Of a stretch of 64,000 nt of DNA, positions 1 to 64,000 are shown one piece after another (the first letter of the stretch is position 1; each line of letters starts with the position of its first letter). Origin of the DNA: Vulcanimicrobiota bacterium (GTDB lineage Bacteria; Vulcanimicrobiota; Vulcanimicrobiia; Vulcanimicrobiales; Vulcanimicrobiaceae); assembly GCA_003161435.1 (NCBI GenBank), contig PMOS01000027.1, positions 1 to 64,000 of the forward strand, read 5' to 3'. The translations under genes and the position numbers were made by a program. The notes beneath the pieces are model-generated. The model worked only from the letters and a program-made list of their open reading frames with translations, searched no databases and had not been told where the DNA came from.

Positions 1-6
1 GGATTT

Positions 7-294
7 TTAGACCGTCACTGACACTCCAGTGAGGACCGGAGCGGTGACCCCGACAACCGTAGGATCGCCGACGCTCAAACCGAGTGACGCAAATGTGCCC
101 GCCGACCGCGCCACGCTGATGGGTTCCGGGGTGTTGTCGTCGAGCGGGAACGTAAAGGTCGCCGGGGTCGCACTCAGCGTTACGGGCTGCGCAGGAGCCG
201 CAGGGCTGCTGCCGCCCGAGCTACCCCCACCGCCGCATCCCGCAAGCGCGACCACCACCAGCGCGACAAGAGTTTTGCGGGCAAAGAGACTCAT
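7..294 (-). CDS. small secreted lipoprotein, function unknown
   Basis: A 95-residue precursor. The first 20 residues are a lipoprotein signal: basic start (FARK), hydrophobic stretch, lipobox ALAGC with the lipidated cysteine at about residue 20. A Gly/Ser/Pro/Ala-rich linker follows, then a short beta-rich segment. I chose the internal ATG at 294 because GGAGGT stands 8 bases before it and translation from there begins directly with the signal peptide; an in-frame extension upstream has no such support. The mature part is probably membrane-anchored and exported. No family recognised; similar GGGG-lipoproteins recur in this genome (for example at 14359 and 59093). Confidence 0.7.
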   Translation of the reverse strand: MSLFARKTLVALVVVALAGCGGGGSSGGSSPAAPAQPVTLSATPATFTFPLDDNTPEPISVARSAGTFASLGLSVGDPTVVGVTAPVLTGVSVTV

Positions 295-373
295 GCCAAT
301 TGACCTCCACACGGAATCGGCGTTAAACCACCAGACGTCTTCTTCGCCCAAGGAGAAGGTCCCGCCGCCCGAT

Positions 374-853
374 TTACAAGAGCTCCTTTGAAAGAACGGT
401 TACTATTGTACCCGTTAGCGGAAGGATAGAGATCTCACCGCTGTTGACGTAGCCGAGGGCATGGTAGAAGCGCAGTGCTGTTTGCGAGCTCTCGAGAATA
501 CATTTCTCGATGCCGAGAGATTTCGCCGTTTCTTCGAGACGATGAATGAGCGCCTTACTGACGCCGCGAAAACGAGCCGTCGGCGCGACGTAGTTCGCTG
601 TAATTTTTCCGGAATTCAACATTGCTCCTACTCCCAAGATTGTGCCGGCTTCTTCGGCCACAAAGAAGTGGGACTGCAATATCCGTCTGCGCACGTTTTC
701 GACGGTCTTATTCGAGAGCCACTCTTCAAGAAGTTGCTGGTCGCCGCGGTGATCCAGGTAGCATAGATCAGAGATCGAGCTGCGAATAACGGCACAGGCT
801 TCAGCAGCGTCCTCGATCGTGGCGCGGCGCACCGTTATGCTATCGGATTGCAT
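374..853 (-). CDS. GNAT-family N-acetyltransferase
   Basis: 159 residues, the usual size of a single GNAT domain, which transfers acetyl from acetyl-CoA to an amine. It begins with the typical ITVRRATIEDAAEA strand-helix. The acetyl-CoA binding loop (motif A) is RFRGVSKAL at about residues 94-102, and the family ending ALRFYHALGY lies at about 126-135. Substrate unknown. The ATG at 853 faces a divergent gene, and a palindromic site (913-926) lies in the shared upstream region. Cytoplasmic. Confidence 0.85.
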   Translation of the reverse strand: MQSDSITVRRATIEDAAEACAVIRSSISDLCYLDHRGDQQLLEEWLSNKTVENVRRRILQSHFFVAEEAGTILGVGAMLNSGKITANYVAPTARFRGVSKALIHRLEETAKSLGIEKCILESSQTALRFYHALGYVNSGEISILPLTGTIVTVLSKELL

Positions 854-912
854 CGAATGGCTGCCTCCCCGGATATACTTGGCTCATAGAAGGGCCGGGT
901 CGTGCTTTGGAC

Positions 913-926
913 TCGACAGTTGTCAG
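913..926. promoter_or_regulatory. palindromic operator-like site, copy 1
   Basis: On the minus strand this reads CTGACAACTGTCGA: arms GACA/TGTC around a central AC. The same core occurs at 5294-5303 and, with one change, at 8635-8644. It lies between the divergent GNAT gene and the membrane protein gene starting near 996. A shared repressor site is an inference from position and repetition. Confidence 0.45.
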
Positions 927-995
927 GAGCGGGCCTCCCCGGCGGCCAAGCACGGCAATTATGCCCTTCACCTGCGCGGACGGCTGGGTCCCGCC

Positions 996-1781
996 GTGTC
1001 TCGCGCCCCGGCTCCTAGCCTGCCCGGCGCCGCCGTTTGGTGGTGGTTCGGCGCAGTTGTCTTTTGGGTGCTCATCGCGGCGTGGTGGCGCGCGAACCGA
1101 CCCCTTCGGCCGGGCGTGTTCATCGGACTCGTCGCCTTGATCGCGTTCCTTGCTACGATCTTCCCGCCGGATTCCGTTTGGGCGCGCCTAGGTGCAGTCG
1201 TCGCGGGATTCTCGTTTCTGATCGGCGAGGTAGCGGTCATCTATCGCGACGGCGCCCGGCGCGACCGCGAGATGGGCAACATGTTCCGTTTGGTCACGCA
1301 GTTGCAGCATGCCCTTGACGACGCCGACAAAGCGCGCGAAGCCTTGGAACGCCGGGTTGATTACATCGTAGATGCGGGTCGCGCATCTCTCTGGCGCCGA
1401 ACCTGGGAGAAGGTGCGGAATCTTTCGGACCTTGTACGCGACAACTTTTTCACCCGAAACGCGGCTGCCGCTCGGGCAGAAATCGAAGTATCGCGGTTCC
1501 CCTTGCCCAAGGAAACCGCCCTACGGACCATCGCGGTGAGGCGAGAAGGAGCGGAGCAACAGGTTGACTTCAAGACTCTGTGGGATTTCATATCACATTC
1601 GGATGACATAAAATCGCTTATCAAAGAGTACGCATTTATCAACCTTGACGATCCCGAATTAACCGACGTAGCGAACCGCGGAATACTCCAGAAGGTCGAG
1701 GAGATCGAAGCGATTCGCAAAGGCTTGATCGGTCTAGCCGATCGCTTGGACAAAGAGAGCGAACATGGAACGCAAGGATGA
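996..1781 (+). CDS. membrane protein with cytoplasmic coiled-coil tail, unknown
   Basis: About 261 residues from the GTG at 996. The frame is open upstream to 819, but the upstream part overlaps the start of the divergent gene and looks non-coding. Three hydrophobic segments come in the first 90 residues, then a charged helical stretch (HALDDADKAREALERRVD) likely to form a coiled coil, then a soluble tail ending in EIEAIRKGLIGLADRLDKE. No family recognised. It overlaps the next small gene by 17 bases, so the two are probably cotranscribed. The start is uncertain because no clear ribosome site is visible. Confidence 0.5.
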   Translation: MSRAPAPSLPGAAVWWWFGAVVFWVLIAAWWRANRPLRPGVFIGLVALIAFLATIFPPDSVWARLGAVVAGFSFLIGEVAVIYRDGARRDREMGNMFRLVTQLQHALDDADKAREALERRVDYIVDAGRASLWRRTWEKVRNLSDLVRDNFFTRNAAAARAEIEVSRFPLPKETALRTIAVRREGAEQQVDFKTLWDFISHSDDIKSLIKEYAFINLDDPELTDVANRGILQKVEEIEAIRKGLIGLADRLDKESEHGTQG

Positions 1782-1923
1782 CGCGCTGATAGAGCGGTTC
1801 AAGAGATTCGTCTCCGAAATCCTCACCGTGACGAAAGAGGACGTGCAGAAGGCTGAGGCCGATCGCCGCGCCGCATTCCCGCCCAAGCCGCCGGCAAAAG
1901 ACGAGGACGAGGCGGAGGAGTAG
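1765..1923 (+). CDS. small acidic/basic helical protein, 52 aa
   Basis: ATG at 1765, stop at 1921-1923, overlapping the end of the upstream membrane protein gene by 17 bases. Residues 1-35 form an amphipathic helix (IERFKRFVSEILTVTKEDV), and the tail is Lys/Pro then Asp/Glu-rich, ending DEDEAEE. GAGAG before the ATG can serve as ribosome site. Function unknown. Coupling suggests it works with the upstream membrane protein. Confidence 0.5.
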   Translation: MERKDDALIERFKRFVSEILTVTKEDVQKAEADRRAAFPPKPPAKDEDEAEE

Positions 1924-1929
1924 CAAGGT

Positions 1930-2148
1930 ATGTACCACGTTGACCCTTTGACACCGTGCCCTAAGTGCGGGCATGAGGTCGCCATCCATATCGAAGACCT
2001 CGGCGGTTGCGACACGGACCACTGCACGTGCGAGCTTACTGACGTTCAGGTGGAACAGCTACGAGTGGCTACCCCGAGAGAAAGGGCAAGACCCGAAGGT
2101 TTGCCCGAAGTGCAAGAGTCCATATTGGAATACGCCCCGCAAGGCTAA
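1930..2148 (+). CDS. zinc-ribbon small protein, probably frameshifted
   Basis: The 72-residue frame opens with MYHVDPLTPCPKCGHEVAIH, giving a CPKCG knuckle and then CDTDHCTC. After about residue 40 it becomes Arg/Glu-rich and loses family character. A second, convincing zinc-ribbon coding stretch continues in another frame (see 2042-2152). The real gene is therefore likely a two-ribbon protein broken by an indel or joined by frameshifting. It starts 6 bases after the previous stop, so it sits in the same transcript as the genes at 996 and 1765. Confidence 0.5.
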   Translation: MYHVDPLTPCPKCGHEVAIHIEDLGGCDTDHCTCELTDVQVEQLRVATPRERARPEGLPEVQESILEYAPQG

Positions 2149-2152
2149 GTAG
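2042..2152 (+). pseudogene. out-of-frame second zinc-ribbon domain
   Basis: Reading in frame with the TAG at 2150-2152 gives a segment with SYEWLPREKGQDPKVCPKCK followed by SPYWNTPRKAK. This is the widespread small ribbon-protein signature (YEW-PR ... VCPKCKSPYWNTPRK). It has no start codon of its own, and the first CXXC normally preceding YEW is supplied, if at all, by the ORF at 1930 in a different frame. I read it as the 3' half of that gene displaced by one base. A sequencing error or a true mutation are both possible. Confidence 0.5.
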
Positions 2153-2169
2153 TCGGGGCGGTCCGCATT

Positions 2170-2256
2170 CTACGCTTCGTCGAGCTCCTTTACTTCGTGA
2201 ATAAGGTCCTCGAAACGCTCCATTGCTTCGTCGGGATTACGAGTGTCGTCGTTCAT
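2170..2256 (-). CDS. 28-residue acidic micro-protein
   Basis: ATG at 2256 overlaps the stop of the disrupted upstream gene (TGA at 2253-2255) as ATGA, a classic coupling arrangement. The product starts MNDDTRNPDEAMERFEDLIH and ends EVKELDEA: one acidic amphipathic helix. Function unknown. Its partner gene is split by the IS21 element, so coupled translation has probably been lost or reduced. Confidence 0.35.
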   Translation of the reverse strand: MNDDTRNPDEAMERFEDLIHEVKELDEA

Positions 2257-2762
2257 GGGTACGGAACTTCCTTAATGGCCACCGCGCGAACGGCGGCCCT
2301 TGCGTACACCGTCACGATGACGGGCGTTTCTGGTCTAACGGACGGCATATCTATTCTCAAAACCAAAGCGTTGTCTACGTTGCCGCTGGTGTGTGTGACG
2401 CCTTCTGAAAACATTGTATTTGCACCACCGGCGACTCGAATTTGGTTTCGGAGCGTCCCAAGTCCCGTCTGCATTATGGGTCCGTCGAATATCAAGACCG
2501 CCGAAAGGGGTTGAACGTCCTTGGCGACCTGTATGGTGACCTCTTGTCCGTAAGCGTACCCCAGCGCGATCGCGCCTTCGCTAGATGCGACAGAGCGTTG
2601 CGTAATTCTGAGATTTAGTGACGGCACCGGGGTTTCTGTCGATATGAGTGGCGGATGCGGCTTTTCCGGGAGCGGCGTGGCGCTCGCAGTCGGTTTGGCG
2701 AGTGGAGTGGACGTCGGTCGCGGCCTGGTATTAGTATGGCGCGGCGTTGATGTAGGGCGTGG
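2253..2762 (-). pseudogene. 3' half of an IS-disrupted membrane protein gene
   Basis: This frame is open from the IS border. It runs through a Thr/Pro/Arg tract (repeated RPTST and KPTASATPLP-like units), then about 125 residues of beta-rich domain beginning PSLNLRITQRS and ending AIKEVPYP. Once the IS (2767-4699) and one copy of the GCGTT duplication are removed, its frame joins exactly with the 5' half at 4701-5207: 169 + 169 codons make 338 residues. The intact protein would have N-terminal membrane segments, a Pro/Thr linker and a C-terminal beta domain. A GTG at 2627 could start translation of the C-terminal domain alone. Confidence 0.75.
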
Positions 2763-2766
2763 CGTT
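2762..2766. repeat. target site duplication, left copy
   Basis: GCGTT, identical to 4700-4704. IS21 elements usually duplicate 4-8 bp. Removing the IS plus one copy restores an open reading frame. Confidence 0.85.
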
Positions 2767-2843
2767 TGTTAGCGCCGGACCAAAACTGACCCACTTCGCC
2801 GGTTGAAAATTGACCCACCTGAGGACCACGAACACATGTTCGG

Positions 2844-4651
<1,808 letters not shown>

Positions 4652-4699
4652 ACCGGCGAACCTAAAGTAAAGTGGGTCAGGTTTTGCCCGGCGTTAACA

Positions 4700-4704
4700 G
4701 CGTT
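4700..4704. repeat. target site duplication, right copy
   Basis: GCGTT directly after the right IS end, matching 2762-2766. Confidence 0.85.
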
Positions 4705-5207
4705 GGCGTTGGCCTCGGCGTTACAGTCGGATGCGTCATCGGCGCCGGGAGCATCGTGGGCAGATAAACTATCCGAGGCGGGGCGGTTGAAACGATGCTA
4801 GACGGCCCGCGCGGGGTACGCGTCGGCTTGGGCGACGGTGTGAACGAGGGCGTCGGCGTGGGCGTGGCTCCCTCATTGGCAGCGATTTTATCGGCCTCTG
4901 CCGGTTTTAGGACCGCGTAATCGGACACGGCAGCGACGGCGCCAGCGATAAAGAGCATGCAAAGAGTCGCGGCTATGCGGCGCTCCTTCTTGGACAACGT
5001 GAACGCCAAGCCAGCCGCACAAAAGACGATTAGAACTGACGTACAGACTAGGGCGATCGGCTGCCATGAGGGATGCATTGCGGTCGCTAGGGCGACGTAG
5101 AAAAAGAACCCGGCGAACAGAATGGCCCCGAGGCCAACGCCTTGCTTTTGGAGGTCGTCGAGGCCGCGCCACCACTCCGCAGCCTTGTGCAGCCATTCAG
5201 GCCCCAT
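4701..5207 (-). pseudogene. 5' half of an IS-disrupted membrane protein gene
   Basis: It starts MGPEWLHKAAEWWRGLDDLQ. Three hydrophobic segments follow (about residues 26-46, 52-70 and 80-97), then a Thr/Pro-rich tract (TPTPTPSFTPSPKPTRTP) that continues across the IS into the 3' half. With the IS in place translation runs a few codons into the element and stops at about 176 residues, so a truncated membrane protein without the C-terminal beta domain could still be made. Function unknown. Confidence 0.75.
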
Positions 5208-5280
5208 AGCTCTACGCTACTCCGACGCTCGCCTCGCGAACCCCGCGCCGAATCCGCGCGCTTACCTTGCTAGTGCGCGT

Positions 5281-5316
5281 GGTATATCATCTTGACAACT
5301 GTCAGGATAATATACC
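5281..5316. promoter_or_regulatory. extended palindromic operator-like site, copy 2
   Basis: Outer arms GGTATAT (5281-5287) and ATATACC (5310-5316) share their centre with the inner arms TGACA/TGTCA (5293-5304), giving a 36-bp dyad with only two non-pairing positions plus a central AC. It lies about 50 bases before the transposase start at 5368. The left 26 bases closely match 8622-8648. The TTGACA inside has no -10 at proper spacing, so I read it as a protein-binding site and not a -35 box. Confidence 0.55.
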
Positions 5317-5367
5317 TGGCTCAAACGGTGCCACCCAGGTGGCACAGACTTTCGTTACTCTAGGACC

Positions 5368-6417
5368 ATGGAAGCGGCAGTCCCCCGGACCCTCAAAGAA
5401 GCAGTCACCTACTTTGCCGACGACGAGACCGCCAATGGCTTCTTCGTTGCGATCCGCTGGCCCAACGGCGTGGCCTGCCCCCGCTACGGTTGCGGCTCAG
5501 CGAACGTCGTCACGATCAAGAACCGGAACGCCTGGCGCTGCCGCGAGTGCGGCCGGCACTTTTCGGTGAAGGTCGGGACCGTCTTCGAAGCCTCCCCGAT
5601 TGGCCTGGACAAGTGGCTCCCGGCCTTGTGGCTGCTCACCGCGAACCGCAACGGCGTCTCGTCCTACGAGCTAGGCCGCGCTCTTGGCGTCACGCAGAAA
5701 ACCGCGTGGTTCATGCTGCACCGCCTGCGCCTCGCGCTCAAGGAGGACGGTGCCCCAATACTATCCGGCGAGGTCGAAGCGGACGAGACGTTCATCGGCG
5801 GCAAGAAGAAAGGCCAAGGGCTTTTCACCAACGCGCTCGGCATGAAGAAGCTCGCGCACGGTCCCGCAACCGGCAAGGCGACGGTGTTCGGCATGGTGCA
5901 ACGCGGCAAGGACGGGAAGCCGTCACAAGTGCGCGCGATGGTCGTTCCGAATCACAAGGCGTCGACTTTGATTCCGAAGATTTACGAGAACATCGTGCCG
6001 GGTTCGACGATCTACACCGACGCGCTGCGTTCGTATCGCCAAGCGGACCGCGATTTCGTGCATGAGTTCATTGACCATTCCGTAGCGTACGTCAACGGCC
6101 GGATCACGACCAACCGGATTGAGAACTTCTGGTCGTGCGTCAAGCGTATGCTGCACGGCACTTATATCGCGGTTCGACCGTTCCACCTCGACGCGTACTT
6201 GGACGAGCAAGTGTTCCGCTTCAACGTCCGCGATCAGAAGGACGGCGCGCGGTTCGTCGCCGGACTCAAAGGCGCGGACGGTCGCCGCGTGACGTACGCG
6301 GTGCTCACGTCCTCGCATCCGTTGTGGCGGTTGCGTCCCGGCCGTGCCGCTCGCGCGGAAGCCCGTCGTCGCAAGCTGGACGAGACGCCGATTTCGGGAG
6401 TGAGCGACCGGCTCTAG
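5368..6417 (+). CDS. IS1595-family (ISXO2-like) transposase
   Basis: 349 residues. N-terminal zinc ribbon (CPRYGCGS ... WRCRECGRHFSVKVGT), then helix-turn-helix (SSYELGRALGVTQKTAWFML), then the ISXO2 catalytic core: EADETFIGGKKK, IYTDALRSYR and TNRIENFWSCVKRMLHGTY. These are the family acidic residues. I could not find convincing terminal inverted repeats around it, so it may be an end-degenerate or non-autonomous remnant, although the reading frame is complete. A strong palindrome lies just upstream. Confidence 0.9.
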   Translation: MEAAVPRTLKEAVTYFADDETANGFFVAIRWPNGVACPRYGCGSANVVTIKNRNAWRCRECGRHFSVKVGTVFEASPIGLDKWLPALWLLTANRNGVSSYELGRALGVTQKTAWFMLHRLRLALKEDGAPILSGEVEADETFIGGKKKGQGLFTNALGMKKLAHGPATGKATVFGMVQRGKDGKPSQVRAMVVPNHKASTLIPKIYENIVPGSTIYTDALRSYRQADRDFVHEFIDHSVAYVNGRITTNRIENFWSCVKRMLHGTYIAVRPFHLDAYLDEQVFRFNVRDQKDGARFVAGLKGADGRRVTYAVLTSSHPLWRLRPGRAARAEARRRKLDETPISGVSDRL

Positions 6418-6462
6418 GTGCCTAAAGTTGACACGGCGGAGCGGTAGGTAGATTCTACGGGC

Positions 6463-6858
6463 ATGACTCAGAACACGGACGCCTCTTCGCTCGCAGATCG
6501 GGTGACCCGACTTGAACGCGAACTCGGGAGCGAGGATTCCTGGCTCGGCCCATACCTCAATGACAAGCGCAAACGACTAGAAATGATGATGCCACCAATC
6601 TCCGTTCGTGCGACACTCGCTCAGATATTCACGCGTCTGGGTTCGGCTCCGGCGGGCTATCGGGCGGCAGAGACCGGGGATGTGTTTGGCGCGCTTCACG
6701 TTCTCTTTGAAGAGAACGCCTTGCTGCAAGCTCATCTGGACGGGACTCGGGGGCAGTTGGCGGAGGCGCTGGACCGTATCGAATCGCTAGAAACTGCGCT
6801 CGGAACGCTACGGACTCTGCTCGAATCATCGCGGCCAACGCACGAGAACTCATCGTAG
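6463..6858 (+). CDS. hypothetical coiled-coil protein, 131 aa
   Basis: The ATG at 6463 opens MTQNTDASSLADRVTRLERE, a heptad-like helix. A second coiled coil (LFEENALLQAHLDG ... LAEALDRIESLETALGTLRTLL) occupies about residues 79-121. Function unknown. A minus-strand ORF (6629-6913) with a good GGAGG site overlaps it, so I am not certain which strand is used; heptad pattern and codon use favour this one. Confidence 0.5.
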   Translation: MTQNTDASSLADRVTRLERELGSEDSWLGPYLNDKRKRLEMMMPPISVRATLAQIFTRLGSAPAGYRAAETGDVFGALHVLFEENALLQAHLDGTRGQLAEALDRIESLETALGTLRTLLESSRPTHENSS

Positions 6859-6948
6859 CAAGATCGCCCATTTCAAATAGCGGAACGACGTTGCCCTGAC
6901 GCTTCTGTGCCATCGCAACGCCTCCGTATGATGAACGCCGTCCTTGTC

Positions 6949-7650
6949 TCAGTCGGGCGCGGTCGTTAGGTCGTCAGGGTTTCCGCCCATCGCCGCGTAG
7001 CGAACGCGCGCAAGGTGCTTCGCGTGCATCATCTCATCGTGCGCCGTGCGTGCTTGGTCTAACGCGTCGGCCATGTCGGACGGCTTGTTGGAGTCTATCG
7101 CTTCGTGCAGACGGCTGTACGCCGAAGCAAAGTCGGTCGTCGCGCGAAATACGGCGTCGGCGATGTCTTGCCAACCGTCCGGGACGTTCATCAGAACTTC
7201 GTGACTGGCCGAGTCGGAGGCTTCCTGTGCCTCCTTCGTTTCGGACGACGCAGTAACAAGGTCGTCGCTCTGAACGGCGGCCGAGGCGAGGCCGATGGCA
7301 AGCTCTGCGACCACGACGTCCTGTCCCGTCGTGTTCCACCATTCGCGCACGGCTTGGCGCTGATCGTGGTGTACGTCGGACGCCCCGGTAGGCGAGTTCC
7401 CGCGATAGTCGCCGGGTTCGTGAGGAATCAGCGAGAGTTGCAGTCCCGGCGGCGCGGTTGCAGGAGGTTCTGTCCGACGAGCGACCCGCTTCGGCGTTCG
7501 CGTGCGCGCAGTCGCGACCGTCGTCGCGGGAGAGGTCGTCGCACCGACAACCGCATCATCGCCGTGTCGCGGCCCGAGCGCCGCGTACAACGCGGCCACG
7601 GCGCATCCCGCGACGACAATGAGAAAGCCGTTCCAAAGCCGCTCGGGCAC
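6949..7650 (-). CDS. membrane-anchored exported protein, unknown
   Basis: 233 residues. GTG at 7650 is preceded by GGAGG at good spacing. One N-terminal hydrophobic helix (GFLIVVAGCAVAALYAALG, about 8-26) is followed by a Thr/Ala/Arg/Pro linker and a mostly helical outer domain of about 150 residues (for example VVVAELAIGLASAAVQS and ALDQARTAHDEMMHAKHLAR). No CXXC or known motif. It is divergent from the small DNA-binding protein at 7689, so the 40-base gap must hold both start regions. Confidence 0.55.
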   Translation of the reverse strand: MPERLWNGFLIVVAGCAVAALYAALGPRHGDDAVVGATTSPATTVATARTRTPKRVARRTEPPATAPPGLQLSLIPHEPGDYRGNSPTGASDVHHDQRQAVREWWNTTGQDVVVAELAIGLASAAVQSDDLVTASSETKEAQEASDSASHEVLMNVPDGWQDIADAVFRATTDFASAYSRLHEAIDSNKPSDMADALDQARTAHDEMMHAKHLARVRYAAMGGNPDDLTTAPD

Positions 7651-7688
7651 GCGCCGCCTCCGCCCCTAAAGCACAAACGCACGCTTTT

Positions 7689-7937
7689 GTGTATAGCGGC
7701 GTCGTCCCTTCGCGGCCGGAATCGGCCCCTGTGCCATCCGAGAGGGCTCAGACGCGAAGCAAGACCTACCGGCTCCCGGTGGATCTGATTCAGGCCGTTG
7801 ACCAGGCCGCGCTCGCCGAAGGGCAGGGACGCACCTCGGGGCGCATGTTCAACCCGTCCGCGATCGTTGAGCTGGCGCTACGGGACTACTTCGCGCGCGT
7901 CGGCCTACCGGGTCGTAAGCGCGCGTCTCGGAAATGA
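7689..7937 (+). CDS. ribbon-helix-helix-like DNA-binding protein
   Basis: 82 residues from GTG. The centre has the pattern of a ribbon-helix-helix fold: strand SKTYRLPVDL, helix IQAVDQAALAEG, loop, helix NPSAIVELALRDYFARVG. The tail is basic (GRKRASRK). Such proteins bind DNA as dimers and often regulate small operons or plasmid-type functions. Weak motif, so family membership is an inference. It ends 6 bases before the stop of the convergent basic protein at 7944. Confidence 0.55.
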   Translation: MYSGVVPSRPESAPVPSERAQTRSKTYRLPVDLIQAVDQAALAEGQGRTSGRMFNPSAIVELALRDYFARVGLPGRKRASRK

Positions 7938-7943
7938 CCGACC

Positions 7944-8117
7944 TTAGTCGGCGGACCGCCTCGCCTTGGAAGCGGCCTTAGCGCGCGAGGGTTTCCGCTT
8001 CGCAGTCCGGTCCTTGGGGACCGTCGTGGCGAGTCGTCGCGCGTTCTCTTTGAAGCGGTCGAACGCCGCCGCCGCATCCTCTTCGGATAGTCGTATCTCA
8101 GGGTTTGACGCCGCCAT
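7944..8117 (-). CDS. small basic protein, 57 aa
   Basis: From the ATG at 8117: MAASNPEIRLSEEDAAAAFD, then a Lys/Arg/Ala-rich tail (KRKPSRAKAASKARRSAD). The N-terminal part is a short helix. The tail suggests nucleic-acid binding, but this is only composition. The frame is open further upstream without a better start. Convergent with the ribbon-helix-helix gene. Confidence 0.4.
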   Translation of the reverse strand: MAASNPEIRLSEEDAAAAFDRFKENARRLATTVPKDRTAKRKPSRAKAASKARRSAD

Positions 8118-8411
8118 GCCGGGAGTGTACCACAGTCCCGTGCCGCCGATCTTTACACCGCGGACCCGTCCGCGGTCGAGGGTCGGACATTCGGACCCCG
8201 AAAAGAAAGGGGTCGCTCGGGGTGTAGAGCCCCGGCGACCGTAGTCACTGATTCGCTTGTCGTGGAGGGTGAGAATCGCCTTTGATATCGGTCTGACGGC
8301 CAGACCGGCGAGCGGCGAGCGCCCAACGGAGTTTGAGTAGTAGAACGGCTCCCGTTTGCGGGAGCAGGAGGCTGGGGCAGGACCGGCCCGAGGATTGCCG
8401 CTTCCCACAAG

Positions 8412-8444
8412 AACCGCTCCGCGTAGACGCGCGGGGCGGTTTTT
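8412..8444 (+). terminator. rho-independent terminator
   Basis: Stem AACCGCTCCGCG with CGCGGGGCGGTT (one mismatch) around a short loop, followed by TTTT. It ends transcription rightwards although no plus-strand gene precedes it for about 470 bases, supporting a small RNA upstream. Confidence 0.75.
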
Positions 8445-8559
8445 CTTACTGTTCGCGGACCCTTGACCACCCGGTTTCAGTGTCGGCCTATACTATAAAC
8501 CGCGCGCGCTTTGGGTCCCTATGCTGTAACGATGTCAACCCCCTACTTTTTACAAATCC

Positions 8560-8579
8560 CCCGTATCCTCGGGCTTTTT
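8560..8579 (+). terminator. weak rho-independent terminator
   Basis: CCCG-TATCCT-CGGG followed by CTTTTT. Short 4-bp stem, so less certain. It would insulate the ribBA transcript from upstream reading. Confidence 0.4.
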
Positions 8580-8621
8580 CGTGCGCGCTCTGTCACGCAA
8601 GCAGGCGGTCGGTTTGAGCCT

Positions 8622-8648
8622 AGTATATTAGCTTGACAACTGTTAAGC
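8622..8648. promoter_or_regulatory. palindromic operator-like site, copy 3, at the XRE-ribBA promoter
   Basis: GCTTGACA (8631-8638), central AC, TGTTAAGC (8641-8648): arms of 8 with one mismatch. The preceding AGTATATTA could be a -10 box. The segment closely repeats 5281-5306. It ends 22 bases before the start of a protein with its own XRE helix-turn-helix, the normal place for autoregulation. Function is inferred. Confidence 0.55.
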
Positions 8649-8670
8649 CCATCGGCGAGTCTTAGCAAGT

Positions 8671-10083
8671 ATGGAGCGGTTCGCGGATCAATTACAGGGG
8701 GCCATGGCCGATGCGGGGCTGACGGCGGCGCAGGTTGCTCAGCGGTCCGGGTTGACCGAGGCCGCGATCTCGCTGCTACGGAGCGGGCGGCGAGAGCCGT
8801 CGTACCGGACGGTCCGGGCCCTGTCGGCCGCGCTGCCGAGTCTGGGCGGCGTGGCTGTGGCTGAGCCAAGCGCGATGGACTCGATCGAGTCGGCGATCGC
8901 GGCCATTCGCGAGGGCAAGATGGTGGTCGTCATGGACGACGAGGATCGCGAGAACGAAGGCGACCTCGTGATGGCGGCCGAGAAGGTGACGCCCGAGGCG
9001 ATCAACTTCATGCGCAAGGAGGGCGGCGGCCTGATCTGCGTCCCGATGCTCTCCGATCGGCTCGACGCGCTGCAGATCCCGAACATGGTCAACGACAACA
9101 CCGCCCCGCTGGGCACCGCGTTCTCCGTATCCGTGGAAGCGCGGGGTCGCGTGACGACCGGCATCTCCGCGCAGGACCGTTCCAACACGATTCGCGCGCT
9201 GATCGACGTCAAGTCCGGACCGCGCGATTTCCTCAGACCCGGACACACGTTCCCACTCCGGGCTCGTGAGGGCGGCGTGCTCGTGCGCGCCGGCCAGACC
9301 GAAGCGTCGGTCGATCTCGCGAAGCTCGCCGGCTTGTATCCGGCCGGCGTCATCTGCGAGATCATGGACGAGGACGGGTCCATGATGCGCCGTGACAACT
9401 TGCGGCTGTTCTGCGAGAAGCACGGGCTGCGCATGATCACGGTCAAGGACCTGATCGCGTATCGCATGCGCCACGAGAAGCTCGTCGAGCGCATCGCGGA
9501 GTTCTCGCTGCCGACGACCAACGGAACGTTCCGCGGCATCGCCTACGAAACGAAGACCGACAAGACGGCGCACGTTGCACTCGTGATGGGCGAGATCGGC
9601 GACGGCAAGGACGTGCTCGTGCGCGTCCACAGCGAATGCCTTACCGGCGACGCGCTGCACTCGTTGCGCTGCGACTGCGGCTCGCAACGCGATGCCGCGC
9701 TAGCAGCGATCGCGCGTGAAGGCCGCGGCGTGTTCCTCTACCTCCACCAAGAAGGCCGGGGAATCGGGCTCGCCAACAAGCTCCGCGCCTACGCGCTGCA
9801 GGACGCCGGCGCGGACACGGTCGAGGCCAACACGTTGCTCGGCCTGCCCGCCGATAAGCGCGACTATGGCATCGGCTCGCAGATCCTGGTCGACCTGGGC
9901 GTGCGTGAGATGAACCTGTTGACCAACAACCCCAAGAAGATCGCCGGCCTCGAAGGGTTTGGTCTCACGATCAAAGCGCGCGTCCCGCTTCAGATCGCGC
10001 CGACGCAGCACAACGCGCACTATATGGAAACCAAGCGCGACAAGATGGGCCACATGTTCGGCGCCCCCAACCCCACCGAATGA
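8671..10083 (+). CDS. ribBA: XRE helix-turn-helix fused to RibBA (DHBP synthase / GTP cyclohydrolase II)
   Basis: 470 residues. Residues 7-57 are an XRE-type helix-turn-helix (LTAAQVAQRSGLTEAAISLL, then RREPSYRTVRALSAAL). A short linker leads to Met69, where RibB begins. RibB (about 69-270) has DDEDRENEGDL and makes 3,4-dihydroxy-2-butanone 4-phosphate from ribulose 5-phosphate. RibA (about 272-470) has the zinc site C-LTGDALHSLR-C-D-C and the GTP-binding HQEGRGIGL, opening GTP for riboflavin synthesis. The internal ATG at 8875 has no clear ribosome site, supporting translation as one fusion. ribH overlaps the stop by ATGA. A palindrome lies at the promoter. Ordinary RibBA lacks such a DNA-binding domain. 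Confidence 0.9.
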   Translation: MERFADQLQGAMADAGLTAAQVAQRSGLTEAAISLLRSGRREPSYRTVRALSAALPSLGGVAVAEPSAMDSIESAIAAIREGKMVVVMDDEDRENEGDLVMAAEKVTPEAINFMRKEGGGLICVPMLSDRLDALQIPNMVNDNTAPLGTAFSVSVEARGRVTTGISAQDRSNTIRALIDVKSGPRDFLRPGHTFPLRAREGGVLVRAGQTEASVDLAKLAGLYPAGVICEIMDEDGSMMRRDNLRLFCEKHGLRMITVKDLIAYRMRHEKLVERIAEFSLPTTNGTFRGIAYETKTDKTAHVALVMGEIGDGKDVLVRVHSECLTGDALHSLRCDCGSQRDAALAAIAREGRGVFLYLHQEGRGIGLANKLRAYALQDAGADTVEANTLLGLPADKRDYGIGSQILVDLGVREMNLLTNNPKKIAGLEGFGLTIKARVPLQIAPTQHNAHYMETKRDKMGHMFGAPNPTE

Positions 10084-10571
10084 AGACCGAGAAGAGCGCC
10101 GCGCTTCCGGACGCGAGCGGCAAGTCGTTCGCGATCGTCGTCGCGGACTTCTACGCCGATCTCGCCGCGCAGCTCGAGGATGGCGCGCGGCGCGGTCTGC
10201 GCGACTGCGGCGTCGACGATGCCGCGATCGAAACCGTGCGCGTCCCGGGCTGCTTCGAGCTCCCGCTTGCCGCGCGGCGGCTGATCGCCGGCGGTAAGCT
10301 CGACGGTGTCGTCGCTCTCGGTATCGTGATCCGCGGTGAAACGCCACACTTCGACTTCGTCGCCGGCGAGTGCGCGCGCGGGATCATGAACGTGCAGCTC
10401 ACCACCGGGATCCCGATCGGTTTCGGCGTGCTCACGACCGACGATCGACTACAGGCGGAAGAACGCGCCGATCCTGAACGCGGAGACAAGGGCTACGAAG
10501 CGGCCGTCGCTGCGGCGACGGTCGCGGTCATCGAGCCCAAGCGCGAGAGCGCCCGGATGGGTTTTCGCTAG
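10080..10571 (+). CDS. ribH: lumazine synthase
   Basis: 163 residues. Joins 5-amino-6-ribitylaminouracil with the 4-carbon product of RibB to give 6,7-dimethyl-8-ribityllumazine. Motifs: VPGCFELPLAARRL, ALGIVIRGETPHFDFVAGEC and a conserved GIPIGFGVLTTDDRLQAEERA end. The catalytic His is in PHFDFV. ATG overlaps the ribBA stop (ATGA), so both enzymes feeding this reaction are coupled. The C-terminus ends in a basic tail. Confidence 0.96.
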   Translation: MKTEKSAALPDASGKSFAIVVADFYADLAAQLEDGARRGLRDCGVDDAAIETVRVPGCFELPLAARRLIAGGKLDGVVALGIVIRGETPHFDFVAGECARGIMNVQLTTGIPIGFGVLTTDDRLQAEERADPERGDKGYEAAVAAATVAVIEPKRESARMGFR

Positions 10572-10599
10572 CTGCGACTATTAAGATTCGACCAAAGTC

Positions 10600-11583
10600 C
10601 TATACCAAGTGAGCGACCTCGAGCGTCACTCCGCGAAGCTTCTCTTGCTCAATCACCTCGCGTACTTTCTGAGATACGAAAATGAGGCGACGGGGCCGCA
10701 ACAACCCCTGATGTGAGCCAAAGTATTCATTCGAATACGCAACATCTTTGCCGTCCCACGAAGAGCGCTCCACGAAGGCCTCGGAGATTAGGTTCAAGCC
10801 CAGCCTGTGCCCTAGCGGACAACGGTACCGTGCCGATTCCTCGGAATTGGGATCCTCAAGGGGCCTACAGCCCGCGACCGTCGCCGGAGCAAGTCGAGCG
10901 TCATGACTCGTGGCGATCAGTTGCATCCACTCGTCCGAGGAGACGTCAGAGCCGGCACATCGCATCGCGTCAAAGCGAACGCCCGAAACCTCGTACCGTT
11001 GAAAAGCTTCAGCTACACGCGATGACGCAACCAGCTCGCACGCAAGGGTCTCGATGAAGTCTTTCCTGCGGGACAGCCGTTTGCGATCGAGCACTAACTC
11101 ATTCGCCTGCGTCGCACCGCATCCGCACATCGGACACGCTCGATATTCATCGTACTTCGTTCCATAATCTTCGCCGGCGATTTCAACAGAATGAAACGTC
11201 GCCTGAAAGATCTCGGCCGCATCGAGCTCAGCCTTGGAATACCGCCGCCGGAAGTTCCAACCGTGAAAGAACCACTGTCCCATTGCGCGGTAATGCGCCT
11301 GTGCTTCGGCTACGACCGCGAGAATTGGGTCGTCGGTGTCGACGACGAGTTGTCGCACGATTCCGGAACCCATAATCGTTCCTCTATCGTCGGGTAGCCA
11401 GGGCCGCGCATATTCCTCGACGATCCTCAGATCGAGCTGCTCCTTCACGGGAAGCACTCGTAGCCTGGCGGCGCCGGAAACTTGGAGTACACCCCTACCA
11501 TTATACTGATAAGCTTCTTCATCGGACAATCTGACCTCTGGCCGTAAGCCCACGGCGCCGAGCAACGGGTCAATCTCTCGCAT
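10600..11583 (-). CDS. CXXC-containing protein, possibly immunity-like
   Basis: 327 residues from the ATG at 11583; an upstream extension in frame overlaps the intergenic promoter zone and is not supported. The middle has CPMCGCGATQANELVLDRKR, a zinc-knuckle-like site, with a helix RKDFIETLACELV. The C-terminal part (RCPLGHRLGLNLISEAFVER ... RPRRLIFVSQKVREVIEQ ... GVTLEVAHLV) resembles what I recall of the Myxococcus double-CXXCG (SitI6-like) immunity family. No toxin gene is adjacent. Family is a guess. Base composition is lower in GC than ribH and mtnA, suggesting transfer. Confidence 0.5.
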   Translation of the reverse strand: MREIDPLLGAVGLRPEVRLSDEEAYQYNGRGVLQVSGAARLRVLPVKEQLDLRIVEEYARPWLPDDRGTIMGSGIVRQLVVDTDDPILAVVAEAQAHYRAMGQWFFHGWNFRRRYSKAELDAAEIFQATFHSVEIAGEDYGTKYDEYRACPMCGCGATQANELVLDRKRLSRRKDFIETLACELVASSRVAEAFQRYEVSGVRFDAMRCAGSDVSSDEWMQLIATSHDARLAPATVAGCRPLEDPNSEESARYRCPLGHRLGLNLISEAFVERSSWDGKDVAYSNEYFGSHQGLLRPRRLIFVSQKVREVIEQEKLRGVTLEVAHLV

Positions 11584-11911
11584 GATGACCACCTGTCCTG
11601 AATCGCTCCAAATCGTAGCTCGCTGGAAGGCGGACCTTACCCCGGGCATGGCCCACGAGTCGCTCAGCGTGCACCGCTCGGATCGCCGGGAATTCGGAAG
11701 CCGCACACGCGTCGTTCAGATCGACAGCCCGCCGGCTGGTGGCCGCTGCGGATACCCGGTCCGCGGCCTGTCCTGGGGTCAAGGGACCCGGATTGCCAAG
11801 AGACTTCGGCTACCGTATACTCGCTCCACGATGTTCGCCGGATCGGCCCACGTCGTATTTGCTGTCCGTTTCCACAGGGGGCCGCCCGGCGCCGTCGGTC
11901 GGCCGAAGTCG
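11584..11911. other. 328-bp intergenic region
   Basis: Between divergent genes. Apart from the promoter at 11793-11821 I see nothing specific. The frame upstream of 11912 is open across this region, but it contains the promoter and lacks coding character. Confidence 0.5.
11793..11821 (+). promoter_or_regulatory. sigma70-type promoter for the zinc-ribbon gene
   Basis: TTGCCA (11793-11798), 17-base spacer, TATACT (11816-11821). Near-consensus boxes with ideal spacing, about 90 bases before the GTG start at 11912. Confidence 0.6.
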
Positions 11912-12226
11912 GTGTACGAAAACAAAACTCTGATTTGCAAAGACTGCGGGAACTCGTTCGACTTCTCGGTCCGCGACCAGATGTTCTATGCCGAGAAGGG
12001 CTTCGAAAACGAACCGCAGCGGTGTCGCGACTGCCGCAACGCCCGCAAGGCGCAGCGGTCCAACGGCCTCGGCCAAGTGCCGAGCTCCACCGCCGGGCTG
12101 CGCGAGATGCACGACGCGGTTTGCGCGCAGTGCGGCACGGCCACGACGGTGCCGTTCCGGCCGCGCGGCGACCGGCCCGTCTACTGCAGGACCTGCTATG
12201 CCGCGACCGGTGCGGTTCGGGTATAG
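11912..12226 (+). CDS. double zinc-ribbon (CxxC-x17-CxxC type) protein
   Basis: 104 residues from GTG 11912 (VYENKTLICKDCG). The first ribbon is CKDCGNSFDFSV ... CRDCRNARKAQR, with the family phrase FYAEKGFENEPQRC. The second is CAQCGTATTVPFRPRGDRPVYC-RTC, the familiar C-terminal half of this widespread bacterial small-protein family of unknown role, probably nucleic-acid or protein binding. Homologues usually begin M-x-x-KTLxCxDCG, which supports this start over ATG 11831. Its own promoter is at 11793-11821. Confidence 0.85.
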   Translation: MYENKTLICKDCGNSFDFSVRDQMFYAEKGFENEPQRCRDCRNARKAQRSNGLGQVPSSTAGLREMHDAVCAQCGTATTVPFRPRGDRPVYCRTCYAATGAVRV

Positions 12227-12270
12227 CCGAAGCGAAGTAGTTCACTGACCCCCGCCGAATCCGCGTTGCC

Positions 12271-13260
12271 GTGGATTCGGTCTGGTACGACGGCGATGCC
12301 GTCGGATTTCTCGATCAGCGGGCGTTGCCACGCGCCGTTGTGCGCGAGCGCGCGACGAACGTGGAGAGCGTCGTCGAGGCGATCCGTACGCTGGCGGTCC
12401 GTGGGGCGCCGGCGATCGGGATCTTCGGCGCGTACGGCGTCGCGCTGGCCGCTCGTCTGCACGCGGGCGATCGCGCGGCCTACGAGCACGCTGCGGCGCA
12501 GATTCGCGCCGCGCGGCCGACGGCGGTGAATTTGGCCTGGGCCGTCGACCGCGTGTTGGCGACCGCGCCGGGCGGCGAGCTCGACGAGGCGCGCCGCATC
12601 CACGAGGAGCAGCGCGACGTCGACCGCCGCATCGCCCAAGCGTCGGTCGCGCTGTTCCCCTCGAGCGGCAACGTGCTCACGCACTGCAACACGGGCCCGA
12701 TCGCAACCGGCGGCGACGGTACCGCCCTGGGCTGTTTCGTCGCGGCGCATCGCGCCGGCAAGGCGCTGCACGTCTTCGTCGACGAGACGCGTCCGCTCTT
12801 GCAGGGCGCCCGGCTGACGATGTTCGAGTTGCGCGAGGCCGGCGTGCCGTGCACGCTGATCGTCGACAGCGCGGCCGCCATCACGATGCAGCGCAAAGCC
12901 GTTCGGGCGGTCGTCGTCGGCGCCGATCGCGTCGCGCGCAACGGCGACACGGCCAACAAGATCGGGACCTACGGCGTCGCGATCGCCGCCGCGCACCACG
13001 GCATCCCGTTCTACGTCGCGGCGCCGCGCTCGACGTTCGACTTCGCGTTGGATTCGGGCGACGCGATCCCGATCGAGGAACGGTCGGGGGAAGAGGTGCG
13101 GATCGCCGAGGGCGACGCCGTCTACAACCCCGCCTTCGACGTCACGCCGGGTCGTCTGGTGACCGGTCTTATCACCGAGTACGGCGTGCTCGCGCCGCCG
13201 TATGCCGACAGCATCCCCGACCTCGAGCATCGCGCGCGCCTCCCGCTGCCGGTCGCATGA
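12271..13260 (+). CDS. mtnA: S-methyl-5-thioribose-1-phosphate isomerase
   Basis: 329 residues from GTG. Converts methylthioribose 1-phosphate to methylthioribulose 1-phosphate in methionine salvage. Motifs: RGAPAIGIFGAYG near 44, catalytic Cys in THCNTGPIAT, catalytic Asp in VVGADRVARNGDTANKIGTY, and substrate contact segment FYVAAPRSTFD. Full length. The stop overlaps the ATG of holA (ATGA). Other methionine-salvage genes are not in the window; the eIF2B-alpha-like fold could also suit ribose isomerases, but the motifs fit MtnA best. Confidence 0.92.
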   Translation: MDSVWYDGDAVGFLDQRALPRAVVRERATNVESVVEAIRTLAVRGAPAIGIFGAYGVALAARLHAGDRAAYEHAAAQIRAARPTAVNLAWAVDRVLATAPGGELDEARRIHEEQRDVDRRIAQASVALFPSSGNVLTHCNTGPIATGGDGTALGCFVAAHRAGKALHVFVDETRPLLQGARLTMFELREAGVPCTLIVDSAAAITMQRKAVRAVVVGADRVARNGDTANKIGTYGVAIAAAHHGIPFYVAAPRSTFDFALDSGDAIPIEERSGEEVRIAEGDAVYNPAFDVTPGRLVTGLITEYGVLAPPYADSIPDLEHRARLPLPVA

Positions 13261-14246
13261 AGTTCTACGAGTTTCTCGACAAGGAGCCCAAGATCGACGG
13301 GCTCGTGATCGTCGAGGGCGAGGACGCGATCCTCGCGCAACGCGCGCTCGACGCCGTGCTCGATCGGCTCTTGCCCGAAGACCTGCGCGCGCTCAACTGC
13401 GACGTGATCGAAGGGCCGGAAACCGACGCGATCGGGCGCGCCGCCGGCGACGCGGTGAACGCGATGCCCTTTCTGGCCGAGCGCCGCGTCGTGCTCGTGC
13501 GCAACTGTCAGCGCATGCGCGTGCAGCCGCGACGCGATCTGTGGGCCGTGGCCGAAAACGTTCCGGCCGGCAATACCCTCGTGCTCGAAGATCTCTTTCC
13601 GCCTGCGAAAAAGACGCGCCCTGAGCCGTTCGGTCAGCTGGCGGGCCGTAAAGCGCTGCGGATCGACACGACGCCCAACGCCGACGTGCGCGAGCGCTTC
13701 GTGCGCGAGACGCTCGCACGACTAGGCGCAAAGGCGCAGCCGCGCGTGATCGCCGCGCTTGCGGAAGGCGACTCCGACCTCGGCGCGATTCAAAACGATC
13801 TCGAGAAGCTCGCCCTCGGCGGCGGGACGATCACCGTCGCCGATCTCGAGCGCGAAAGCCTGAGCATCGAGGATCCGAAAGCCTGGCACTACGCTGCAGC
13901 CGTCGTCGAGGGCCGCGCCGACGAAGCGCTCGCGATCGCGTTCGAGTTGTTCGCCGGCGACCCGCGCGGGGCCGGAATTCCGCTCGTGAGCGCGTTGGCG
14001 GGCGAGTTCGCACTGCTGTGGGAGCTCGCGCGGCCGGGCGGCGGCGCGCTCCCCGCGCGGCACCGCTGGCGCGAGCGCGTGCTGCGTCCGATTGCGCGCC
14101 GCGTCGGCGAGCGGCGCGCAAAGTACGGTTACGAGGCGGCGGTGCGCGGCTTCGAGGCCGTCGTGACCGGCCGGATCGACGACCAGCGGGCGATGATCGA
14201 GCTTTTGACCGCCGATCTGGCATCGCGGCTCGCTCCGCCCCGCTGA
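13257..14246 (+). CDS. holA: DNA polymerase III delta subunit
   Basis: 329 residues, the family size. N-terminal MKFYEFLDKEPKIDGLVIVE then GEDAILAQRALDAVLDRLLP fits the HolA clamp-loader fold. Further family features are PFLAERRVVLVRNCQRM, the LEDLFPPAKK strand, the central LAEGDSDLGAIQNDLEKLAL helix and a C-terminal helical collar domain. Delta opens the sliding clamp in the replication clamp loader. Coupled to mtnA by ATGA. Sequence identity in this family is low, so the call rests on pattern and length. Confidence 0.85.
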   Translation: MKFYEFLDKEPKIDGLVIVEGEDAILAQRALDAVLDRLLPEDLRALNCDVIEGPETDAIGRAAGDAVNAMPFLAERRVVLVRNCQRMRVQPRRDLWAVAENVPAGNTLVLEDLFPPAKKTRPEPFGQLAGRKALRIDTTPNADVRERFVRETLARLGAKAQPRVIAALAEGDSDLGAIQNDLEKLALGGGTITVADLERESLSIEDPKAWHYAAAVVEGRADEALAIAFELFAGDPRGAGIPLVSALAGEFALLWELARPGGGALPARHRWRERVLRPIARRVGERRAKYGYEAAVRGFEAVVTGRIDDQRAMIELLTADLASRLAPPR

Positions 14247-14358
14247 CGAACCGGAGGATTCAGTTTCCCCAGAATCCAACGTCGCGCACCATTGGGGACC
14301 GCTTTGCGGTGGCCTCACGTCGTGCTCGCCTTCGGCTCTCTGAGAGGTCGCTCCACGC

Positions 14359-15312
14359 ATGCGTAGTCTTCTCGCCCGCCTGGCCGTCCTAGGTGCGCTC
14401 GCCGTGTCGATGTCCGCCTGCGGCGGGGGGACCGGGACGTCACTGCCGTTTGCCGGCGGCCCGAACAACGGCGGCGGCCAGTCCGGTACGATTCAAACCG
14501 GGTCCAACGGTCAAGCGTTGTTGCGCTTCATCCAAGGTTCGCCCGACGTCGTGACAGCGTCGAATAACAGCGGCTCGGTCGATGTCTGCGTCGACAATTT
14601 GTCGCTGGGTGTTCTCGGCGGCACCGCGCAATACGGGAAGCCCGCAACGGGGGCCACCGGAACGCTCACCTCGGTCCCCGCCGGCATCGGGCACACGATC
14701 GCCGTGTATACCAGCCTCGGCAGTGGCGCCGGCGGTTTTGGCGCAGCCGGCAGCCAGTGCGCGACGGCACCTGGACCGTACTTCGGCTTCTCTCCGCTCG
14801 CCGTGACGACGGTCGTGCCGCCGATCAACGGGCGTGTGACGATCGTGCTCACCGGAACGAAGGCGACCAACACGTTCGGCCTGTACGGGTTCACCGAGCC
14901 GAGCTTCGTGGTCGCGCCCGCAGGCAACGAAATAATCTCGCACAACGCCGCACCGGCCTTCAGTTCGACGAGCGGCGGGAAGGTCGGGTTCGGGACCTGC
15001 TCGACAACCGTAACGCCCTGCGTAACTCCGGTGACACTACCCGGCGCAGGAAGCATATCGCCGCCGAAGATCGCGACCGCCGGCGCTATCACGACAGCGA
15101 CGTCCAATACGTCACCGATCAACGTGATCCCAGCCGGATTTTACGACGGAATCGGCGTTCCAACAGGGACGGTCGTGCCGATAACGTCGATTGTCGCGCC
15201 GAACGCGCAGTCTGGCCAGCCTTACATTATCGACCTGTATGCGATTGACGCACCAGCTGGTGGGCTTAACCTCGTTGCAGTACCGGAACAGAGCCTTGGT
15301 TTCGGCTTCTAA
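14359..15312 (+). CDS. secreted lipoprotein, DUF4397-like beta domains
   Basis: 317 residues. Lipoprotein signal ending SMSAC (Cys near 21) and a Gly-rich linker. The phrase LLRFIQGSPDV with following VDVCVDN, then PAGIGHTIAVYT, resembles the repeated beta domain often annotated DUF4397 (surface lipoproteins). Four cysteines in the mature part may pair. ATG 14359 gives a clean signal peptide. It stands alone, convergent with the pseudopilin gene. Likely an outer-surface protein; ligand unknown. Confidence 0.7.
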   Translation: MRSLLARLAVLGALAVSMSACGGGTGTSLPFAGGPNNGGGQSGTIQTGSNGQALLRFIQGSPDVVTASNNSGSVDVCVDNLSLGVLGGTAQYGKPATGATGTLTSVPAGIGHTIAVYTSLGSGAGGFGAAGSQCATAPGPYFGFSPLAVTTVVPPINGRVTIVLTGTKATNTFGLYGFTEPSFVVAPAGNEIISHNAAPAFSSTSGGKVGFGTCSTTVTPCVTPVTLPGAGSISPPKIATAGAITTATSNTSPINVIPAGFYDGIGVPTGTVVPITSIVAPNAQSGQPYIIDLYAIDAPAGGLNLVAVPEQSLGFGF

Positions 15313-15391
15313 AGGCTGATACTAGAGAGATCGAGGCGCGATTGCGCAATGAAGCGCGATCCCGCTCTTGTTAGCCATCGCCAAACACAGA

Positions 15392-17110
15392 CTATTGCGT
15401 TAGCGTAGCCTGATAGACGTCAAATACGAGCTCCGCCGTTACCTCGCCGTATTGCCGTTGAGGCCACCCAGGATCACCGACGTTATCGCAGCCAGGAAAA
15501 TCAGGAAACCAGACGACGGAAGTCCTGGTACTCGCGGCTGGCGAAGAATATTCGACCTCAAGTGGCGTTCCGGCGTTTCGAAGACTTAGATTCGCGATGA
15601 CGCTATCCAGGGTTACGCCCACATTGACCGACGTCGTCGTGTCGTCGAATGTTGACGGTCCAGGCGGTCCAAGGATGAAATAGTTCATCCGTGTATTGAT
15701 AGATGGTAGGCCGAAACCGATAGGCGTGTTCACCGGCGTACCGACGCCAACGACGGAGACAGGAAGTGGGCCGCCTGGTGGAAGTGTCGCGAACATCGAG
15801 TAAGGGGCACACGCGAACGTGAGGCCGACAATTTTATCGATTCTGAACAGTAGTTCTTGTTGAGGACTTGACGCGGCTAGCGGCGGTTGAATTGAGTAGC
15901 CGGGCGTAAGTGAGATCTGCTTGACGGAGTCGATGTACCAACAGCTGTCGCCGCTAGCGAGATCGCCGCACGCCGTGTCCGGGTAGACATCCTTGAAGAA
16001 CTGACTCGATGCTTGACTAACAATCAAGTGATAGCATTTTCCGTTCGCTGTGAGATCGCAGCTTTGCGGTGTCGGTGAGGGCGCTGGCGCAATCGAGATC
16101 GTTACGGTGACCGCGGCGGTGTCGGCGGTGGAATTCGGGACAGCGCTGTTGTCCGCTGCGATGGTTACCGTACATGTTCCGGCGGAGAGTGCGTTCAGCG
16201 TGAATGTCGTCCCGGACGGCTGTGATCCAGGCGGCGTCGCGGTGCAGATACCGCTGGTTGTCTGCGCGATCTCTACCGGTATCGATGTAGGCGTTCCAGG
16301 CGCGACGCCGCCGGGATTCGTGAGCGTCGCTTGCGCGGTGAATGATTCCGTTGCGCCGACCGCTAGCGTCGGCGCTGCGCCCGAGGCCGAGACGTGATAG
16401 TGGGCTCCCGGATTTGGCGTCGGCGCCGGCGCGCAGCCGCCCGTTATCGGATTGTAGTACGGAGGACAGCTCGGCGAGGATGACGGTGCCGTTGGCAGCG
16501 GTGCCGGCGAACATCCGCCGGCGCACGGCGTTGGTGGAGCAACGACTGGTTCCGGCGGCCACGAAACAAGCGCAACGGGTCCGGCGGCGGCGAGGGCGAC
16601 GCGGCACGGAACATAGCGATCCGTCGATGCATTGGCCGTGTGAAGGAGAAAGTGGAACGCACCGCTCGCCGGACAACCGACTTCGGAGGCGACGGCGTCG
16701 CCGACTTGAAATCCGGGGCGGCCGCCCAGCGCACCGTTGGCGTGCACGACGAACGCGTACGGCGGTTTCCCAAGCGCTTCCGTTTCTTCGATGATCACGC
16801 GCGCATGGAGGATGGGCAGCATCGTCGGAACGAGCGCGCCGCTCTGCCCGCTGGTCATCAACCGAACCTCCGTTCCGTCGCCGTATGCGTCGGGTGTGAA
16901 GGCTAACGTCGTGCCCTGGAGGTCGCGGGCCATCGTTCGGGCGCTGTCGAGAAACTGATCGAATTCGGTCGCGGCCGCGGTGACGGCGAACGAGCGTGAG
17001 GCTAGAGAAATGCCGATGCCTGCCGCGGCTGTCATGGCGATCACCGCGACCGCGATCACCAATTCGATCAGCGTGAACCCGCGATCGCGCGGCGCGCCCG
17101 CTCCCTCCAC
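15392..17110 (-). CDS. very large type IV pilin-like (pseudopilin) protein
   Basis: 572 residues from GTG. The prepilin cleavage site RG|FTLIELVIAVAVIAM starts at about residue 11, with Glu at +5, and the hydrophobic helix continues as in type II secretion or type IV pilus minor pilins. It is followed by a GspH-like first domain (DQFLDSARTMARDLQGTTLA), a Pro/Cys-rich segment (PTPCAGGCSPAPLPTAPSSS), an Ig-like beta repeat (about 240-345) and a large C-terminal domain with paired cysteines. Pseudopilins are normally 150-250 residues, so the added domains suggest an exposed tip adhesin. No other pilus gene is nearby. Confidence 0.8.
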   Translation of the reverse strand: MEGAGAPRDRGFTLIELVIAVAVIAMTAAAGIGISLASRSFAVTAAATEFDQFLDSARTMARDLQGTTLAFTPDAYGDGTEVRLMTSGQSGALVPTMLPILHARVIIEETEALGKPPYAFVVHANGALGGRPGFQVGDAVASEVGCPASGAFHFLLHTANASTDRYVPCRVALAAAGPVALVSWPPEPVVAPPTPCAGGCSPAPLPTAPSSSPSCPPYYNPITGGCAPAPTPNPGAHYHVSASGAAPTLAVGATESFTAQATLTNPGGVAPGTPTSIPVEIAQTTSGICTATPPGSQPSGTTFTLNALSAGTCTVTIAADNSAVPNSTADTAAVTVTISIAPAPSPTPQSCDLTANGKCYHLIVSQASSQFFKDVYPDTACGDLASGDSCWYIDSVKQISLTPGYSIQPPLAASSPQQELLFRIDKIVGLTFACAPYSMFATLPPGGPLPVSVVGVGTPVNTPIGFGLPSINTRMNYFILGPPGPSTFDDTTTSVNVGVTLDSVIANLSLRNAGTPLEVEYSSPAASTRTSVVWFPDFPGCDNVGDPGWPQRQYGEVTAELVFDVYQATLTQ

Positions 17111-17278
17111 AAACGGACCGGTGCCTCGCCAAGTGGCATTTCATTCCCGAAGACGGGGAATGAGTGCGCAAGATAGCACGGACTTTCGAACGAAGCGCCG
17201 GTTTTGAGCGCCGCCGGGAGAGGTCGTTCCTCTCGGACCTTTCTCGTCGAGGCGGATCGGTAGCCGCCCGCGAAACCG

Positions 17279-18703
17279 ATGCAACGGACCGTGAACGATA
17301 CCACCTACGCCTCACCGTTCTCGTGGCGCTACGCGCGCCCGGCGCTCCGTGAGCTCTTCTCCGAACGCGAGCGTCGCAAACTGTGGCGCGCGGTCTGGGT
17401 GGCGCTGGCGGAGGCGCAGCAGCGCGCCGGGTTGGTGACGCAGGCCGAGGTTGACGACCTCCGGGCGCACGCCGGCGACATCGACCTCGCTGCGGCGCTC
17501 GCGATCGAGCGCGAGATCGGCCACGATCTCATGGCGGAGATTCGCGTGTACGCGAGTCAAGCGACGGTCGGCGGCGGCAAGATCCACCTCGGGGCGACGT
17601 CGATGGACGTCGAGGATACGGTCGAGACTTTTCGCATGAGGCTCGCCCTCGACCAGATCGTCGCTGCGCTCGACGAGCTGCTGCGCGCGTTCGAGTTGCA
17701 GATCGACCGGTACGCCGACCTCGTTTGTATGGGCTACACGCACTTGCAGCCGGCCGAACCGACGACGTTGGGCTACCGCCTGGCGGTGTACGCGCAAGAT
17801 CTGTTGATCGATCGCGCGATGCTGCTCGCGGCGCGCGAACAGTTGACCGCCAAAGGGATTCGCGGTGCCGTCGGGACGTCGGCGTCGTACATGCGGCTGC
17901 TCGAGGGAACGAACCGCACCCCGCAGGAACAAGAGGACGACGTGCTCCGCGCGTTCGACCTGACCGCGCGCGACGTCGCGACGCAAACGTATCCGCGCAA
18001 GCTCGACTACCTGCTCCTCTCGGCGCTCGCCGGCCTGGGCGCTTCGCTCTCGAAGTTCGCCTTCGACGTTCGCGTTCTGGCGAGTCCGGGCTTCGGCGAC
18101 CTGGCTGAACCGTTCGGAGCCAAGCAAGTCGGCTCGAGCGCGATGCCGTTCAAGCGCAATCCGGTGATGGCGGAAAACATCGACTCGCTCGCGCGGCTGC
18201 TGCCGGCCTACGCCGACGTGGCCTGGCAGAACGCGGCCACCAACTTGCTCGAACGCACGATCGACGACAGCGGAAACCGCCGTACGATCCTGCCCGAGGC
18301 GCTGCTCTGCACTGACCAGATCGTCTCGACGGCGAAGAAGATCGTCGAGGGCTTCCGGATCGACGAGCGGCGCATCGCCGAGAACCTGCGTACCTACGGA
18401 CCCTTTGCCGGGACCGAAGCGGTGTTGATGGAGGCGGCCAAGCGCGGCGGCAATCGCCAGGAGCTGCACGAAGCGATCCGCGAAAGCGCGATGCGCGCGT
18501 ACGCTGCGCTCGCCGAGGGCGGCCTGAACCCGCTCGCGACGCTGCTCGCCGACGACGAGCGGATCACGCACCTCGTCGAGCCCGCCGAGGTTCGGGAGAT
18601 GCTCGACCCGACGACGCACGTGGGCGACGCGCCCGAGCGAGCTCGCCGGCTCAGCAAACGCATCCGCGACACGCTGAACACGGCGGAGAAGAACGATGCC
18701 TAA
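17279..18703 (+). CDS. purB: adenylosuccinate lyase
   Basis: 474 residues. Cleaves SAICAR to AICAR, and adenylosuccinate to AMP. Fumarase-superfamily signature GSSAMPFKRNPVMAENI (about 284-300) with the flexible serine loop, MGYTHLQPAEPTT (His) and GATSMDVEDT. First gene of the purine cluster, divergent from the pseudopilin gene across 168 bases that must hold its promoter. Its stop lies 8 bases inside the next gene, indicating coupling. Confidence 0.97.
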   Translation: MQRTVNDTTYASPFSWRYARPALRELFSERERRKLWRAVWVALAEAQQRAGLVTQAEVDDLRAHAGDIDLAAALAIEREIGHDLMAEIRVYASQATVGGGKIHLGATSMDVEDTVETFRMRLALDQIVAALDELLRAFELQIDRYADLVCMGYTHLQPAEPTTLGYRLAVYAQDLLIDRAMLLAAREQLTAKGIRGAVGTSASYMRLLEGTNRTPQEQEDDVLRAFDLTARDVATQTYPRKLDYLLLSALAGLGASLSKFAFDVRVLASPGFGDLAEPFGAKQVGSSAMPFKRNPVMAENIDSLARLLPAYADVAWQNAATNLLERTIDDSGNRRTILPEALLCTDQIVSTAKKIVEGFRIDERRIAENLRTYGPFAGTEAVLMEAAKRGGNRQELHEAIRESAMRAYAALAEGGLNPLATLLADDERITHLVEPAEVREMLDPTTHVGDAPERARRLSKRIRDTLNTAEKNDA

Positions 18704-19901
18704 GCCCAAAGAAGTCGCGCGCGGCAAGACCAAGATTCTGTACCAGCACGAAACCCAGCCTGACGTGCTGGTGGTGAAGCAGCAGGACGGGATCACGGCC
18801 CGCGACGGCGAGCGGCGCGACGTCATTGAAGGCAAAGGCCAGATCGCGGCGCAGACGACGTCGCGCGTCTTTCGACTGCTGAACCTGTGCGGGCTGCCGA
18901 CGCATTATCTCAACGGCGGCGAGGACGACAACGAGATGCTCGTCCGCCGCGCGGAGATGATTCCGCTCGAAGTCGTCGTTCGCGGCGTCGCCGCCGGCTC
19001 GCTGGTGAAGCGCCGGCCGGGCATCCCGCGCGGGTCGCTCATCGTACCGCGACTGATCGAGTTCTTTCTCAAGGACGATGCGAACCACGACCCGCTCATC
19101 GACGTCGACGCGGTCGTCGCGCAAGGGATCGCGAACCCGCAAGAAGTCGCGACGATGCAAGAGCTGGCACGCATCACCTACGAGATCCTCGCCCACGCGT
19201 GGCGCCGGCACGAAGCGCTGCTGGTCGACCTGAAGATCGAGTTCGGCCGGCTGGCGAGCGGCGAGGGCAAAGGCCAGCTGGTCATCGCCGACGTGATCGA
19301 CAACGACTCATGGCGCGTGTGGCCGCAAGGCCGCGAAGACTTGATGCTCGACAAGCAGCTCTACCGGAACCTCGAGGTGGTGACGCCCGCCGATCTCGAG
19401 CGGATCCGTGCCAACTACGAGCAAGTGGCCGACATGGTCGCGCGGTTTCCGCTGATGCGCGCGGGGATGGTCGCGCTCATCGTCGACGGGCCGGAATACG
19501 CCGGCAGTATCGAGGCGTTCAGCCGCGCGCTCGGTGGACTCGGTCTGCCGACGGTGCGGCACATCGTCTCGGTGGCTCGGACGCCGGGGCACGTGCTCCA
19601 ACTCGTCGGGCAGCTCGAAGCGACCTTCGCGCGGATGGTCTTCGTCGCGATCGGGCCGGCGACGAGCGCGCTTGCGCCGTTGCTCCAAAACGCCAGCGCG
19701 AACCCGGTGCTGCCCGTCGATGTGGCCGATCCGCGTCCGGGCGAGGTCGCGCTGCGCTGCGCGAAAGTCTTCGCCCTCGAAGACACGATCGTGTTCGGAC
19801 GCGTGCTCTTGACGCAAACCAACGCGCGCAGCGAGGTGATCACCGCTGACGCGCAGCTCAACGCTCCGGTGCCGATTCCGCCCGGCATGGCGCGTGCATA
19901 G
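18696..19901 (+). CDS. purC: animal-type PurC-PurE (PAICS-like) fusion with degenerate PurE domain
   Basis: 401 residues. Residues 1-237 are SAICAR synthetase, which joins aspartate to CAIR using ATP: RGKTKILYQ, VIEGKGQIAAQTTSRVF, FFLKDDANHDPLI and ADVIDNDSWRVWPQG. The last phrase and the following DKQLYRNLEVVTP match the animal PAICS form, not the usual bacterial ISPDxxRLWD. Residues about 240-380 have the PurE (AIR carboxylase) fold pattern (VFVAIGPATSALAPLL), but the catalytic GSxSD is DGPEYA and SAHRTP is SVARTP, losing the key Ser and His. The second domain may be inactive or changed. Overlaps purB by 8 bases and purL by 8. Confidence 0.85.
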   Translation: MPKPKEVARGKTKILYQHETQPDVLVVKQQDGITARDGERRDVIEGKGQIAAQTTSRVFRLLNLCGLPTHYLNGGEDDNEMLVRRAEMIPLEVVVRGVAAGSLVKRRPGIPRGSLIVPRLIEFFLKDDANHDPLIDVDAVVAQGIANPQEVATMQELARITYEILAHAWRRHEALLVDLKIEFGRLASGEGKGQLVIADVIDNDSWRVWPQGREDLMLDKQLYRNLEVVTPADLERIRANYEQVADMVARFPLMRAGMVALIVDGPEYAGSIEAFSRALGGLGLPTVRHIVSVARTPGHVLQLVGQLEATFARMVFVAIGPATSALAPLLQNASANPVLPVDVADPRPGEVALRCAKVFALEDTIVFGRVLLTQTNARSEVITADAQLNAPVPIPPGMARA

Positions 19902-22233
19902 GACGGCGACGCTGGTCGACGATACGGTCGCCCTCGGGCGCCGGCTCGGGGTCGCGCTCTCCGCCGAGGAGATGCAGCGGATCGCCGAGCACCTGGGGCG
20001 CGTCCCGACCGCGACCGAGCTGTTTGCGTTCGACGCGCAGTGGAGCGAGCATTGCTCCTACAAGTCCTCGCGCGAGCACCTCAAGAAGCTGCCGACCGAA
20101 GGACCCACCGTGCTGCTGGGCGTCGGCGAAGACGCCGGCATCGTGCGGCTCGGCGAGTGGAACGGCGAAACCTACGGGATCGTGGTCGCCCACGAGTCGC
20201 ACAACCATCCGTCGCAAGTCGTGCCGTTCGAAGGCGCGGCGACGGGGATCGGCGGGATCGTGCGCGACGTGCTGTGCATGGGCGCCGAGGTGATCGGCGT
20301 CGCCGATCCGCTGCGGTTCGGACGGCTCGAGAACGAGCACTGCCGTTACGTCGCGCAGTCGGTCGTCGATGGAATCGCCGCGTACGGCAACGCGATCGGC
20401 GTCCCCAACGTCGGCGGCGACGTGTTCTTCGACGAGTCGTTCGACGAAAACGTCTTGGTCAACGTCGTTGCGCTCGGGCTGGTCAAAGCGCAGGACATCA
20501 TCCATTCGCGCGCCCCGCAGGGCAGCGCCGGCTGGGACATCGTGCTCGTCGGGAAAGCGACGGACCGCAGCGGCTTCGGGGGCGCGTCGTTCTCTTCGCT
20601 GACGCTCAATGAGGACGACGCCGATCAGAACAAGGGCGCGGTCCAAGTCCCGGATCCGTTCCTCAAGAACGTCATCATGCGCGCCTCGTACGCCGTGTTT
20701 GCCGAGCTGCGCGCGAACGGGATCACCGCGGGGTTCAAGGACCTCGGAGCCGGCGGGCTCGCCGGTTGCAGCGCCGAGCTGTGCGCCGCCGGCGGGATGG
20801 GCGCCGAAGTCGAGCTCGAGCGCGTCTCGACCGCGCAGCGCGATCTGCCGCCCGAAGTCATCGCGATCGGCGAGACGCAGGAGCGGCTGTGCTGGATCGT
20901 CCCGCCGTCGTTCACCCCGACGCTGCTCTCGATCTACAACGACATGTACTCGCTGCCCCGGATCGCGCGCGGTGCCTGCGCAGCGGTGATCGGCAAAGTG
21001 ACCGGCAGCGGCCGCTACGTCGCGCGCCATCACGGCGAGACGGTGATGGACGTCGACCTAGAATTCCTCACCGGCGGCATTCGCTACGAACGACCGTACG
21101 TGTTGCCCGCGCCGGCCGAAGAATCGGACGCGGACCGCGAACGGGTGTCCGCCGCAGCGCTCGCGTGGAATCCGACGTCGCTCTTCGAGCGACTGAAGCT
21201 CGTGCTTTCGCACCGAGACGTCTGTTCTCGCGCGTCGATCTACCGCCGATACGACGGCGTGGTTCGCGGCTGCACGGCGATCCCACCAGGTTTTGCCGAC
21301 GCCGGCGTTCTCGTGCCGGTCCCCGGCGCACCACTCGGCGTCGCAGTCGGCCTCGGGGGTAATCCTCGCTACGGCAAGATCGATCCCGGGCGAGCGGCCG
21401 AGTTGGCCGTCGTCGAGGCGATCGCCAGCGTGATCGCTGTCGGCGCGACGCCCGTCGGTCTGACGGACTGCTTGAATTTCGGGGACCCGACGATTCCCGA
21501 CCAAATGGGAGCGTTCGTCGCAGCAGTCGAAGGCCTCGCCACGTCGGCCGGTGCTCTGGGAGTACCGTTCGTTTCCGGAAATGTGTCGCTCTACAACCGT
21601 TCGTCCTCGGGGAATCACGTAGCCCCGTCGCCGATCGTTGGCTGCGTCGGTGCGATCGCCGATATTTCGCGAACGACGACCGGGACGTTCAAGCGCGCGG
21701 GTTCGTGGATCGTGGCACTCACGACTACTGATTCGTTCGGCGCGTCGGTCTTCGCCGAAATCGCGAAGCTCGATGCGCGGGGACTTCCTGGGATCGACTA
21801 CGAGACATTCAAGGAATCTTGCGCTATCGTGCAGGAGGCGCTTGCGGGTGATCTCGTCCTGGCGGTGCGCGATATCAGCGACGGCGGCGTGCTCGGTGCG
21901 GTTGCAGAGATGGCCTTTGGCGATGACGGGCGGACGATCGGGGTGGAACTGTTCGACGGTTTCGGAACCGGGAAATTCGAGTCGGGTCGCCTGTTCGCGG
22001 AAGGTGCCGGTTTCGTTCTCGAGGTCGGAGGACATGCCGAGATGGACGCATTCTTCCTCCTATGCGAAGAGCATGGCGTGTACCCGGATCAAATCGGTAT
22101 GACAACGAACGGCGAGCGTCTCGTCTATCGCCACAACGAGAGCCAAAACTGCGATGAGATCGAGAGCATCTCGATCGCGGAGTTGCGTGAGGCGTGGGAA
22201 GCGCCGCTGCGCGACTTCTACGGTCGACAGTGA
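19894..22233 (+). CDS. purL: phosphoribosylformylglycinamidine synthase, large subunit
   Basis: 779 residues from GTG, the length of the small-type PurL that works with PurQ and PurS. Converts FGAR plus glutamine ammonia and ATP to FGAM. Motifs: QWSEHCSYKSSREHL (about 48-62), HESHNHPSQVVPFEGAATG, IGVPNVGGDVFFD, KDLGAGGLAG and GGNPRYGKID. All active-site features are present. The last third appears richer in A/T third positions than the first two. The stop TGA overlaps the purQ ATG (TGATG). Confidence 0.97.
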   Translation: MHRTATLVDDTVALGRRLGVALSAEEMQRIAEHLGRVPTATELFAFDAQWSEHCSYKSSREHLKKLPTEGPTVLLGVGEDAGIVRLGEWNGETYGIVVAHESHNHPSQVVPFEGAATGIGGIVRDVLCMGAEVIGVADPLRFGRLENEHCRYVAQSVVDGIAAYGNAIGVPNVGGDVFFDESFDENVLVNVVALGLVKAQDIIHSRAPQGSAGWDIVLVGKATDRSGFGGASFSSLTLNEDDADQNKGAVQVPDPFLKNVIMRASYAVFAELRANGITAGFKDLGAGGLAGCSAELCAAGGMGAEVELERVSTAQRDLPPEVIAIGETQERLCWIVPPSFTPTLLSIYNDMYSLPRIARGACAAVIGKVTGSGRYVARHHGETVMDVDLEFLTGGIRYERPYVLPAPAEESDADRERVSAAALAWNPTSLFERLKLVLSHRDVCSRASIYRRYDGVVRGCTAIPPGFADAGVLVPVPGAPLGVAVGLGGNPRYGKIDPGRAAELAVVEAIASVIAVGATPVGLTDCLNFGDPTIPDQMGAFVAAVEGLATSAGALGVPFVSGNVSLYNRSSSGNHVAPSPIVGCVGAIADISRTTTGTFKRAGSWIVALTTTDSFGASVFAEIAKLDARGLPGIDYETFKESCAIVQEALAGDLVLAVRDISDGGVLGAVAEMAFGDDGRTIGVELFDGFGTGKFESGRLFAEGAGFVLEVGGHAEMDAFFLLCEEHGVYPDQIGMTTNGERLVYRHNESQNCDEIESISIAELREAWEAPLRDFYGRQ

Positions 22234-23021
22234 TGAGGGCGCGGGTGGCGGTGCTGGTTTTTCCGGGGACCAATAGCGAGGACGAGACGCTGCGCGCGGT
22301 GCGTGCGGTTGGGCTCGATGGGGCGCTCGTGCATTGGAGTTCGCCCGAGGTGCTCGCGCAGTTCGATGCCTTCATCTTGCCGGGCGGGTTCGCGTACGAG
22401 GACCGCGTACGTTCCGGCGCCGTCGCCGCGCACGATGCGCTGATCGATCCGGTGATCGAAGCCGCGCAGGCCGGGAAGTTCGTGCTGGGTATTTGCAACG
22501 GTGCGCAGATCCTCGCCGAAGCGGGGCTCGTTCCGGGAACGGGGCCGCTGCGGCATCCGACCGCGGCGTTCGCGCCCAATGCGAGCGGCCGGTTCCAATC
22601 GGTCCACGTGCACGTGAAGCTCGCCGTTGCGCCCGAACGCATTCCGATCTTGGCGGGCATCGCGCCCGGCGCCGTGATCCCGGCGTGGGCCTCCCACGGC
22701 GACGGACGTCTTGCCGCACCGACCGACGAGCTCGAGCGCATCGAACGTGACGGCCACTGCGCATTCGTTTACTGCGACCGCGACGGGAACCCGGTCCCGG
22801 CGCCGAACGGTGCGGCGCTCGACTGCGCCGCGCTGGTGAACCGCGCCGGCAACGTGCTCGCAATCATGCCGCATCCCGAGCGCGACGCGTGGACCTTCAA
22901 CCACAACGACGCTTCACGCGACGCGGCGCGCGGCGACACGCAGGCAATGCTCGCGCCTTCCGGCGGGATCCGGCTGTTCGAGCACTTCGCGCGCGCACTG
23001 CGCGGCGGGGTTCCGGCGTGA
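22233..23021 (+). CDS. purQ: phosphoribosylformylglycinamidine synthase, glutaminase subunit
   Basis: 262 residues from ATG 22233. A class I glutaminase that supplies ammonia to PurL. FPGTNSEDET opening, FILPGGFAYEDRVRSGAVAA, nucleophile Cys in GICNGAQILAEAGL, and His/Glu in IMPHPERD. The N-terminal extension available in this frame is ignored because the ATG overlaps the purL stop. The stop overlaps the next gene as GTGA. Confidence 0.96.
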   Translation: MRARVAVLVFPGTNSEDETLRAVRAVGLDGALVHWSSPEVLAQFDAFILPGGFAYEDRVRSGAVAAHDALIDPVIEAAQAGKFVLGICNGAQILAEAGLVPGTGPLRHPTAAFAPNASGRFQSVHVHVKLAVAPERIPILAGIAPGAVIPAWASHGDGRLAAPTDELERIERDGHCAFVYCDRDGNPVPAPNGAALDCAALVNRAGNVLAIMPHPERDAWTFNHNDASRDAARGDTQAMLAPSGGIRLFEHFARALRGGVPA

Positions 23022-23461
23022 GCGCGACGCGAACGTTTGCGGTGACGCTGACGATTCCCGACAACGAGGCGTTCACCGCATTCGAGACGCTCAGCCGGCT
23101 TGGCATCGCGCTCGCCCGGGTCGGCCGCGCCGACATCTGGCTCTTCGACGTCGATGCGAGCGCCGGCGACCTCGCCGCGACGATCGCCTCGATTGAGACG
23201 ATCCACAACCCGAACAAGCACCGGCTCACGGAGCGCAGCTCCGACCGGCCGGCTCCGGGCGAGGTGTGGGTCGCCCCGCGGGACGAAGCTCCGGCGACGC
23301 TGGTGGCTGGGCGAGCGATCGCTGGCGTTCGCACGATCCGCCGCCGGACCGCTTGGCGTCTGGTCGACGACCAGGGCGCCGACGTCCCTTCGGCCGAACT
23401 CGTCCGGGCGGTCGAATCGTTTCTCTGCAATCGGGCCTTTCAGGTGGCAATTACGGCATGA
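23018..23461 (+). CDS. purS: PurS-like subunit of FGAM synthase, extended
   Basis: 147 residues from GTG (GTGA overlap with purQ). Residues 1-70 fit the small PurS fold: FAVTLTIPDNEAFTAFETLS, RLGIALARVGRADIW, then SIETIHNPNKH, where PurS has a conserved asparagine-proline. PurS bridges PurL and PurQ and is about 80 residues; here about 75 extra residues form a second, similar-sized unit (GEVWVAPRDEAPATLVAG ... SFLCNRAFQVAITA) that may be a second PurS-like half. Position between purQ and purP supports the call. Divergent, so not certain. Confidence 0.65.
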   Translation: MSATRTFAVTLTIPDNEAFTAFETLSRLGIALARVGRADIWLFDVDASAGDLAATIASIETIHNPNKHRLTERSSDRPAPGEVWVAPRDEAPATLVAGRAIAGVRTIRRRTAWRLVDDQGADVPSAELVRAVESFLCNRAFQVAITA

Positions 23462-24540
23462 CAATGATGGTAGAGCCTATGGAGCACGGGTTGCGGCGCA
23501 AAGCGGGGGTCGGCGAGATGTACACGATCGCCACCTTGGGCTCGCACTCGGCCCTGCAGATCCTCAAAGGCGCGCGCGACGAGGGCTTCAAGACGCTGGC
23601 GATCGCGACTCGCGAAACCGAGCGGTTGTACCGCTCGTTCGCATTCGTCGACGAAGTGATCACGATCCAGAAGTACAGCGACTTCATGGGGCTCGTCCCC
23701 GAACTCGAGACGCGCAAGATCATCATCGTGCCGCACGGTTCGTTCGTCGCGTACCTCTCGCTCGACGACCACAAGAAGATGCGCATCCCGTACTTCGGGA
23801 ACAAGTCCGTGCTCGACTGGGAAGCGAGCCGCGAATTGCAGCGCGACTGGCTGCTGCGCGCCGGCCTCAAGCTGCCGCGCCAGTTCAAGACCGGCGCCGA
23901 GATCGACCGTCCCGTCATCGTCAAGCTGTACGGCGCGCAGGGCGGTAAGGGCTACATGTTCCTGCGCGACGCGATGGACTTCGAGGAACGCGCGTCGCTG
24001 CTCGCACGCCAGAACTACATCCTGCAAGAGTACATCATCGGCGTCCCGCTCTACATCCACTACTTCTACTCGCCGCTGACCGGCAAGCTCGAGATCATGT
24101 CGATGGACCGGCGCTACGAAACCAACGTCGACTCGCTGGGCCGCATCCCGGCGGGCGCGCAGGCCTCGATGGATCTCGACCCCTCGTACGTGGTGGTGGG
24201 CAACCAACCGCTCAGCCTGCGCGAGTCGATGCTGGCCGAGGCCTACCGCATGGGCGAGGACGTCGTGCGGGTAAGCCAGGAGATCTGCGGACCCAAAGGG
24301 CTGTTCGGCGCGTTCTGCATCGAGACGATCATCACGCCCGACACGAGTTTTTACATCATGGAGATATCGGCGCGCATCGTGGCGGGTACGAACCTCTTCA
24401 TCGACGGGTCACCGTACTCGTATCTGAACTACAGCGAGCCCATGTCCACTGGGCGTCGCATCGCTCGGGAAATCAAGAATGCGCTTCTCTCGAACTCGCT
24501 CAACGACGTCCTCGACGACTCGACGGTTACCGATTCGTAA
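23458..24540 (+). CDS. purP: formate-dependent AICAR formyltransferase (FAICAR synthetase) PurP
   Basis: 360 residues from ATG 23458, overlapping the purS stop (ATGA). PurP is the archaeal ATP-grasp enzyme that makes FAICAR from AICAR, formate and ATP, replacing the PurH transformylase. Motifs: TLGSHSALQILKGARDEGF near the start, RIPYFGNKSVLDWEAS, GAQGGKGYMFLRD (ATP-grasp glycine loop), LQEYIIGVPLYIHYFYSPL, and FCIETIITPDTSFYIMEISA with acidic metal ligands. It appears fully conserved, so this copy is the likely active enzyme. In bacteria PurP is unusual. Confidence 0.92.
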   Translation: MTMMVEPMEHGLRRKAGVGEMYTIATLGSHSALQILKGARDEGFKTLAIATRETERLYRSFAFVDEVITIQKYSDFMGLVPELETRKIIIVPHGSFVAYLSLDDHKKMRIPYFGNKSVLDWEASRELQRDWLLRAGLKLPRQFKTGAEIDRPVIVKLYGAQGGKGYMFLRDAMDFEERASLLARQNYILQEYIIGVPLYIHYFYSPLTGKLEIMSMDRRYETNVDSLGRIPAGAQASMDLDPSYVVVGNQPLSLRESMLAEAYRMGEDVVRVSQEICGPKGLFGAFCIETIITPDTSFYIMEISARIVAGTNLFIDGSPYSYLNYSEPMSTGRRIAREIKNALLSNSLNDVLDDSTVTDS

Positions 24541-25627
24541 TCTCATCGCCGCCCTGGTCGCGGCGCTCGGAATCGGTCTGCCGTTCGTCCCGGCGCGCGC
24601 CGCGATCGACATCGACCCGGACAAGCTGTACCGGCAGATGAAGGTCGCTTACGATAAAGGCGCCGCCGCCGGCTGGCATTTGGGCGATCAAGACGACTAT
24701 TTCTCGGCCGTGCTCGATGCCGGTCGCGGGTACGAGCTGCGCCGCCGCGACGACCCGCAGGACCTCGAGATCAAGGGCGTCACGGTCGACCTGGCCACGT
24801 TGCTCTCGTACGATCCTCTGATCAGCAACGACGCAGCGGAATGGTACATCCGGCTGGCCGCCGAGTCGTTCGTGAACGATCCCCAGCGCGGCGCGGCGGC
24901 GCGTGCGCTCGTCGCCAAGCTCGATGCCGAGGATGCCGACGTCGCGCTGCTCGCGCACGACGCCGACGCCGACGCGACCGCGCTCTCCATCGCCTACCCG
25001 GGCGACGTGCAGGCGCTGCTGGGTCAGGTCGATGCCGACCTGCGCGCGTACAACCTCACGCAGGATGCGCGCTGGCGCGCGCTCGCGCTGCAGCGGGCCG
25101 CGCAGCCGGCGTTCCCGATCGGCTCGGTGCCGCAGGATCTCGGCAGGGTGCTCTTTCCGATGGTCGACTCGGCGCGCAACGCCGGACCCGGCTACGCCGA
25201 GGACGAACGCGAAGCGGCGCGCGTCATCGCGTCGCACCGCGCGTCGGTGCACGGCTTGCCGATGATCGGCCACGTCGTCGCGCACGACACGTTCCTGGTG
25301 ATCACCGCGCCCGCCGACGAGTACTTCGGCCATACCCGGCTGTCGCCGATCGGCGTGCACAACGAGCTGACGCGCATCGGCAAGTATCTCGACGCCGGCT
25401 GGGGCGGACAGATGACCAAGGACACGGTCTACGTGATCGACTCTCTCGACGACTGGCAGCACCAGTATCCGCGCGACTACGAGTTGCCGCGGCTCTACAA
25501 GCGCGTCTTCGACTTGCTCGGTCGCGAGAACTCGCCGCAGGCGAAGCAGGTCCAAAAGGACGTCCGCCGCACGCTGCTGGTGAACTATCCGAACTCCAAC
25601 GAGGCGAGGGATTTTCTATCCTCGTAA
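24479..25627 (+). CDS. secreted protein of unknown function inside the purine cluster
   Basis: 382 residues. Start 24479 overlaps purP by 62 bases, but the signal peptide (IRNLIAALVAALGIGLPFVP-ARA) needs a start this far upstream. The mature part is helical, with ALVAKLDAEDADVALLAHDA, then a segment GLPMIGHVVAHDTFLVITAP and EYFGHTRLSPIGVHNELTRI. No recognised family. It lies between two purP paralogues with only 7 bases to the second, so it is cotranscribed. Exported protein in a cytoplasmic pathway operon is odd; a role in uptake or sensing is pure speculation. Confidence 0.7.
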   Translation: MRFSRTRSTTSSTTRRLPIRNLIAALVAALGIGLPFVPARAAIDIDPDKLYRQMKVAYDKGAAAGWHLGDQDDYFSAVLDAGRGYELRRRDDPQDLEIKGVTVDLATLLSYDPLISNDAAEWYIRLAAESFVNDPQRGAAARALVAKLDAEDADVALLAHDADADATALSIAYPGDVQALLGQVDADLRAYNLTQDARWRALALQRAAQPAFPIGSVPQDLGRVLFPMVDSARNAGPGYAEDEREAARVIASHRASVHGLPMIGHVVAHDTFLVITAPADEYFGHTRLSPIGVHNELTRIGKYLDAGWGGQMTKDTVYVIDSLDDWQHQYPRDYELPRLYKRVFDLLGRENSPQAKQVQKDVRRTLLVNYPNSNEARDFLSS

Positions 25628-25634
25628 GTCGACC

Positions 25635-26771
25635 GTGGCGTTCGACCTAGCGCTGACGCTCGCGTCGTATGATGCGAGCGCGCTCACGCTGTGCTCGATC
25701 GGCAGTCACTCGGCGCTGGAGGTAGCGTCCGGTGCGCGCGCCCAAGGCTTGAAAAATCTGATCGTGACCGAACGCGGCCGCAACGCAACCTACGACCGCC
25801 ACTACGCGCGGCGGTTCGACGGACCGCCGCGCGGCTGCGTCGACGCGACGCTGGAGCTCGCGCGCTTCGCCGACGTCCTGGATGACGACGTGCAGGAACG
25901 GTTGCGGCGCGAGAACGTCGTCTTCGTACCGAATCGCTCGTTCGAAGTCTACCTGCACCAACACTACTCGTACACCGAGATCGAAGAGCGGATGCGCGTG
26001 CCGTTCCTGGGCAACCGCCGGCTGCTGCGCGCCGAGGAACGCGACGAGCCCGAGAACCAGTACGCGCTCATGGAGCGCGCGGGAATCCGTTACCCGCGCC
26101 GGATCGCGTCGCCCGGCGCGATCGATGCGCTCGTGATGGTCAAGGCGTCGCACGCGAAGGTCTCGTTCGAGCGCGCGTTCTTCCTGGCGCGAACCGAGGC
26201 CGAGTACCACCGCACGGCGGAGCAGTTGATCGCCTCGGGGATCGTCTCGGCGGACGGGTTGCGCGACGCGGTGATCGAGGAGTTCGCGCTGGGCCCGACG
26301 ATCAACCTGAACTTCTTTTGGTCGCCGGTCCTCGGCGAGCTCGAGCTGATGGGCACCGACACGCGCCGTCAGACCAACCGCGACGGGTTCATCGGCTTGC
26401 CGTTCAACCAGGCACGCGCACTGGCCGCGGAGCCGGTGCGCATGGAAGAGGCCGGACATGTCGCCGCGACGCTCACCGAGTCGATGCTCGAAAAGGCGTT
26501 CGACTTGGGGGAACGTTTCGTGAAGGCCGCGCGCGAGGTCGACGGGGTCGGCGTGATCGGCCCGTTCGCGCTGCAATGCGTCATCGTGAGCGGTCCGCCC
26601 AAGGACTTCGTCGTCTACGACGTCTCGCTGCGCATCCCCGGCTCGCCGGGGACGCGTTACACGCCGTACAGCGCGTACCGCTGGGGCCGCGACGTCTCGG
26701 TCGGCGAACGCATCGCGATGGAAGTGGTCTGGGCCCGTGATGCGGGCAGGTTGGCGGACGTCCTGACGTGA
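25635..26771 (+). CDS. second PurP-family ATP-grasp protein
   Basis: 378 residues from GTG. Same family as the gene at 23458: CSIGSHSALEVASGARAQGL, VPFLGNRRLLRAEERDEPEN, FALGPTINLNFFWSPVLGEL, YDVSLRIPGSPGTRYTPYSAYRWG. It differs from PurP at several active positions: the glycine loop GAQGGKGYMF is replaced by KASHAKVSFERAF, as in archaeal PurP paralogues of uncertain function. It may form mixed hexamers, have another substrate or be inactive. Its stop overlaps the guaA start (GTGA). Confidence 0.85.
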   Translation: MAFDLALTLASYDASALTLCSIGSHSALEVASGARAQGLKNLIVTERGRNATYDRHYARRFDGPPRGCVDATLELARFADVLDDDVQERLRRENVVFVPNRSFEVYLHQHYSYTEIEERMRVPFLGNRRLLRAEERDEPENQYALMERAGIRYPRRIASPGAIDALVMVKASHAKVSFERAFFLARTEAEYHRTAEQLIASGIVSADGLRDAVIEEFALGPTINLNFFWSPVLGELELMGTDTRRQTNRDGFIGLPFNQARALAAEPVRMEEAGHVAATLTESMLEKAFDLGERFVKAAREVDGVGVIGPFALQCVIVSGPPKDFVVYDVSLRIPGSPGTRYTPYSAYRWGRDVSVGERIAMEVVWARDAGRLADVLT

Positions 26772-28357
26772 TCCGCGAAGTCGCCGGGGTGGCTACTTCC
26801 GTGCAGGCGCCGACCGCGACCGTCGTCATCCTCGACTTCGGATCGCAACTCAGCCAGCTGATTGCGCGGCGCGCCCGCGAAGCGAACGTCTATTCCGAGC
26901 TGCTGCCGTACGACACGCCCTGGGAAGAGATCGCAAAGCGTGAGCCGGCGGCGATCGTGCTGAGCGGCGGACCGGAATCGGCGCTCGGCGACGACGCGCT
27001 CGACTGCGATGAGCGCGTCTACGCGAGTGGCGTACCGCTGCTCGGCATCTGCTACGGGATGCAGATCCTCGTGAAGCGTCTCGGCGGCGAGCTGCTGCGG
27101 CTGGGCCACAGCGAGTTCGGTCCGGCGCAACTGATGCTCGACCGGCTTGACTCGCCGCTGTTCCTCGGCGTTCCACCCGAGTCGCGCGTATGGATGTCGC
27201 ACGGCGATTCGGTCACCGCCGTGCCGCCGGGCTTCACCGCGCTCGCGCATACGTCGCGCTCCGCCGTTGCAGCGATGAGCGACGACACGCGCCGGGTGTA
27301 CGCGACGCTCTTTCATCCGGAAGTCGTGCACACCGAAGCCGGAACCGCGATCCTGCAGAACTTCTTGCACACGATCGCCGGGATCGCGCCCGCATGGCGG
27401 ATCGATTCCTGGGTCGAGGATGCGATCGAGAAGATTCGCGCGCAGGTCGGCGATGCCAATGTGCTGTGCGCGCTGTCGGGCGGCGTCGATTCGGCCGTCG
27501 CGGCGACGCTGGTGGCGCGCGCGATCGGCAAGCAGCTCACGTGCATCTACGTCGACACGGGCTTGATGCGCAAGAACGAATCGGCCGGCGTGGTGGCGGC
27601 CTTCCGGGACATTCTGCACCTCAACGTCGTGCACGTCGACGCGAGCGAACGGTTTCTGGCGCGCCTCGCCGGCATCGAGGATCCCGAAGAGAAGCGGATC
27701 CGCATCGGCCACGAGTTCATCGCGATCTTCGAGGAGGAGTCCAAGAAGATCCCCGACGTGCGCTTCTTGGTGCAGGGCACGCTCTATCCCGACGTGATCG
27801 AATCGAAGACGCCCGGTTCGAAGGCCGGCCACAAGATCAAATCGCACCACAACGTCGGCGGCCTCCCCGAGCATATGGCGCTGGGACTGGTCGAGCCGCT
27901 GCGCACACTGTTCAAAGACGAGGTTCGCCAGGCGGGACGCGTGCTGGGGCTGCCCGACGCGATCGTCGAGCGGCAGCCGTTCCCCGGCCCCGGCCTTGCC
28001 GTGCGGATCATCGGCGAGGTGACGCGCGAGCGGCTGGCGGTCGTGCGCGAAGCCGATTGGATCGTCACCAGCGAGATCGATGCGGCGGCGGGCTCGCTGT
28101 CACCGCGCCCGTGGCAGTACTTCGCCGTGCTCACCCCGGTGCGCAGCGTCGGCGTTATGGGCGACGGCCGAACGTATGCCAACCTGGTCGGCGTACGCGC
28201 GATCACCAGCGAGGACGGTATGACCGCCGATTGGGCCCGCCTCCCGCACGAGCTGCTCGAACGCATCTCGTCTCGCATCGTCAACGAAGTCCGCGGCGTC
28301 AACCGTGTCGCCTACGACATCACCTCAAAACCCCCCGCCACCGTCGAATGGGAGTGA
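26768..28357 (+). CDS. guaA: GMP synthase (glutamine-hydrolysing)
   Basis: 529 residues from GTG. Makes GMP from XMP with glutamine ammonia and ATP. Amidotransferase: VILDFGSQLSQLIARR, nucleophile Cys in GICYGMQILV, His/Glu in LFHPEVVHT. The synthetase has the PP-loop ALSGGVDSAVAATL and the C-terminal dimer domain with GPGLAVRIIGEVT and the end MTADWARLPHELLERISSRI. Complete. Shares translation coupling with the second PurP gene. Confidence 0.97.
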   Translation: MIREVAGVATSVQAPTATVVILDFGSQLSQLIARRAREANVYSELLPYDTPWEEIAKREPAAIVLSGGPESALGDDALDCDERVYASGVPLLGICYGMQILVKRLGGELLRLGHSEFGPAQLMLDRLDSPLFLGVPPESRVWMSHGDSVTAVPPGFTALAHTSRSAVAAMSDDTRRVYATLFHPEVVHTEAGTAILQNFLHTIAGIAPAWRIDSWVEDAIEKIRAQVGDANVLCALSGGVDSAVAATLVARAIGKQLTCIYVDTGLMRKNESAGVVAAFRDILHLNVVHVDASERFLARLAGIEDPEEKRIRIGHEFIAIFEEESKKIPDVRFLVQGTLYPDVIESKTPGSKAGHKIKSHHNVGGLPEHMALGLVEPLRTLFKDEVRQAGRVLGLPDAIVERQPFPGPGLAVRIIGEVTRERLAVVREADWIVTSEIDAAAGSLSPRPWQYFAVLTPVRSVGVMGDGRTYANLVGVRAITSEDGMTADWARLPHELLERISSRIVNEVRGVNRVAYDITSKPPATVEWE

Positions 28358-28416
28358 GCCTGGGCTTCGTCGGTCAGGCTGGGAGCTTCGGATGCCGATA
28401 GCGAAGTAGGGTAACT

Positions 28417-28650
28417 GTGGCTAAAGTCGTTTACGGCCCAATCGAGCCTCCCGAGTCTCCACCAAAGAAACCTACGTCGAAACGCGTCATGGACGCCGAC
28501 GGAAACGTCATCGACGTGCGAACCGTTGACGCGGATAGCCCAAGTTTTGAAGTCGCCTTGAGCAGCGCGTTTCGGCGGAACGTCAAGAAAGCACGGCAGG
28601 AGAACAAGGGGCTCGTCGGCCAGCCTAAGCGTGTTTCTGCAGAGCGTTAA
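28417..28650 (+). CDS. putative antitoxin partner of zeta-like kinase
   Basis: 77 residues from GTG. Pro/Lys-rich opening (GPIEPPESPPKKPTSKRVMD) and a basic helical end (FEVALSSAFRRNVKKARQEN). No family recognised. It overlaps the following kinase gene by 20 bases, the usual layout of toxin-antitoxin pairs, so an antitoxin role is inferred from position only. Base composition is nearer to the toxin than to the purine genes. Confidence 0.5.
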   Translation: MAKVVYGPIEPPESPPKKPTSKRVMDADGNVIDVRTVDADSPSFEVALSSAFRRNVKKARQENKGLVGQPKRVSAER

Positions 28651-29251
28651 GGCACCGAAGCTCTGGATCGTCGCCGGTCCGAATGGATCCGGCAAGAGTA
28701 CCCTCTATCAGGATGTCGACATCGAGGGATTTGGTCGGTCCGTATGGATCATCAATCCGGACGTTCTGACGGCTCAACTTCGCGCGCGAGAAACGCTTGG
28801 TCAACGAGCCGCAAATATTGAAGCGCTAAATCGCATAGAAAAATGGCTGTCGGCATCAATCGAAGCCTACCAGACGGTGGGTGTGGAGACTGTTCTATCG
28901 ACGCCCAAGTATCGCTTGCTGGTAGAGCGGGCAAAGGCGCGCGGATTCGAGATGCGATTGTTATATGTTACTCTGCGCGATGCAAATTTGAACGTCGAGC
29001 GCGTACGACTACGTGTTTCCAAGGGCGGCCACGACGTTGCAGAAGACAAAATCCGACAGCGGCGTGAACGGTCTTTCGAGCAGTTGCCGTGGTTCCTTGA
29101 ACGAGCGGACCTCGCGTTGATCTACGACAATTCCGGTGCGGTTCCAGTTCTCGTCGGCAGCAAGCGAGACGGGTTGATTACGGTAGAGCCGCGCGCACCA
29201 AGCGAGATAAAGCTAGCGGTCGCGTCGATCCAAGAAGCGGATTCCGGCTAG
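28631..29251 (+). CDS. zeta toxin-like P-loop kinase
   Basis: 206 residues from GTG. Opens LWIVAGPNGSGKSTL (Walker A), WIINPDVLTAQLRARETLGQ, an Asp as in zeta toxins, then ETVLSTPKYRLLVERAKARGF and VRLRVSKGGHDVAEDKIRQRRERSF, the arginine-rich lid. This pattern is the zeta-toxin/YbfB-type kinase family; zeta toxins phosphorylate UDP-N-acetylglucosamine. It overlaps its small partner by 20 bases and sits between guaA and purD, lower in GC than either. Probably an acquired toxin-antitoxin module. Confidence 0.8.
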   Translation: MFLQSVKAPKLWIVAGPNGSGKSTLYQDVDIEGFGRSVWIINPDVLTAQLRARETLGQRAANIEALNRIEKWLSASIEAYQTVGVETVLSTPKYRLLVERAKARGFEMRLLYVTLRDANLNVERVRLRVSKGGHDVAEDKIRQRRERSFEQLPWFLERADLALIYDNSGAVPVLVGSKRDGLITVEPRAPSEIKLAVASIQEADSG

Positions 29252-29314
29252 GGCGGGCGGCGGCAGCGCGCAGAAGGATTCCGCGGAGGCCCGGCGCACG
29301 ACCGGAAGCGCGCT

Positions 29315-30586
29315 ATGAGGATCCTGATCGTCGGTGGTGGTGCACGGGAGGACGCGCTTTCGTGGCGGCTTGCGGCCTCGCCGTCGTGCGAAGCGCTCTT
29401 TCACGCGCCCGGTAACGCGGGCACCGCCGCGCGCGGCGTCAATTGGGATCAGGTCAGCGCGACGGATGCGCGCACGATCGGGCGGCGGGCGCGTGAGGAG
29501 CAGATCGATTTCGTCGTGCTCGGGCCGGAAACCGCGATCGCCGCGGGCGTCGGCGACCGGTGTCGTGAGGCCGGCATCGCCGTGTTCGGGCCGGGCCGTA
29601 ACGCCGGCCGCCTCGAGACGAGCAAGGTGTTCGCCAAACGTTTCATGGAGCGCCATCAGATCCCGACCGCGCGCTTCAAAGTCGTGCACAACATCGAACA
29701 GGCGAAGCGCGCGCTCGAGCATTGGCGTGGCGGCGCGGTCGTCAAGGCTGACGGTCTGGCGGCCGGCAAGGGCGTCGTCGTGTGCGACGATGCGGCGCCC
29801 GCGCTCGCGCTGCTGACGGCCTGGTACGAGTACAACACGGTCCCCGGCGGCGGTCACGACGTCGTGATCGAAGAGCGGCTCAGCGGCCGCGAAGTCAGCG
29901 TGTTCGCGATCTCGGACGGCCGCGCGATGGTGCCGTTCGCCGCAGCCTGCGACTACAAGCGCGCCGGCGACGACGACGAAGGGCCGAACACGGGCGGGAT
30001 GGGTGCGTACTCACCGCCGGCGGGTTTCCCGGAGAACCTCCTCGACATCGTGCGCGAGGGCGTCATCGCGCCGACGTTGCGCGGCCTGCTCGCCGAGGGT
30101 GAAGAATATCGCGGCGTGCTCTACTGCGGCATGATGATGACCGACAAGGGGCCGATCGTGATCGAGTTCAACGCGCGCTTCGGCGACCCCGAGACACAGG
30201 TGCTCGTGCCGCGTGCGCGCGGAGACTTTGCGCGCTACCTGCGATCGGCGGCCGACGGTGCGCTGGAGATCGACGCGGCGACTTGGTCCGAAGAGGCGTG
30301 CGTCGGCGTCGTGCTCGCGTCGTCGCGTTACCCGTTCGAGAACACGCAGCTCGCCGGCCTGCCGGCGGATCTCGGGCTTCCGGCCGGCGTCACGGCGTTC
30401 TGGGGACCGTCGTCGCGCGAAGGCGACACCGTTTCGTCACCAGGCGGCCGCGTCCTCACCGTAACGGCGAGCGGCCGCGATCTCGCCGTGGCGCGCGCGC
30501 GCGCCTACGAGGCGATCGGCGAGCTCAAGACGCGGTTTCCGCCCGGCACACCGCTGGCATATCGCTCCGATATCGCGCGCCTGTGA
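29315..30586 (+). CDS. purD: phosphoribosylamine-glycine ligase (GARS)
   Basis: 423 residues. Joins phosphoribosylamine to glycine with ATP, step 2 of purine synthesis. Motifs: MRILIVGGGAREDALSWRL, VLGPETAIAAGVGD, KADGLAAGKGVVV, NTGGMGAYSPPAGF and FNARFGDPETQVLVPR, all ATP-grasp GARS features. Start ATG at 29315. It restarts the purine cluster after the toxin module; whether they share a transcript is unclear. Confidence 0.97.
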   Translation: MRILIVGGGAREDALSWRLAASPSCEALFHAPGNAGTAARGVNWDQVSATDARTIGRRAREEQIDFVVLGPETAIAAGVGDRCREAGIAVFGPGRNAGRLETSKVFAKRFMERHQIPTARFKVVHNIEQAKRALEHWRGGAVVKADGLAAGKGVVVCDDAAPALALLTAWYEYNTVPGGGHDVVIEERLSGREVSVFAISDGRAMVPFAAACDYKRAGDDDEGPNTGGMGAYSPPAGFPENLLDIVREGVIAPTLRGLLAEGEEYRGVLYCGMMMTDKGPIVIEFNARFGDPETQVLVPRARGDFARYLRSAADGALEIDAATWSEEACVGVVLASSRYPFENTQLAGLPADLGLPAGVTAFWGPSSREGDTVSSPGGRVLTVTASGRDLAVARARAYEAIGELKTRFPPGTPLAYRSDIARL

Positions 30587-30595
30587 CGTAGGCGC

Positions 30596-31753
30596 GTGAA
30601 CGCTCTGCGCGACCTAGCCTCCCGCCCCGCGCGAACGTTCTTCACGGTCGCCGGGATCGCAATCGGGATCCTCGCGCTGACGGTGGTCGGATCGCTGGCG
30701 GAACGGCTGCACACGATCGTGACGCGCTCGACGTCGCTGAACACAGGGATCGTGTTTGCGACCATCCAGCGCTCGACGATGCTGTCGCCGAACGCGCGGC
30801 AGACGATCACCCGCGCGTATACACGGTTGCGCGCGCTCGACGGCGTGCGCGCCGCGGCTCCCGAGGTGATCGTGCCGTACGAGAGCGGGAACGCGAGCGG
30901 ACGATTCGGTCCGCCGTCGCTCGTGTTCGGGTTTCCCGATCAGGCGCGCGCGCTCGGCCGGCAGATGCTCGTCGTCGCGCAAGGTCGCAACTCGGCGCCC
31001 GGCGAGCGGCGTGTCGCGGTGGTCGGGCCGGACTTCGCGGCGGCGGAGCACGTCGGGGTCGGCGACGTGCTGGCGCTGCAGGGTAACTCGTTCGCCGTCG
31101 TCGGCGTGATGGAGAAGACGTTCACGATCTTCGACGCCGCGGTCATCGTGCCGTTTCCCGACGCGCAGGATCTGCTGCGGCAAGACGTTCCGTCGAGCTC
31201 GGACGCGCTGCCGCCCGATCCGATCTCGGCGTTCTTGGTCGTCACCAAGCCGAACGCCGACGTGGGCCTGTTGGCCCGCCGGATCGCGCTGATCGACGGG
31301 CTGTCGGCACGGGATCCGCGCGAGGTGGCCAATGCGGTGCGCTCGACGCTCGGCATCTTCGACGCGATCGTCTTCGGAGCTGCGCTGATCGCGCTGCTGG
31401 TCGGAGCGTTCTCGGTCGTCAACACGATGACGATCGCGGTCACCGAGCGCACGCGCGAGATCGGGATCCGCAAGGCGATCGGTGCGACCGACGGTTCGAT
31501 TCTGCTCACCTTCGTGGGCGAGGCAGCGACGATCGGAGCCCTCGGCGGCGCCGTGGGCATCGTGCTCGGCCTCGCCGTCGTCGCCGCGATCGATGCGCGC
31601 AGCGCGGCGGGCGGCAACCTGCAGCTCTTTGCGATCTCGCCAACGGTCGCGCTGGGCGCGTTCGCCTTCGCCGTCGCGCTCAGCGCGGTTGCGGGCTTCG
31701 TGCCGGCGCTCGGCGCGGCACGCCTGCCGCCGACCGTCGCGCTGCGGCGTTGA
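30596..31753 (+). CDS. MacB/FtsX-type ABC transporter permease
   Basis: 385 residues from GTG, 9 bases after purD. N-terminal membrane helix (TFFTVAGIAIGILALTVVGS), a periplasmic MacB-PCD domain (about 40-240), then three helices including the FtsX signature TMTIAVTERTREIGIRKAIGA followed by LTFVGEAATIGALGGAVGIV. Such permeases export peptides or lipoproteins or transduce force to the envelope. The ATPase gene follows at 2 bases. Confidence 0.92.
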   Translation: MNALRDLASRPARTFFTVAGIAIGILALTVVGSLAERLHTIVTRSTSLNTGIVFATIQRSTMLSPNARQTITRAYTRLRALDGVRAAAPEVIVPYESGNASGRFGPPSLVFGFPDQARALGRQMLVVAQGRNSAPGERRVAVVGPDFAAAEHVGVGDVLALQGNSFAVVGVMEKTFTIFDAAVIVPFPDAQDLLRQDVPSSSDALPPDPISAFLVVTKPNADVGLLARRIALIDGLSARDPREVANAVRSTLGIFDAIVFGAALIALLVGAFSVVNTMTIAVTERTREIGIRKAIGATDGSILLTFVGEAATIGALGGAVGIVLGLAVVAAIDARSAAGGNLQLFAISPTVALGAFAFAVALSAVAGFVPALGAARLPPTVALRR

Positions 31754-31754
31754 C

Positions 31755-32444
31755 GTGGATTCGCCTATCGTCGACGTTCGCGACCTGGTGAAGGTCCATG
31801 CGCCGGGGCGGCCGACCGAAGTTCGTGCGCTCGACGGCATCTCGTTCACCGTGCGCGGCGGCGACTACGTCGCGGTGGTGGGCGAGAGCGGCAGCGGCAA
31901 GACGACGCTCATGCACGTGCTGGGCGGTCTGGACCGGCCGACGTCGGGCGACGTCGTGATCGACGGCCGTTCGTTGGCCCGCACGTCGCGCCGGGAGCTC
32001 GCGGCGATCCGCGCGCGGGCGATCGGGTTCGTGTTCCAGGGCTTCAACCTCTTGCCGAATCTCGACGCGCGCGAAAACGTCGCGCTGGCAGCGCGCTATG
32101 CCGGCCATGGCGCCGGGGCCGCATCGGCGCGCGCCGAACACGCGCTGCGCGACATCGGGCTGGGCGACCGCATGCACCATCTGCCGTCGGCGCTGTCGGG
32201 CGGTCAGCAGCAGCGTGTCGCGATCGCCCGCGCGCTGGTCAACGAGCCCGCGCTGCTGCTCGCCGACGAACCGACCGGCGAGCTCGACTCGCACACGGCC
32301 GAAAACGTGCTCGAGCTGCTGGGCGCGCTCAATGCGCGCGGCCAGACGCTGATCGTCGTGACGCACAGCGAGGCGGTATGGCGGCGCGCGCGGCGCGTGA
32401 TCCGCTTGGCGGACGGGCGCATCGTGAGCGACGATGCGCCGTAG
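31755..32444 (+). CDS. MacB/LolD-type ABC transporter ATPase
   Basis: 229 residues from GTG 31755. Walker A GESGSGKTTLMHVLGGLDRP, Q-loop FVFQGFNLLPNL, signature LSGGQQQRVAIARALV, Walker B LLLADEPTGELDS, H-loop VVTHSE. This is the LolD/MacB/SalX subgroup that pairs with FtsX-type permeases, here the gene just before. The stop lies within the SGNH hydrolase gene (11-base overlap), so all three may be one operon. No membrane fusion protein gene is adjacent. Confidence 0.95.
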   Translation: MDSPIVDVRDLVKVHAPGRPTEVRALDGISFTVRGGDYVAVVGESGSGKTTLMHVLGGLDRPTSGDVVIDGRSLARTSRRELAAIRARAIGFVFQGFNLLPNLDARENVALAARYAGHGAGAASARAEHALRDIGLGDRMHHLPSALSGGQQQRVAIARALVNEPALLLADEPTGELDSHTAENVLELLGALNARGQTLIVVTHSEAVWRRARRVIRLADGRIVSDDAP

Positions 32445-33144
32445 CGCGCTGTTCCTCGCGCTCGGTGCGCTCGCCGCTTGCGCGCACCGTTCGCGAACGT
32501 TTCCCGCGCCGCGCGGAACGCCCGGCCCCCCGAAGCGCATCGTCGCGCTGGGCGACTCGCTGGCCTTCGGGTCGGGTGCGTCCGCGCCGGACCGCGGGTT
32601 CATCTTTCAGGCGTACCTGCGCGTGCGGGCGCAAGATCCCGGCAGCCGGCTCGACGATTTCGCGATCCCCGGGTCGACGGCGCGCGATGTGCTGCGTCTG
32701 CAGGCGCCCCGTCTGGCACACGAGGCCGCCGACGCGGTGGTGGTGTGCGTCGGCGGCAACGACGTCGTACATCGCGTCGAGACCTTCGCGTTCGCCCAGA
32801 CCTATGCGCGGCTCGTCGCGCGCGTGCGCGCGCTCCAGCCGCACGCGGCGATCGTCTGCTGCGGTGTCCCCGACGTCGGGATGAGTCCGCTCTTCACGGG
32901 TGTCGATCATGCCGAGGTCGCCGCATTGTCACGCGCCGGCGACGCGGCCGTCCGCGCCATTGCAGCGCGTTCCGGCGCCACGTTCGTCGACTTGTACGCG
33001 GCCGTGCGCGCGCACCGCGACGTCAACCACTTTCTGTCCAACGATCGCTTCCACCCCAGCGATGCCGGCTACACCGCCTTCGCCGACGTCCTCACCCCGG
33101 CGCTGCTCCACGTGTTGTCGCAGACGGAAGCGCCAGCGCGCTGA
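32434..33144 (+). CDS. SGNH/GDSL-family lipase or esterase, lipoprotein
   Basis: 236 residues. N-terminal lipoprotein signal (LFLALGALAACAH). Block I: IVALGDSLAFGSG with catalytic Ser; block II Gly in PGSTARDVLRLQ; block III VCVGGNDVVHRV; block V SNDRFHPSDAGY with Asp and His. All four SGNH residues are visible. Hydrolyses ester or acetyl groups, perhaps on lipids or cell-wall glycans. Periplasmic or surface. Start overlaps the ABC ATPase gene by 11 bases. Confidence 0.92.
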   Translation: MRRSALFLALGALAACAHRSRTFPAPRGTPGPPKRIVALGDSLAFGSGASAPDRGFIFQAYLRVRAQDPGSRLDDFAIPGSTARDVLRLQAPRLAHEAADAVVVCVGGNDVVHRVETFAFAQTYARLVARVRALQPHAAIVCCGVPDVGMSPLFTGVDHAEVAALSRAGDAAVRAIAARSGATFVDLYAAVRAHRDVNHFLSNDRFHPSDAGYTAFADVLTPALLHVLSQTEAPAR

Positions 33145-33175
33145 TGACGCGGCACGCCCGAGCCGTCATGAGGGG

Positions 33176-34342
33176 TCACCTGATGCCCAGCGCCAATCGG
33201 CCGTCGCGGTTCGGAACCAGGTAGATCCGGCTGTTCCCGTAGTCGAATCCGAGCGTGAACAACTGGAGGAACTCGGGACCGATCGCTCCGTCGACGTTCC
33301 CCTCGTACGACCCGCGGCCGACCACGCGGTACCCGACGAAGCGCCCGACCTCCTTGACGTTGCCGGCGTTCCATCCCTGCGGTATCTCTTGCACGGCGAC
33401 GTCGTGCATCGCCAGCGCGCCGACGCGCATCTCCGGCACGATCGTGCGGGCCGTCGTGTAGCGACCGGCGGTGACCTGCGAACGCTTGCCGAATTCGGGC
33501 AAGCCCAACTCGCGCACGACTGCGGAGTCGATCGTGATTCCAGATGCGCCGCTGTCGAGCACGAGGTCCAGCCCACGGTTCCCGATCATGACGCGAACGT
33601 CCACGTGTCCGCGAGTGAACGTCACCGGCAGGTCGACCGACGACACGCCGGCGGGAAACTCGACGAGCGCGCGCCGCGGGTTCGGTACCGCGACATCGGC
33701 TGCCGTGACATCGCCGGGGGCGTACTCCGTGACCCGCAGGTTGGACGTCGTGTGTGCGTACCCGTTGTCGACGTGCAGATGGTGGGCGAACATCCGGCCG
33801 TGGTCGAGGCGCACGTCGTCGTAGGTCGTGACGGCCACGCCGTTCGCGCTGATGTCCTCGCGACGTACGATGCGCCACGTCGCGCTGTCCACGTAGTCTT
33901 TCCTGCCGAGCTTTTGCACGTTGAGGGTTGCGATGACGTAGCCCTCGACCGGCGTGTGGATCGCCTCGACGGTCGTCGTCATCTGCTCGCGCGTCGCAAG
34001 ACCGGGGTCGGGCTGGTCCAAGATGACCTGGCCGTTGTCGTTCATGTGCCAGGCATCGGTACCGTTGACGCCGCGTTCGGTATGGAAGCGGCCGGTGTCG
34101 AACGTATAACGCCGGCCTGAGGCAGTGACGTAGTCCCGTTCGATCGTCGTCGAGCCGTTGGAGACGACCGTTTCGTCGGTTTCGCGAAAAACCGGCGGCG
34201 CTGGGCCGTTCGCGGCGCGCATCTTCTCGCGAATCGTCGCGGAATCAGGAACGGCGTCGGCCGCGGGCAGGGCGGGCGCTGTCAGCGCGAAGACCAACGG
34301 AAAGATGAGTACCGCGATGAGACGCCCCGGCTCATTCGTCAT
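33176..34342 (-). CDS. secreted retropepsin-like aspartyl protease
   Basis: 388 residues from ATG 34342, chosen because the signal peptide IAVLIFPLVFALTAPALPAA begins at residue 9; upstream in-frame sequence is Arg-rich and non-coding. About 230 residues of an unknown N-terminal domain (probably lipid or substrate binding) precede a clan AA aspartic protease half: DVRVMIGNRGLDLVLDSGAS with the catalytic Asp-Ser-Gly-Ala, and EGNVDGAIGPEFLQLFTLGF as second conserved region. Bacterial proteins of this form act in the periplasm. Convergent with the SGNH gene. Confidence 0.85.
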   Translation of the reverse strand: MTNEPGRLIAVLIFPLVFALTAPALPAADAVPDSATIREKMRAANGPAPPVFRETDETVVSNGSTTIERDYVTASGRRYTFDTGRFHTERGVNGTDAWHMNDNGQVILDQPDPGLATREQMTTTVEAIHTPVEGYVIATLNVQKLGRKDYVDSATWRIVRREDISANGVAVTTYDDVRLDHGRMFAHHLHVDNGYAHTTSNLRVTEYAPGDVTAADVAVPNPRRALVEFPAGVSSVDLPVTFTRGHVDVRVMIGNRGLDLVLDSGASGITIDSAVVRELGLPEFGKRSQVTAGRYTTARTIVPEMRVGALAMHDVAVQEIPQGWNAGNVKEVGRFVGYRVVGRGSYEGNVDGAIGPEFLQLFTLGFDYGNSRIYLVPNRDGRLALGIR

Positions 34343-34377
34343 GGCGCGCCACTTCCGCCGCGCCCGGCGGGGCGCCT

Positions 34378-34563
34378 CTACAGCAAGGTCAGCTGCATCC
34401 CGCGGTGATCGCGCGGAAGCGCACGGTGCCGCGCGAAGCGCGTCCCGCGACAGGCGGCGTGAAAGCGCTCCGCGATCTCGCGCGCGTAGCCCGACTCGGC
34501 GTAGCGCCCGCGCCTGAACAGACGCGTGTACCGGTCGATGAGCTCGGGGCGCGTCTCGCTCAA
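34378..34563 (-). pseudogene. C-terminal remnant, possibly of a radical SAM (SPL-like) protein
   Basis: 61 residues from TTG: SETRPELIDRYTRLFRRGRY AESGYAREIAERFHAACRGT in two parts. The phrase RPELIDRYTRLFRRGRYAES resembles the C-terminal end of Rv2578c/spore photoproduct lyase-like radical SAM proteins (PxLxxRYxxLYxRGAYxP). The catalytic CxxxCxxC part is absent. The fragment begins exactly where the truncated MazF gene on the other strand begins, so I read it as one side of a rearrangement scar. It could also be a small real gene. Confidence 0.4.
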
Positions 34564-34863
34564 GAGCAGAAGACGCGCCCATGCGTCGTCGTCCGTCGAA
34601 ATATGATCGACGATACCGCCGAGCAGCGAAATCCTCTGACGATCATCGTCCCCCTCAACGACGCAAACGGACGCCCCGGGAACACGCTCAACGTGTTCCT
34701 CCCGAAGGGCGTGGCCGGCACGACAAAGGATAGCGTTGTTGTGTGCAGCCAGGTACGCGCCCTAGACAAGCGACGCTTCGTCGGAGAAAAGCTAGGTGAC
34801 GTCCCGCAGGAAAAACTCCGCCTCATCGACCACGCTCTTCGCGTCGTTCTCGCGCTGGACTAG
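34564..34863 (+). pseudogene. 5'-truncated MazF/PemK-like toxin gene
   Basis: Homology starts EQKTRPCVVVRRN and continues ITIIVPLNDANG-like strand, NTLNVFLPKGVAGTTKDSVV, VCSQVRALDKRRFVGEKLGD and KLRLIDHALRVVLALD: the bulk of a MazF-type endoribonuclease that cuts mRNA. The normal N-terminal strand (GDVWLVDLDP-like) is missing and upstream codons read Arg/Ala-rich junk; no ATG or GTG sits at the right place. Hence a remnant. No antitoxin gene adjacent. Confidence 0.65.
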
Positions 34864-34886
34864 CATCGCGAGACGTTGGCGAGCTC

Positions 34887-36119
34887 TTAGCCGCCGGTGC
34901 GGACGAAGCTGTTCCAGTACCAGACGCCCCATGCCCCGACGAGCCCGGACCAGATGATCAGGATGATGCCCCAGTTCGGAAGACGCTCGCGAACGGCGAT
35001 GCACATGAGCGCGAACAGATACGGCAAGAAATCGAGAGTGTGCCGCATTCCGAACTGCACCCATCCGTTCAGATAATACAAGAACGAGGGCGCGGCGACG
35101 AGTGCGGTCGCGGTCCACAACGCGACGACGACGTTGCGCGGCGTCCTGGCGAGAAGGGTGAGGATCAGCGCCGGGCTGGTGAAGGTGAGCGCGAGCCCGT
35201 TCGTGTCGGGTTTGACGTACGGCCACTGCACGTGCTGCAGCCATTCGACCAACACCGGTCCGCGGAAGAAGAACGAGTAGATCTGATACGGCATGTAGGT
35301 GATTTGGAACGGCGATCCGGTCGGCGCGCCCCAGGCGTCGGCGTGATAGTACACCGTGTGCCCGATGTCGAGGATGGTCCCCCACATCAGCTCGTCGTAG
35401 CCGATGAACGCGACCACCGCGCACGCCAGAACGATGCCGAACGGGCGCAGCCGCGCGCGCCGCTCGGCGCGCGTCGTGCGGTGCGCGGAGAGCGCGCCGG
35501 TCCAGAGCATCCACACGAACACCGGCAGCGCGGCGATCTCGGGGAAGCGCGCGCCGGCAGCGAGCACCAGGCACAGGCCGACGAGCCATCCACGGCACTT
35601 CCCGGTCAGCTCGATGAGCGCGCCCAAGATGAACGCAAGTGCGACGAGGTGGGCCAAAAACCAGACGTCGCCCAGCTCGGCGCACCACCACACGTCGGTC
35701 CCCGCGACGAAGAACAGCGTGAGGTACACCTTGGTCGCGAGGTCGGTGACGCCCAGCCGCTCGGCCAACAGCCAGGCCAGGACGGTGGCGGCCGTGGCGA
35801 AGAGGATCGCGACCGTCGTCTGGTTCGCGTCGTTGCCCCACAGCGCGACGGACGGCAACATGAAGAACGCCGGGATGGGCCCGTCGACGCCGTAGTAGTG
35901 GCCGTGGTACTCGACGGCGTCCATCCAGCGCCCCGGCCAGTCGATCCACATGTGCCCGTGCAGCCACGCGTAGGCGACCCGCGTGTAGTTGTTCTGCTGG
36001 GTGGAACGCAGGTGCGAGCTGACCAGGATGACGGCGAAGGTGACCAGGCCGGCGACCGCCGCGCCGGAGAATCGGCGCAGGGACGCCGCCGTGGTCCAAA
36101 AACGAGACGCGGCGACCAT
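34887..36119 (-). CDS. polytopic membrane protein, glycosyltransferase-like
   Basis: 410 residues from ATG 36119. About ten hydrophobic segments. The N-terminal extramembrane loop between helices 1 and 2 contains RVAYAWLHGHMWIDWPGRWM and DAVEYHGHYYGVDGPIPAFF, similar in style to GT-C/PMT-type membrane glycosyltransferases, which use an acidic residue in the first loop. It ends WGIILIIWSGLVGAWGVWYW. Substrate unknown. The frame extends further upstream across the divergent gene but that part lacks membrane or coding character. Confidence 0.7.
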   Translation of the reverse strand: MVAASRFWTTAASLRRFSGAAVAGLVTFAVILVSSHLRSTQQNNYTRVAYAWLHGHMWIDWPGRWMDAVEYHGHYYGVDGPIPAFFMLPSVALWGNDANQTTVAILFATAATVLAWLLAERLGVTDLATKVYLTLFFVAGTDVWWCAELGDVWFLAHLVALAFILGALIELTGKCRGWLVGLCLVLAAGARFPEIAALPVFVWMLWTGALSAHRTTRAERRARLRPFGIVLACAVVAFIGYDELMWGTILDIGHTVYYHADAWGAPTGSPFQITYMPYQIYSFFFRGPVLVEWLQHVQWPYVKPDTNGLALTFTSPALILTLLARTPRNVVVALWTATALVAAPSFLYYLNGWVQFGMRHTLDFLPYLFALMCIAVRERLPNWGIILIIWSGLVGAWGVWYWNSFVRTGG

Positions 36120-36182
36120 CTTCGGCCCGACCGATTCGTCCCGCCGTAACCGTCGCCCCGCCGCAGTGGTAGAAAGGATGCG

Positions 36183-36854
36183 ATGTACCAACAACAACGC
36201 CCCTACGGCCGCCCACCCGCCGGCGGGTTTGCGCCCTCCGCCAGCGTCCCCGGCCTGCTGGGTCAGGTGCTTGGGATCACCGGGGTCGGCTTCCTCATCA
36301 CCGCCGTCGCGGCGTACGTCTTCCGCGGCGTTTCTCCGATCGGTGGGCTCATCGCGCTTTTCGGCGGGTTCGTGCTGCTGTTCGTCATGAACGGCGTGCG
36401 CAACAACCCGCAGGTCGCGCTGCTGTGGTTCTATGCTTTCACGTTTCTCGAAGGCATCGGCATCGCACCGACGATCGCGCGATACACGGCCGCGATCGGA
36501 CCGGACGTGGTGGTGAACGCTGCCGCGACGACCGGGTTCGGTATGCTCGTATTGGGCGGCGTCGCGTTCGTGTTTTCCGTCGACTGGCGACGTTTCAGCG
36601 GGATCGCCTTCGGTTTGCTGATCGCGCTCATCGTCGTCGGGATCATCTCGATGTTCGTGAACTTCATCCACCCCGACACGTACTCGTGGCTGGTGCTGGG
36701 CATCTTCACGCTGCTCACGCTGATCGACTTCAGCCGCATCCGGTCGGGCGGCGACGGCCTCAGTCCGGTGCAGTTGGCCGTGGCGATCTACCTCGACGGA
36801 ATCAACATCTTCCTCGCGCTCTTGGAGCTCTTCGGATCGCGCGGCCGCCGCTGA
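36183..36854 (+). CDS. Bax inhibitor-1/YccA-family membrane protein
   Basis: 223 residues. A short Pro/Gln-rich start, then seven hydrophobic segments. The family phrases are FTFLEGIGIAPTIARYT (BI-1 signature region), the conserved helix NAAATTGFGMLVLGGVAFVF, and the end DFSRIRSGGDGLSPVQLAVA IYLDGINIFLALLELF in two parts with the buried aspartates. The family is linked to calcium leak and protease control in the inner membrane. Divergent from the glycosyltransferase-like gene. Confidence 0.92.
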   Translation: MYQQQRPYGRPPAGGFAPSASVPGLLGQVLGITGVGFLITAVAAYVFRGVSPIGGLIALFGGFVLLFVMNGVRNNPQVALLWFYAFTFLEGIGIAPTIARYTAAIGPDVVVNAAATTGFGMLVLGGVAFVFSVDWRRFSGIAFGLLIALIVVGIISMFVNFIHPDTYSWLVLGIFTLLTLIDFSRIRSGGDGLSPVQLAVAIYLDGINIFLALLELFGSRGRR

Positions 36855-36899
36855 GAAGGCCGGGGCTGAGACTCGCCCTGTAACGTCGAAGCCAAGAGC

Positions 36900-38348
36900 G
36901 TGGCGAGGACGTACGACGAGCAAGCGGTGCAACCGGCCGGCGACGTTCTGCACGAGGCATGCGGGGTCACAGCGATCTACGCGCCCGGTGAGGACGTCGC
37001 ACGACTGGCCTACTTCGGGCTGTACGCGCTGCAGCACCGCGGTCAGGAGAGCGCCGGGCTAGCGGTCGGTAACGGGGTCGCTATCGACAGCCACCGCGAG
37101 ATGGGGCTGATCACCGGCGTTTTCGACGAGGAGATTCTGGGCCGTCTGCGCGGCGACGTCGCGATCGGCCACACACGCTATTCGACATCCGGCAGCTCGG
37201 TCGTTTGCAACGCGCAGCCCTTCGTCGAAGAATCGAATCTCGGCCCGTTCGCGTTCGCCCACAACGGCAACCTCACCAACGCCGACGAACTCGCGGCGCG
37301 TTTACCCGACGACGTGCGGCTCGCCGCGACCTCTGATTCCGAGATTCTGGCCAAGACGATCGCGCTCGCGACCGGCGGAACCTGGGCGGAGAAGATCAAG
37401 GCGGCGATGAGGGTCGCCGAGGGCGCGTACTCGGTGGCGCTGCTCACTCCCGATGCGGTGTATGGCTTTCGCGATCCGTGGGGTGTGCGCCCGTTGTGCA
37501 TCGGTACGTACGGCGATCGCGGTTACATGATCGCGTCGGAGTCGTGCGCGCTCGCCACTGTCGGGGCGCACTATCTGCGCGAGATATCGGCCGGCGAGAT
37601 CATCGTGATCGACGGCCGCGGGATTCGCACCGAACACACCGAGGTCGTCAAACCCGCGTCCCTGTGCATGTTCGAGTACATCTACTTCGCGCGGCCCGAC
37701 AGCGTGCTCAGCGGACGCTCGATCTACATGGCGCGCTACGAGATGGGGCGCGCGCTCGCGCGCGAGCACCCGGTCGACGCCGACGTCGTCATCGCCGTCC
37801 CCGATAGCGCGATCCCCGGCGGGATCGGCTACGCCGCCGAGAGCGGTCTGCCGTACGTCGAAGGCCTCATCAAGAACCGGTACATCGGGCGCACGTTCAT
37901 CAGCCCCGATAAGAAGATGCGCAGCCAAGGCGTCCACCTCAAGTTCAATCCGATCGTCGAAAACCTGCGCGGCCAGCGCGTCGTCGTCGTCGACGATTCG
38001 ATCGTCCGCGGTACGACCACGCCGCGCATCGTCTCGCTCTTGCGTGACGCGGGCGCGCGCGAAGTGCACCTGCGCATCACGTCGCCGCCGATCGTCCATC
38101 CGTGTTATCTCGGCGTCGACATGGCGACCCATGAAGAGTTGATCGCCGCCAACTTGACGGTGCCGCAGATCTGCGAGCGCCTCGGGGCCGACTCGTTGGG
38201 CTACCTGCACATCGATAGCCTCGTCGCGTCGACCGGCCGCGAGCGGCACGATTTCTGCCTGGGCTGCCTCAACGGCAAGTATCCCAGCCGCCCGGCGGAC
38301 TCGCACGGCAACGTGCAAGCGGACCGGCAACCGGCCCTCAAGGCCTGA
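36900..38348 (+). CDS. purF: amidophosphoribosyltransferase
   Basis: 482 residues from GTG. First purine step: PRPP plus glutamine to phosphoribosylamine. The catalytic Cys follows a propeptide of about 20 residues (EACGVTAIYAPGEDV), so processing is needed. Further motifs: ALQHRGQESAG, GHTRYSTSG, FAHNGNLTN, DPWGVRPLC, and PRPP loop VVVVDDSIVRGTTTPRIV. C-terminal Cys in DFCLGCLNGKYP suggests the iron-sulfur type. Stands with a GAF-domain gene downstream. Confidence 0.97.
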   Translation: MARTYDEQAVQPAGDVLHEACGVTAIYAPGEDVARLAYFGLYALQHRGQESAGLAVGNGVAIDSHREMGLITGVFDEEILGRLRGDVAIGHTRYSTSGSSVVCNAQPFVEESNLGPFAFAHNGNLTNADELAARLPDDVRLAATSDSEILAKTIALATGGTWAEKIKAAMRVAEGAYSVALLTPDAVYGFRDPWGVRPLCIGTYGDRGYMIASESCALATVGAHYLREISAGEIIVIDGRGIRTEHTEVVKPASLCMFEYIYFARPDSVLSGRSIYMARYEMGRALAREHPVDADVVIAVPDSAIPGGIGYAAESGLPYVEGLIKNRYIGRTFISPDKKMRSQGVHLKFNPIVENLRGQRVVVVDDSIVRGTTTPRIVSLLRDAGAREVHLRITSPPIVHPCYLGVDMATHEELIAANLTVPQICERLGADSLGYLHIDSLVASTGRERHDFCLGCLNGKYPSRPADSHGNVQADRQPALKA

Positions 38349-38368
38349 GCCGCCGCTCGCTCGCCCTC

Positions 38369-38956
38369 GTGGCGGAGGGGCCGGATGCCGAAATATCGAG
38401 CATGATGCGTACCGCGCTGCTCGCCTTCGCCCGGCGCGTCCACTTCATCGAGGACCGAGCGACCGTGGTGGAGCGTGCCGTCGAGGAGATCCAGCGGGTG
38501 ACCGGCGTGGCGTGGGCCGCGGCGTATACGCCCGCCGACGAGGGTTGCCTGACCCGCGCGGCGATGGCGGGCGACGTCCCGTTCGAGATTCCCGAAGAAG
38601 TCGACCAGGACGATCCCGCGCTGATCGAGCTGCGCGCCGTGCGCGGCGTCGTCGACGGGCCGCCTGAGTCCGTCCTCGTCGGCGCGCTGGTGTTGCCGTT
38701 CGTGGTGGCCGGTCGCGTAACGGGCCTGCTCGCCCTCGGTCCCGCAGCCGAGCCGTTCACGCCCGCCGAACGGGAGATCCTCGGAGCGCTCGCCGGCGCA
38801 GTCGGTTTGGCATTCGAGGTCCTGGCCGTGCGCGCGCTGCGGCGCGAGGTCGCCTATTGGCGCGGCCGTGCCGAGCTCGCGCAACGGGAGCTCGACGTCG
38901 TACACGACGTCGGCCGCGAGCCCCAAGCCATGCGCGTCGGCTCCGACTTGTTCTAA
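38369..38956 (+). CDS. GAF-domain protein
   Basis: 195 residues from GTG (or an ATG at 38402). Residues 20-150 look like a GAF sensor: ATVVERAVEEIQRVTGVAWA, then VLVGALVLPFVVAGRVTGLL ALG with FTPAEREILGALAGAVGLAF in separate segments. A C-terminal helix (RREVAYWRGRAELAQRELDV) probably makes a dimer coiled coil. No output domain, so it may act as a stand-alone sensor or partner. 20 bases after purF. Confidence 0.7.
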   Translation: MAEGPDAEISSMMRTALLAFARRVHFIEDRATVVERAVEEIQRVTGVAWAAAYTPADEGCLTRAAMAGDVPFEIPEEVDQDDPALIELRAVRGVVDGPPESVLVGALVLPFVVAGRVTGLLALGPAAEPFTPAEREILGALAGAVGLAFEVLAVRALRREVAYWRGRAELAQRELDVVHDVGREPQAMRVGSDLF

Positions 38957-38962
38957 CCGGCC

Positions 38963-39166
38963 TCAGTCCACGCCGGGTTCGGTGGCGGCGGGCGGGTCGC
39001 TGGCAGGGAACGAGTCTGCCTCGGCTTGGTCGTACTCGCCGAGGTCGTCGGCGCCGCGGGCGCCGTACTCCGTCGGCTTGTCGGGATCGGTCGGCTCGAA
39101 CACCGGCCCCGACGGATCCTGGTGCGGAGCGTCGGGGTCGGGGATCACGGGCTCTTTGGGGTCCAT
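38963..39166 (-). CDS. small acidic Pro/Asp-rich protein
   Basis: 67 residues: MDPKEPVIPDPDAPHQDPSG, then VFEPTDPDKPTEYG, ending EADSFPASDPPAATEPGVD. Rich in Asp and Pro, likely disordered. The phrase AEADSFPASDPPA occurs in many short bacterial proteins of unknown role, which supports that it is real. 20 bases from the pepA stop on the same strand, so possibly cotranscribed. Confidence 0.6.
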   Translation of the reverse strand: MDPKEPVIPDPDAPHQDPSGPVFEPTDPDKPTEYGARGADDLGEYDQAEADSFPASDPPAATEPGVD

Positions 39167-39186
39167 GCCCCGTTTTGTACCCGAAG

Positions 39187-40716
39187 CTAGACGGTGGCGC
39201 TCGCCGCTTTGCCGACCTTACCGTTGGTGAGCATCCCATCTCCGGCGAGGGCTTCGACCATCGTCACGAACGCGCGAACCGGCGTGCCGGTCGGGCCCTT
39301 GGCCATGTACGACGACTCGCTGTCGAGATAGGCGGTGCCCGCGACGTCGAGGTGAATCCACGGCGTATCCGCGACGAAGTTCTTGAGGAACGTCCCCGCG
39401 GTTTCGGCGCCGGCCGGCCTCCCGCCGGTATTCTTCAGATCGGCGATGTCGCTCTTGATCTGCTGATCGTAGTCGGGATAGAGGGGCAGGCGCCAATAGC
39501 GCTCGCCGATATCTGCCACCGTCTTGAGGAAACGCTCGACGAACGCGTCGTCGTTGGACATCGCGCCGCTCGCGGCATGGCCGAGCGCGATCACGCACGC
39601 GCCGGTGAGCGTCGCCGCGTCGATGATCTTGGTCGCGCCGAGTTCGCGTGCGTAGCACAACGCGTCGGCCAGAATCAGCCGGCCTTCGGCGTCGGTGTTG
39701 ATCACCTCGATCGTCTTGCCGTTCATCGCCCGCAGGATGTCGCCGGGCTTCATCGCGCGCGGCCCCGGCAGGTTCTCCGATGACGGCACGAGACCGATCA
39801 CGTTGAGCTTGGGACGAAGTTTGCCGATCGCCCACATCGCGGCGATCACGCCCGCACCGCCGGACATGTCGTATTTCATCTCGTGCATGTTCTCGGCGGG
39901 CTTGATCGAGATGCCGCCGCTGTCGAACGTCAGCCCCTTGCCGACCAGCGCGATCGTCTCGTTCGAGGACGGGTCGCCTTTGTACGTCATTACGCTCAAC
40001 GTTGCGGGCTCGTCGGAGCCGCGCGAGACGCCGAGCAGCGAGCCCATCCCCATCGAGTGCATGCGCTCCTCGTCCAGGACGTCGACCTCGAGGCCGGCGT
40101 CCTTGCCGAGCTCCTTGGCGCGAGCGGCGATGTGGGTGGGCGTCATGTCGTTGGCAGGCGTGAGCGCCATGCGGCGCGCCGCGTTGACCGCTTCGCCGAG
40201 CACGCTCCCACGCGAGACGCCGTTCTCGACCGCCGAACGGTCGTACGACCCGGCCAGGATCGTCACGTCGGTGGTCACGACGGGCTTGTCGGCTTCGGTG
40301 CGATACATCGTCGTGTCGACGGTCGCCGCGACCGCGCCTTCGGCGATGAACGACGCCGCGAGCGCGGCGTCGACGCCGGCCGGCAAGGCGATCGCGATCG
40401 TCGTGACCCCGCGCTTGCCGAGGTACCGGACGGCGGTCCCCGCGTACTTGGCGAGACTCGACAGCGTCAGCTTCTCGCGCTCGCCGAGGCCGACGGCCAG
40501 CACGCGCTTGAACGAGGAATCCTTCGCGTGGACGAGCGACGTCTCGTTCGCCTTGCCGCCGATCTCGCCGCTCGCGACGATGTCGGCGAGCGTGCCGCCG
40601 AGGACCTTGTCGACCTCGGCTGCGACGCCGTCGACCGTACCTCCGGCGAAGATGGGGACGACGAGCGCGCCGGTCGCGACCGACGTCGGTGCGTCGTTCG
40701 AGACGTGGACCTGCAT
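39187..40716 (-). CDS. pepA: leucyl aminopeptidase (M17)
   Basis: 509 residues. Cuts N-terminal residues from peptides, using two metal ions. Catalytic Lys in VGKGLTFDSGGISIKP, metal ligands and signature NTDAEGRL, then LADALCYARELGATKIIDAA TLTGACVIALG in two parts. The N-terminal domain starts MQVHVSNDAPTSVATGALVV. Forms a hexamer in the cytoplasm. GGAGG stands just before the ATG. Divergent from purM. Confidence 0.96.
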   Translation of the reverse strand: MQVHVSNDAPTSVATGALVVPIFAGGTVDGVAAEVDKVLGGTLADIVASGEIGGKANETSLVHAKDSSFKRVLAVGLGEREKLTLSSLAKYAGTAVRYLGKRGVTTIAIALPAGVDAALAASFIAEGAVAATVDTTMYRTEADKPVVTTDVTILAGSYDRSAVENGVSRGSVLGEAVNAARRMALTPANDMTPTHIAARAKELGKDAGLEVDVLDEERMHSMGMGSLLGVSRGSDEPATLSVMTYKGDPSSNETIALVGKGLTFDSGGISIKPAENMHEMKYDMSGGAGVIAAMWAIGKLRPKLNVIGLVPSSENLPGPRAMKPGDILRAMNGKTIEVINTDAEGRLILADALCYARELGATKIIDAATLTGACVIALGHAASGAMSNDDAFVERFLKTVADIGERYWRLPLYPDYDQQIKSDIADLKNTGGRPAGAETAGTFLKNFVADTPWIHLDVAGTAYLDSESSYMAKGPTGTPVRAFVTMVEALAGDGMLTNGKVGKAASATV

Positions 40717-40802
40717 GGATTCCTCCGGTAGAACAGAAGCGGTCGGGCGACCGTGATGGACAACCTGATTGCGTTTACGCGCGCCAGTGGCGCCGCCCTC
40801 CG

Positions 40803-41825
40803 ATGAAGGACGCGTACGCGCAGGCCGGCGTCAACATCGACGCCGGAAATCGCGCGGTTCAACGGTATCGAGACCTGACCGCCGCCTGGACGCACCCCGA
40901 CCAGCTCGGCTCGCTGGGAGGTTTCAGCGGGCTTTTCCGGCTCCCCGGCGACGCCAAACGCGCCCTGGTCGGTTCGACCGACGGCGTGGGGACCAAGCTG
41001 CTCGTAGCAGCGGCGCTGCGACGCTACGAAACCGTCGGCGCCGACCTGGTCAACCACTGCGTCAACGACATCTTGGTCACCGGCGCCGATCCGTTGTTTT
41101 TTCTGGACTACCTGGCGGTCGGCAAGCTCGATCCGGAGGTCGCCGCGCTGATCGTCTCGGGCGTACACCAGGCCTGCCGCGGCAACGGCTGCGCGCTGTT
41201 GGGCGGCGAAACCGCCGAGATGCCGGGCGTCTATCGCGAGGATCATTTCGATCTCGCCGGCACGATCGTCGGGATCGTCGAGCTGGACGCGATGCCGGAT
41301 CCGAATCGCGTGCAGCCGGGCGATGCCATCGTCGGGCTACCGGCGGTCGGATTGCACACCAACGGCTACACGCTCGCGCGCGCCGTGATCGCCGAATCCG
41401 AATACGGGTCGTCGTTCGGTGCCGCGACGTACGGCGACGCACTGCTCGCGCCGCATCCCTCGTATCTCGAACCGGTCCGGTCGATCCGCCGGGTCGCCGA
41501 CGTCAAGACGATGGCGCACATCACCGGCGGCGGCCTGCTCGAGAACGTTCCGCGAACGCTTCCAGATCACGCGGCCGCCGTGTTCGAGCAGACGCGTTGG
41601 GACGTCCCGGCGATCATGACCGAGATCGTGCGCCGCGCCGAACTCGCGCACGAGGAACGGTATCGCACGCTGAACATGGGCGTCGGCTACACGCTGATCG
41701 TGCCGATCGCCGACGTCGGCGCGGCGCTCTCCGCCGCACCGGGCGCGCGCGTCGTCGGCTTCGTGCAACCGCGGCGTGACGGCGAGCCGCGCGTCATGGT
41801 GCGCCCCGCCCGGACCGAATCGTAG
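40803..41825 (+). CDS. purM: phosphoribosylformylglycinamidine cyclo-ligase (AIR synthetase)
   Basis: 340 residues from ATG 40803. Closes FGAM to AIR with ATP. Motifs: AYAQAGVNIDAGNRAVQRY, LVGSTDGVGTKLLVAAAL, DLVNHCVNDILVTGADPLFF, LGGETAEMPGVY, GLPAVGLHTNGYTLAR and AHITGGGLLENVPR. The frame is open upstream but the family start is MKDAYAQAGV. Only 3 bases separate it from the GNAT-PurN gene, the other purine step that follows PurD. Confidence 0.97.
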   Translation: MKDAYAQAGVNIDAGNRAVQRYRDLTAAWTHPDQLGSLGGFSGLFRLPGDAKRALVGSTDGVGTKLLVAAALRRYETVGADLVNHCVNDILVTGADPLFFLDYLAVGKLDPEVAALIVSGVHQACRGNGCALLGGETAEMPGVYREDHFDLAGTIVGIVELDAMPDPNRVQPGDAIVGLPAVGLHTNGYTLARAVIAESEYGSSFGAATYGDALLAPHPSYLEPVRSIRRVADVKTMAHITGGGLLENVPRTLPDHAAAVFEQTRWDVPAIMTEIVRRAELAHEERYRTLNMGVGYTLIVPIADVGAALSAAPGARVVGFVQPRRDGEPRVMVRPARTES

Positions 41826-41828
41826 GCG

Positions 41829-42950
41829 GTGGCCGTTAACCTGCTCGCGGCGCTCGACGATGAGCGCTACGGCGCCGCTGCGCCGGCCCGCGCGCAGGCC
41901 GCCGCGGCGCGGGCCGGCTGCACGCTGCGCCGCATCGACGGGCCCGACGATCGGCTGTCGGCCTGGATCGACTTTCACTTCGCGCCTTCGTCGTGGTCGT
42001 CCGAGACGCGGGCCGGCGACGCGTGGGTCGCCGAGCGCGACGGCGAGATCGTCGGCTTCGCGGCGTTCGGCGCGCGGGGTCTGCACTTTCCGTGGCTGCG
42101 GCGATGGCGCGACGCGCGTGATGTCGGGATCTTCGGGCCGTACGGTGTCGTGCGATCGATGCGCGGCGGTGAGATCGGGGAGGCGTTGCTGCTCGCGGCG
42201 CTGTGCAGCCTGCGCGCAGCCGGGTTCGCGTCGGCACTCATCCCGGCGGTCGGTTTCGAAGCGCTCGTGCGCATGTACGTCGCGCGCACCGGCGCGGTGG
42301 CGGTCGACGAGTTCGACTACGACGTCGGACGTTTCCGCGCCACGATCCTTGCCTCCGGAGCGGGAACCAACGCGCGGGCGGTGCTCGAACGCGTGCGGGA
42401 CGGGTCGTTGCCGCTCGACGTCGGCGCGATCATCGCAAACGACGATCGGGCGGGCGCGCTGGACGCCGCCCGTGCGCACGGCGTCGAACCGATCGCGTTG
42501 GTGTGGGATCGCGCGCACGAGTCACGGGCAACATTCGATGCTCGCGTGATCTCGGCGTTGGCGCGCACGCAGCCGCAGCTCGTCCTGCTCCTCGGCTGGA
42601 TGCATCTGTTGCCGAACGCGTTCTTGGAGCGCTTCCCCGAGACGATCAACCTGCACCCGGCATTTCTGCCGCTCGATCCGGCGGCGAACGAGACGATCGC
42701 ACCGGATGGTTCCGTGATCCCGGCCCTGCGCGGCGCGCACGCATTGCGCGACGCGATCCGTGACGGCGTTCCTTGGAGCGGCGCGACCGTGCACTACGTG
42801 ACGAGCCAAACCGATCGCGGGTCGGTGCTGGTGCGCGTGCCGCTCGCCGTCGGCGACGCGACGACCGAGACGGAGCTGCGCGAGCGCGTTCGTCCGATCG
42901 AGTTCGGCGCAGTCGCCAAAGCGATCCGCCGTTGGACCTTCGAACGCTGA
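41829..42950 (+). CDS. purN: fusion of GNAT-like domain and GAR formyltransferase PurN
   Basis: 373 residues from GTG. Residues about 165-373 are PurN, which formylates glycinamide ribonucleotide with formyl-THF: ILASGAGTNARAVLERV, INLHPAFLPLDP (Asn and His), GATVHYVTSQTDRGSVLVRV with the catalytic Asp. Before it lies an extra domain of about 160 residues: LSAWIDFHFAPSSWSS, GDAWVAERDGEIVGFAAFGA, EIGEALLLAALCSLRAAGFA and a final FEALVRMYVARTGA; this is the order of a GNAT acetyltransferase. The gene is continuous with no internal start signal. PurN in other bacteria is a single domain. Confidence 0.88.
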   Translation: MAVNLLAALDDERYGAAAPARAQAAAARAGCTLRRIDGPDDRLSAWIDFHFAPSSWSSETRAGDAWVAERDGEIVGFAAFGARGLHFPWLRRWRDARDVGIFGPYGVVRSMRGGEIGEALLLAALCSLRAAGFASALIPAVGFEALVRMYVARTGAVAVDEFDYDVGRFRATILASGAGTNARAVLERVRDGSLPLDVGAIIANDDRAGALDAARAHGVEPIALVWDRAHESRATFDARVISALARTQPQLVLLLGWMHLLPNAFLERFPETINLHPAFLPLDPAANETIAPDGSVIPALRGAHALRDAIRDGVPWSGATVHYVTSQTDRGSVLVRVPLAVGDATTETELRERVRPIEFGAVAKAIRRWTFER

Positions 42951-43024
42951 CCGCAAAACGGTCGGGCAGGACCTAGCCGCCGGGCTCGGAAGCCGATCCG
43001 GCCCGGCGCGGGCGTAGGAGTGAC

Positions 43025-45328
43025 GTGTTCCCAGTCTCGGTCGTTTTGGCTGCCGCCATCGGATGCTGTGGCGTCAGCGGCACCATCCGATCAGCGGACG
43101 GCGTTCCGTTGCGCGCGCACGTTCACGTGGCCGGACCCGCGAACGCCGACGCCGAGAGCGATGCGCGCGGCGCGTTTACGCTGACGCTCGGACCCGGCGC
43201 GTACCGCGTCACGATAACGGCGCCCGGCTACACCGCCGCCGAGACGGATGTGGTGGTCCACGACGGCGAGCGGATCGATGCGACGCTCGAGCCGGTCGGC
43301 GCGGGGCGGCTGCGCCAGATCGGTCGCGTCACGGTGGACGGCCGGCTCGCCGTCCCTCGCACGATGGTGCCGACGCGCGACGTCTCACGCGCCGACCTCG
43401 ACGCCTCGGGCTACGACCGCGTCGTCGACGCGCTTGGCGACATTCCATCGGTGACGTTGACGCGCCCCGACGGCGGCGCCGCGGTGGCGCCGACGGTGAT
43501 CTCGCTGCGCGGGCCCGATCCGTCGGAGACACGCGTTGCGTTGGACGGTCAACCGCTCAACAACACGAACACCGGCGATCTCGACTTGGCTCTATTCCCG
43601 ACGGCCGTTCTCAGCGGTTTGGAAGTCAGCGAGGGACTCGGTCCGGAAGACGATCGCGGTTCGGACACGATCGGCGGCGAAGTCAACCTGCTCTCGCTGC
43701 GTCCGACCGCGACGCCGCAAGGCATGCTGCGGCTCTCGACGGGTTCGTTCAACACCTCGACCGTCGAGCTGAACGCCACCGGACACGTGTCCCGCTTGGG
43801 GTATGCGCTGGCGGCCGGCGACGGCCACAGTGACGGGTACGTCCACGACTATCCGGTTTCGTTCGGCGGCGTGCCGATCCGGTTGGGCTCGGGGTTCGCC
43901 GCCTCGACCGCGCTGGTCAACGTGACGTACGATCTCACGCCGCGCGCGACGCTGCGTGTGCGGACGTTCACCGCGGACGATGTGCGCGACGAGAGTGCCG
44001 CGCAGACGGTGCCGGCCCTGCAAGCAAACGGGTTGCCCGGCAGCGACGCCCCGGGCTCGGTCTTTTCGGGAAGCGGTCCGCAGACGCGCAGTCAGAGCAT
44101 TCGCGCCACGCTGATCGGTGCGACGCTCCCGCTCGGAGCCGGATCGTTGTCCTTTACGACGACGCGGTCGAGCATCGGCACGTCGCTCGATCGCCCGCTC
44201 GCCACGATCGTGCAGCCGGACGGCGTCACGCCGTACGACTTTTCCTTGATCGATCGGCTCGTGATCACCACCTTCGAATGGACGCACGCGACCGCAACGT
44301 CGTCGGTCAGCGCGGGAGGTCAGGCGCGCACCGAGTCTCTGACGTCGCCGGATCAGTTCAACGAGACGCTGGCCGAACACGCCGACGTCGCGTGGTTGCG
44401 GGCGAGCACCGATGTCGGGCCGCGCGTGAGGATCGCGGGCGGGATCGTCGAGTCGAAATGGTCGACCTTTGCGGCCAGCACCGACGGGCGGCTCGGCGTC
44501 TCGGTGGACGACGGCGCGAACGGAGCGTTCCGGTTCGCGGTCGGAACGGGATTTCGCGCACCATTGCTCGCCGAGCGGTACACGTTGCCGCTCGCCGATC
44601 TGGCGCCCGACCAGAATTGCGTCGGGGTCAACGGCAACCCCAACGAGCGCGCGGAGCACGCGACGGAGTACGAGCTCGGTTACGGCAAGCGCTTCGGCGC
44701 GACGACGCTCGACGCAACGCTCTATCGCACGAACCTGCGCGACCCCATCGAGAACTTCTATCCGCTCGGCGCGACATGCCCGACCAATGCGCAAGGCGTG
44801 CCGATCAGCACGGTGGCCGCGCAATCATTTCCGATCAACGTCGGTTCGGTCGTCTATCAAGGCGGCACGCTGCTGTTGTCGCGACGCTTCGGCGAGGCGT
44901 GGTTCGCCAGCGCGGAGTATGGCGTCAACGCGGCATATCCGACGCAGCTTCCCGACGTCGTCGCGGCCAACCCGACTTCGGGCTCAAACCTCGTCGTCGG
45001 CGAGCAGTTCGCGGGCATCCCGCTGCAAGAGTTCAGCCTGGCGATGCGCTACGCGCGCGCCGGCGTCCACGGAGCGTTGAACCTGACCGCGACGAGCGCC
45101 AACAATTGGCTCGGACAGGGACGCTTTGCGACCCTTGACGCCGCCGTCGGGAAGCGGTGGAATCACGTCGATCTGACCTTGGCCGGGACGAACCTCACCA
45201 GCGCGGTCAGCGGGCGTTTCACGCGGCTCAATCTCGGCACGCCGTATCCCACGCCGTTCGGCCTGGAGTCGCGTGACGCGCTGGTGCTCGATCCGGCGGC
45301 GCTGCGCTTGATCCTCACGCTGCGATGA
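43025..45328 (+). CDS. TonB-dependent outer-membrane receptor
   Basis: 767 residues from GTG. Signal peptide, then a carboxypeptidase-regulatory-like domain (SGTIRSADGVPLRAHVHVAG), a plug (DALGDIPSVTLTRPDGG, ISLRGPDPSETRVALDGQPL NNTNTG in two parts), then a 22-strand barrel pattern with aromatic-ended strands, finishing LRLILTLR. Takes up siderophores, cobalamin or other large nutrients with TonB energy, showing the cell has an outer membrane. A TonB box is not obvious. Ligand unknown; single gene. Confidence 0.9.
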   Translation: MFPVSVVLAAAIGCCGVSGTIRSADGVPLRAHVHVAGPANADAESDARGAFTLTLGPGAYRVTITAPGYTAAETDVVVHDGERIDATLEPVGAGRLRQIGRVTVDGRLAVPRTMVPTRDVSRADLDASGYDRVVDALGDIPSVTLTRPDGGAAVAPTVISLRGPDPSETRVALDGQPLNNTNTGDLDLALFPTAVLSGLEVSEGLGPEDDRGSDTIGGEVNLLSLRPTATPQGMLRLSTGSFNTSTVELNATGHVSRLGYALAAGDGHSDGYVHDYPVSFGGVPIRLGSGFAASTALVNVTYDLTPRATLRVRTFTADDVRDESAAQTVPALQANGLPGSDAPGSVFSGSGPQTRSQSIRATLIGATLPLGAGSLSFTTTRSSIGTSLDRPLATIVQPDGVTPYDFSLIDRLVITTFEWTHATATSSVSAGGQARTESLTSPDQFNETLAEHADVAWLRASTDVGPRVRIAGGIVESKWSTFAASTDGRLGVSVDDGANGAFRFAVGTGFRAPLLAERYTLPLADLAPDQNCVGVNGNPNERAEHATEYELGYGKRFGATTLDATLYRTNLRDPIENFYPLGATCPTNAQGVPISTVAAQSFPINVGSVVYQGGTLLLSRRFGEAWFASAEYGVNAAYPTQLPDVVAANPTSGSNLVVGEQFAGIPLQEFSLAMRYARAGVHGALNLTATSANNWLGQGRFATLDAAVGKRWNHVDLTLAGTNLTSAVSGRFTRLNLGTPYPTPFGLESRDALVLDPAALRLILTLR

Positions 45329-45358
45329 ACGAAACGGGACTGTGATGAGGAGCCGTTC

Positions 45359-45913
45359 ATGGACGATGCGATCACCCGCTTAGCGGTTCCGGTCGGCCCG
45401 GACGACCACGTACGCGGCCCTGCCGACGCACCCGTGACGCTGGTCGAGTACGGTGATTTCGAGTGCCCGTACTGCGGTGTCGCGTACCCGACCGTAAAAG
45501 AGCTGGAGCAGACGTACGGTGCGCGGTTGCGCGTCGTGTTCCGCAGCTTTCCGCTCGCGCAGCATCCCCACGCGGAGGGCGCGGCCGAAGCCGCGGAGTT
45601 CGCCGCCGAGCACGGTGCGTTCTGGAACCTGCACGACATGCTCTACGAGCACCAGCATGCGCTCGACGAGCCGCACTTGCTCGGCTACGCACGCGAGCTC
45701 GGCCTCGATTCAGACGCGCTGGCGACGGCACTGCGCGAACGAACGTACGCGGGGATCGTCGCCGACGTCAAAGAGGGCGGCGAAGAAAGCGGCATCCCCG
45801 GAACGCCGGCGTTCTTCCTCAACGACATCCTCTTCGAGGACGAGCCCTCCCGCGAAAACCTCGCGCACGCAATCGACTGGCTCCTCGAACACGGAACAGC
45901 CCTGTCACCCTGA
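45359..45913 (+). CDS. DsbA-like thioredoxin-fold oxidoreductase, cytoplasmic
   Basis: 184 residues. Active site CPYC in VEYGDFECPYCGVAYPTVKE (about 30-49), cis-Pro in SGIPGTPAFFLND. Helical insert typical of DsbA (EHQHALDEPHLLGYARELGL). No signal peptide is visible, unlike ordinary DsbA, so it may act in the cytoplasm as an FrnE- or NhaA-linked DsbA-like protein. GAGGAG before the ATG. Stop overlaps a dispersed-type CCCTGAGCCCGTCGAAGGG sequence. Confidence 0.9.
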   Translation: MDDAITRLAVPVGPDDHVRGPADAPVTLVEYGDFECPYCGVAYPTVKELEQTYGARLRVVFRSFPLAQHPHAEGAAEAAEFAAEHGAFWNLHDMLYEHQHALDEPHLLGYARELGLDSDALATALRERTYAGIVADVKEGGEESGIPGTPAFFLNDILFEDEPSRENLAHAIDWLLEHGTALSP

Positions 45914-45961
45914 GCCCGTCGAAGGGCGCCGGCGTCGATGATTAGCGGTCACGCTTCGCCG

Positions 45962-46008
45962 AGCTCAGCGCGACATGGGGCTGCGAAGCTCAACGCGACA
46001 TGGGGCTA
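45962..46008 (+). repeat. 21-bp tandem direct repeat at the tsaD 3' end
   Basis: AGCTCAGCGCGACATGGGGCT and AGCTCAACGCGACATGGGGCT style copies (45962-45982 and 45988-46008; one base differs) with period 26. The second copy contains the tsaD stop. Just upstream, 45905-45925 matches a sequence (CCCTGAGCCCGTCGAAGGG) found dispersed in many GC-rich genomes. Confidence 0.6.
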
Positions 46009-47040
46009 GGCGAACGGCAGGTTCGGGTTGGCGACGAGGGTGCGCGGGTCGACGCGGTTCGCTTCGCCGCGGCGTTCGGCGGCGGCGGCGATCATCGCAG
46101 CGTTGTCGGTGCAGAAGCGGCGTTCCGGCACGAACGTCGCGATGTTGCGGCTCGCGCCGACCGCTCGGAACGCGGTTTGGAGCGCCGTGTTGGCCGCGAC
46201 GCCGCCGCTGAGCACGACGGCACGATAGCCGGTTTCGTCAGGCGTGCGATCGCGATCGGCGTCGAGCGCGCGGGTGACGCGATCGATGAGCACGTCGACG
46301 ACGGCGGCTTGAAATGATGCGGCAACGTCTTCGGGTCGGGCGGACTTGCCGGCCGCGGATTCGAGGAAGTAGCGGACCGACGTCTTCAAGCCGGAGAAGC
46401 TCATGTCGAGCGTGCCGGGGTCGGGGCGGTGGCGTGGAAACGCGATCGCTTTCGGATCGCCTTCGCGGGCTAGTGCCTCGAGCGCGGGGCCGCCGGGGAA
46501 CGGCAGACCCAACAGTCGCGCGGTCTTGTCGTACGCTTCGCCGGCGGCGTCGTCGCGCGTCTTGCCGATGACGCGCAGCGCGGTCGGTGAACGCACCTCG
46601 ACCAGCTGCGAGTGCCCGCCGGAAACCAAGAGCGCGAGAAACGGATACGCCGGCGGCTCGTGGCATTCCAGGAACGCAGCGAACAAGTGCCCGTGGAGAT
46701 GGTTCACCGCGTACAGCCGCAGGCCGGTCGCGAAGGCCAGCGCCTTGGCGGTCGCGACGCCGACGACGAGGCTGCCGATCAGTCCCGGGCCCGCGGTGAC
46801 CGCGATGCCGTCGACATCGCCCAGCGCCATGCCGGCGCGGGTGAGCGCATCGTCGACGGCGGCCGAGAGCAGCGCCGCGTGACGGCGCGACGCGATCTCC
46901 GGGACGATCCCGCCGTACTTCGCGTGGAACTCGTCCTGGTTGGTCGAGACGTTCGAGAGCACGCGCACGCCGTCGCGGACGACCGCCGTCGCCGTGTCGT
47001 CGCAGGATGTCTCGATGCCGAGCAGCAGCACCCACGACAA
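46006..47040 (-). CDS. tsaD: tRNA N6-threonylcarbamoyladenosine transferase TsaD
   Basis: 344 residues. Transfers the threonylcarbamoyl group to A37 of tRNAs reading ANN codons, with TsaB and TsaE. Motifs: LLGIETSCDDTATAVV, AVTAGPGLIGSLVVGVATAK, metal site NHLHGHLFAAF, LLVSGGHSQLV, SFSGLKTSVRYF and LSGGVAANTAL. Complete. Divergent from the MFS gene with about 40 bases between starts. Confidence 0.97.
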   Translation of the reverse strand: MSWVLLLGIETSCDDTATAVVRDGVRVLSNVSTNQDEFHAKYGGIVPEIASRRHAALLSAAVDDALTRAGMALGDVDGIAVTAGPGLIGSLVVGVATAKALAFATGLRLYAVNHLHGHLFAAFLECHEPPAYPFLALLVSGGHSQLVEVRSPTALRVIGKTRDDAAGEAYDKTARLLGLPFPGGPALEALAREGDPKAIAFPRHRPDPGTLDMSFSGLKTSVRYFLESAAGKSARPEDVAASFQAAVVDVLIDRVTRALDADRDRTPDETGYRAVVLSGGVAANTALQTAFRAVGASRNIATFVPERRFCTDNAAMIAAAAERRGEANRVDPRTLVANPNLPFA

Positions 47041-47081
47041 GAACGGCAGCGAACGGGCGCCGGTTGCGCTACGATCTTGGG

Positions 47082-48275
47082 GTGCGCCTAGAACCGCGCT
47101 ATCTCGCCCTTGCCGCCTGCGGTGGGACCGCGTTCGTCGATATGTACGCGACGCAACCGCTCCTCCCGTCCCTGCGCGCGGAGTTTGACACCAGCGAGGC
47201 GGCGGTCGGCGCGACGATTTCGGTCCTGACCTTCGGCTGCGCGGCGGCTGCGCCGTTCGTCGGACCGCTGGCCGATGCTCTGGGCCGCAAGCGCGTGATC
47301 GTCTCAGCGATCTTCCTGCTCGCGTTGGTCACGTTCGGCGCGGCGTCGGCGGGCTCGCTGCACCTACTGCTGGTCTGGCGGTTCGCGCAGGGGTTGCTGA
47401 TGCCGGCGGTGTTCGCGGTGACCCTCGCGTACATCGCGGAGGAGTTTCCGCCCGAGGTCGGGGGACGTGCGATGGGCGCATACATCGGCGGCAACGTCGT
47501 CGGTGGTTTTCTCGGCCGATACCTCACCGCTGTCGTCGCCAGCAGGTGGGATTGGCACGTCGCGTTCGTCGTGCTCGGCATGCTCAACCTCGCCGGCGGC
47601 GCGTTCGTGTTGTTCGCGTTACCGCCGGCGCGCCATTTCGTGCGCCAATCGTCGGCGCGCGGTGCGCTGCGCGCGATGGGACGGTTCGCGCGCGATCCGG
47701 CGTTCCTCGCGACCTGCGTCGCCGGCGGAAGCATCTTGTTCACGCTGGTCGCGGCGTTCACGTTCGCGACGTTTCTCCTCGCCGAGCCGCCGTTCGATCT
47801 CGGGACGCTCGCACTCGGGAACATCTTTTTCGTCTACCTCATCGGTGCCGTCTCATCGCCGGTCGCAGGGCGATTGATCGATCGCTTCGGCCATCGGGCC
47901 GCGTTGCTGATGTCGAGCGCGGTGAGCGCCGGGGGTGTGCTGCTCACGCTGATCCCGTCGATCGTCTCCGTCGTGACGGGCCTGGCACTCATGGCCGTCG
48001 GTGTGTTCGCCGCGCAAGCAGCTTCGCAAGGCTACATCGGCATCGTCGCGCACGAGCGCCGCTCGACCGCCGCGGCGCTCTATATCGCCGTGTACTACGT
48101 CGGCGGCGGGTTGGGTGCGATCGTGCCCGCTCCGCTCTGGAACCGCGGCGGCTGGCCGGCGGTCGTCGCGCTCATCGTAGTCGTCCAGGTCTGCGCGGCC
48201 GGCCTCGCCGCGACGTTCTGGCAGCGGCCGAAACGCCGCCTCGAACCGGTCAGCGCCGACGCCCTCGGCGGTTAG
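47082..48275 (+). CDS. MFS transporter, drug/sugar efflux type
   Basis: 397 residues from GTG 47082. Twelve hydrophobic segments. Motif A between helices 2 and 3 is GPLADALGRKRVIVSAIFLL, with a matching GRLIDRFGHRAALLM in the second half. Helix 1 carries GTAFVDMYATQPLLPSLRAE FDTSEAAVGA in two parts, as in arabinose or drug exporters of the YnfM/CynX type. Inner membrane, proton-driven; substrate unknown. Confidence 0.92.
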   Translation: MRLEPRYLALAACGGTAFVDMYATQPLLPSLRAEFDTSEAAVGATISVLTFGCAAAAPFVGPLADALGRKRVIVSAIFLLALVTFGAASAGSLHLLLVWRFAQGLLMPAVFAVTLAYIAEEFPPEVGGRAMGAYIGGNVVGGFLGRYLTAVVASRWDWHVAFVVLGMLNLAGGAFVLFALPPARHFVRQSSARGALRAMGRFARDPAFLATCVAGGSILFTLVAAFTFATFLLAEPPFDLGTLALGNIFFVYLIGAVSSPVAGRLIDRFGHRAALLMSSAVSAGGVLLTLIPSIVSVVTGLALMAVGVFAAQAASQGYIGIVAHERRSTAAALYIAVYYVGGGLGAIVPAPLWNRGGWPAVVALIVVVQVCAAGLAATFWQRPKRRLEPVSADALGG

Positions 48276-48295
48276 CCGCTGTTCGCGACCGACGC

Positions 48296-50032
48296 TTAGC
48301 GCCGGCTCGCGATCTTGGCGGCCAGCTCCTCGGCGAACGCGTCGACGGAAACCGTGCGTTTCTCCTCAATTCCGCGCTCATTGACGTTCACCGTGCCGTC
48401 GGCCAGCTCGCTCTTTCCGACCACGAGGATGTACGGAATCTTCTGCGTCTTCCAGTGGCGGATCTTGTAGCCCAGCTTTTCGTTGGTGCTGTCGGCGTCG
48501 ACGCGGAAGCCGCGCGCGCGCAACTGATCGCGCACCTCGTACGCGTAGTCGAGCTGATGCTCGGAGATCGGACACACGATCGCCTGCACCGGCGCGATCC
48601 AGGCCGGAAAGGCGCCGGCGAAGTGCTCGATCAGCACGCCAAAGAAGCGCTCCATCGAACCGGCTAGCGCGCGGTGAATCATCACCGGACGATGGTCCTG
48701 ACCGTCCGGTCCACGGTACTTGAGCTCGAAGCGCTCGGGCAACACGAAGTCGACCTGCACCGTGCCGAGCTGCCACTTGCGACCGATCGCGTCGTGCAAG
48801 TTGATGTCGAGCTTCGGCCCGTAGAACGCGCCGCCGCCTTCGTCGATGCCGTACGGCAGGTTGTGCGATTCCAGCGCGTGGCGGATCGCGTTCTCCGCGA
48901 TCTCATCGGTCGGGCCGCGCTCGGTACGCGTGCTCAAGAAATATTCGAAGCCCGAGAAGTTGAACGCTTCCATGAGGCGCAGCGCCTCGTCGAGCGTCTG
49001 CTCGAACTCGCCCTGGAGCTGCTCGGGCGTGCAGAAGAGGTGCGCGTCGTCCTGCGTGAAGCCGCGCACGCGCGTCAGGCCGTGCAGCGTTCCGCTGAGC
49101 TCGAAGCGGTAGACCGTGCCGAACTCGCTGTAGCGCAGCGGCAGATCGCGGTACGAACGTCCGTCGTTCTTGTAGATGAGGATGTGACCGGGGCAGTTCA
49201 TCGGCTTGAGCCGAAAGCGCTGACCCTCCACCTCGATCGGTCCGAACATCGAGTCGGCGAAGTTCTCGAGGTGGCCCGACGTCGCGTAGAGGTTTTCGTG
49301 CACGATGTGCGGCGTGATGACCGGCAGATAGCCGCGCTCGCGCAAACCGTCGCGAATGAACTGCTCGACCAGCCCGCGCATTAACGCGCCCTTGGGGTGC
49401 CAGAACACGAGCCCGCCGCCGGCCAGTTCGTCGACGTGATACAGGTCGAGCTCCGAACCGAGCTTGCGGTGATCGCGCTTCGCGGCTTCTTCGAGGAAGG
49501 CGTGGTAGTCGTCGAGCTCTTGCTGCGTCGGGAACGCCGTGCCGTAGATGCGCTGCAGCATCGGGTTCTTCGCGTCGCCACGCCAGTACGCGCCGGCGAC
49601 CGATTCGAGCTCGACCGCGCCGATCGCTCCGGTCGAGTCGGCGTGACCGCCGCGGCACAGATCGGTGAAGTCGCCGATCGTGTAGAGCGTGATCGGTTCA
49701 CCTTCAGGGATCGCCTGCGCGAGCTCGACCTTGTACGGGTTGCCGCGAAAGGCTTCGATCGCCTCCTCGCGCGACACGCGACGCCCACTCATAGGATAGT
49801 CGGCGCGGACGATCTCGCGCATCCGCGCTTGTAGCGCTGCTAGATCGTCCTGCGTGAACGCGTCCGAGCGATCGAAATCGTAGTAGAACCCGTTCTCGAT
49901 GGCCGGACCGATCGTCGGTTTGGCCTCCGGAAACAGATCCTGGACAGCGTACGCCAGCACGTGGGCCGCCGTATGTCGGAGGTGCGCGATGTCGACGGAG
50001 CTCGTAGTGGTCACGTGACTGCTCTTCGCCAC
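48296..50032 (-). CDS. thrS: threonyl-tRNA synthetase without TGS domain
   Basis: 578 residues from GTG. Charges tRNA-Thr. Editing domain: RHTAAHVLAYAVQDLFPEAK, GPAIENGFYYDF and CRGGHADSTG. Class II core: FWHPKGALMRGLVEQFIRDG, zinc Cys in KPMNCPGHILIYK, RVRGFTQDDAHLFCTPEQL, and VMIHRALAGSMERFFGVLIE HF. Anticodon domain ends with WKTQKIPYILVVGKSE. The N-terminal TGS domain of about 60 residues in ordinary ThrRS is missing; the gene starts directly at the editing domain. The upstream region is only 6 bases from the next gene, leaving no room for a leader. Confidence 0.96.
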   Translation of the reverse strand: MAKSSHVTTTSSVDIAHLRHTAAHVLAYAVQDLFPEAKPTIGPAIENGFYYDFDRSDAFTQDDLAALQARMREIVRADYPMSGRRVSREEAIEAFRGNPYKVELAQAIPEGEPITLYTIGDFTDLCRGGHADSTGAIGAVELESVAGAYWRGDAKNPMLQRIYGTAFPTQQELDDYHAFLEEAAKRDHRKLGSELDLYHVDELAGGGLVFWHPKGALMRGLVEQFIRDGLRERGYLPVITPHIVHENLYATSGHLENFADSMFGPIEVEGQRFRLKPMNCPGHILIYKNDGRSYRDLPLRYSEFGTVYRFELSGTLHGLTRVRGFTQDDAHLFCTPEQLQGEFEQTLDEALRLMEAFNFSGFEYFLSTRTERGPTDEIAENAIRHALESHNLPYGIDEGGGAFYGPKLDINLHDAIGRKWQLGTVQVDFVLPERFELKYRGPDGQDHRPVMIHRALAGSMERFFGVLIEHFAGAFPAWIAPVQAIVCPISEHQLDYAYEVRDQLRARGFRVDADSTNEKLGYKIRHWKTQKIPYILVVGKSELADGTVNVNERGIEEKRTVSVDAFAEELAAKIASRR

Positions 50033-50038
50033 ACGTCA

Positions 50039-50320
50039 CTAGTGTGCCTCACCCGGCCCGTCATCCAGTAGCTCGAGGTAGACGTCGAGCACTTGCGACC
50101 GGGGATACGGGCCATCGCCCTCAGTATCGAACTGGGGCTCGTCAAACTCGACCCAGTATGTACGTGCCGGCCCCCGCACGGTCGTCGTCAGCGTGAACGG
50201 TCTGCCATCCGGATCTTCGAGAACTGTACCGGTGGGCTCGCTTGGCCATGGGTACCCCCCATGCAATTGGTCACAGAGAACTCGCACTCGCGAGCCGACG
50301 GGGTAGATCGGCGAGGCCAT
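50039..50320 (-). CDS. small beta-rich protein, unknown
   Basis: 93 residues: MASPIYPVGSRVRVLCDQLH, then SEPTGTVLEDPDGRPFTLTT and ARTYWVEFDEPQFD, ending YLELLDDGPGEAH. The pattern G-S-R-V-R-V ... G-T-V ... YWVEFDEPQ is that of a small SH3-like barrel. AGGA 8 bases before the ATG. 6 bases before thrS on the same strand, so probably the first gene of that operon. Function unknown. Confidence 0.65.
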   Translation of the reverse strand: MASPIYPVGSRVRVLCDQLHGGYPWPSEPTGTVLEDPDGRPFTLTTTVRGPARTYWVEFDEPQFDTEGDGPYPRSQVLDVYLELLDDGPGEAH

Positions 50321-50445
50321 AAGAGGTCCTTGGCAGGATAGCTGCCGGACTCCGGCTCGCTCGACGCCGAATGGCCGTCGATTCGGCGAGCCTCACAGCG
50401 GAGCGAGGGAGTGACGAAGTCGTCCCGCTCGGCTAAAATGCTGCG

Positions 50446-51153
50446 GTGATTCAAGCCCTCGATCATGGCGAGCGCCACGGCACCGGAACGCGGACGGTTC
50501 GTGACCTGGTTCTCGGGATGGCCGACGGCCTGACCGTCCCCTTCGCCCTCGCCGCCGGGGTGACCGGGGCCGTCGCCGCGAGCGGGCTGGTTGTGACCGC
50601 CGGGCTCGCCGAGATCGTCGCGGGGGCGATCTCGATGGGCCTGGGCGGCTACTTGGCCGCACGTACGGACGCCGCGCACTACGCCAAGGAGTATGCGCGC
50701 GAGATTCGTGAGACGCATGAGATTCCGGACGAGGAACGCGCCGAGGTCGCCCAGATCATGTTCAACTACGGCGTGCGCGAGCCGGTCCTCACCCGCGTCG
50801 TCAACGAGATCGCGAGCGACCGCGAACATTGGGTCGCGTTCATGATGCGCAACGAGCTCGGACTCGAGCGCCCCGACGAGCGCGCCGCTCCGCGCAGCGC
50901 CGCAACCGTCGGCGGGGGCTATGTCCTGGGTGGCATCTTCCCGCTCGCGCCCTACTTGTTCGTCGGCGACGCGCACATCGCGCTGTATTGGTCGATCCTC
51001 TGCACGTCGCTCGCGTTGTTCGTATTCGGCGCCGTGCGCGCACGCGTGCTCGCCACGCCGATCCTCGCCGGCGCCGCGCAAACCTGGTTCATCGGCGCCC
51101 TCGCCGCCGCCGCCGCCTACGGCCTAGCACGCCTCGTCTCACACGCAATCTAG
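50446..51153 (+). CDS. VIT1/CCC1-family iron or manganese transporter
   Basis: 235 residues from GTG. N-terminal helix RTVRDLVLGMADGLTVPFAL, the family signature with conserved Asp and Gly, then VVTAGLAEIVAGAISMGLGG YLAARTDA in two parts; a cytosolic charged loop with Glu/His residues (metal-binding helices, KEYAREIRETHEIPDEERAE); and three C-terminal helices. Moves ferrous iron or manganese across the membrane. No ferritin-like extra domain. Confidence 0.92.
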   Translation: MIQALDHGERHGTGTRTVRDLVLGMADGLTVPFALAAGVTGAVAASGLVVTAGLAEIVAGAISMGLGGYLAARTDAAHYAKEYAREIRETHEIPDEERAEVAQIMFNYGVREPVLTRVVNEIASDREHWVAFMMRNELGLERPDERAAPRSAATVGGGYVLGGIFPLAPYLFVGDAHIALYWSILCTSLALFVFGAVRARVLATPILAGAAQTWFIGALAAAAAYGLARLVSHAI

Positions 51154-51186
51154 CCAGATCCGTCTGCGGCCGCCTTTTGCTACACG

Positions 51187-51321
51187 GTGCTGCTGCAGCG
51201 GGATCGCAAGGCGGCCGACTATGGGTATGTTCAGGTGCGGGAGCCGTATGATATTCTCACGGCGGACGAGCGCCTTCGTTGGGCGAATCGCCTCGTCGAA
51301 GACTTAAGGAGCCTGCTATGA
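51187..51321 (+). CDS. short ORF, 44 aa, coupled to next gene
   Basis: From GTG 51187: VLLQRDRKAADYGYVQVREP, YDILTADERLRWANRLVEDL, RSLL. The stop TGA overlaps the ATG of the following gene as ATGA. Frame is open back to the VIT1 stop. May be a small real protein or the 3' remnant of a longer gene; GC is lower than the transporter gene. Unknown function. Confidence 0.35.
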   Translation: MLLQRDRKAADYGYVQVREPYDILTADERLRWANRLVEDLRSLL

Positions 51322-51584
51322 CAATTGTGCCGGACGATCCGAGAGCAGTCGAGATGGCGGCGGAGAAACTTCGCCCTGCGAACGCATTCTTTCTTGCACG
51401 TCTCGCGCGGCTCGTCGGCGATATCTCGACCCTAACTGTGGGCGATGAAGAATTCGACTACTTCGTTCGCGTGCCGTTCGATCGGTTGACCGTCCTCAAC
51501 GAGCAGATCACCGATCTTCAGCTCGAGGTGCTAGAACGCTACCACATCGGCATCAGTGCGTTCGCGATACCGGTTGGAAAGTAG
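51318..51584 (+). CDS. hypothetical protein, 88 aa
   Basis: ATG 51318, AAGGAG 7 bases upstream, a strong ribosome site. Product MTIVPDDPRAVEMAAEKLRP, ANAFFLARLARLVGDIST, then VGDEEFDYFVRVPFDRLTVL and ERYHIGISAFAIPVGK. No known motif. The pair with the preceding short ORF has the layout of a small two-gene module, but nothing shows a toxin fold. Confidence 0.6.
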   Translation: MTIVPDDPRAVEMAAEKLRPANAFFLARLARLVGDISTLTVGDEEFDYFVRVPFDRLTVLNEQITDLQLEVLERYHIGISAFAIPVGK

Positions 51585-51609
51585 TCGCGCCGGGGCGGTA
51601 CCAAATTGG

Positions 51610-52437
51610 TCAGCCGCTCCCGGCCCCGATGCTTGACAATAATCCAGTAACCGCCGTCAGCGCCGCGCATGCTGCTGTGAATACACCCTTCCTTGATTTG
51701 ACCAAGCGATCTATAATCACTTTAGAGAGGGGCTCCATGACCGGCCTTAGCCCGTAGACGAATAGTGCGCCTAACAATACCGGAAATAACAACAACGTTG
51801 ATAGCGCGAATATCGCGACGTTACCAGACAAGATTAAGGTGGCGTGGCCACCAAGGTGAATGAGGGAGACAGGCCATAGCATCCAATCGCTGATGGATAA
51901 TTCCTTTCGCGAAGTCATAACCAAGGTCCCAATGCCAGCGGGAAGAATAAGCGCGCCGTAGGATGAGACGAAATACAATGCGACCCAGAGGCGCTGTCTC
52001 GTCCCCATCATGATGCGGCGAAACAAGGCACGGCCGATGCAGAGAAAAGGAAAATCCACGATGCCCCAAACGACGAACGCCCCGCCGAACATCTTAATGG
52101 TATTCGGCCATGACCACGGATGACGCCAGGGGTCAAGGTGAGATGGGTCGAGGAGTGCCACTGCCAATGCGAACAGGCTAAGTGGCGTACACCAAATGAT
52201 AATGGAACGAAATGAAAGAATCTTGCGACCCAATATACGGTTCAGTACACCATCCACAAGCGCCGCAGATGAGGATATGATCCGCCGCAACCCGCCTTCG
52301 TCAACGTAAAAGTACCAGTCGATTAGCCGAGACTGGACAACCTTCTCGCCGTCATCACCTATTGCTACTTCAATGAACCCAATGACTGCCGTGACGAAGG
52401 TCAGAAAGAGAAGGAGCGCATGTAAGAACGTGTGCAA
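51610..52437 (-). CDS. integral membrane protein, unknown
   Basis: 275 residues. Hydrophobic segments at about 4-24, 80-98, 113-133, 150-172, 183-225 and 255-273, with a soluble part between the first and second (VQSRLIDWYFYVDEGGLRRI). No family recognised. Clearly lower in GC than core genes, so part of an accessory island beside tRNA-Val. About 280 bases of mainly non-coding sequence separates it from the next large gene. Confidence 0.65.
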   Translation of the reverse strand: MHTFLHALLLFLTFVTAVIGFIEVAIGDDGEKVVQSRLIDWYFYVDEGGLRRIISSSAALVDGVLNRILGRKILSFRSIIIWCTPLSLFALAVALLDPSHLDPWRHPWSWPNTIKMFGGAFVVWGIVDFPFLCIGRALFRRIMMGTRQRLWVALYFVSSYGALILPAGIGTLVMTSRKELSISDWMLWPVSLIHLGGHATLILSGNVAIFALSTLLLFPVLLGALFVYGLRPVMEPLSKVIIDRLVKSRKGVFTAACAALTAVTGLLSSIGAGSG

Positions 52438-52468
52438 GTCAACCCCACTTGACTAAAACGGTCTGAAG

Positions 52469-52591
52469 CTACTTCTTTGCCAGTTGGGCAACTTCATCGC
52501 ACGTTTTCGTTGGCTGGTTCTCAATGCACTGAAAGACGGCGCTGAAGTTAAGTTTTGTCGCCTCAGGATGATTTGAGTAGAAGTAATCCAT
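52469..52591 (-). CDS. 40-residue ORF, probable gene remnant
   Basis: From ATG 52591: MDYFYSNHPEATKLNFSAVF then QCIENQPTKTCDEVAQLAKK. The frame is open and has coding look for about 35 more codons upstream (KPIKAYIDGMDYF), without a start. This resembles the C-terminal end of a longer secreted helical protein with one disulfide, so it may be a remnant. Otherwise the 52438-52719 gap holds nothing. Confidence 0.3.
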   Translation of the reverse strand: MDYFYSNHPEATKLNFSAVFQCIENQPTKTCDEVAQLAKK

Positions 52592-52719
52592 CCCGTCGAT
52601 ATACGCTTTGATTGGCTTCCCTTCCCTGAGAGGTCTGGTAGGCCGGGCAGCTTCTGGCTCTTGAAATATAGTCGACTGACTGGAATTGCGTCACGTTCTA
52701 TCCGAGGACGGATCGGGTG

Positions 52720-53559
52720 TCACGCATCGGCGTCATCTGCGTAGACGACGTAGAACACGCCTGCCTTATCGCGGGATGGGAACACGCCGTCTGGCGACAC
52801 GATGCGCCAGTGGAATTGATACGTGCTGGAGTTCGGCGCAGGGAACGATATCTGAGTCGTAAGATTGTGCGGCTCGCCGGGAATTGAAACGATGTCAGCG
52901 GTTTGTGTATATTGTCCCATCTGCTCGCCGTCGTTGCCGAGCACCATGTTCGATCCGGCGGTAAACCCACTTGCTTGCATACCGAGCTTCCTATCTTCGG
53001 CAGACAGGCGAAGGTACAATTCGATGTTGACTTTACCAAGGTACGGCTTTTCGCCGGTATTTAGTATCATAAGAGGAATTGTTGTAGAGAATCGGGTGTT
53101 GCCGGAGGCCGCGAGCCTATACGTATCAGCGCCCCCCTGGAAACCTAACCAAAGGTGTGACTTTTCGCTTAGTAGAGCGTCTTGGCGCTCTAAGATTGTG
53201 GTCTGGCGCTTAGTAATGGAGAGGTCGGCCATTGCCAGTCGCGTTTGCTCTTCGATCAGGGCGTTCTGCGTATCTGCGATCCGCAGCGCAATGTCGATCT
53301 GGAAGGCAACGAAGAGCAGCGTCAGGGCGGAGAACAGGACGCCGGTTGCGCCAACGGTGTCACTTTCGCGCGTCGTCGAGTCGCCGAAAGAGCGAAGCAC
53401 TAAGACATAGATGATGACGAAGAGCGCGAGGACCGCGAGATATAAGGCCCCGCGGTTGACGACCCATCGCCGCGTTAGAACGGTCGGTCGGGCGACGGAG
53501 TGTGGTCCATCATCGTCCACGCTGGGAGCTTGTCCCGACTCGAATCTACTTGGGTACAA
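52720..53559 (-). CDS. membrane protein with coiled coil and beta domain, unknown
   Basis: 279 residues from TTG 53559, or 266 from GTG 53520; neither has a good ribosome site. Two membrane helices (GALYLAVLALFVIIYVLVLR and TGVLFSALTLLFVAFQIDIA), then a coiled coil (IEEQTRLAMADLSITKRQTT ILERQDALL in two parts), then a beta-rich C-terminal domain (about 135-279). The architecture is like that of the disrupted gene at 2253-5207 only in general outline. Low GC, island gene. Confidence 0.6.
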   Translation of the reverse strand: MYPSRFESGQAPSVDDDGPHSVARPTVLTRRWVVNRGALYLAVLALFVIIYVLVLRSFGDSTTRESDTVGATGVLFSALTLLFVAFQIDIALRIADTQNALIEEQTRLAMADLSITKRQTTILERQDALLSEKSHLWLGFQGGADTYRLAASGNTRFSTTIPLMILNTGEKPYLGKVNIELYLRLSAEDRKLGMQASGFTAGSNMVLGNDGEQMGQYTQTADIVSIPGEPHNLTTQISFPAPNSSTYQFHWRIVSPDGVFPSRDKAGVFYVVYADDADA

Positions 53560-53803
53560 TTTAGCTGCGCCTTGATGGATGTAGTAGATGGTACGATACC
53601 TTCTGGGTCCCGACTACCCCGAAGGAGGAAACGGTTCACTACCGACCGGGGTGATCCGTGTGAAGTCGCGCTGCCGGGTGACGTGAGGTTCGCCGACGAC
53701 ACTGTTTGGAAGTGGACGGACGTAATCAAGGGGTGATCTGTCGCGAAACCTCGGGCCCACTCGTACCACGCTTCGAATGGGTCCGGGAAAGGTGAACGTC
53801 CCT

Positions 53804-53965
53804 ATGACAATTCAAGAACTTGAAGAGAAAATGGCTCAGAACCGCAAGGACTACGAGGAGTCAATGACACGTTATAAGGGTGCTTATGCACTGAATAAAG
53901 CCCGCGCCGACCTCGATAGGGAATGGCGACGCCTCAAAGCCGAGGAAAAGAAACTGATGCCATGA
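53804..53965 (+). CDS. small charged coiled-coil protein, 53 aa
   Basis: From ATG 53804: MTIQELEEKMAQNRKDYEES, MTRYKGAYALNKARADLDRE, WRRLKAEEKKLMP. One long charged helix. GGGAAAGG lies about 13 bases upstream; a start 9 codons earlier is possible. Function unknown. Confidence 0.5.
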   Translation: MTIQELEEKMAQNRKDYEESMTRYKGAYALNKARADLDREWRRLKAEEKKLMP

Positions 53966-54160
53966 CGAGGTCGGTACCGCCGAGGTAGCACGCCTCGCTC
54001 GCACGCACAGGCACTGACGCGGCTACCAACCTGAGGCTTCGCTTATTCAAATCTCGATTTTGCCCCCTCAGTTGACCCTTCTTGACCCTACAGATGACCC
54101 CCCAAGAGGTGGAACGGGACCACGAGGGATTGGAACGTGGGCATGGCATTCGGAACAAAG

Positions 54161-54191
54161 AAAAACCCCGCCGTAGCAAGGTTTTTCGGGG
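54161..54191 (-). terminator. terminator after tRNA-Val(GAC)
   Basis: On the minus strand: CCCCG, 16-base loop, CGGGG, then TTTTT (54161-54165). It lies 19 bases after the tRNA CCA end. Confidence 0.65.
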
Positions 54192-54210
54192 CTTACGGGC
54201 TCCCACCGAA

Positions 54211-54285
54211 TGGTGGGCGGCAGAAGGATTGAACTTCTGACCTCTACAGTGTCAATGTAGCGCTCTCCCACTGAGCTAGCCGCCC
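54211..54285 (-). tRNA. tRNA-Val (anticodon GAC)
   Basis: Acceptor GGGCGGC pairs with GCCGCCC, followed by A and an encoded CCA (54211-54213). D arm GCTC...GAGC, anticodon stem CTACA/TGTAG with loop TTGACAC, T arm AGAAG/CTTCT with TTCAATC. Anticodon GAC reads GUC/GUU valine codons. It borders a lower-GC island (51600-54200), tRNA genes being common integration sites. Confidence 0.96.
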
Positions 54286-54333
54286 GTCCAAAGGGTGAGT
54301 CTACCGGATGCGGGGCGCTGCGTCAAACCCCTT

Positions 54334-55356
54334 CTACGCGCGCAGAGGCAAGCGGCGGCGGAGCGCGCCGCCGAGGCCGCCGGGGACGAACAGCACGAGC
54401 ACGATGAACAGGACGCCGAGCAAGAAGAGCGGCTCCGAGAGCGGGACGCGCAACAGCGCCGGCAGCGACTGTACGGCAGGCGCGTTGGAGAGCGCAACCA
54501 GGCGGAAGTCGAGGTATTCGTACGCCAGTCCGCCGAGCACCGCACCCCACAGGGTACCGACCCCGCCCAGCACGACCATCACCAGCAGCGCAAGGGTGAA
54601 GTCGGCGGTCGTCACCTGTGGGTTCGCACCTCCTTGCAACAGCAGATAGACCACGCCGCAGATCGACGCCAAGAACGCGGACAAGACGAACGCGCCGAGC
54701 TTGTAGAGATAGGGGTTGAGCCCGAGGACGCCGACGCGCCGCTCGTTCTCGCGGATCGCCTGCCAGACGCGTCCCGGCGGCGAGTTCACCGCCCGCCACG
54801 CGACCACGTACACGACGACGATGAGCGCGAACGCGACCCAGTAGACGTTGCGCGTGTTGACGACGCCGACCAGAAACGACGGCAGGACGTCGCCGCCGAG
54901 CGCGAGACCCTCTTCGCCGCCGGTCAGGCCGAAGGGATTCTGCATCACCAGGATCGAGCCGGCCTGCGCGAAGGCGAGCGTGACCATCGCGAACGGGATG
55001 TCGCGCATGCGCAGGCAGATCGCGCCGAGCACCAGCGGCAGCACTAGCGACACGACGACGGTCAGCGCAAGGGCCGCCGGCAGCGACCAGTGCCAACGCG
55101 CGAGCGCGATCGCCGTGACGTAGACGCCGGTCGCGAAGTAGAGCGCGTGTCCGAACGACAGGAGGCCGACGTAGCCGAACACGATGTCGTAGGTGACCGC
55201 CAGCGCGCCGAACACGAAGCACATCCCCAGCAGGTTGAGCGTCCCCGGCGCGTTGAGCGCGCCGTCGAATAATCCAGGGATCGTGATGCCGACGAACGGC
55301 AACACGGCCAGCACGACCAAGAGGACCGCGACGCCGATGCGAACGGAGCGCGTCAC
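54334..55356 (-). CDS. livM: branched-chain amino acid ABC permease LivM
   Basis: 340 residues from GTG 55356, whose GTGA overlaps the livH stop. About ten hydrophobic helices. Family phrases: YDIVFGYVGLLSFGHALYFA, the inner-membrane coupling loop VWQAIRENERRVGVLGLNPY LYKLGAFVLSAFLASI in two parts, and VVLGGVGTLWGAVLGGLAYE YL. Imports leucine, isoleucine and valine (or related amides) with LivHGFK. Confidence 0.94.
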   Translation of the reverse strand: MTRSVRIGVAVLLVVLAVLPFVGITIPGLFDGALNAPGTLNLLGMCFVFGALAVTYDIVFGYVGLLSFGHALYFATGVYVTAIALARWHWSLPAALALTVVVSLVLPLVLGAICLRMRDIPFAMVTLAFAQAGSILVMQNPFGLTGGEEGLALGGDVLPSFLVGVVNTRNVYWVAFALIVVVYVVAWRAVNSPPGRVWQAIRENERRVGVLGLNPYLYKLGAFVLSAFLASICGVVYLLLQGGANPQVTTADFTLALLVMVVLGGVGTLWGAVLGGLAYEYLDFRLVALSNAPAVQSLPALLRVPLSEPLFLLGVLFIVLVLFVPGGLGGALRRRLPLRA

Positions 55357-56234
55357 GTCGACGATCCCGAGAAGCCACCGGGCCGAACCAGCAGCACGAC
55401 GGCCAGCAGCAGCACCACCGAGAAGTCGCCGACGCCGGCCGCCGCATAGAAGTTGAGGAACTGCTGCAGCACGCCGACGACGACGGCGGCGACCGCCGAT
55501 CCGGTGACCGACCCCAGCCCGCCGATGATCACGACGATGAATGCGAAGATCAGCATCGACGTCCCGCGCACGGGATCGACCGTCCCATAGTAGGTCGCGG
55601 CCAGGATGCCGGACAGACCGGCGGCCATTCCGCCGATCGTGAAGACCAGCGTGAACGCGCGCTGCACGTCGATTCCGAGCGCCTGCACCATGTCGCGGTT
55701 CTCGACGCCGGCGCGCACGATCAAGCCGAAGCGCGTGCGCTGCAAGAAGAAGAGCAGCACGGCCAGGACGACGGCGGCGAACACGATCACCAGCAGTCGC
55801 GTGTTCGGGATCCCCGCGCCGGCGATCGAGCTCGTGTTCGTCATCCAGTCCGGCACGGCGAACGGCTGCGGGTCGCTCCCGAAACCGCCCTGCACGAGCG
55901 AGATGGTCGCCAGCGCCAGGCCGACCGTCACGAGCACCTGACCGACGTGGCGCGAGTAGAGCGGCCGGATCAGCAGAACTTCGGTCAACGCGGCGAACGC
56001 GCCGCCGACTACGATCGCGACCACGACGGCGACCGCCCAGCGCAGCTCCGCCGGCGAACTCGTCAGCAGCCGGCTCGCCGACCAACCCGCGTACGCGGCG
56101 ACCGTGAAGAAGGCGCCGTGCGCGAAGTTGAGCACGCGCATCAAGCCCCAGATCAGCGACAGCCCCGCCGCGATCAAAAAGTACAGCGCGCCCAGGCCCA
56201 GGCCGGTGATCAGCAACAGCGCGATCGTCGTCAT
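55353..56234 (-). CDS. livH: branched-chain amino acid ABC permease LivH
   Basis: 293 residues. Helices with signature LGLGALYFLIAAGLSLIWGL, MRVLNFAHGAFFTVAAYAG, the coupling loop RTRFGLIVRAGVENRDMVQA LGIDVQRAF in two parts, and FIVVIIGGLGSVTGSAVAAV. ATG start. Adjacent genes order K-G-F-H-M on the minus strand. Confidence 0.95.
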   Translation of the reverse strand: MTTIALLLITGLGLGALYFLIAAGLSLIWGLMRVLNFAHGAFFTVAAYAGWSASRLLTSSPAELRWAVAVVVAIVVGGAFAALTEVLLIRPLYSRHVGQVLVTVGLALATISLVQGGFGSDPQPFAVPDWMTNTSSIAGAGIPNTRLLVIVFAAVVLAVLLFFLQRTRFGLIVRAGVENRDMVQALGIDVQRAFTLVFTIGGMAAGLSGILAATYYGTVDPVRGTSMLIFAFIVVIIGGLGSVTGSAVAAVVVGVLQQFLNFYAAAGVGDFSVVLLLAVVLLVRPGGFSGSST

Positions 56235-56237
56235 CGG

Positions 56238-56957
56238 TCAGTGGCTCCCGGCCGCGGCCAAGCCCAGATGGCGGCGGGCCAGCTCGGGATCGCCCATCAA
56301 CTGGTCGACGTCGCCGGTGAAGGAGACGCGCCCCTGGTCGAGCACGACGACGTCGCGGACCAGCTTGTGCGCGACGCTGAGATTCTGCTCGACCAGCAGG
56401 ATCGTCGCGACTTCCGCTGCTCGTTGCAGCGCTTCGACGACTTGCCGCACGACCAGCGGTGCAAGCCCCTTGGTGGGCTCGTCGACGAGCAAGATACGAT
56501 TGTCGGCGTTGAGCAGTGCGCGCGCGAGCGCGACCATTTGCTGCTGACCGCCCGACAGCGTGCCGGCTTTTTGCGCGGCGCGCTGCCGCAGCTCGGGGAA
56601 CAGCTCGTACACGAGGTCGTAGCGGAGCTCCGAGCCGGCGCGTTCGGCGAGCCGCAGATTTTCTTCGACCGTCAGGCCGGCGAAGACGTCGCGATCTTCT
56701 GGGACGTAGGCGACCCCGCGGCGCACGATTTCGTGAACCGGCAGCGCCGTCGTCTCCTCACCGCCGAGCACGACGTGCCCGGTGCGCGTGACCAGCCCGA
56801 GGATGCCGCGCAACGTCGTCGTCTTGCCGACGCCGTTGCGGCCGAGCAAGCCGGTGATCCCGGATTGCCGCACGTCGAACGAGACGCCTTGGAGGATGTG
56901 CGACTCGCCTAAGTAGACGTGCAGGTCGCGGACCTCGAGCAGCGTCGCGGCGCTCAC
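56238..56957 (-). CDS. livF: branched-chain amino acid ABC ATPase LivF
   Basis: 239 residues from GTG. Walker A GLLGRNGVGKTTTLRGILGL, Q-loop region VAYVPEDRDVFAGLTVEENL, signature LSGGQQQMVALARALLNADN, Walker B ILLVDEPTKGLAP, H-loop LVEQN. PEDR and EENL are LivF features. Start overlaps the livG stop (GTGA). Confidence 0.95.
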   Translation of the reverse strand: MSAATLLEVRDLHVYLGESHILQGVSFDVRQSGITGLLGRNGVGKTTTLRGILGLVTRTGHVVLGGEETTALPVHEIVRRGVAYVPEDRDVFAGLTVEENLRLAERAGSELRYDLVYELFPELRQRAAQKAGTLSGGQQQMVALARALLNADNRILLVDEPTKGLAPLVVRQVVEALQRAAEVATILLVEQNLSVAHKLVRDVVVLDQGRVSFTGDVDQLMGDPELARRHLGLAAAGSH

Positions 56958-57721
56958 AACGGATCACCGAGATAGGCCGACTGCACGATCTCGTTGGCGA
57001 TGATTCGCTCGGGCGTGTCGACCGCCAGCAGCGAACCGTGGTGCATCACGGCCATCCGGTCGGCCAAGCCCATGATCAAGTCCATCCGGTGCTCGACCAT
57101 CAGCACCGTCTTGTTCTGATCGCGGTGGATGTGCCGGATAAGGGTCATCATCTCGGGCACGTCTTCGACGGCGATCCCGGCCGTCGGCTCGTCGAGCAGC
57201 ACCAGCCGCGGATCGCCGCACAACAAGATGGCGAGGTCGAGCTTGCGTTTCTCACCGTGCGAGAGGGAAGCGGCCTTCGCGCGTTCGCGCGTCTCGAGCC
57301 CAACCGACGCGAGCGCGGCGCGCGCGCGCTCGAGCGCCGCCTGTTGACGATCGGCGAGCGCCCAGATGTGATCCGAGCCGCCGAGATGCGCCTGCGCGGC
57401 CAGCCGCACGTTCTCCAGCGTGCTGAGCTCCGCGAAGATCGTCGAGGTCTGGAACGTGCGGCCCATCCCGCGCCGCGCGCGAACGTACGGCGGCGCGGTG
57501 GTGATATCGTCGCCGCGGAAGACGACCTTCCCGGAGGTCGGTCGCGTCACGCCCGAGAGCAGGTTGAACAGCGTCGTCTTCCCCGCGCCGTTGGGCCCGA
57601 TGATGACGAGCAGCTCGCCCTCGTTCACGTCGAGGCTCACGTCGTCAACGATCGTTACGCCGCGAATCCGCAGGCCCAGGCTCGTGGTCGACAGGACCGT
57701 GCGCGGGCCTGTCTCGGTCAC
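56954..57721 (-). CDS. livG: branched-chain amino acid ABC ATPase LivG
   Basis: 255 residues from GTG 57721; upstream in-frame sequence overlaps livK and is not coding. Walker A IIGPNGAGKTTLFNLLSGVT, GMGRTFQTSTIFAELSTLEN, signature LSHGEKRKLDLAILLCGDPR, Walker B LVLLDEPTAGI, VLMVEHRMDLIMGLADRMAV MHHG in two parts. Starts 5 bases after livK. Confidence 0.95.
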   Translation of the reverse strand: MTETGPRTVLSTTSLGLRIRGVTIVDDVSLDVNEGELLVIIGPNGAGKTTLFNLLSGVTRPTSGKVVFRGDDITTAPPYVRARRGMGRTFQTSTIFAELSTLENVRLAAQAHLGGSDHIWALADRQQAALERARAALASVGLETRERAKAASLSHGEKRKLDLAILLCGDPRLVLLDEPTAGIAVEDVPEMMTLIRHIHRDQNKTVLMVEHRMDLIMGLADRMAVMHHGSLLAVDTPERIIANEIVQSAYLGDPL

Positions 57722-57725
57722 GTGC

Positions 57726-58922
57726 CTATTTGAACGGGTGTACCGGCGGCGACACCGCTTGCAGCGGGACCGTGCGAATGAGCTTCGGCGTGAGGCTCGA
57801 GCCCGACCCTTGCAGTTTCGCGACGAACATCGGCTGGAGCATCGCATGGTCCGCGGCGCGGATCGTCTGCGTTCCCTTGGGTGCGTCGAACGTCCAGCCC
57901 TCGAGCGCGGAGATCGTCTTGCCGACGTCGTCGCCGTCCGCTTTCTCGATCGCGTGGACGATCATCTGCGCGGCCACGAAGCCGTCCGGGTCGAACAGAT
58001 CGGGAACCTTACCGCTCTTTTTGAGGGCCGCGACGAGGGCGTCGTTGGCCTTGTTCTTCGGCGCTTCGTAGAAATAGTGCGAGAGGAACGCGATCTTCGT
58101 TCCCACGCTGCCGAGCGTGTCGTACGATGAGCGCTGATCCAGGCCGCTCACAACCTTGACGCTTCCGAAGATTCCGGCGTCGTCGAGCGCCTTCCACATC
58201 GCGGGCGCGGTCGCGCCGGCCCAGGCGGGGAAGAGCAGATCGGGTTTGTCGTCCTTGATCTTCTGCGAGAACGGCGTGAAGTCGTTGGCCGATAGCGGCG
58301 CCAAGACCGCCGTTACGTCGGCGCCCGCGCCACCCAGCACCGCGCGCACGGCGCCGACGTTGGCCTGTCCGAAGGCCGAGTCTTGCGCGTACACGACGAC
58401 CTTCTTGCCGCGGAGGTTGTTCCCGACGATCGTCCCGGCCGTCAACACGTCCTGATAACTTTGCCGGCCCGAGCGGAAGGTATTGCGGTTGTCGCCGGTG
58501 ACCCCGTCGGCGGCCGCCGGGCCCGAGATGAAGAGCACGTTGTTCTCTTTCGCCACCGCCGCGACTTGCAGCGCGACACCCGAGGCGGTCGAGCCGGCGA
58601 GGATCTTATAGCCTTGGCCGACGAGGTCTTTGGCGGCGGCGACGCCCTTGGCCGGATCGCCGGCGTCGTCGCGCTCGGTCACGACGATCTTGTGACCGCC
58701 CGCCATCCCGGTGTGGTGCGTCGCGTAGTCGAGACCGGCCGCGAAGCCATCGGCATACTGCGCGCCGTACGACGCCAGCAAGCCGGTCTTCGAATAGATC
58801 AGCCCGACGTTGACCGGCGCTTTTGCCGCAGCCGCTCGGACCGGTACCGCGCCGCCCAGCGTGACGAGCTCCGCGACCATGACCGACGCCGCCAGCATCG
58901 AAAGAGCGTGACGTAACTTCAT
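57726..58922 (-). CDS. livK: branched-chain amino acid binding protein
   Basis: 398 residues from ATG 58922, which gives a direct signal peptide (LRHALSMLAASVMVAELVTL GG, cleavage near VRA). Mature domain NVGLIYSKTGLLASYGAQYA DG then AGDPAKGVAAAKDLVGQGYK ILAGSTASGVALQVA is the periplasmic receptor type 1 fold. First gene of the liv operon; it delivers ligand to LivHM. Ligand could be an amino acid, amide or urea. Confidence 0.93.
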   Translation of the reverse strand: MKLRHALSMLAASVMVAELVTLGGAVPVRAAAAKAPVNVGLIYSKTGLLASYGAQYADGFAAGLDYATHHTGMAGGHKIVVTERDDAGDPAKGVAAAKDLVGQGYKILAGSTASGVALQVAAVAKENNVLFISGPAAADGVTGDNRNTFRSGRQSYQDVLTAGTIVGNNLRGKKVVVYAQDSAFGQANVGAVRAVLGGAGADVTAVLAPLSANDFTPFSQKIKDDKPDLLFPAWAGATAPAMWKALDDAGIFGSVKVVSGLDQRSSYDTLGSVGTKIAFLSHYFYEAPKNKANDALVAALKKSGKVPDLFDPDGFVAAQMIVHAIEKADGDDVGKTISALEGWTFDAPKGTQTIRAADHAMLQPMFVAKLQGSGSSLTPKLIRTVPLQAVSPPVHPFK

Positions 58923-59092
58923 GTCGCGCACCATACACCTGACGAGCGCGAATCTCATGCTTGAGCCTCCGGGAGCGCCTGATCCGGGACCCCAAGAGGT
59001 GGCGGCCGTTAAAGCCCGTGCGGGGGTGGACCGATACGGAGAACAAAGCGGGCACAGAGCCCGCGCGCACGCTCTTGCCCGCGAGGATTCAC

Positions 59093-59770
59093 GTGCCGGC
59101 TCGTTTCTCGCTGTCGACCCTGCTCGCGATGCTCGCGGCCGCGTCGCTTCTCACGGCGTGCCAGGGAGGCGGCGCCGCTGCACCTCCGGTTCCGGCCGGC
59201 CTGAACCCGAGCGGCACCCTGCAGTCGGTGGCGCAAGCTCCGCTTTCCACCGCGCGTTCGGTCGACGACTTCGGCCGTCACGGCGGCTTCGACACCCACG
59301 GCTCGGACCTCGACGCCGATCCGAACTACCTGAACTTCAGCCCGGCGCAGAACGCCCGCAACGCGACACAGACCGTCACGATCGTGGCTTCGGGAAACCT
59401 CAGGGAGCAGAACGTGACCGCTTCGGTCGCCGGCATCGGCGACTGCCCGACGTTGTCTTCGTCGAAAGTCACCTTCACGAAGACTGCGAGTCCGGGCCAA
59501 GGTCCCGCCACGTTGCAGGCGACGCTCTCCGTCACCGCGCGCGGCGCCGGCCCGGCGCTGTGCGCGATCACGATCGCGCGCCACGACGAAGACCACGGTC
59601 GCGGATCGCACGATTGCGACGGCGACCTGGTGATCCCGGTGATCGTCGACTGCGGCCCGGTCACGACGCCCACGCCGGCGCCGACACCGACGCCCGCGCC
59701 CACGCCGGTTCCAACCGCAACGCCCTCACCGACGCCCACGCCGTGCACCGGCAGGCAGTGCCTGCCCTGA
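59093..59770 (+). CDS. secreted lipoprotein with TPTP tail, unknown
   Basis: 225 residues from GTG 59093, preceded by GAGGA; the longer frame from 58961 lacks support. Signal RFSLSTLLAMLAAASLLTAC with lipidated Cys near 21. The mature part has an Ig-like beta domain (QTVTIVASGNLREQNVTASV) and a His/Asp-rich patch (ARHDEDHGRGSHDCDGD), then (TP/TPAP) repeats and an end CTGRQCLP. Possibly metal-binding at the surface. Divergent from the liv operon. Confidence 0.7.
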   Translation: MPARFSLSTLLAMLAAASLLTACQGGGAAAPPVPAGLNPSGTLQSVAQAPLSTARSVDDFGRHGGFDTHGSDLDADPNYLNFSPAQNARNATQTVTIVASGNLREQNVTASVAGIGDCPTLSSSKVTFTKTASPGQGPATLQATLSVTARGAGPALCAITIARHDEDHGRGSHDCDGDLVIPVIVDCGPVTTPTPAPTPTPAPTPVPTATPSPTPTPCTGRQCLP

Positions 59771-59810
59771 GCTACCGGGCCCGAGTGGCGGCGCGTCGAA
59801 GCGCGTTCAG

Positions 59811-60227
59811 ATGCCGCATCTCCGCTATGAGTCCGTCGCCCCCGTCCTGATCGTCGAGCGCGTGCAGCCCACGCGCGACTTCTTCCGCGACCGGCTCGGG
59901 TTCGCGCAGACGGCGGTCGTCGCCGACGGGGACGAGCTCGGCTTCGCGATGCTCGAGAAAGACGGCGTCGTCATCATGGTGCAGTCGCATCAGAGCGTGA
60001 TCGACGACGTCGGCCACGACGCGGCACGCGCAATCAACGAGACGATCTCCGCGCGCGGCGCCGTCGGCTTGTTCTTGACCGTGAGCGACGTCGATCTCGT
60101 CGTTCCCGCAATCGCCGACGCGGACGTGATCGTCCCGTTGCGCAAGACGTTCTACGGGATGCACGAGATCACGGTGCGGGAGCCCGGTGGTCACGCGGTG
60201 ACGTTCGCGTCCAGGCTCCCGCAGTGA
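59811..60227 (+). CDS. VOC-family (glyoxalase/bleomycin-resistance fold) protein
   Basis: 138 residues. LRYESVAPVLIVERVQPTRD FFRDRLGFAQTAVV in two parts opens the beta-alpha-beta-beta-beta fold, and YGMHEITVREPGGHAVTFAS closes it; EITVREPGGH is the family's second half with a Glu ligand. Enzyme or antibiotic-binding role not determinable. Confidence 0.88.
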   Translation: MPHLRYESVAPVLIVERVQPTRDFFRDRLGFAQTAVVADGDELGFAMLEKDGVVIMVQSHQSVIDDVGHDAARAINETISARGAVGLFLTVSDVDLVVPAIADADVIVPLRKTFYGMHEITVREPGGHAVTFASRLPQ

Positions 60228-60242
60228 ACGGTTTCGGTGTGG

Positions 60243-60611
60243 TTAGCCCTTTTGCTGTTTGACCGGTATCTGACGGCGGTTGAGGACGAGGATCCGATCG
60301 GCGTGGCGCTGGCCGAGGAACTTCTGATCGTAGAACACTTTGACCAGCGCCCCCGAGTGCAGGGCCTTCATCTGGTACGTCGTCTTGCCGTCGCCGGAGA
60401 AGACTTGGTCGAAATGCGGCACGAGGAGGAAGCTGAGCTCCGTGCCGGTCTTGTCGTCCTTGACTTTGATGTTGTTGGACGAGATGTGAACCAGGGTGCC
60501 TTCGACCCATGAGGTGCCGACCGGAACCGCGGCTGCAGGCGCCATCATGGACGCCGTGAGGGGAAGCGCGGCCAAGGCCGCAGCGATGAGAAAAGTACGC
60601 ATGTACGCCAT
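60243..60611 (-). CDS. secreted small beta-barrel-like protein, unknown
   Basis: 122 residues. Signal peptide RTFLIAAALAALPLTASMMA PAAA. The mature part has an OB-like strand pattern: SWVEGTLVHISSNNIKVKDD KTG, FLLVPHFDQVFSGDGKTTYQ, GALVKVFYDQKFLGQRHADR. Short secreted proteins of this kind are common and uncharacterised. 8 bases after the topoisomerase stop on the same strand. Confidence 0.7.
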   Translation of the reverse strand: MAYMRTFLIAAALAALPLTASMMAPAAAVPVGTSWVEGTLVHISSNNIKVKDDKTGTELSFLLVPHFDQVFSGDGKTTYQMKALHSGALVKVFYDQKFLGQRHADRILVLNRRQIPVKQQKG

Positions 60612-60618
60612 CGTACCC

Positions 60619-61788
60619 TTATGCCGCTTGCTTTTTGCGCCCCGACACAGTTTGCTTTTGGCTCGCTGTTGAGCCCTTGCTCGCTTTCCCGCGCTTGACG
60701 CTCTCCGCGCGCACCGACTCGGCGAGCACGTCGCTCAGCGGCCGGCTCTCGCGAGCCATGATCCGTTCGACCAGCGCGACGACCGCGGCTTCGTCTCCGC
60801 TCAGCGCATTGGGGACTTCCTTGCGCACCCGGCGCTCGATCAGCTTCAGCGCGCCGTTGGCGAGAAACTGGTCGATGACGCCGGGATGGATGTACGACTT
60901 CTTGCAGACCGCCGGCGTGTTACCGAGCTTTTCGGCGACGTGCTTGATCGCTTCGACGACTGCGGCCTTGGCCTCGCCTTTGCCGTCGGCTTTGACCGCG
61001 GCGAGCTCGAGCGCGCAGGTCACGGTCGCTTCCCACGTCCGGAAATCTTTCGCCGTAAAGTCGCCGCCCGAGATCTCGCGCAAATAGTCGTTGACGTCCT
61101 CGGAATGCACCGGGCGCGCTTCGTCCGCCTCATCGAGGTATTCGAACAGGTGCTGTCCCGGCAGCTCTTGACCGGCTTTGACAACCCGGGCTAGCCGCTT
61201 GTCCTTGACTTGCACCGCGTGGACTTTGCCGCTCTTGCCGCGGAAGTGAAAACGAATCGTCGCACCTCGGACGTCGGCGTGCTCTTCCTGCATCGTCGTG
61301 AGGCCGTAGGAGTCGTTCTCACGCGCGTACTCCTCGTTACCGACCCGGATCGCCGTCGCTTCGAGCAGCGAGACGACGGTCGCGAGCACCTTCTCGCGCG
61401 GCATCCCGCGCTTGGCGACGTCGCGCGCGAGCGCAGCGCGAATCGACGGCAGTGCCTTCGCGAAGGCGACCATGCGGTCGAACTTCGTCTCGTCGCGGAT
61501 CGCGCGCCAGCGCTTGTGATACCGGTACTGCTTGCGCCCTCGAGCATCGCGGGCGGTCGCCTGCAGGTGGCCGTTCGCAATCGGCGAGATCCAGACGTCG
61601 GAGTAAGCCGGAGGAACCGCGAGCGCCTTGATCCGGGCGATCTCCTTGCGATCGGCGATCGTGCGCCCGTCGGGGCCGAGGAACGAGAAGCTCTTGCCGT
61701 GTTTCACGCGCCGGATGCCGGGGCTGGCGTCGGTTGTGTAGCGCAGCCCGGCCGCCTTCGCAGCTTGGGGGCCTTCGGTCGGCAACAT
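60619..61788 (-). CDS. poxvirus-type DNA topoisomerase IB
   Basis: 389 residues. Relaxes supercoils by a tyrosine-DNA link. N-terminal domain with VPPAYSDVWISPIANGHLQA TARDARGRKQYRYH in two parts, active residues in AIRVGNEEYARENDSYGLTT MQEEH (Arg and Lys), KDFRTWEATVTCALEL (the RTW Arg), and catalytic Tyr in AVCKKSYIHPGVIDQF. A Lys/Ser-rich tail (KRGKASKGSTASQKQ) probably binds DNA. ATG 61788. Confidence 0.95.
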   Translation of the reverse strand: MLPTEGPQAAKAAGLRYTTDASPGIRRVKHGKSFSFLGPDGRTIADRKEIARIKALAVPPAYSDVWISPIANGHLQATARDARGRKQYRYHKRWRAIRDETKFDRMVAFAKALPSIRAALARDVAKRGMPREKVLATVVSLLEATAIRVGNEEYARENDSYGLTTMQEEHADVRGATIRFHFRGKSGKVHAVQVKDKRLARVVKAGQELPGQHLFEYLDEADEARPVHSEDVNDYLREISGGDFTAKDFRTWEATVTCALELAAVKADGKGEAKAAVVEAIKHVAEKLGNTPAVCKKSYIHPGVIDQFLANGALKLIERRVRKEVPNALSGDEAAVVALVERIMARESRPLSDVLAESVRAESVKRGKASKGSTASQKQTVSGRKKQAA

Positions 61789-61895
61789 TGGCTGGCTTCT
61801 ACCCTCCGAAGGCTGCGGCAGACCGGGCCTCCGGGGGTTTACAGGCGTCCTCCCATCCCGGTAGAATAGGCCGGTTCGCCGTCAGGATTGGTCGC

Positions 61896-61970
61896 GGGCG
61901 CGTAGCTCAGTGGGAGAGCATCCGCTTCACACGCGGGGGGTCGTTGGTTCAATCCCAACCGTGCCCACCA
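61896..61970 (+). tRNA. tRNA-Val (anticodon CAC)
   Basis: Acceptor GGGCGCG with CGTGCCC (one G-T pair), then A and encoded CCA. D arm GCTC/GAGC, anticodon stem TCCGC/GCGGG (with a closing wobble) and loop TTCACAC, T arm GTTGG/CCAAC with TTCAATC. Reads GUG. Seven bases before tRNA-Asp. Confidence 0.93.
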
Positions 61971-61977
61971 TCTCGAT

Positions 61978-62054
61978 GGCGTTGTAGCTCAGTTGGTTAG
62001 AGCGCCGCCCTGTCACGGCGGAGGTCGTGGGTTCGAGTCCCATCAACGTCGCCA
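61978..62054 (+). tRNA. tRNA-Asp (anticodon GTC)
   Basis: Acceptor GGCGTTG with CAACGTC (one wobble), G discriminator, encoded CCA. Anticodon stem CCGCC/GGCGG with loop CTGTCAC, T arm GTGGG/CCCAT with TTCGAGT. Reads aspartate codons. Followed by a strong terminator. Confidence 0.96.
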
Positions 62055-62064
62055 GGTTTGCTCG

Positions 62065-62103
62065 GAAGGGACCTTCGTAGAAACGAGGGTTCCTTCGCTT
62101 TTT
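62065..62103 (+). terminator. strong terminator after the tRNA pair
   Basis: 14-bp stem GAAGGGACCTTCGT with ACGAGGGTTCCTTC (only wobble differences), loop AGAA, then a T run at 62099-62103. Confidence 0.9.
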
Positions 62104-62242
62104 CTCGCGTCGCGGTTGCCATACGGTTGCCGTCGACCGTGCCCGGCTGACGCACCGGAACGTTTTCGGAACGGCCCTGCGCTACGCTGCCGGTATCATG
62201 TAGAACGCGATTGCTGGGGCGGCGCCCCTTGAAAGGCATCGC

Positions 62243-63505
62243 ATGATGATTTCGGCCGTTGGAAAGCTGTTGCCCGCCTGCCTGTGCGGCGCGCTCTTGA
62301 TTGGATGCGCTGGCGGAGGGGCGAGCGGAACGCGTGCCGCTGGGGCGGTCCCCGCCGGCGGATCTCAGGCGGTGGCAGTCGCACCGCGTGGTGGGGTGCG
62401 TAGGCCGGCGAGCGTGCCGACGTGCAGCGGAGGCAGCGGTTTCATCGGCGGTGGATTCGACAATGTCGCCTTCGGCACCGAATCGGGCGTTCTGGAGGGC
62501 TCCCAAAACGAAGTCTGCGAAGGAAATTCAGCGATCGCAAACGGCTTTTCCAACACCATTTCGGGCGGCGGCGCCGCATATGATTCGTTCATCGGTAGCG
62601 GGCAGGCCAATACAATCACCGGAAGCGCGGAGTACGGCTTCATCGGCGGTGGCGACGATAATACCCTTACGGCACAGGGCGGCGCGATAAGTGGCGGCGC
62701 CGGAAACCAGAACGCCGGGACGGATGCTACGCTGGGCGCAGGCGCGAGCAACAACATTACGTCGGCTGCGACGTACGGCGTCATCGGCGGCGGTTCGACG
62801 AACACCCTTTCCGCGGAGTACGGTGTCATCGCCGGCGGTACCAACAACACGGTTTCTGGTGAGGGTGCATACATCGCAGCAGGCGGTTACAACACCGCAT
62901 CGGGAGAGGGCGCGCTCGTCGACGGCGGCTTCAAGAACACGGCCGCCGGCACGTTCGCGACGATCCCCGGCGGATACGCCAACTCCGCCGCCGGAACGTA
63001 TAGCTTTGCTGCCGGAGTCCATGCCAGCGCCATCCAGAACGGGACGTTCGTATGGAGCGACGGATCGAACGGCGATGCAACCCTGGCATCGACGGCTGCG
63101 TATCAGTTCCTGGCGCGCGCCGCGGGCGGATACACGCTGTGGACGAATGCAGCCGCTACGGTCGGCGCGAAGCTCGCGCCGGGATCCGGGACGTGGGCCT
63201 CGGCGAGCGACCGCAACCTCAAGACCGATGTCGGGCGCATCGACGACGCGGCGGTGCTCGACAAGGTCGCGACGCTGCCGATCGAGCGCTGGAGCTACAA
63301 GTCGGAGCGGGGTGTGCGGCATGTCGGGCCGATGGCGCAAGACTTCTACGCGGCGTTCGGCGTCGGTGAGGACGACAAGCACATCACGTCGATCGACGAG
63401 GACGGCGTCGCACTTGCCGCAATCAAAGCGCTGCACGCCGAGAACGTCGCTCTGAAGCGCGAGGTCCAGCGGCTAAGCGCAAAGGTTGATGCGTTGGCGC
63501 GCTGA
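62243..63505 (+). CDS. repeat-rich surface lipoprotein with C-terminal S74 chaperone domain
   Basis: 420 residues. Lipoprotein signal LPACLCGALLIGCAGGG. Residues 60-255 hold about a dozen repeats of the type [YGF]-x-I-x-GG-x-x-N-T-x-[ST], like YadA-type head repeats that fold as a left-handed trimeric beta roll. Then a bridge (GTFVWSDGSNG) and the peptidase S74 intramolecular chaperone: SASDRNLKTDVGRIDDAAVL with Ser and Lys of the catalytic dyad, HVGPMAQDFYAAFG, ITSIDEDGVALAAIKALHAE, closing in a coiled coil (LKREVQRLSAKV). S74 domains help trimerise tailspikes and then cut themselves off. A lipoprotein carrying one is unusual. Confidence 0.85.
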   Translation: MMISAVGKLLPACLCGALLIGCAGGGASGTRAAGAVPAGGSQAVAVAPRGGVRRPASVPTCSGGSGFIGGGFDNVAFGTESGVLEGSQNEVCEGNSAIANGFSNTISGGGAAYDSFIGSGQANTITGSAEYGFIGGGDDNTLTAQGGAISGGAGNQNAGTDATLGAGASNNITSAATYGVIGGGSTNTLSAEYGVIAGGTNNTVSGEGAYIAAGGYNTASGEGALVDGGFKNTAAGTFATIPGGYANSAAGTYSFAAGVHASAIQNGTFVWSDGSNGDATLASTAAYQFLARAAGGYTLWTNAAATVGAKLAPGSGTWASASDRNLKTDVGRIDDAAVLDKVATLPIERWSYKSERGVRHVGPMAQDFYAAFGVGEDDKHITSIDEDGVALAAIKALHAENVALKREVQRLSAKVDALAR

Positions 63506-63562
63506 CGATCCCGGACGGGCGGCGCCGAAGTAAGAACCGCTGGTTCGGCGAAGACCGGTGCC

Positions 63563-64000
63563 GTGGCCACGATCGCGGTCGAACACCTGACGAAGCGTTA
63601 TCCCACCGGGACGGTCGCGCTCGACGACGTGAACCTCGAGATCGCCGACGGTGAGTTCGTGGTGGTCGTCGGGCCGAGCGGCTGCGGCAAGAGCACGTTG
63701 CTGCGCATCATGGCCGGACTCGACGCGAGCACCGAGGGGCGAATCGTCGTCGACGGAGCCGCGAGCGGCAAGCACGCGTTGCCGAGCGCGACGGTCTTCC
63801 AAGAGCAGTCGCTGTTTCCGTGGATGCGCGTCGGCGAGAATGTCGCGTTTGCGTTCGACTCGCTCGACGTCCCGCGCGACGACGTGCGCCGGCGCGTCCA
63901 CGACGTCCTGGGTTTGGTGGGCTTGTCGGACTACGAGCGCGCCTGGCCGCACGAGCTGTCGGGCGGGATGAAGCAAAGGGCGGCGGTCGCGCGCGCGTTC
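63563..64000 (+). CDS. ABC ATPase of nitrate/sulfonate/taurine type, cut by window end
   Basis: 146 residues seen from GTG 63563; the gene continues beyond 64000. VATIAVEHLTKRYPTGTVAL, Walker A VVGPSGCGKSTLLRIMAGLD, Q-loop TVFQEQSLFPWMRVGENVAF, signature LSGGMKQRAAVARAF. The FQEQ-LFPW phrase is typical of SsuB/TauB/NrtD importers. Permease and binding-protein genes are expected downstream but not visible. Confidence 0.92.
   Translation, partial: MATIAVEHLTKRYPTGTVALDDVNLEIADGEFVVVVGPSGCGKSTLLRIMAGLDASTEGRIVVDGAASGKHALPSATVFQEQSLFPWMRVGENVAFAFDSLDVPRDDVRRRVHDVLGLVGLSDYERAWPHELSGGMKQRAAVARAF

What the first reader, a model, noticed from the sequence alone, without database searches (positions are those of the whole stretch)
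8622..10083. XRE-type DNA-binding domain fused to the riboflavin enzyme RibBA
The 470-residue frame has an XRE helix-turn-helix at residues 7-57, a short linker and a full RibB-RibA. The internal Met69 where ordinary RibBA would start lacks a ribosome site. A palindrome fitting an XRE operator lies at the promoter, and ribH is translationally coupled. It could be a self-regulating riboflavin enzyme that senses its own substrates or product, or ribBA captured by the repressor gene of a mobile region. Known regulators such as archaeal RbkR join a DNA-binding domain to riboflavin kinase, not to RibBA, as far as I know.
Basis: partly seen in the sequence, partly recalled or inferred. Interest (0 to 1): 0.75.

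Follow-up and report, generated by a model that had tools for sequence, protein, structure and literature searches.

The report
Riboflavin enzyme carrying its own repressor
In one order of a mostly uncultured bacterial phylum, the enzyme that starts vitamin B2 synthesis is fused to a DNA-binding domain, and a conserved palindrome lies just before its own gene, so the enzyme is predicted to repress its own gene, which would make it a built-in regulator of vitamin B2 synthesis.

Summary
ORF 8671-10083 (470 aa) is an XRE helix-turn-helix plus a full RibB-RibA, and ribH overlaps its stop codon. The fusion is not an assembly error or a recent capture: it is seen in 87 of 92 genomes of its order (two families) that have a RibBA match; 4 cannot be told and 1 lacks the HTH. 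All 13 matches in the sister family of the class are unfused. The HTH is under purifying selection (median Ka/Ks 0.20). A palindrome, CTTGACA-NN-TGTYAAG, lies over the predicted -35 box, about 20 nt before the start. It occurs with at most 3 mismatches in 75 of 77 fused promoters (shuffled controls 0.3%) and in none of 13 unfused sister-family loci. With at most 1 mismatch, 44 of 54 sites in 61 family genomes are at ribBA. Two ribBA copies of the order that lack the HTH also lack the palindrome. Many relatives' genes look leaderless; the window's own genus less clearly. No FMN riboswitch was found in 149 genomes of the phylum. Best explanation: a trigger-enzyme-like autorepressor that sets RibBA-RibH dosage. 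Repression and ligand sensing are inferred, not shown. Some IS1595-type transposase genes beside ribBA carry the same palindrome.

The parts
8623..8631 (+). upstream box GTATATTAG flush with the operator (variable; role unknown)
   Evidence: A GTATATC-like box (at most 1 mismatch) lies within 14 nt upstream of the operator in 12 of 77 fused loci.
8632..8647 (.). predicted operator CTTGACAACTGTTAAG (palindrome CTTRACA-NN-TGTYAAG)
   Evidence: Exact and unique in the genome as held; at most 3 mismatches in 75 of 77 fused promoters, 0.3% of shuffles.
8633..8638 (+). predicted -35 box TTGACA inside the operator
   Evidence: Sequence; spacing to TA-N3-T hexamers in 60 of 77 fused loci.
8657..8662 (+). 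-10 candidate GAGTCT, 18-nt spacer, 8 nt before the ATG (weak; aligned with TAGTCT of relatives)
   Evidence: By eye; the window's genus lacks a TA-N3-T hexamer at this place.
8671..10083 (+). HTH-RibBA fusion gene, 470 aa
8677..8838 (+). XRE (lambda-repressor-like) HTH domain, residues 3-56
   Evidence: Pfam HTH_31 and HTH_3; helices H4-15, H19-26, H30-38, H45-54, H56-60 in the AlphaFold2 model; median Ka/Ks 0.20.
8839..8880 (+). linker, residues 57-70, variable
   Evidence: pLDDT under 50 at 60-67; pN/pS 0.52.
8887..9462 (+). RibB domain (DHBP synthase), residues 73-264
   Evidence: Pfam.
9487..10059 (+). RibA domain (GTP cyclohydrolase II), residues 273-463
   Evidence: Pfam and NCBIfam; C323, C334, C336 invariant in 62 fused proteins.
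10080..10571 (+). ribH (lumazine synthase), overlaps the ribBA stop codon
   Evidence: in 40 loci examined ribH is found downstream in 39, with a gap of -28 to +17 nt in 37 of these.
5283..5314 (.). extended copy of the operator palindrome in front of an IS1595-type transposase (5368-6417)

Best explanation
The gene encodes a riboflavin-biosynthesis enzyme (RibBA) with an XRE DNA-binding domain fused to its N-terminus, and the protein most likely represses its own ribBA-ribH operon by binding the palindrome that covers the predicted -35 box. Shown by the calls: the domain order, the conservation of the fusion across the order, the conserved palindrome just before the gene, and its absence in two ribBA copies without the HTH. 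Inferred: the HTH domains of a dimeric enzyme pair on the palindrome and block RNA polymerase, so that enzyme amount limits its own synthesis (negative autoregulation), with ribH co-regulated through the overlapping start. Inferred and less sure: occupancy by substrates (GTP, ribulose 5-phosphate) or a flavin changes DNA binding, as in trigger enzymes. The mRNA is predicted to be leaderless in most relatives and perhaps in the window.
For: Domain architecture (61 of 62 fused relatives match HTH_3). Fusion shown in 87 of 92 genomes of families f1+f2 with a RibBA match; f3 13 of 13 unfused, starting at the ordinary RibBA Met. Recognition-helix region nearly invariant and HTH Ka/Ks 0.20. Operator at most 3 mismatches in 75 of 77 fused promoters against 0.3% of 3,850 shuffles; best 5-7 mismatches in 13 f3 loci. 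The half-site that is no promoter element is conserved: of the 74 loci whose left half has at most 1 mismatch, 73 have at most 2 in the right half. 44 of 54 sites with at most 1 mismatch in 61 family genomes are at ribBA, 10 elsewhere; the reversed-pattern control gave 13 in total. HTH loss goes with operator loss: G031 keeps TTGACA-17-TAGCCT-6-ATG but not the right half-site; the second ribBA of G040 has a ribosome-binding sequence and no palindrome. No FMN riboswitch in 149 genomes.
Against: No binding, expression or transcript data exist here. Activation rather than repression is not excluded, although a site over the -35 argues against it. The HTH Pfam scores are modest (28-29 bits) and no ligand site was tested. 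Two fused loci (G025, G013) have 5 and 4 mismatches; they carry other palindromes at the same place, seen by eye. The palindrome contains the -35 box, so part of its conservation is promoter conservation. The 77 loci are related genomes, not independent cases. HTH loss is only two cases; G040 is 82% complete in about 540 contigs. 17 of 77 fused loci, among them all 9 of the window's genus, lack a TA-N3-T -10. The FMN riboswitch is absent from the unfused families of the phylum too, and delta-proteobacteria with ribD-ribE-ribBA-ribH also lack it (passage of PMC545781), so its absence is not specific to the fusion.
Confidence: 0.77

Rival explanations
1. The HTH is a conserved structural or oligomerisation appendage of RibBA, and the 'palindrome' is only a conserved strong promoter.
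For: The left half-site contains the -35-like TTGACA, and the enzyme domains are intact.
Against: The right half-site is no promoter element, yet 73 of 74 loci have at most 2 mismatches in it; it is gone where the HTH is gone while the -35 stays (G031); residues of the recognition-helix region are among the most conserved of the domain.
Confidence: 0.1
2. The protein is an activator or a regulator whose main targets are other genes (neighbouring IS1595 transposases or a wider regulon), not chiefly its own operon.
For: Transposase genes near ribBA carry the same palindrome in G000, G004, G008 and G065.
Against: Of 54 sites with at most 1 mismatch, 44 are at ribBA; the 10 others (about half of them near transposase genes) do not exceed the 13 of the reversed-pattern control.
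Confidence: 0.07
3. A mobile-element repressor gene recently captured ribBA.
For: The region upstream of ribBA in the window holds IstB (IS21) and IS1595 genes; no free-standing close relative of the HTH was found, so its origin is open.
Against: Fusion and operator were read in 77 loci of 32 genera in two families; the tree puts the genes of f1 and f2 together against f3, at moderate support (80/90).
Confidence: 0.03
4. Assembly or annotation artefact: two separate genes read as one.
For: The fusion is unusual, and a named record starts the protein about 10 residues late.
Against: No internal stop in the 30 rows that align over the whole protein (counted); a single-contig 3.5-Mb genome (G005) carries it; Met69 is not conserved.
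Confidence: 0.01

Closest known systems
Trigger enzymes with a DNA-binding domain, such as PutA of E. coli
   Same: A metabolic enzyme with a DNA-binding domain that binds only at its own gene region (between putA and putP) as repressor (passages of PMC8249747).
   Different: PutA uses another DNA-binding fold and pathway (recalled); ligand gating is not shown here; the domain is XRE-type on RibBA.
NadR of enterobacteria (N-terminal DNA-binding domain plus NAD-synthesis enzyme domains)
   Same: An N-terminal DNA-binding domain on a vitamin/cofactor enzyme, present in some relatives and absent in others (passages of PMC7221760).
   Different: NadR represses other NAD genes in response to NAD; here the predicted target is its own ribBA-ribH operon, and the enzyme is RibBA.
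Archaeal RbkR (HTH plus riboflavin kinase)
   Same: A regulator and enzyme of the riboflavin pathway in one protein with an N-terminal HTH (passage of PMC8305020).
   Different: RbkR carries a riboflavin kinase and is archaeal; here the enzyme is bacterial RibBA, the first committed steps. No riboflavin kinase domain was found in the window protein.
Wolbachia wBmxR1/wBmxR2, separate regulators that bind the ribA promoter
   Same: Protein regulation of a bifunctional ribA gene (passages of PMC3518464).
   Different: Separate proteins that activate a ribA reporter; not fused to the enzyme.
FMN riboswitch (RFN element)
   Same: The usual bacterial feedback device on riboflavin genes (passages of PMC12542839).
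   Different: RNA, not protein; not found in 149 genomes of this phylum.

Membership tests
RibBA (bifunctional DHBP synthase / GTP cyclohydrolase II) | RibB and RibA domains over the equivalog cut-off | tested here: met
   PRK09311.1 628.3 bits, cut-off 569; TIGR00506 and TIGR00505 over cut-off; model matches 4i14_B, TM (target) 0.91.
RibBA (bifunctional DHBP synthase / GTP cyclohydrolase II) | conserved catalytic residues (zinc cysteines of RibA; acidic loop, His and Glu of RibB; the roles are recalled) | tested here: met
   C323, C334, C336; R93, E94, E96, D98, H192, E211 invariant in 62 fused proteins.
XRE (Cro/C1-type) HTH | Pfam match over the gathering score | tested here: met
   HTH_31 29.1 bits (27) and HTH_3 28.3 bits (23) in the full protein; five helices in the model.
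XRE (Cro/C1-type) HTH | sequence-specific binding to a palindrome | not testable with these tools
   Only the conserved palindrome and its joint loss with the HTH.
Trigger enzyme (DNA-binding type) | DNA-binding domain on an intact metabolic enzyme | tested here: met
   Domains and conserved residues by sequence; activity itself not tested.
Trigger enzyme (DNA-binding type) | controls transcription of its pathway or own gene | tested here: inconclusive
   Operator at its own promoter across the order; no expression data.
Trigger enzyme (DNA-binding type) | DNA binding depends on substrate or product | not testable with these tools
   No call bears on it.
RbkR | riboflavin kinase domain | tested here: not met
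   Pfam and NCBIfam list no riboflavin kinase domain.
NadR | NMN adenylyltransferase and ribosylnicotinamide kinase domains | tested here: not met
   No such domain listed.
FMN riboswitch control | RF00050 upstream of rib genes | tested here: not met
   0 of 149 genomes, stricter filters, 20 candidates scored in each of the 20 genomes listed; the control rings in 7 of 14; none in the window at gathering score.

The most novel reading that the evidence does not exclude
HTH-RibBA is a one-protein riboflavin sensor, enzyme and repressor: the first enzyme of the pathway reads its own substrate or flavin occupancy and switches its own leaderless promoter, doing with one protein what other bacteria do with the FMN riboswitch, and IS1595 transposons next to it have borrowed the same operator so that a vitamin enzyme silences them.
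Probability: 0.3. Interest if true: 0.8.

Novelty: new variant of a known kind. Interest (0 to 1): 0.64.

Why it matters
Riboflavin genes in bacteria are known mainly for RNA control. If confirmed, this is a protein-based, self-contained control of the first committed riboflavin enzymes in a whole order of Vulcanimicrobiota (Eremiobacterota), with a cultured species (Vulcanimicrobium alpinum) in which it can be tested. It would extend trigger enzymes to a new pathway step and give one answer to how bacteria without detectable FMN riboswitches control flavin synthesis. The operator is short, defined and conserved, so one gel shift decides the main claim.

Tried and rejected
Recent capture by a mobile repressor: rejected, because the fusion is order-wide. 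Two genes joined by error: rejected. Wider regulon including ribDE: not supported, since the operator is exact only once in the own genome and sites away from ribBA do not exceed the control; ribE itself was not found in the own genome (83% complete), G001, G002, G020, G040, G054 or G055, of 50 searched; ribD was not searched. Fusion in other phyla: 80 of 589 confirmed loci from genome contigs were kept; 10 of them have an extension over 25 aa before the match counted from the first start codon, and all 10 extensions were scanned with Pfam without any match; L024 has a stop just before an ordinary RibBA start; the other 509 loci were not seen. f3: 8 of 13 N-terminal stretches were scanned with Pfam: no HTH, one weak TrbK hit under its cut-off; the other 5 are short and were read by eye. 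Stand-alone relatives of the HTH: 11 hits, 10 with a DHBP domain; the eleventh (P0130, 87 aa) reads like a frame-shifted fusion. G017 first looked unfused, but its contig ends there; G109 has only the first 44 residues at a contig end and was moved from fused to cannot-tell on recount. The IS1595 link was followed only in part: 30 transposase copies with 5' DNA were read, fewer than the rows; 5 of 30, in G000, G004, G008 and G065 (two), carry the palindrome, all within about 4 kb of ribBA, and 25 do not; the distance of the 25 from ribBA was not tested, and whether the element took the operator from ribBA is not settled. The tree has open forks and only moderate support for the f1+f2 clade (80/90) and for the place of G031 (84/87, 87/82).

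Full report
What is there. The frame 8671-10083 encodes 470 residues: an XRE-type HTH (Pfam HTH_31 3-55, HTH_3 15-55), a variable linker, RibB (73-264) and RibA (273-439). The RibBA part passes the NCBIfam equivalog PRK09311.1 (628.3 bits, cut-off 569). The AlphaFold2 model (62 sequences, mean pLDDT 81, pTM 0.65) gives five helices for residues 4-60, a low-confidence linker (60-67), and a RibBA body that matches the Mycobacterium tuberculosis structure 4i14 (TM by target length 0.91 for chain B). By sequence the nearest solved HTH chains are phage-type repressors, weakly (best E 0.0016, an immunity repressor). Residues that I recall as catalytic are invariant in 62 fused proteins. ribH overlaps the stop codon. 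In 40 loci read, 39 hold ribH downstream on the same strand, 37 of them with a gap of -28 to +17 nt.

It is a conserved fusion. In 149 genomes of the phylum, 123 have a match. Families f1 and f2 (one order) have 92 genomes with a match: 87 show the HTH joined to RibB in one stretch, one (G031) has only an unfused gene, and four cannot be told (G017, cut by the contig end; G109, only the first 44 residues and a C-terminal piece; G060 and G121, C-terminal pieces). Twelve more f1/f3 genomes in the listing had no match, mostly incomplete ones. The 13 matches in f3, the other family of the class, start near residue 69 with MPLATIEEA-like sequence and show no HTH. A tree of the RibBA part separates f3 (13 rows, 100/99) from the f1+f2 genes (30 rows, 80/90, moderate), so the fusion most simply arose once at the base of this order. 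A search with residues 1-75 against 5.8 billion proteins gave 231 hits, of which the best 120 are listed; all 120 carry the DHBP_synthase domain. Where the organism label can be read there, it is Candidatus Eremiobacteraeota or Vulcanimicrob-; many labels are cut at 'Cand', and two begin Alphapro- and Gaie-. The 3,508,363-base contig of G005 has the length given for the Vulcanimicrobium alpinum protein P0069, so the cultured type species very likely carries it. None of the 80 kept loci from genome contigs, nearly all from other phyla, showed the fusion (80 of 589).

The HTH is under selection. In nine members of the genus the median Ka/Ks is 0.20 for residues 3-56, 0.29 for the linker (22 of 36 pairs usable), 0.105 for RibB and 0.10 for RibA. 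The stretch T-E-x-A-I-S-L-L-R-S-G-R-R holds many of the invariant or nearly invariant columns of the domain.

The operator. 77 fused promoters (76 genomes, 32 genera) were searched for CTTGACA-NN-TGTYAAG: the mismatches are 0 in 31, 1 in 27, 2 in 14, 3 in 3, 4 in 1 and 5 in 1. Shuffles of the same upstream DNA that keep its dinucleotides (50 each) reach 3 or fewer in 0.3%. In 13 f3 loci and 3 unfused loci of more distant families the best is 5-7. The rows are related genomes, so these counts are not independent; by genus, 27 of 32 have all members at 2 or fewer. In 61 family genomes 54 sites with at most one mismatch exist. 44 of them lie 20-62 nt upstream of the aligned start of ribBA, in 43 genomes, and 10 elsewhere, while the reversed pattern gives 13. 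In the own genome the site is exact only at 8632-8647. The palindrome covers the predicted -35 box, where a bound dimer is expected to block RNA polymerase (recalled for lambda-type repressors).

Leaderless start. 60 of 77 loci have TA-N3-T at a spacing of 16-18 after the -35 position, followed 3-9 nt later by an in-frame ATG or GTG (57 of the 60 at 6-8 nt). That leaves no room for a ribosome site and predicts a transcript starting at or next to the start codon. The 17 others include all 9 loci of the window's own genus, where a GAGTCT- or AGTCTTAG-like sequence stands in that place, so for the window the prediction is weaker. The public V. alpinum protein (P0069) begins at an internal ATG, 10 residues after the start seen in the G005 DNA.

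Two natural controls. G031 (96% complete) has a RibBA without HTH and keeps the promoter TTGACA-17 nt-TAGCCT-6 nt-ATG, but its right half-site is gone (best 6 mismatches). It is nested among fused genes in the tree (84/87 and 87/82, moderate). G040 (f2, 82% complete, about 540 contigs) has a fused N-terminal piece with operator on one contig (L194) and a second, unfused ribBA on another, behind a gene that reads like an old-yellow-enzyme (by eye, recalled), with a ribosome-binding sequence and no palindrome (best 5 mismatches). Its RibBA groups with the f2 fused gene (100/100). So both HTH-free copies of the order lack the operator.

Context. No FMN riboswitch was found in 149 genomes (0 of 149; control 7 of 14; stricter filters), and none in the window at gathering score. 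This holds for the unfused family too, and delta-proteobacteria with a ribD-ribE-ribBA-ribH cluster are also reported to lack it (passage of PMC545781), so the fusion did not demonstrably replace a riboswitch. ribE lies upstream of ribBA on the same contig in many relatives; in f3 it ends within about 50 nt of ribBA, or overlaps it, in 9 of 13 genomes and lies about 0.6-0.7 kb before it in the other 4. The ancestral order was thus probably ribE-ribBA-ribH, with an own promoter for ribBA in this order (inference).

Mechanism. The best-supported reading is negative autoregulation: the enzyme, likely a dimer, binds the operator and limits transcription of ribBA-ribH. This is inferred from anatomy and conservation; binding, sign and ligand response are untested. 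Ligand gating by GTP, ribulose 5-phosphate or flavins is plausible by analogy with trigger enzymes (PutA, passages of PMC8249747) and NadR (passages of PMC7221760).

Known or new. RbkR (passage of PMC8305020) joins an HTH to riboflavin kinase and is a different enzyme. Separate regulators act on ribA in Wolbachia (passages of PMC3518464). The V. alpinum description does not mention riboflavin (term search in PMC9758169). In the held library, 'RibBA' with 'XRE' gives no paper; the listings show no paper on such a fusion by title or start of abstract. Subscription papers are mostly not held, so this is not proof of absence. I file it as a new variant of a known kind: it would work like a DNA-binding trigger enzyme, with one membership feature (ligand dependence) untestable here. 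On recount for this report 88 became 87 (G109) and 31 became 30 rows without stops; the odds did not change.

Noticed in passing
window 5283-5314 and 5368-6417; L214 (G008), L258 (G004), L213 (G065): IS1595-type transposase genes close to ribBA carry an extended copy of the ribBA operator (TATATCATCTTGACA-NN-TGTCAAGATGATATA type) centred about 70 nt before their start; in G008 and G004 transposase and ribBA diverge from one shared palindrome. 25 of 30 transposase copies read lack it.
   Followed up: partly
L252 (G065:C22) near 1667; L253 (G008:C2) near 1568: Further copies of the extended palindrome lie beside membrane-protein-like frames (300 and 423 codons, by eye), within about 1.5 kb of transposase pieces; possibly passenger genes of the element.
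   Followed up: partly
L193 (G040:C136) 566-1749: A second, unfused ribBA behind an old-yellow-enzyme-like gene (by eye), with a ribosome-binding sequence and a GTG start.
   Followed up: partly
P0069 (Vulcanimicrobium alpinum, 460 aa): The public protein starts 10 residues downstream of the start seen in the G005 DNA and cuts into HTH helix 1.
   Followed up: yes
window 4677-5207 (-): A 176-codon frame, membrane-like by eye, with a proline/threonine-rich tail, divergent from the transposase across the palindrome.
   Followed up: no
genomes G000, G001, G002: No ribE match in these three members of the genus although the other eight searched have it; the three genomes are 74-86% complete.
   Followed up: no
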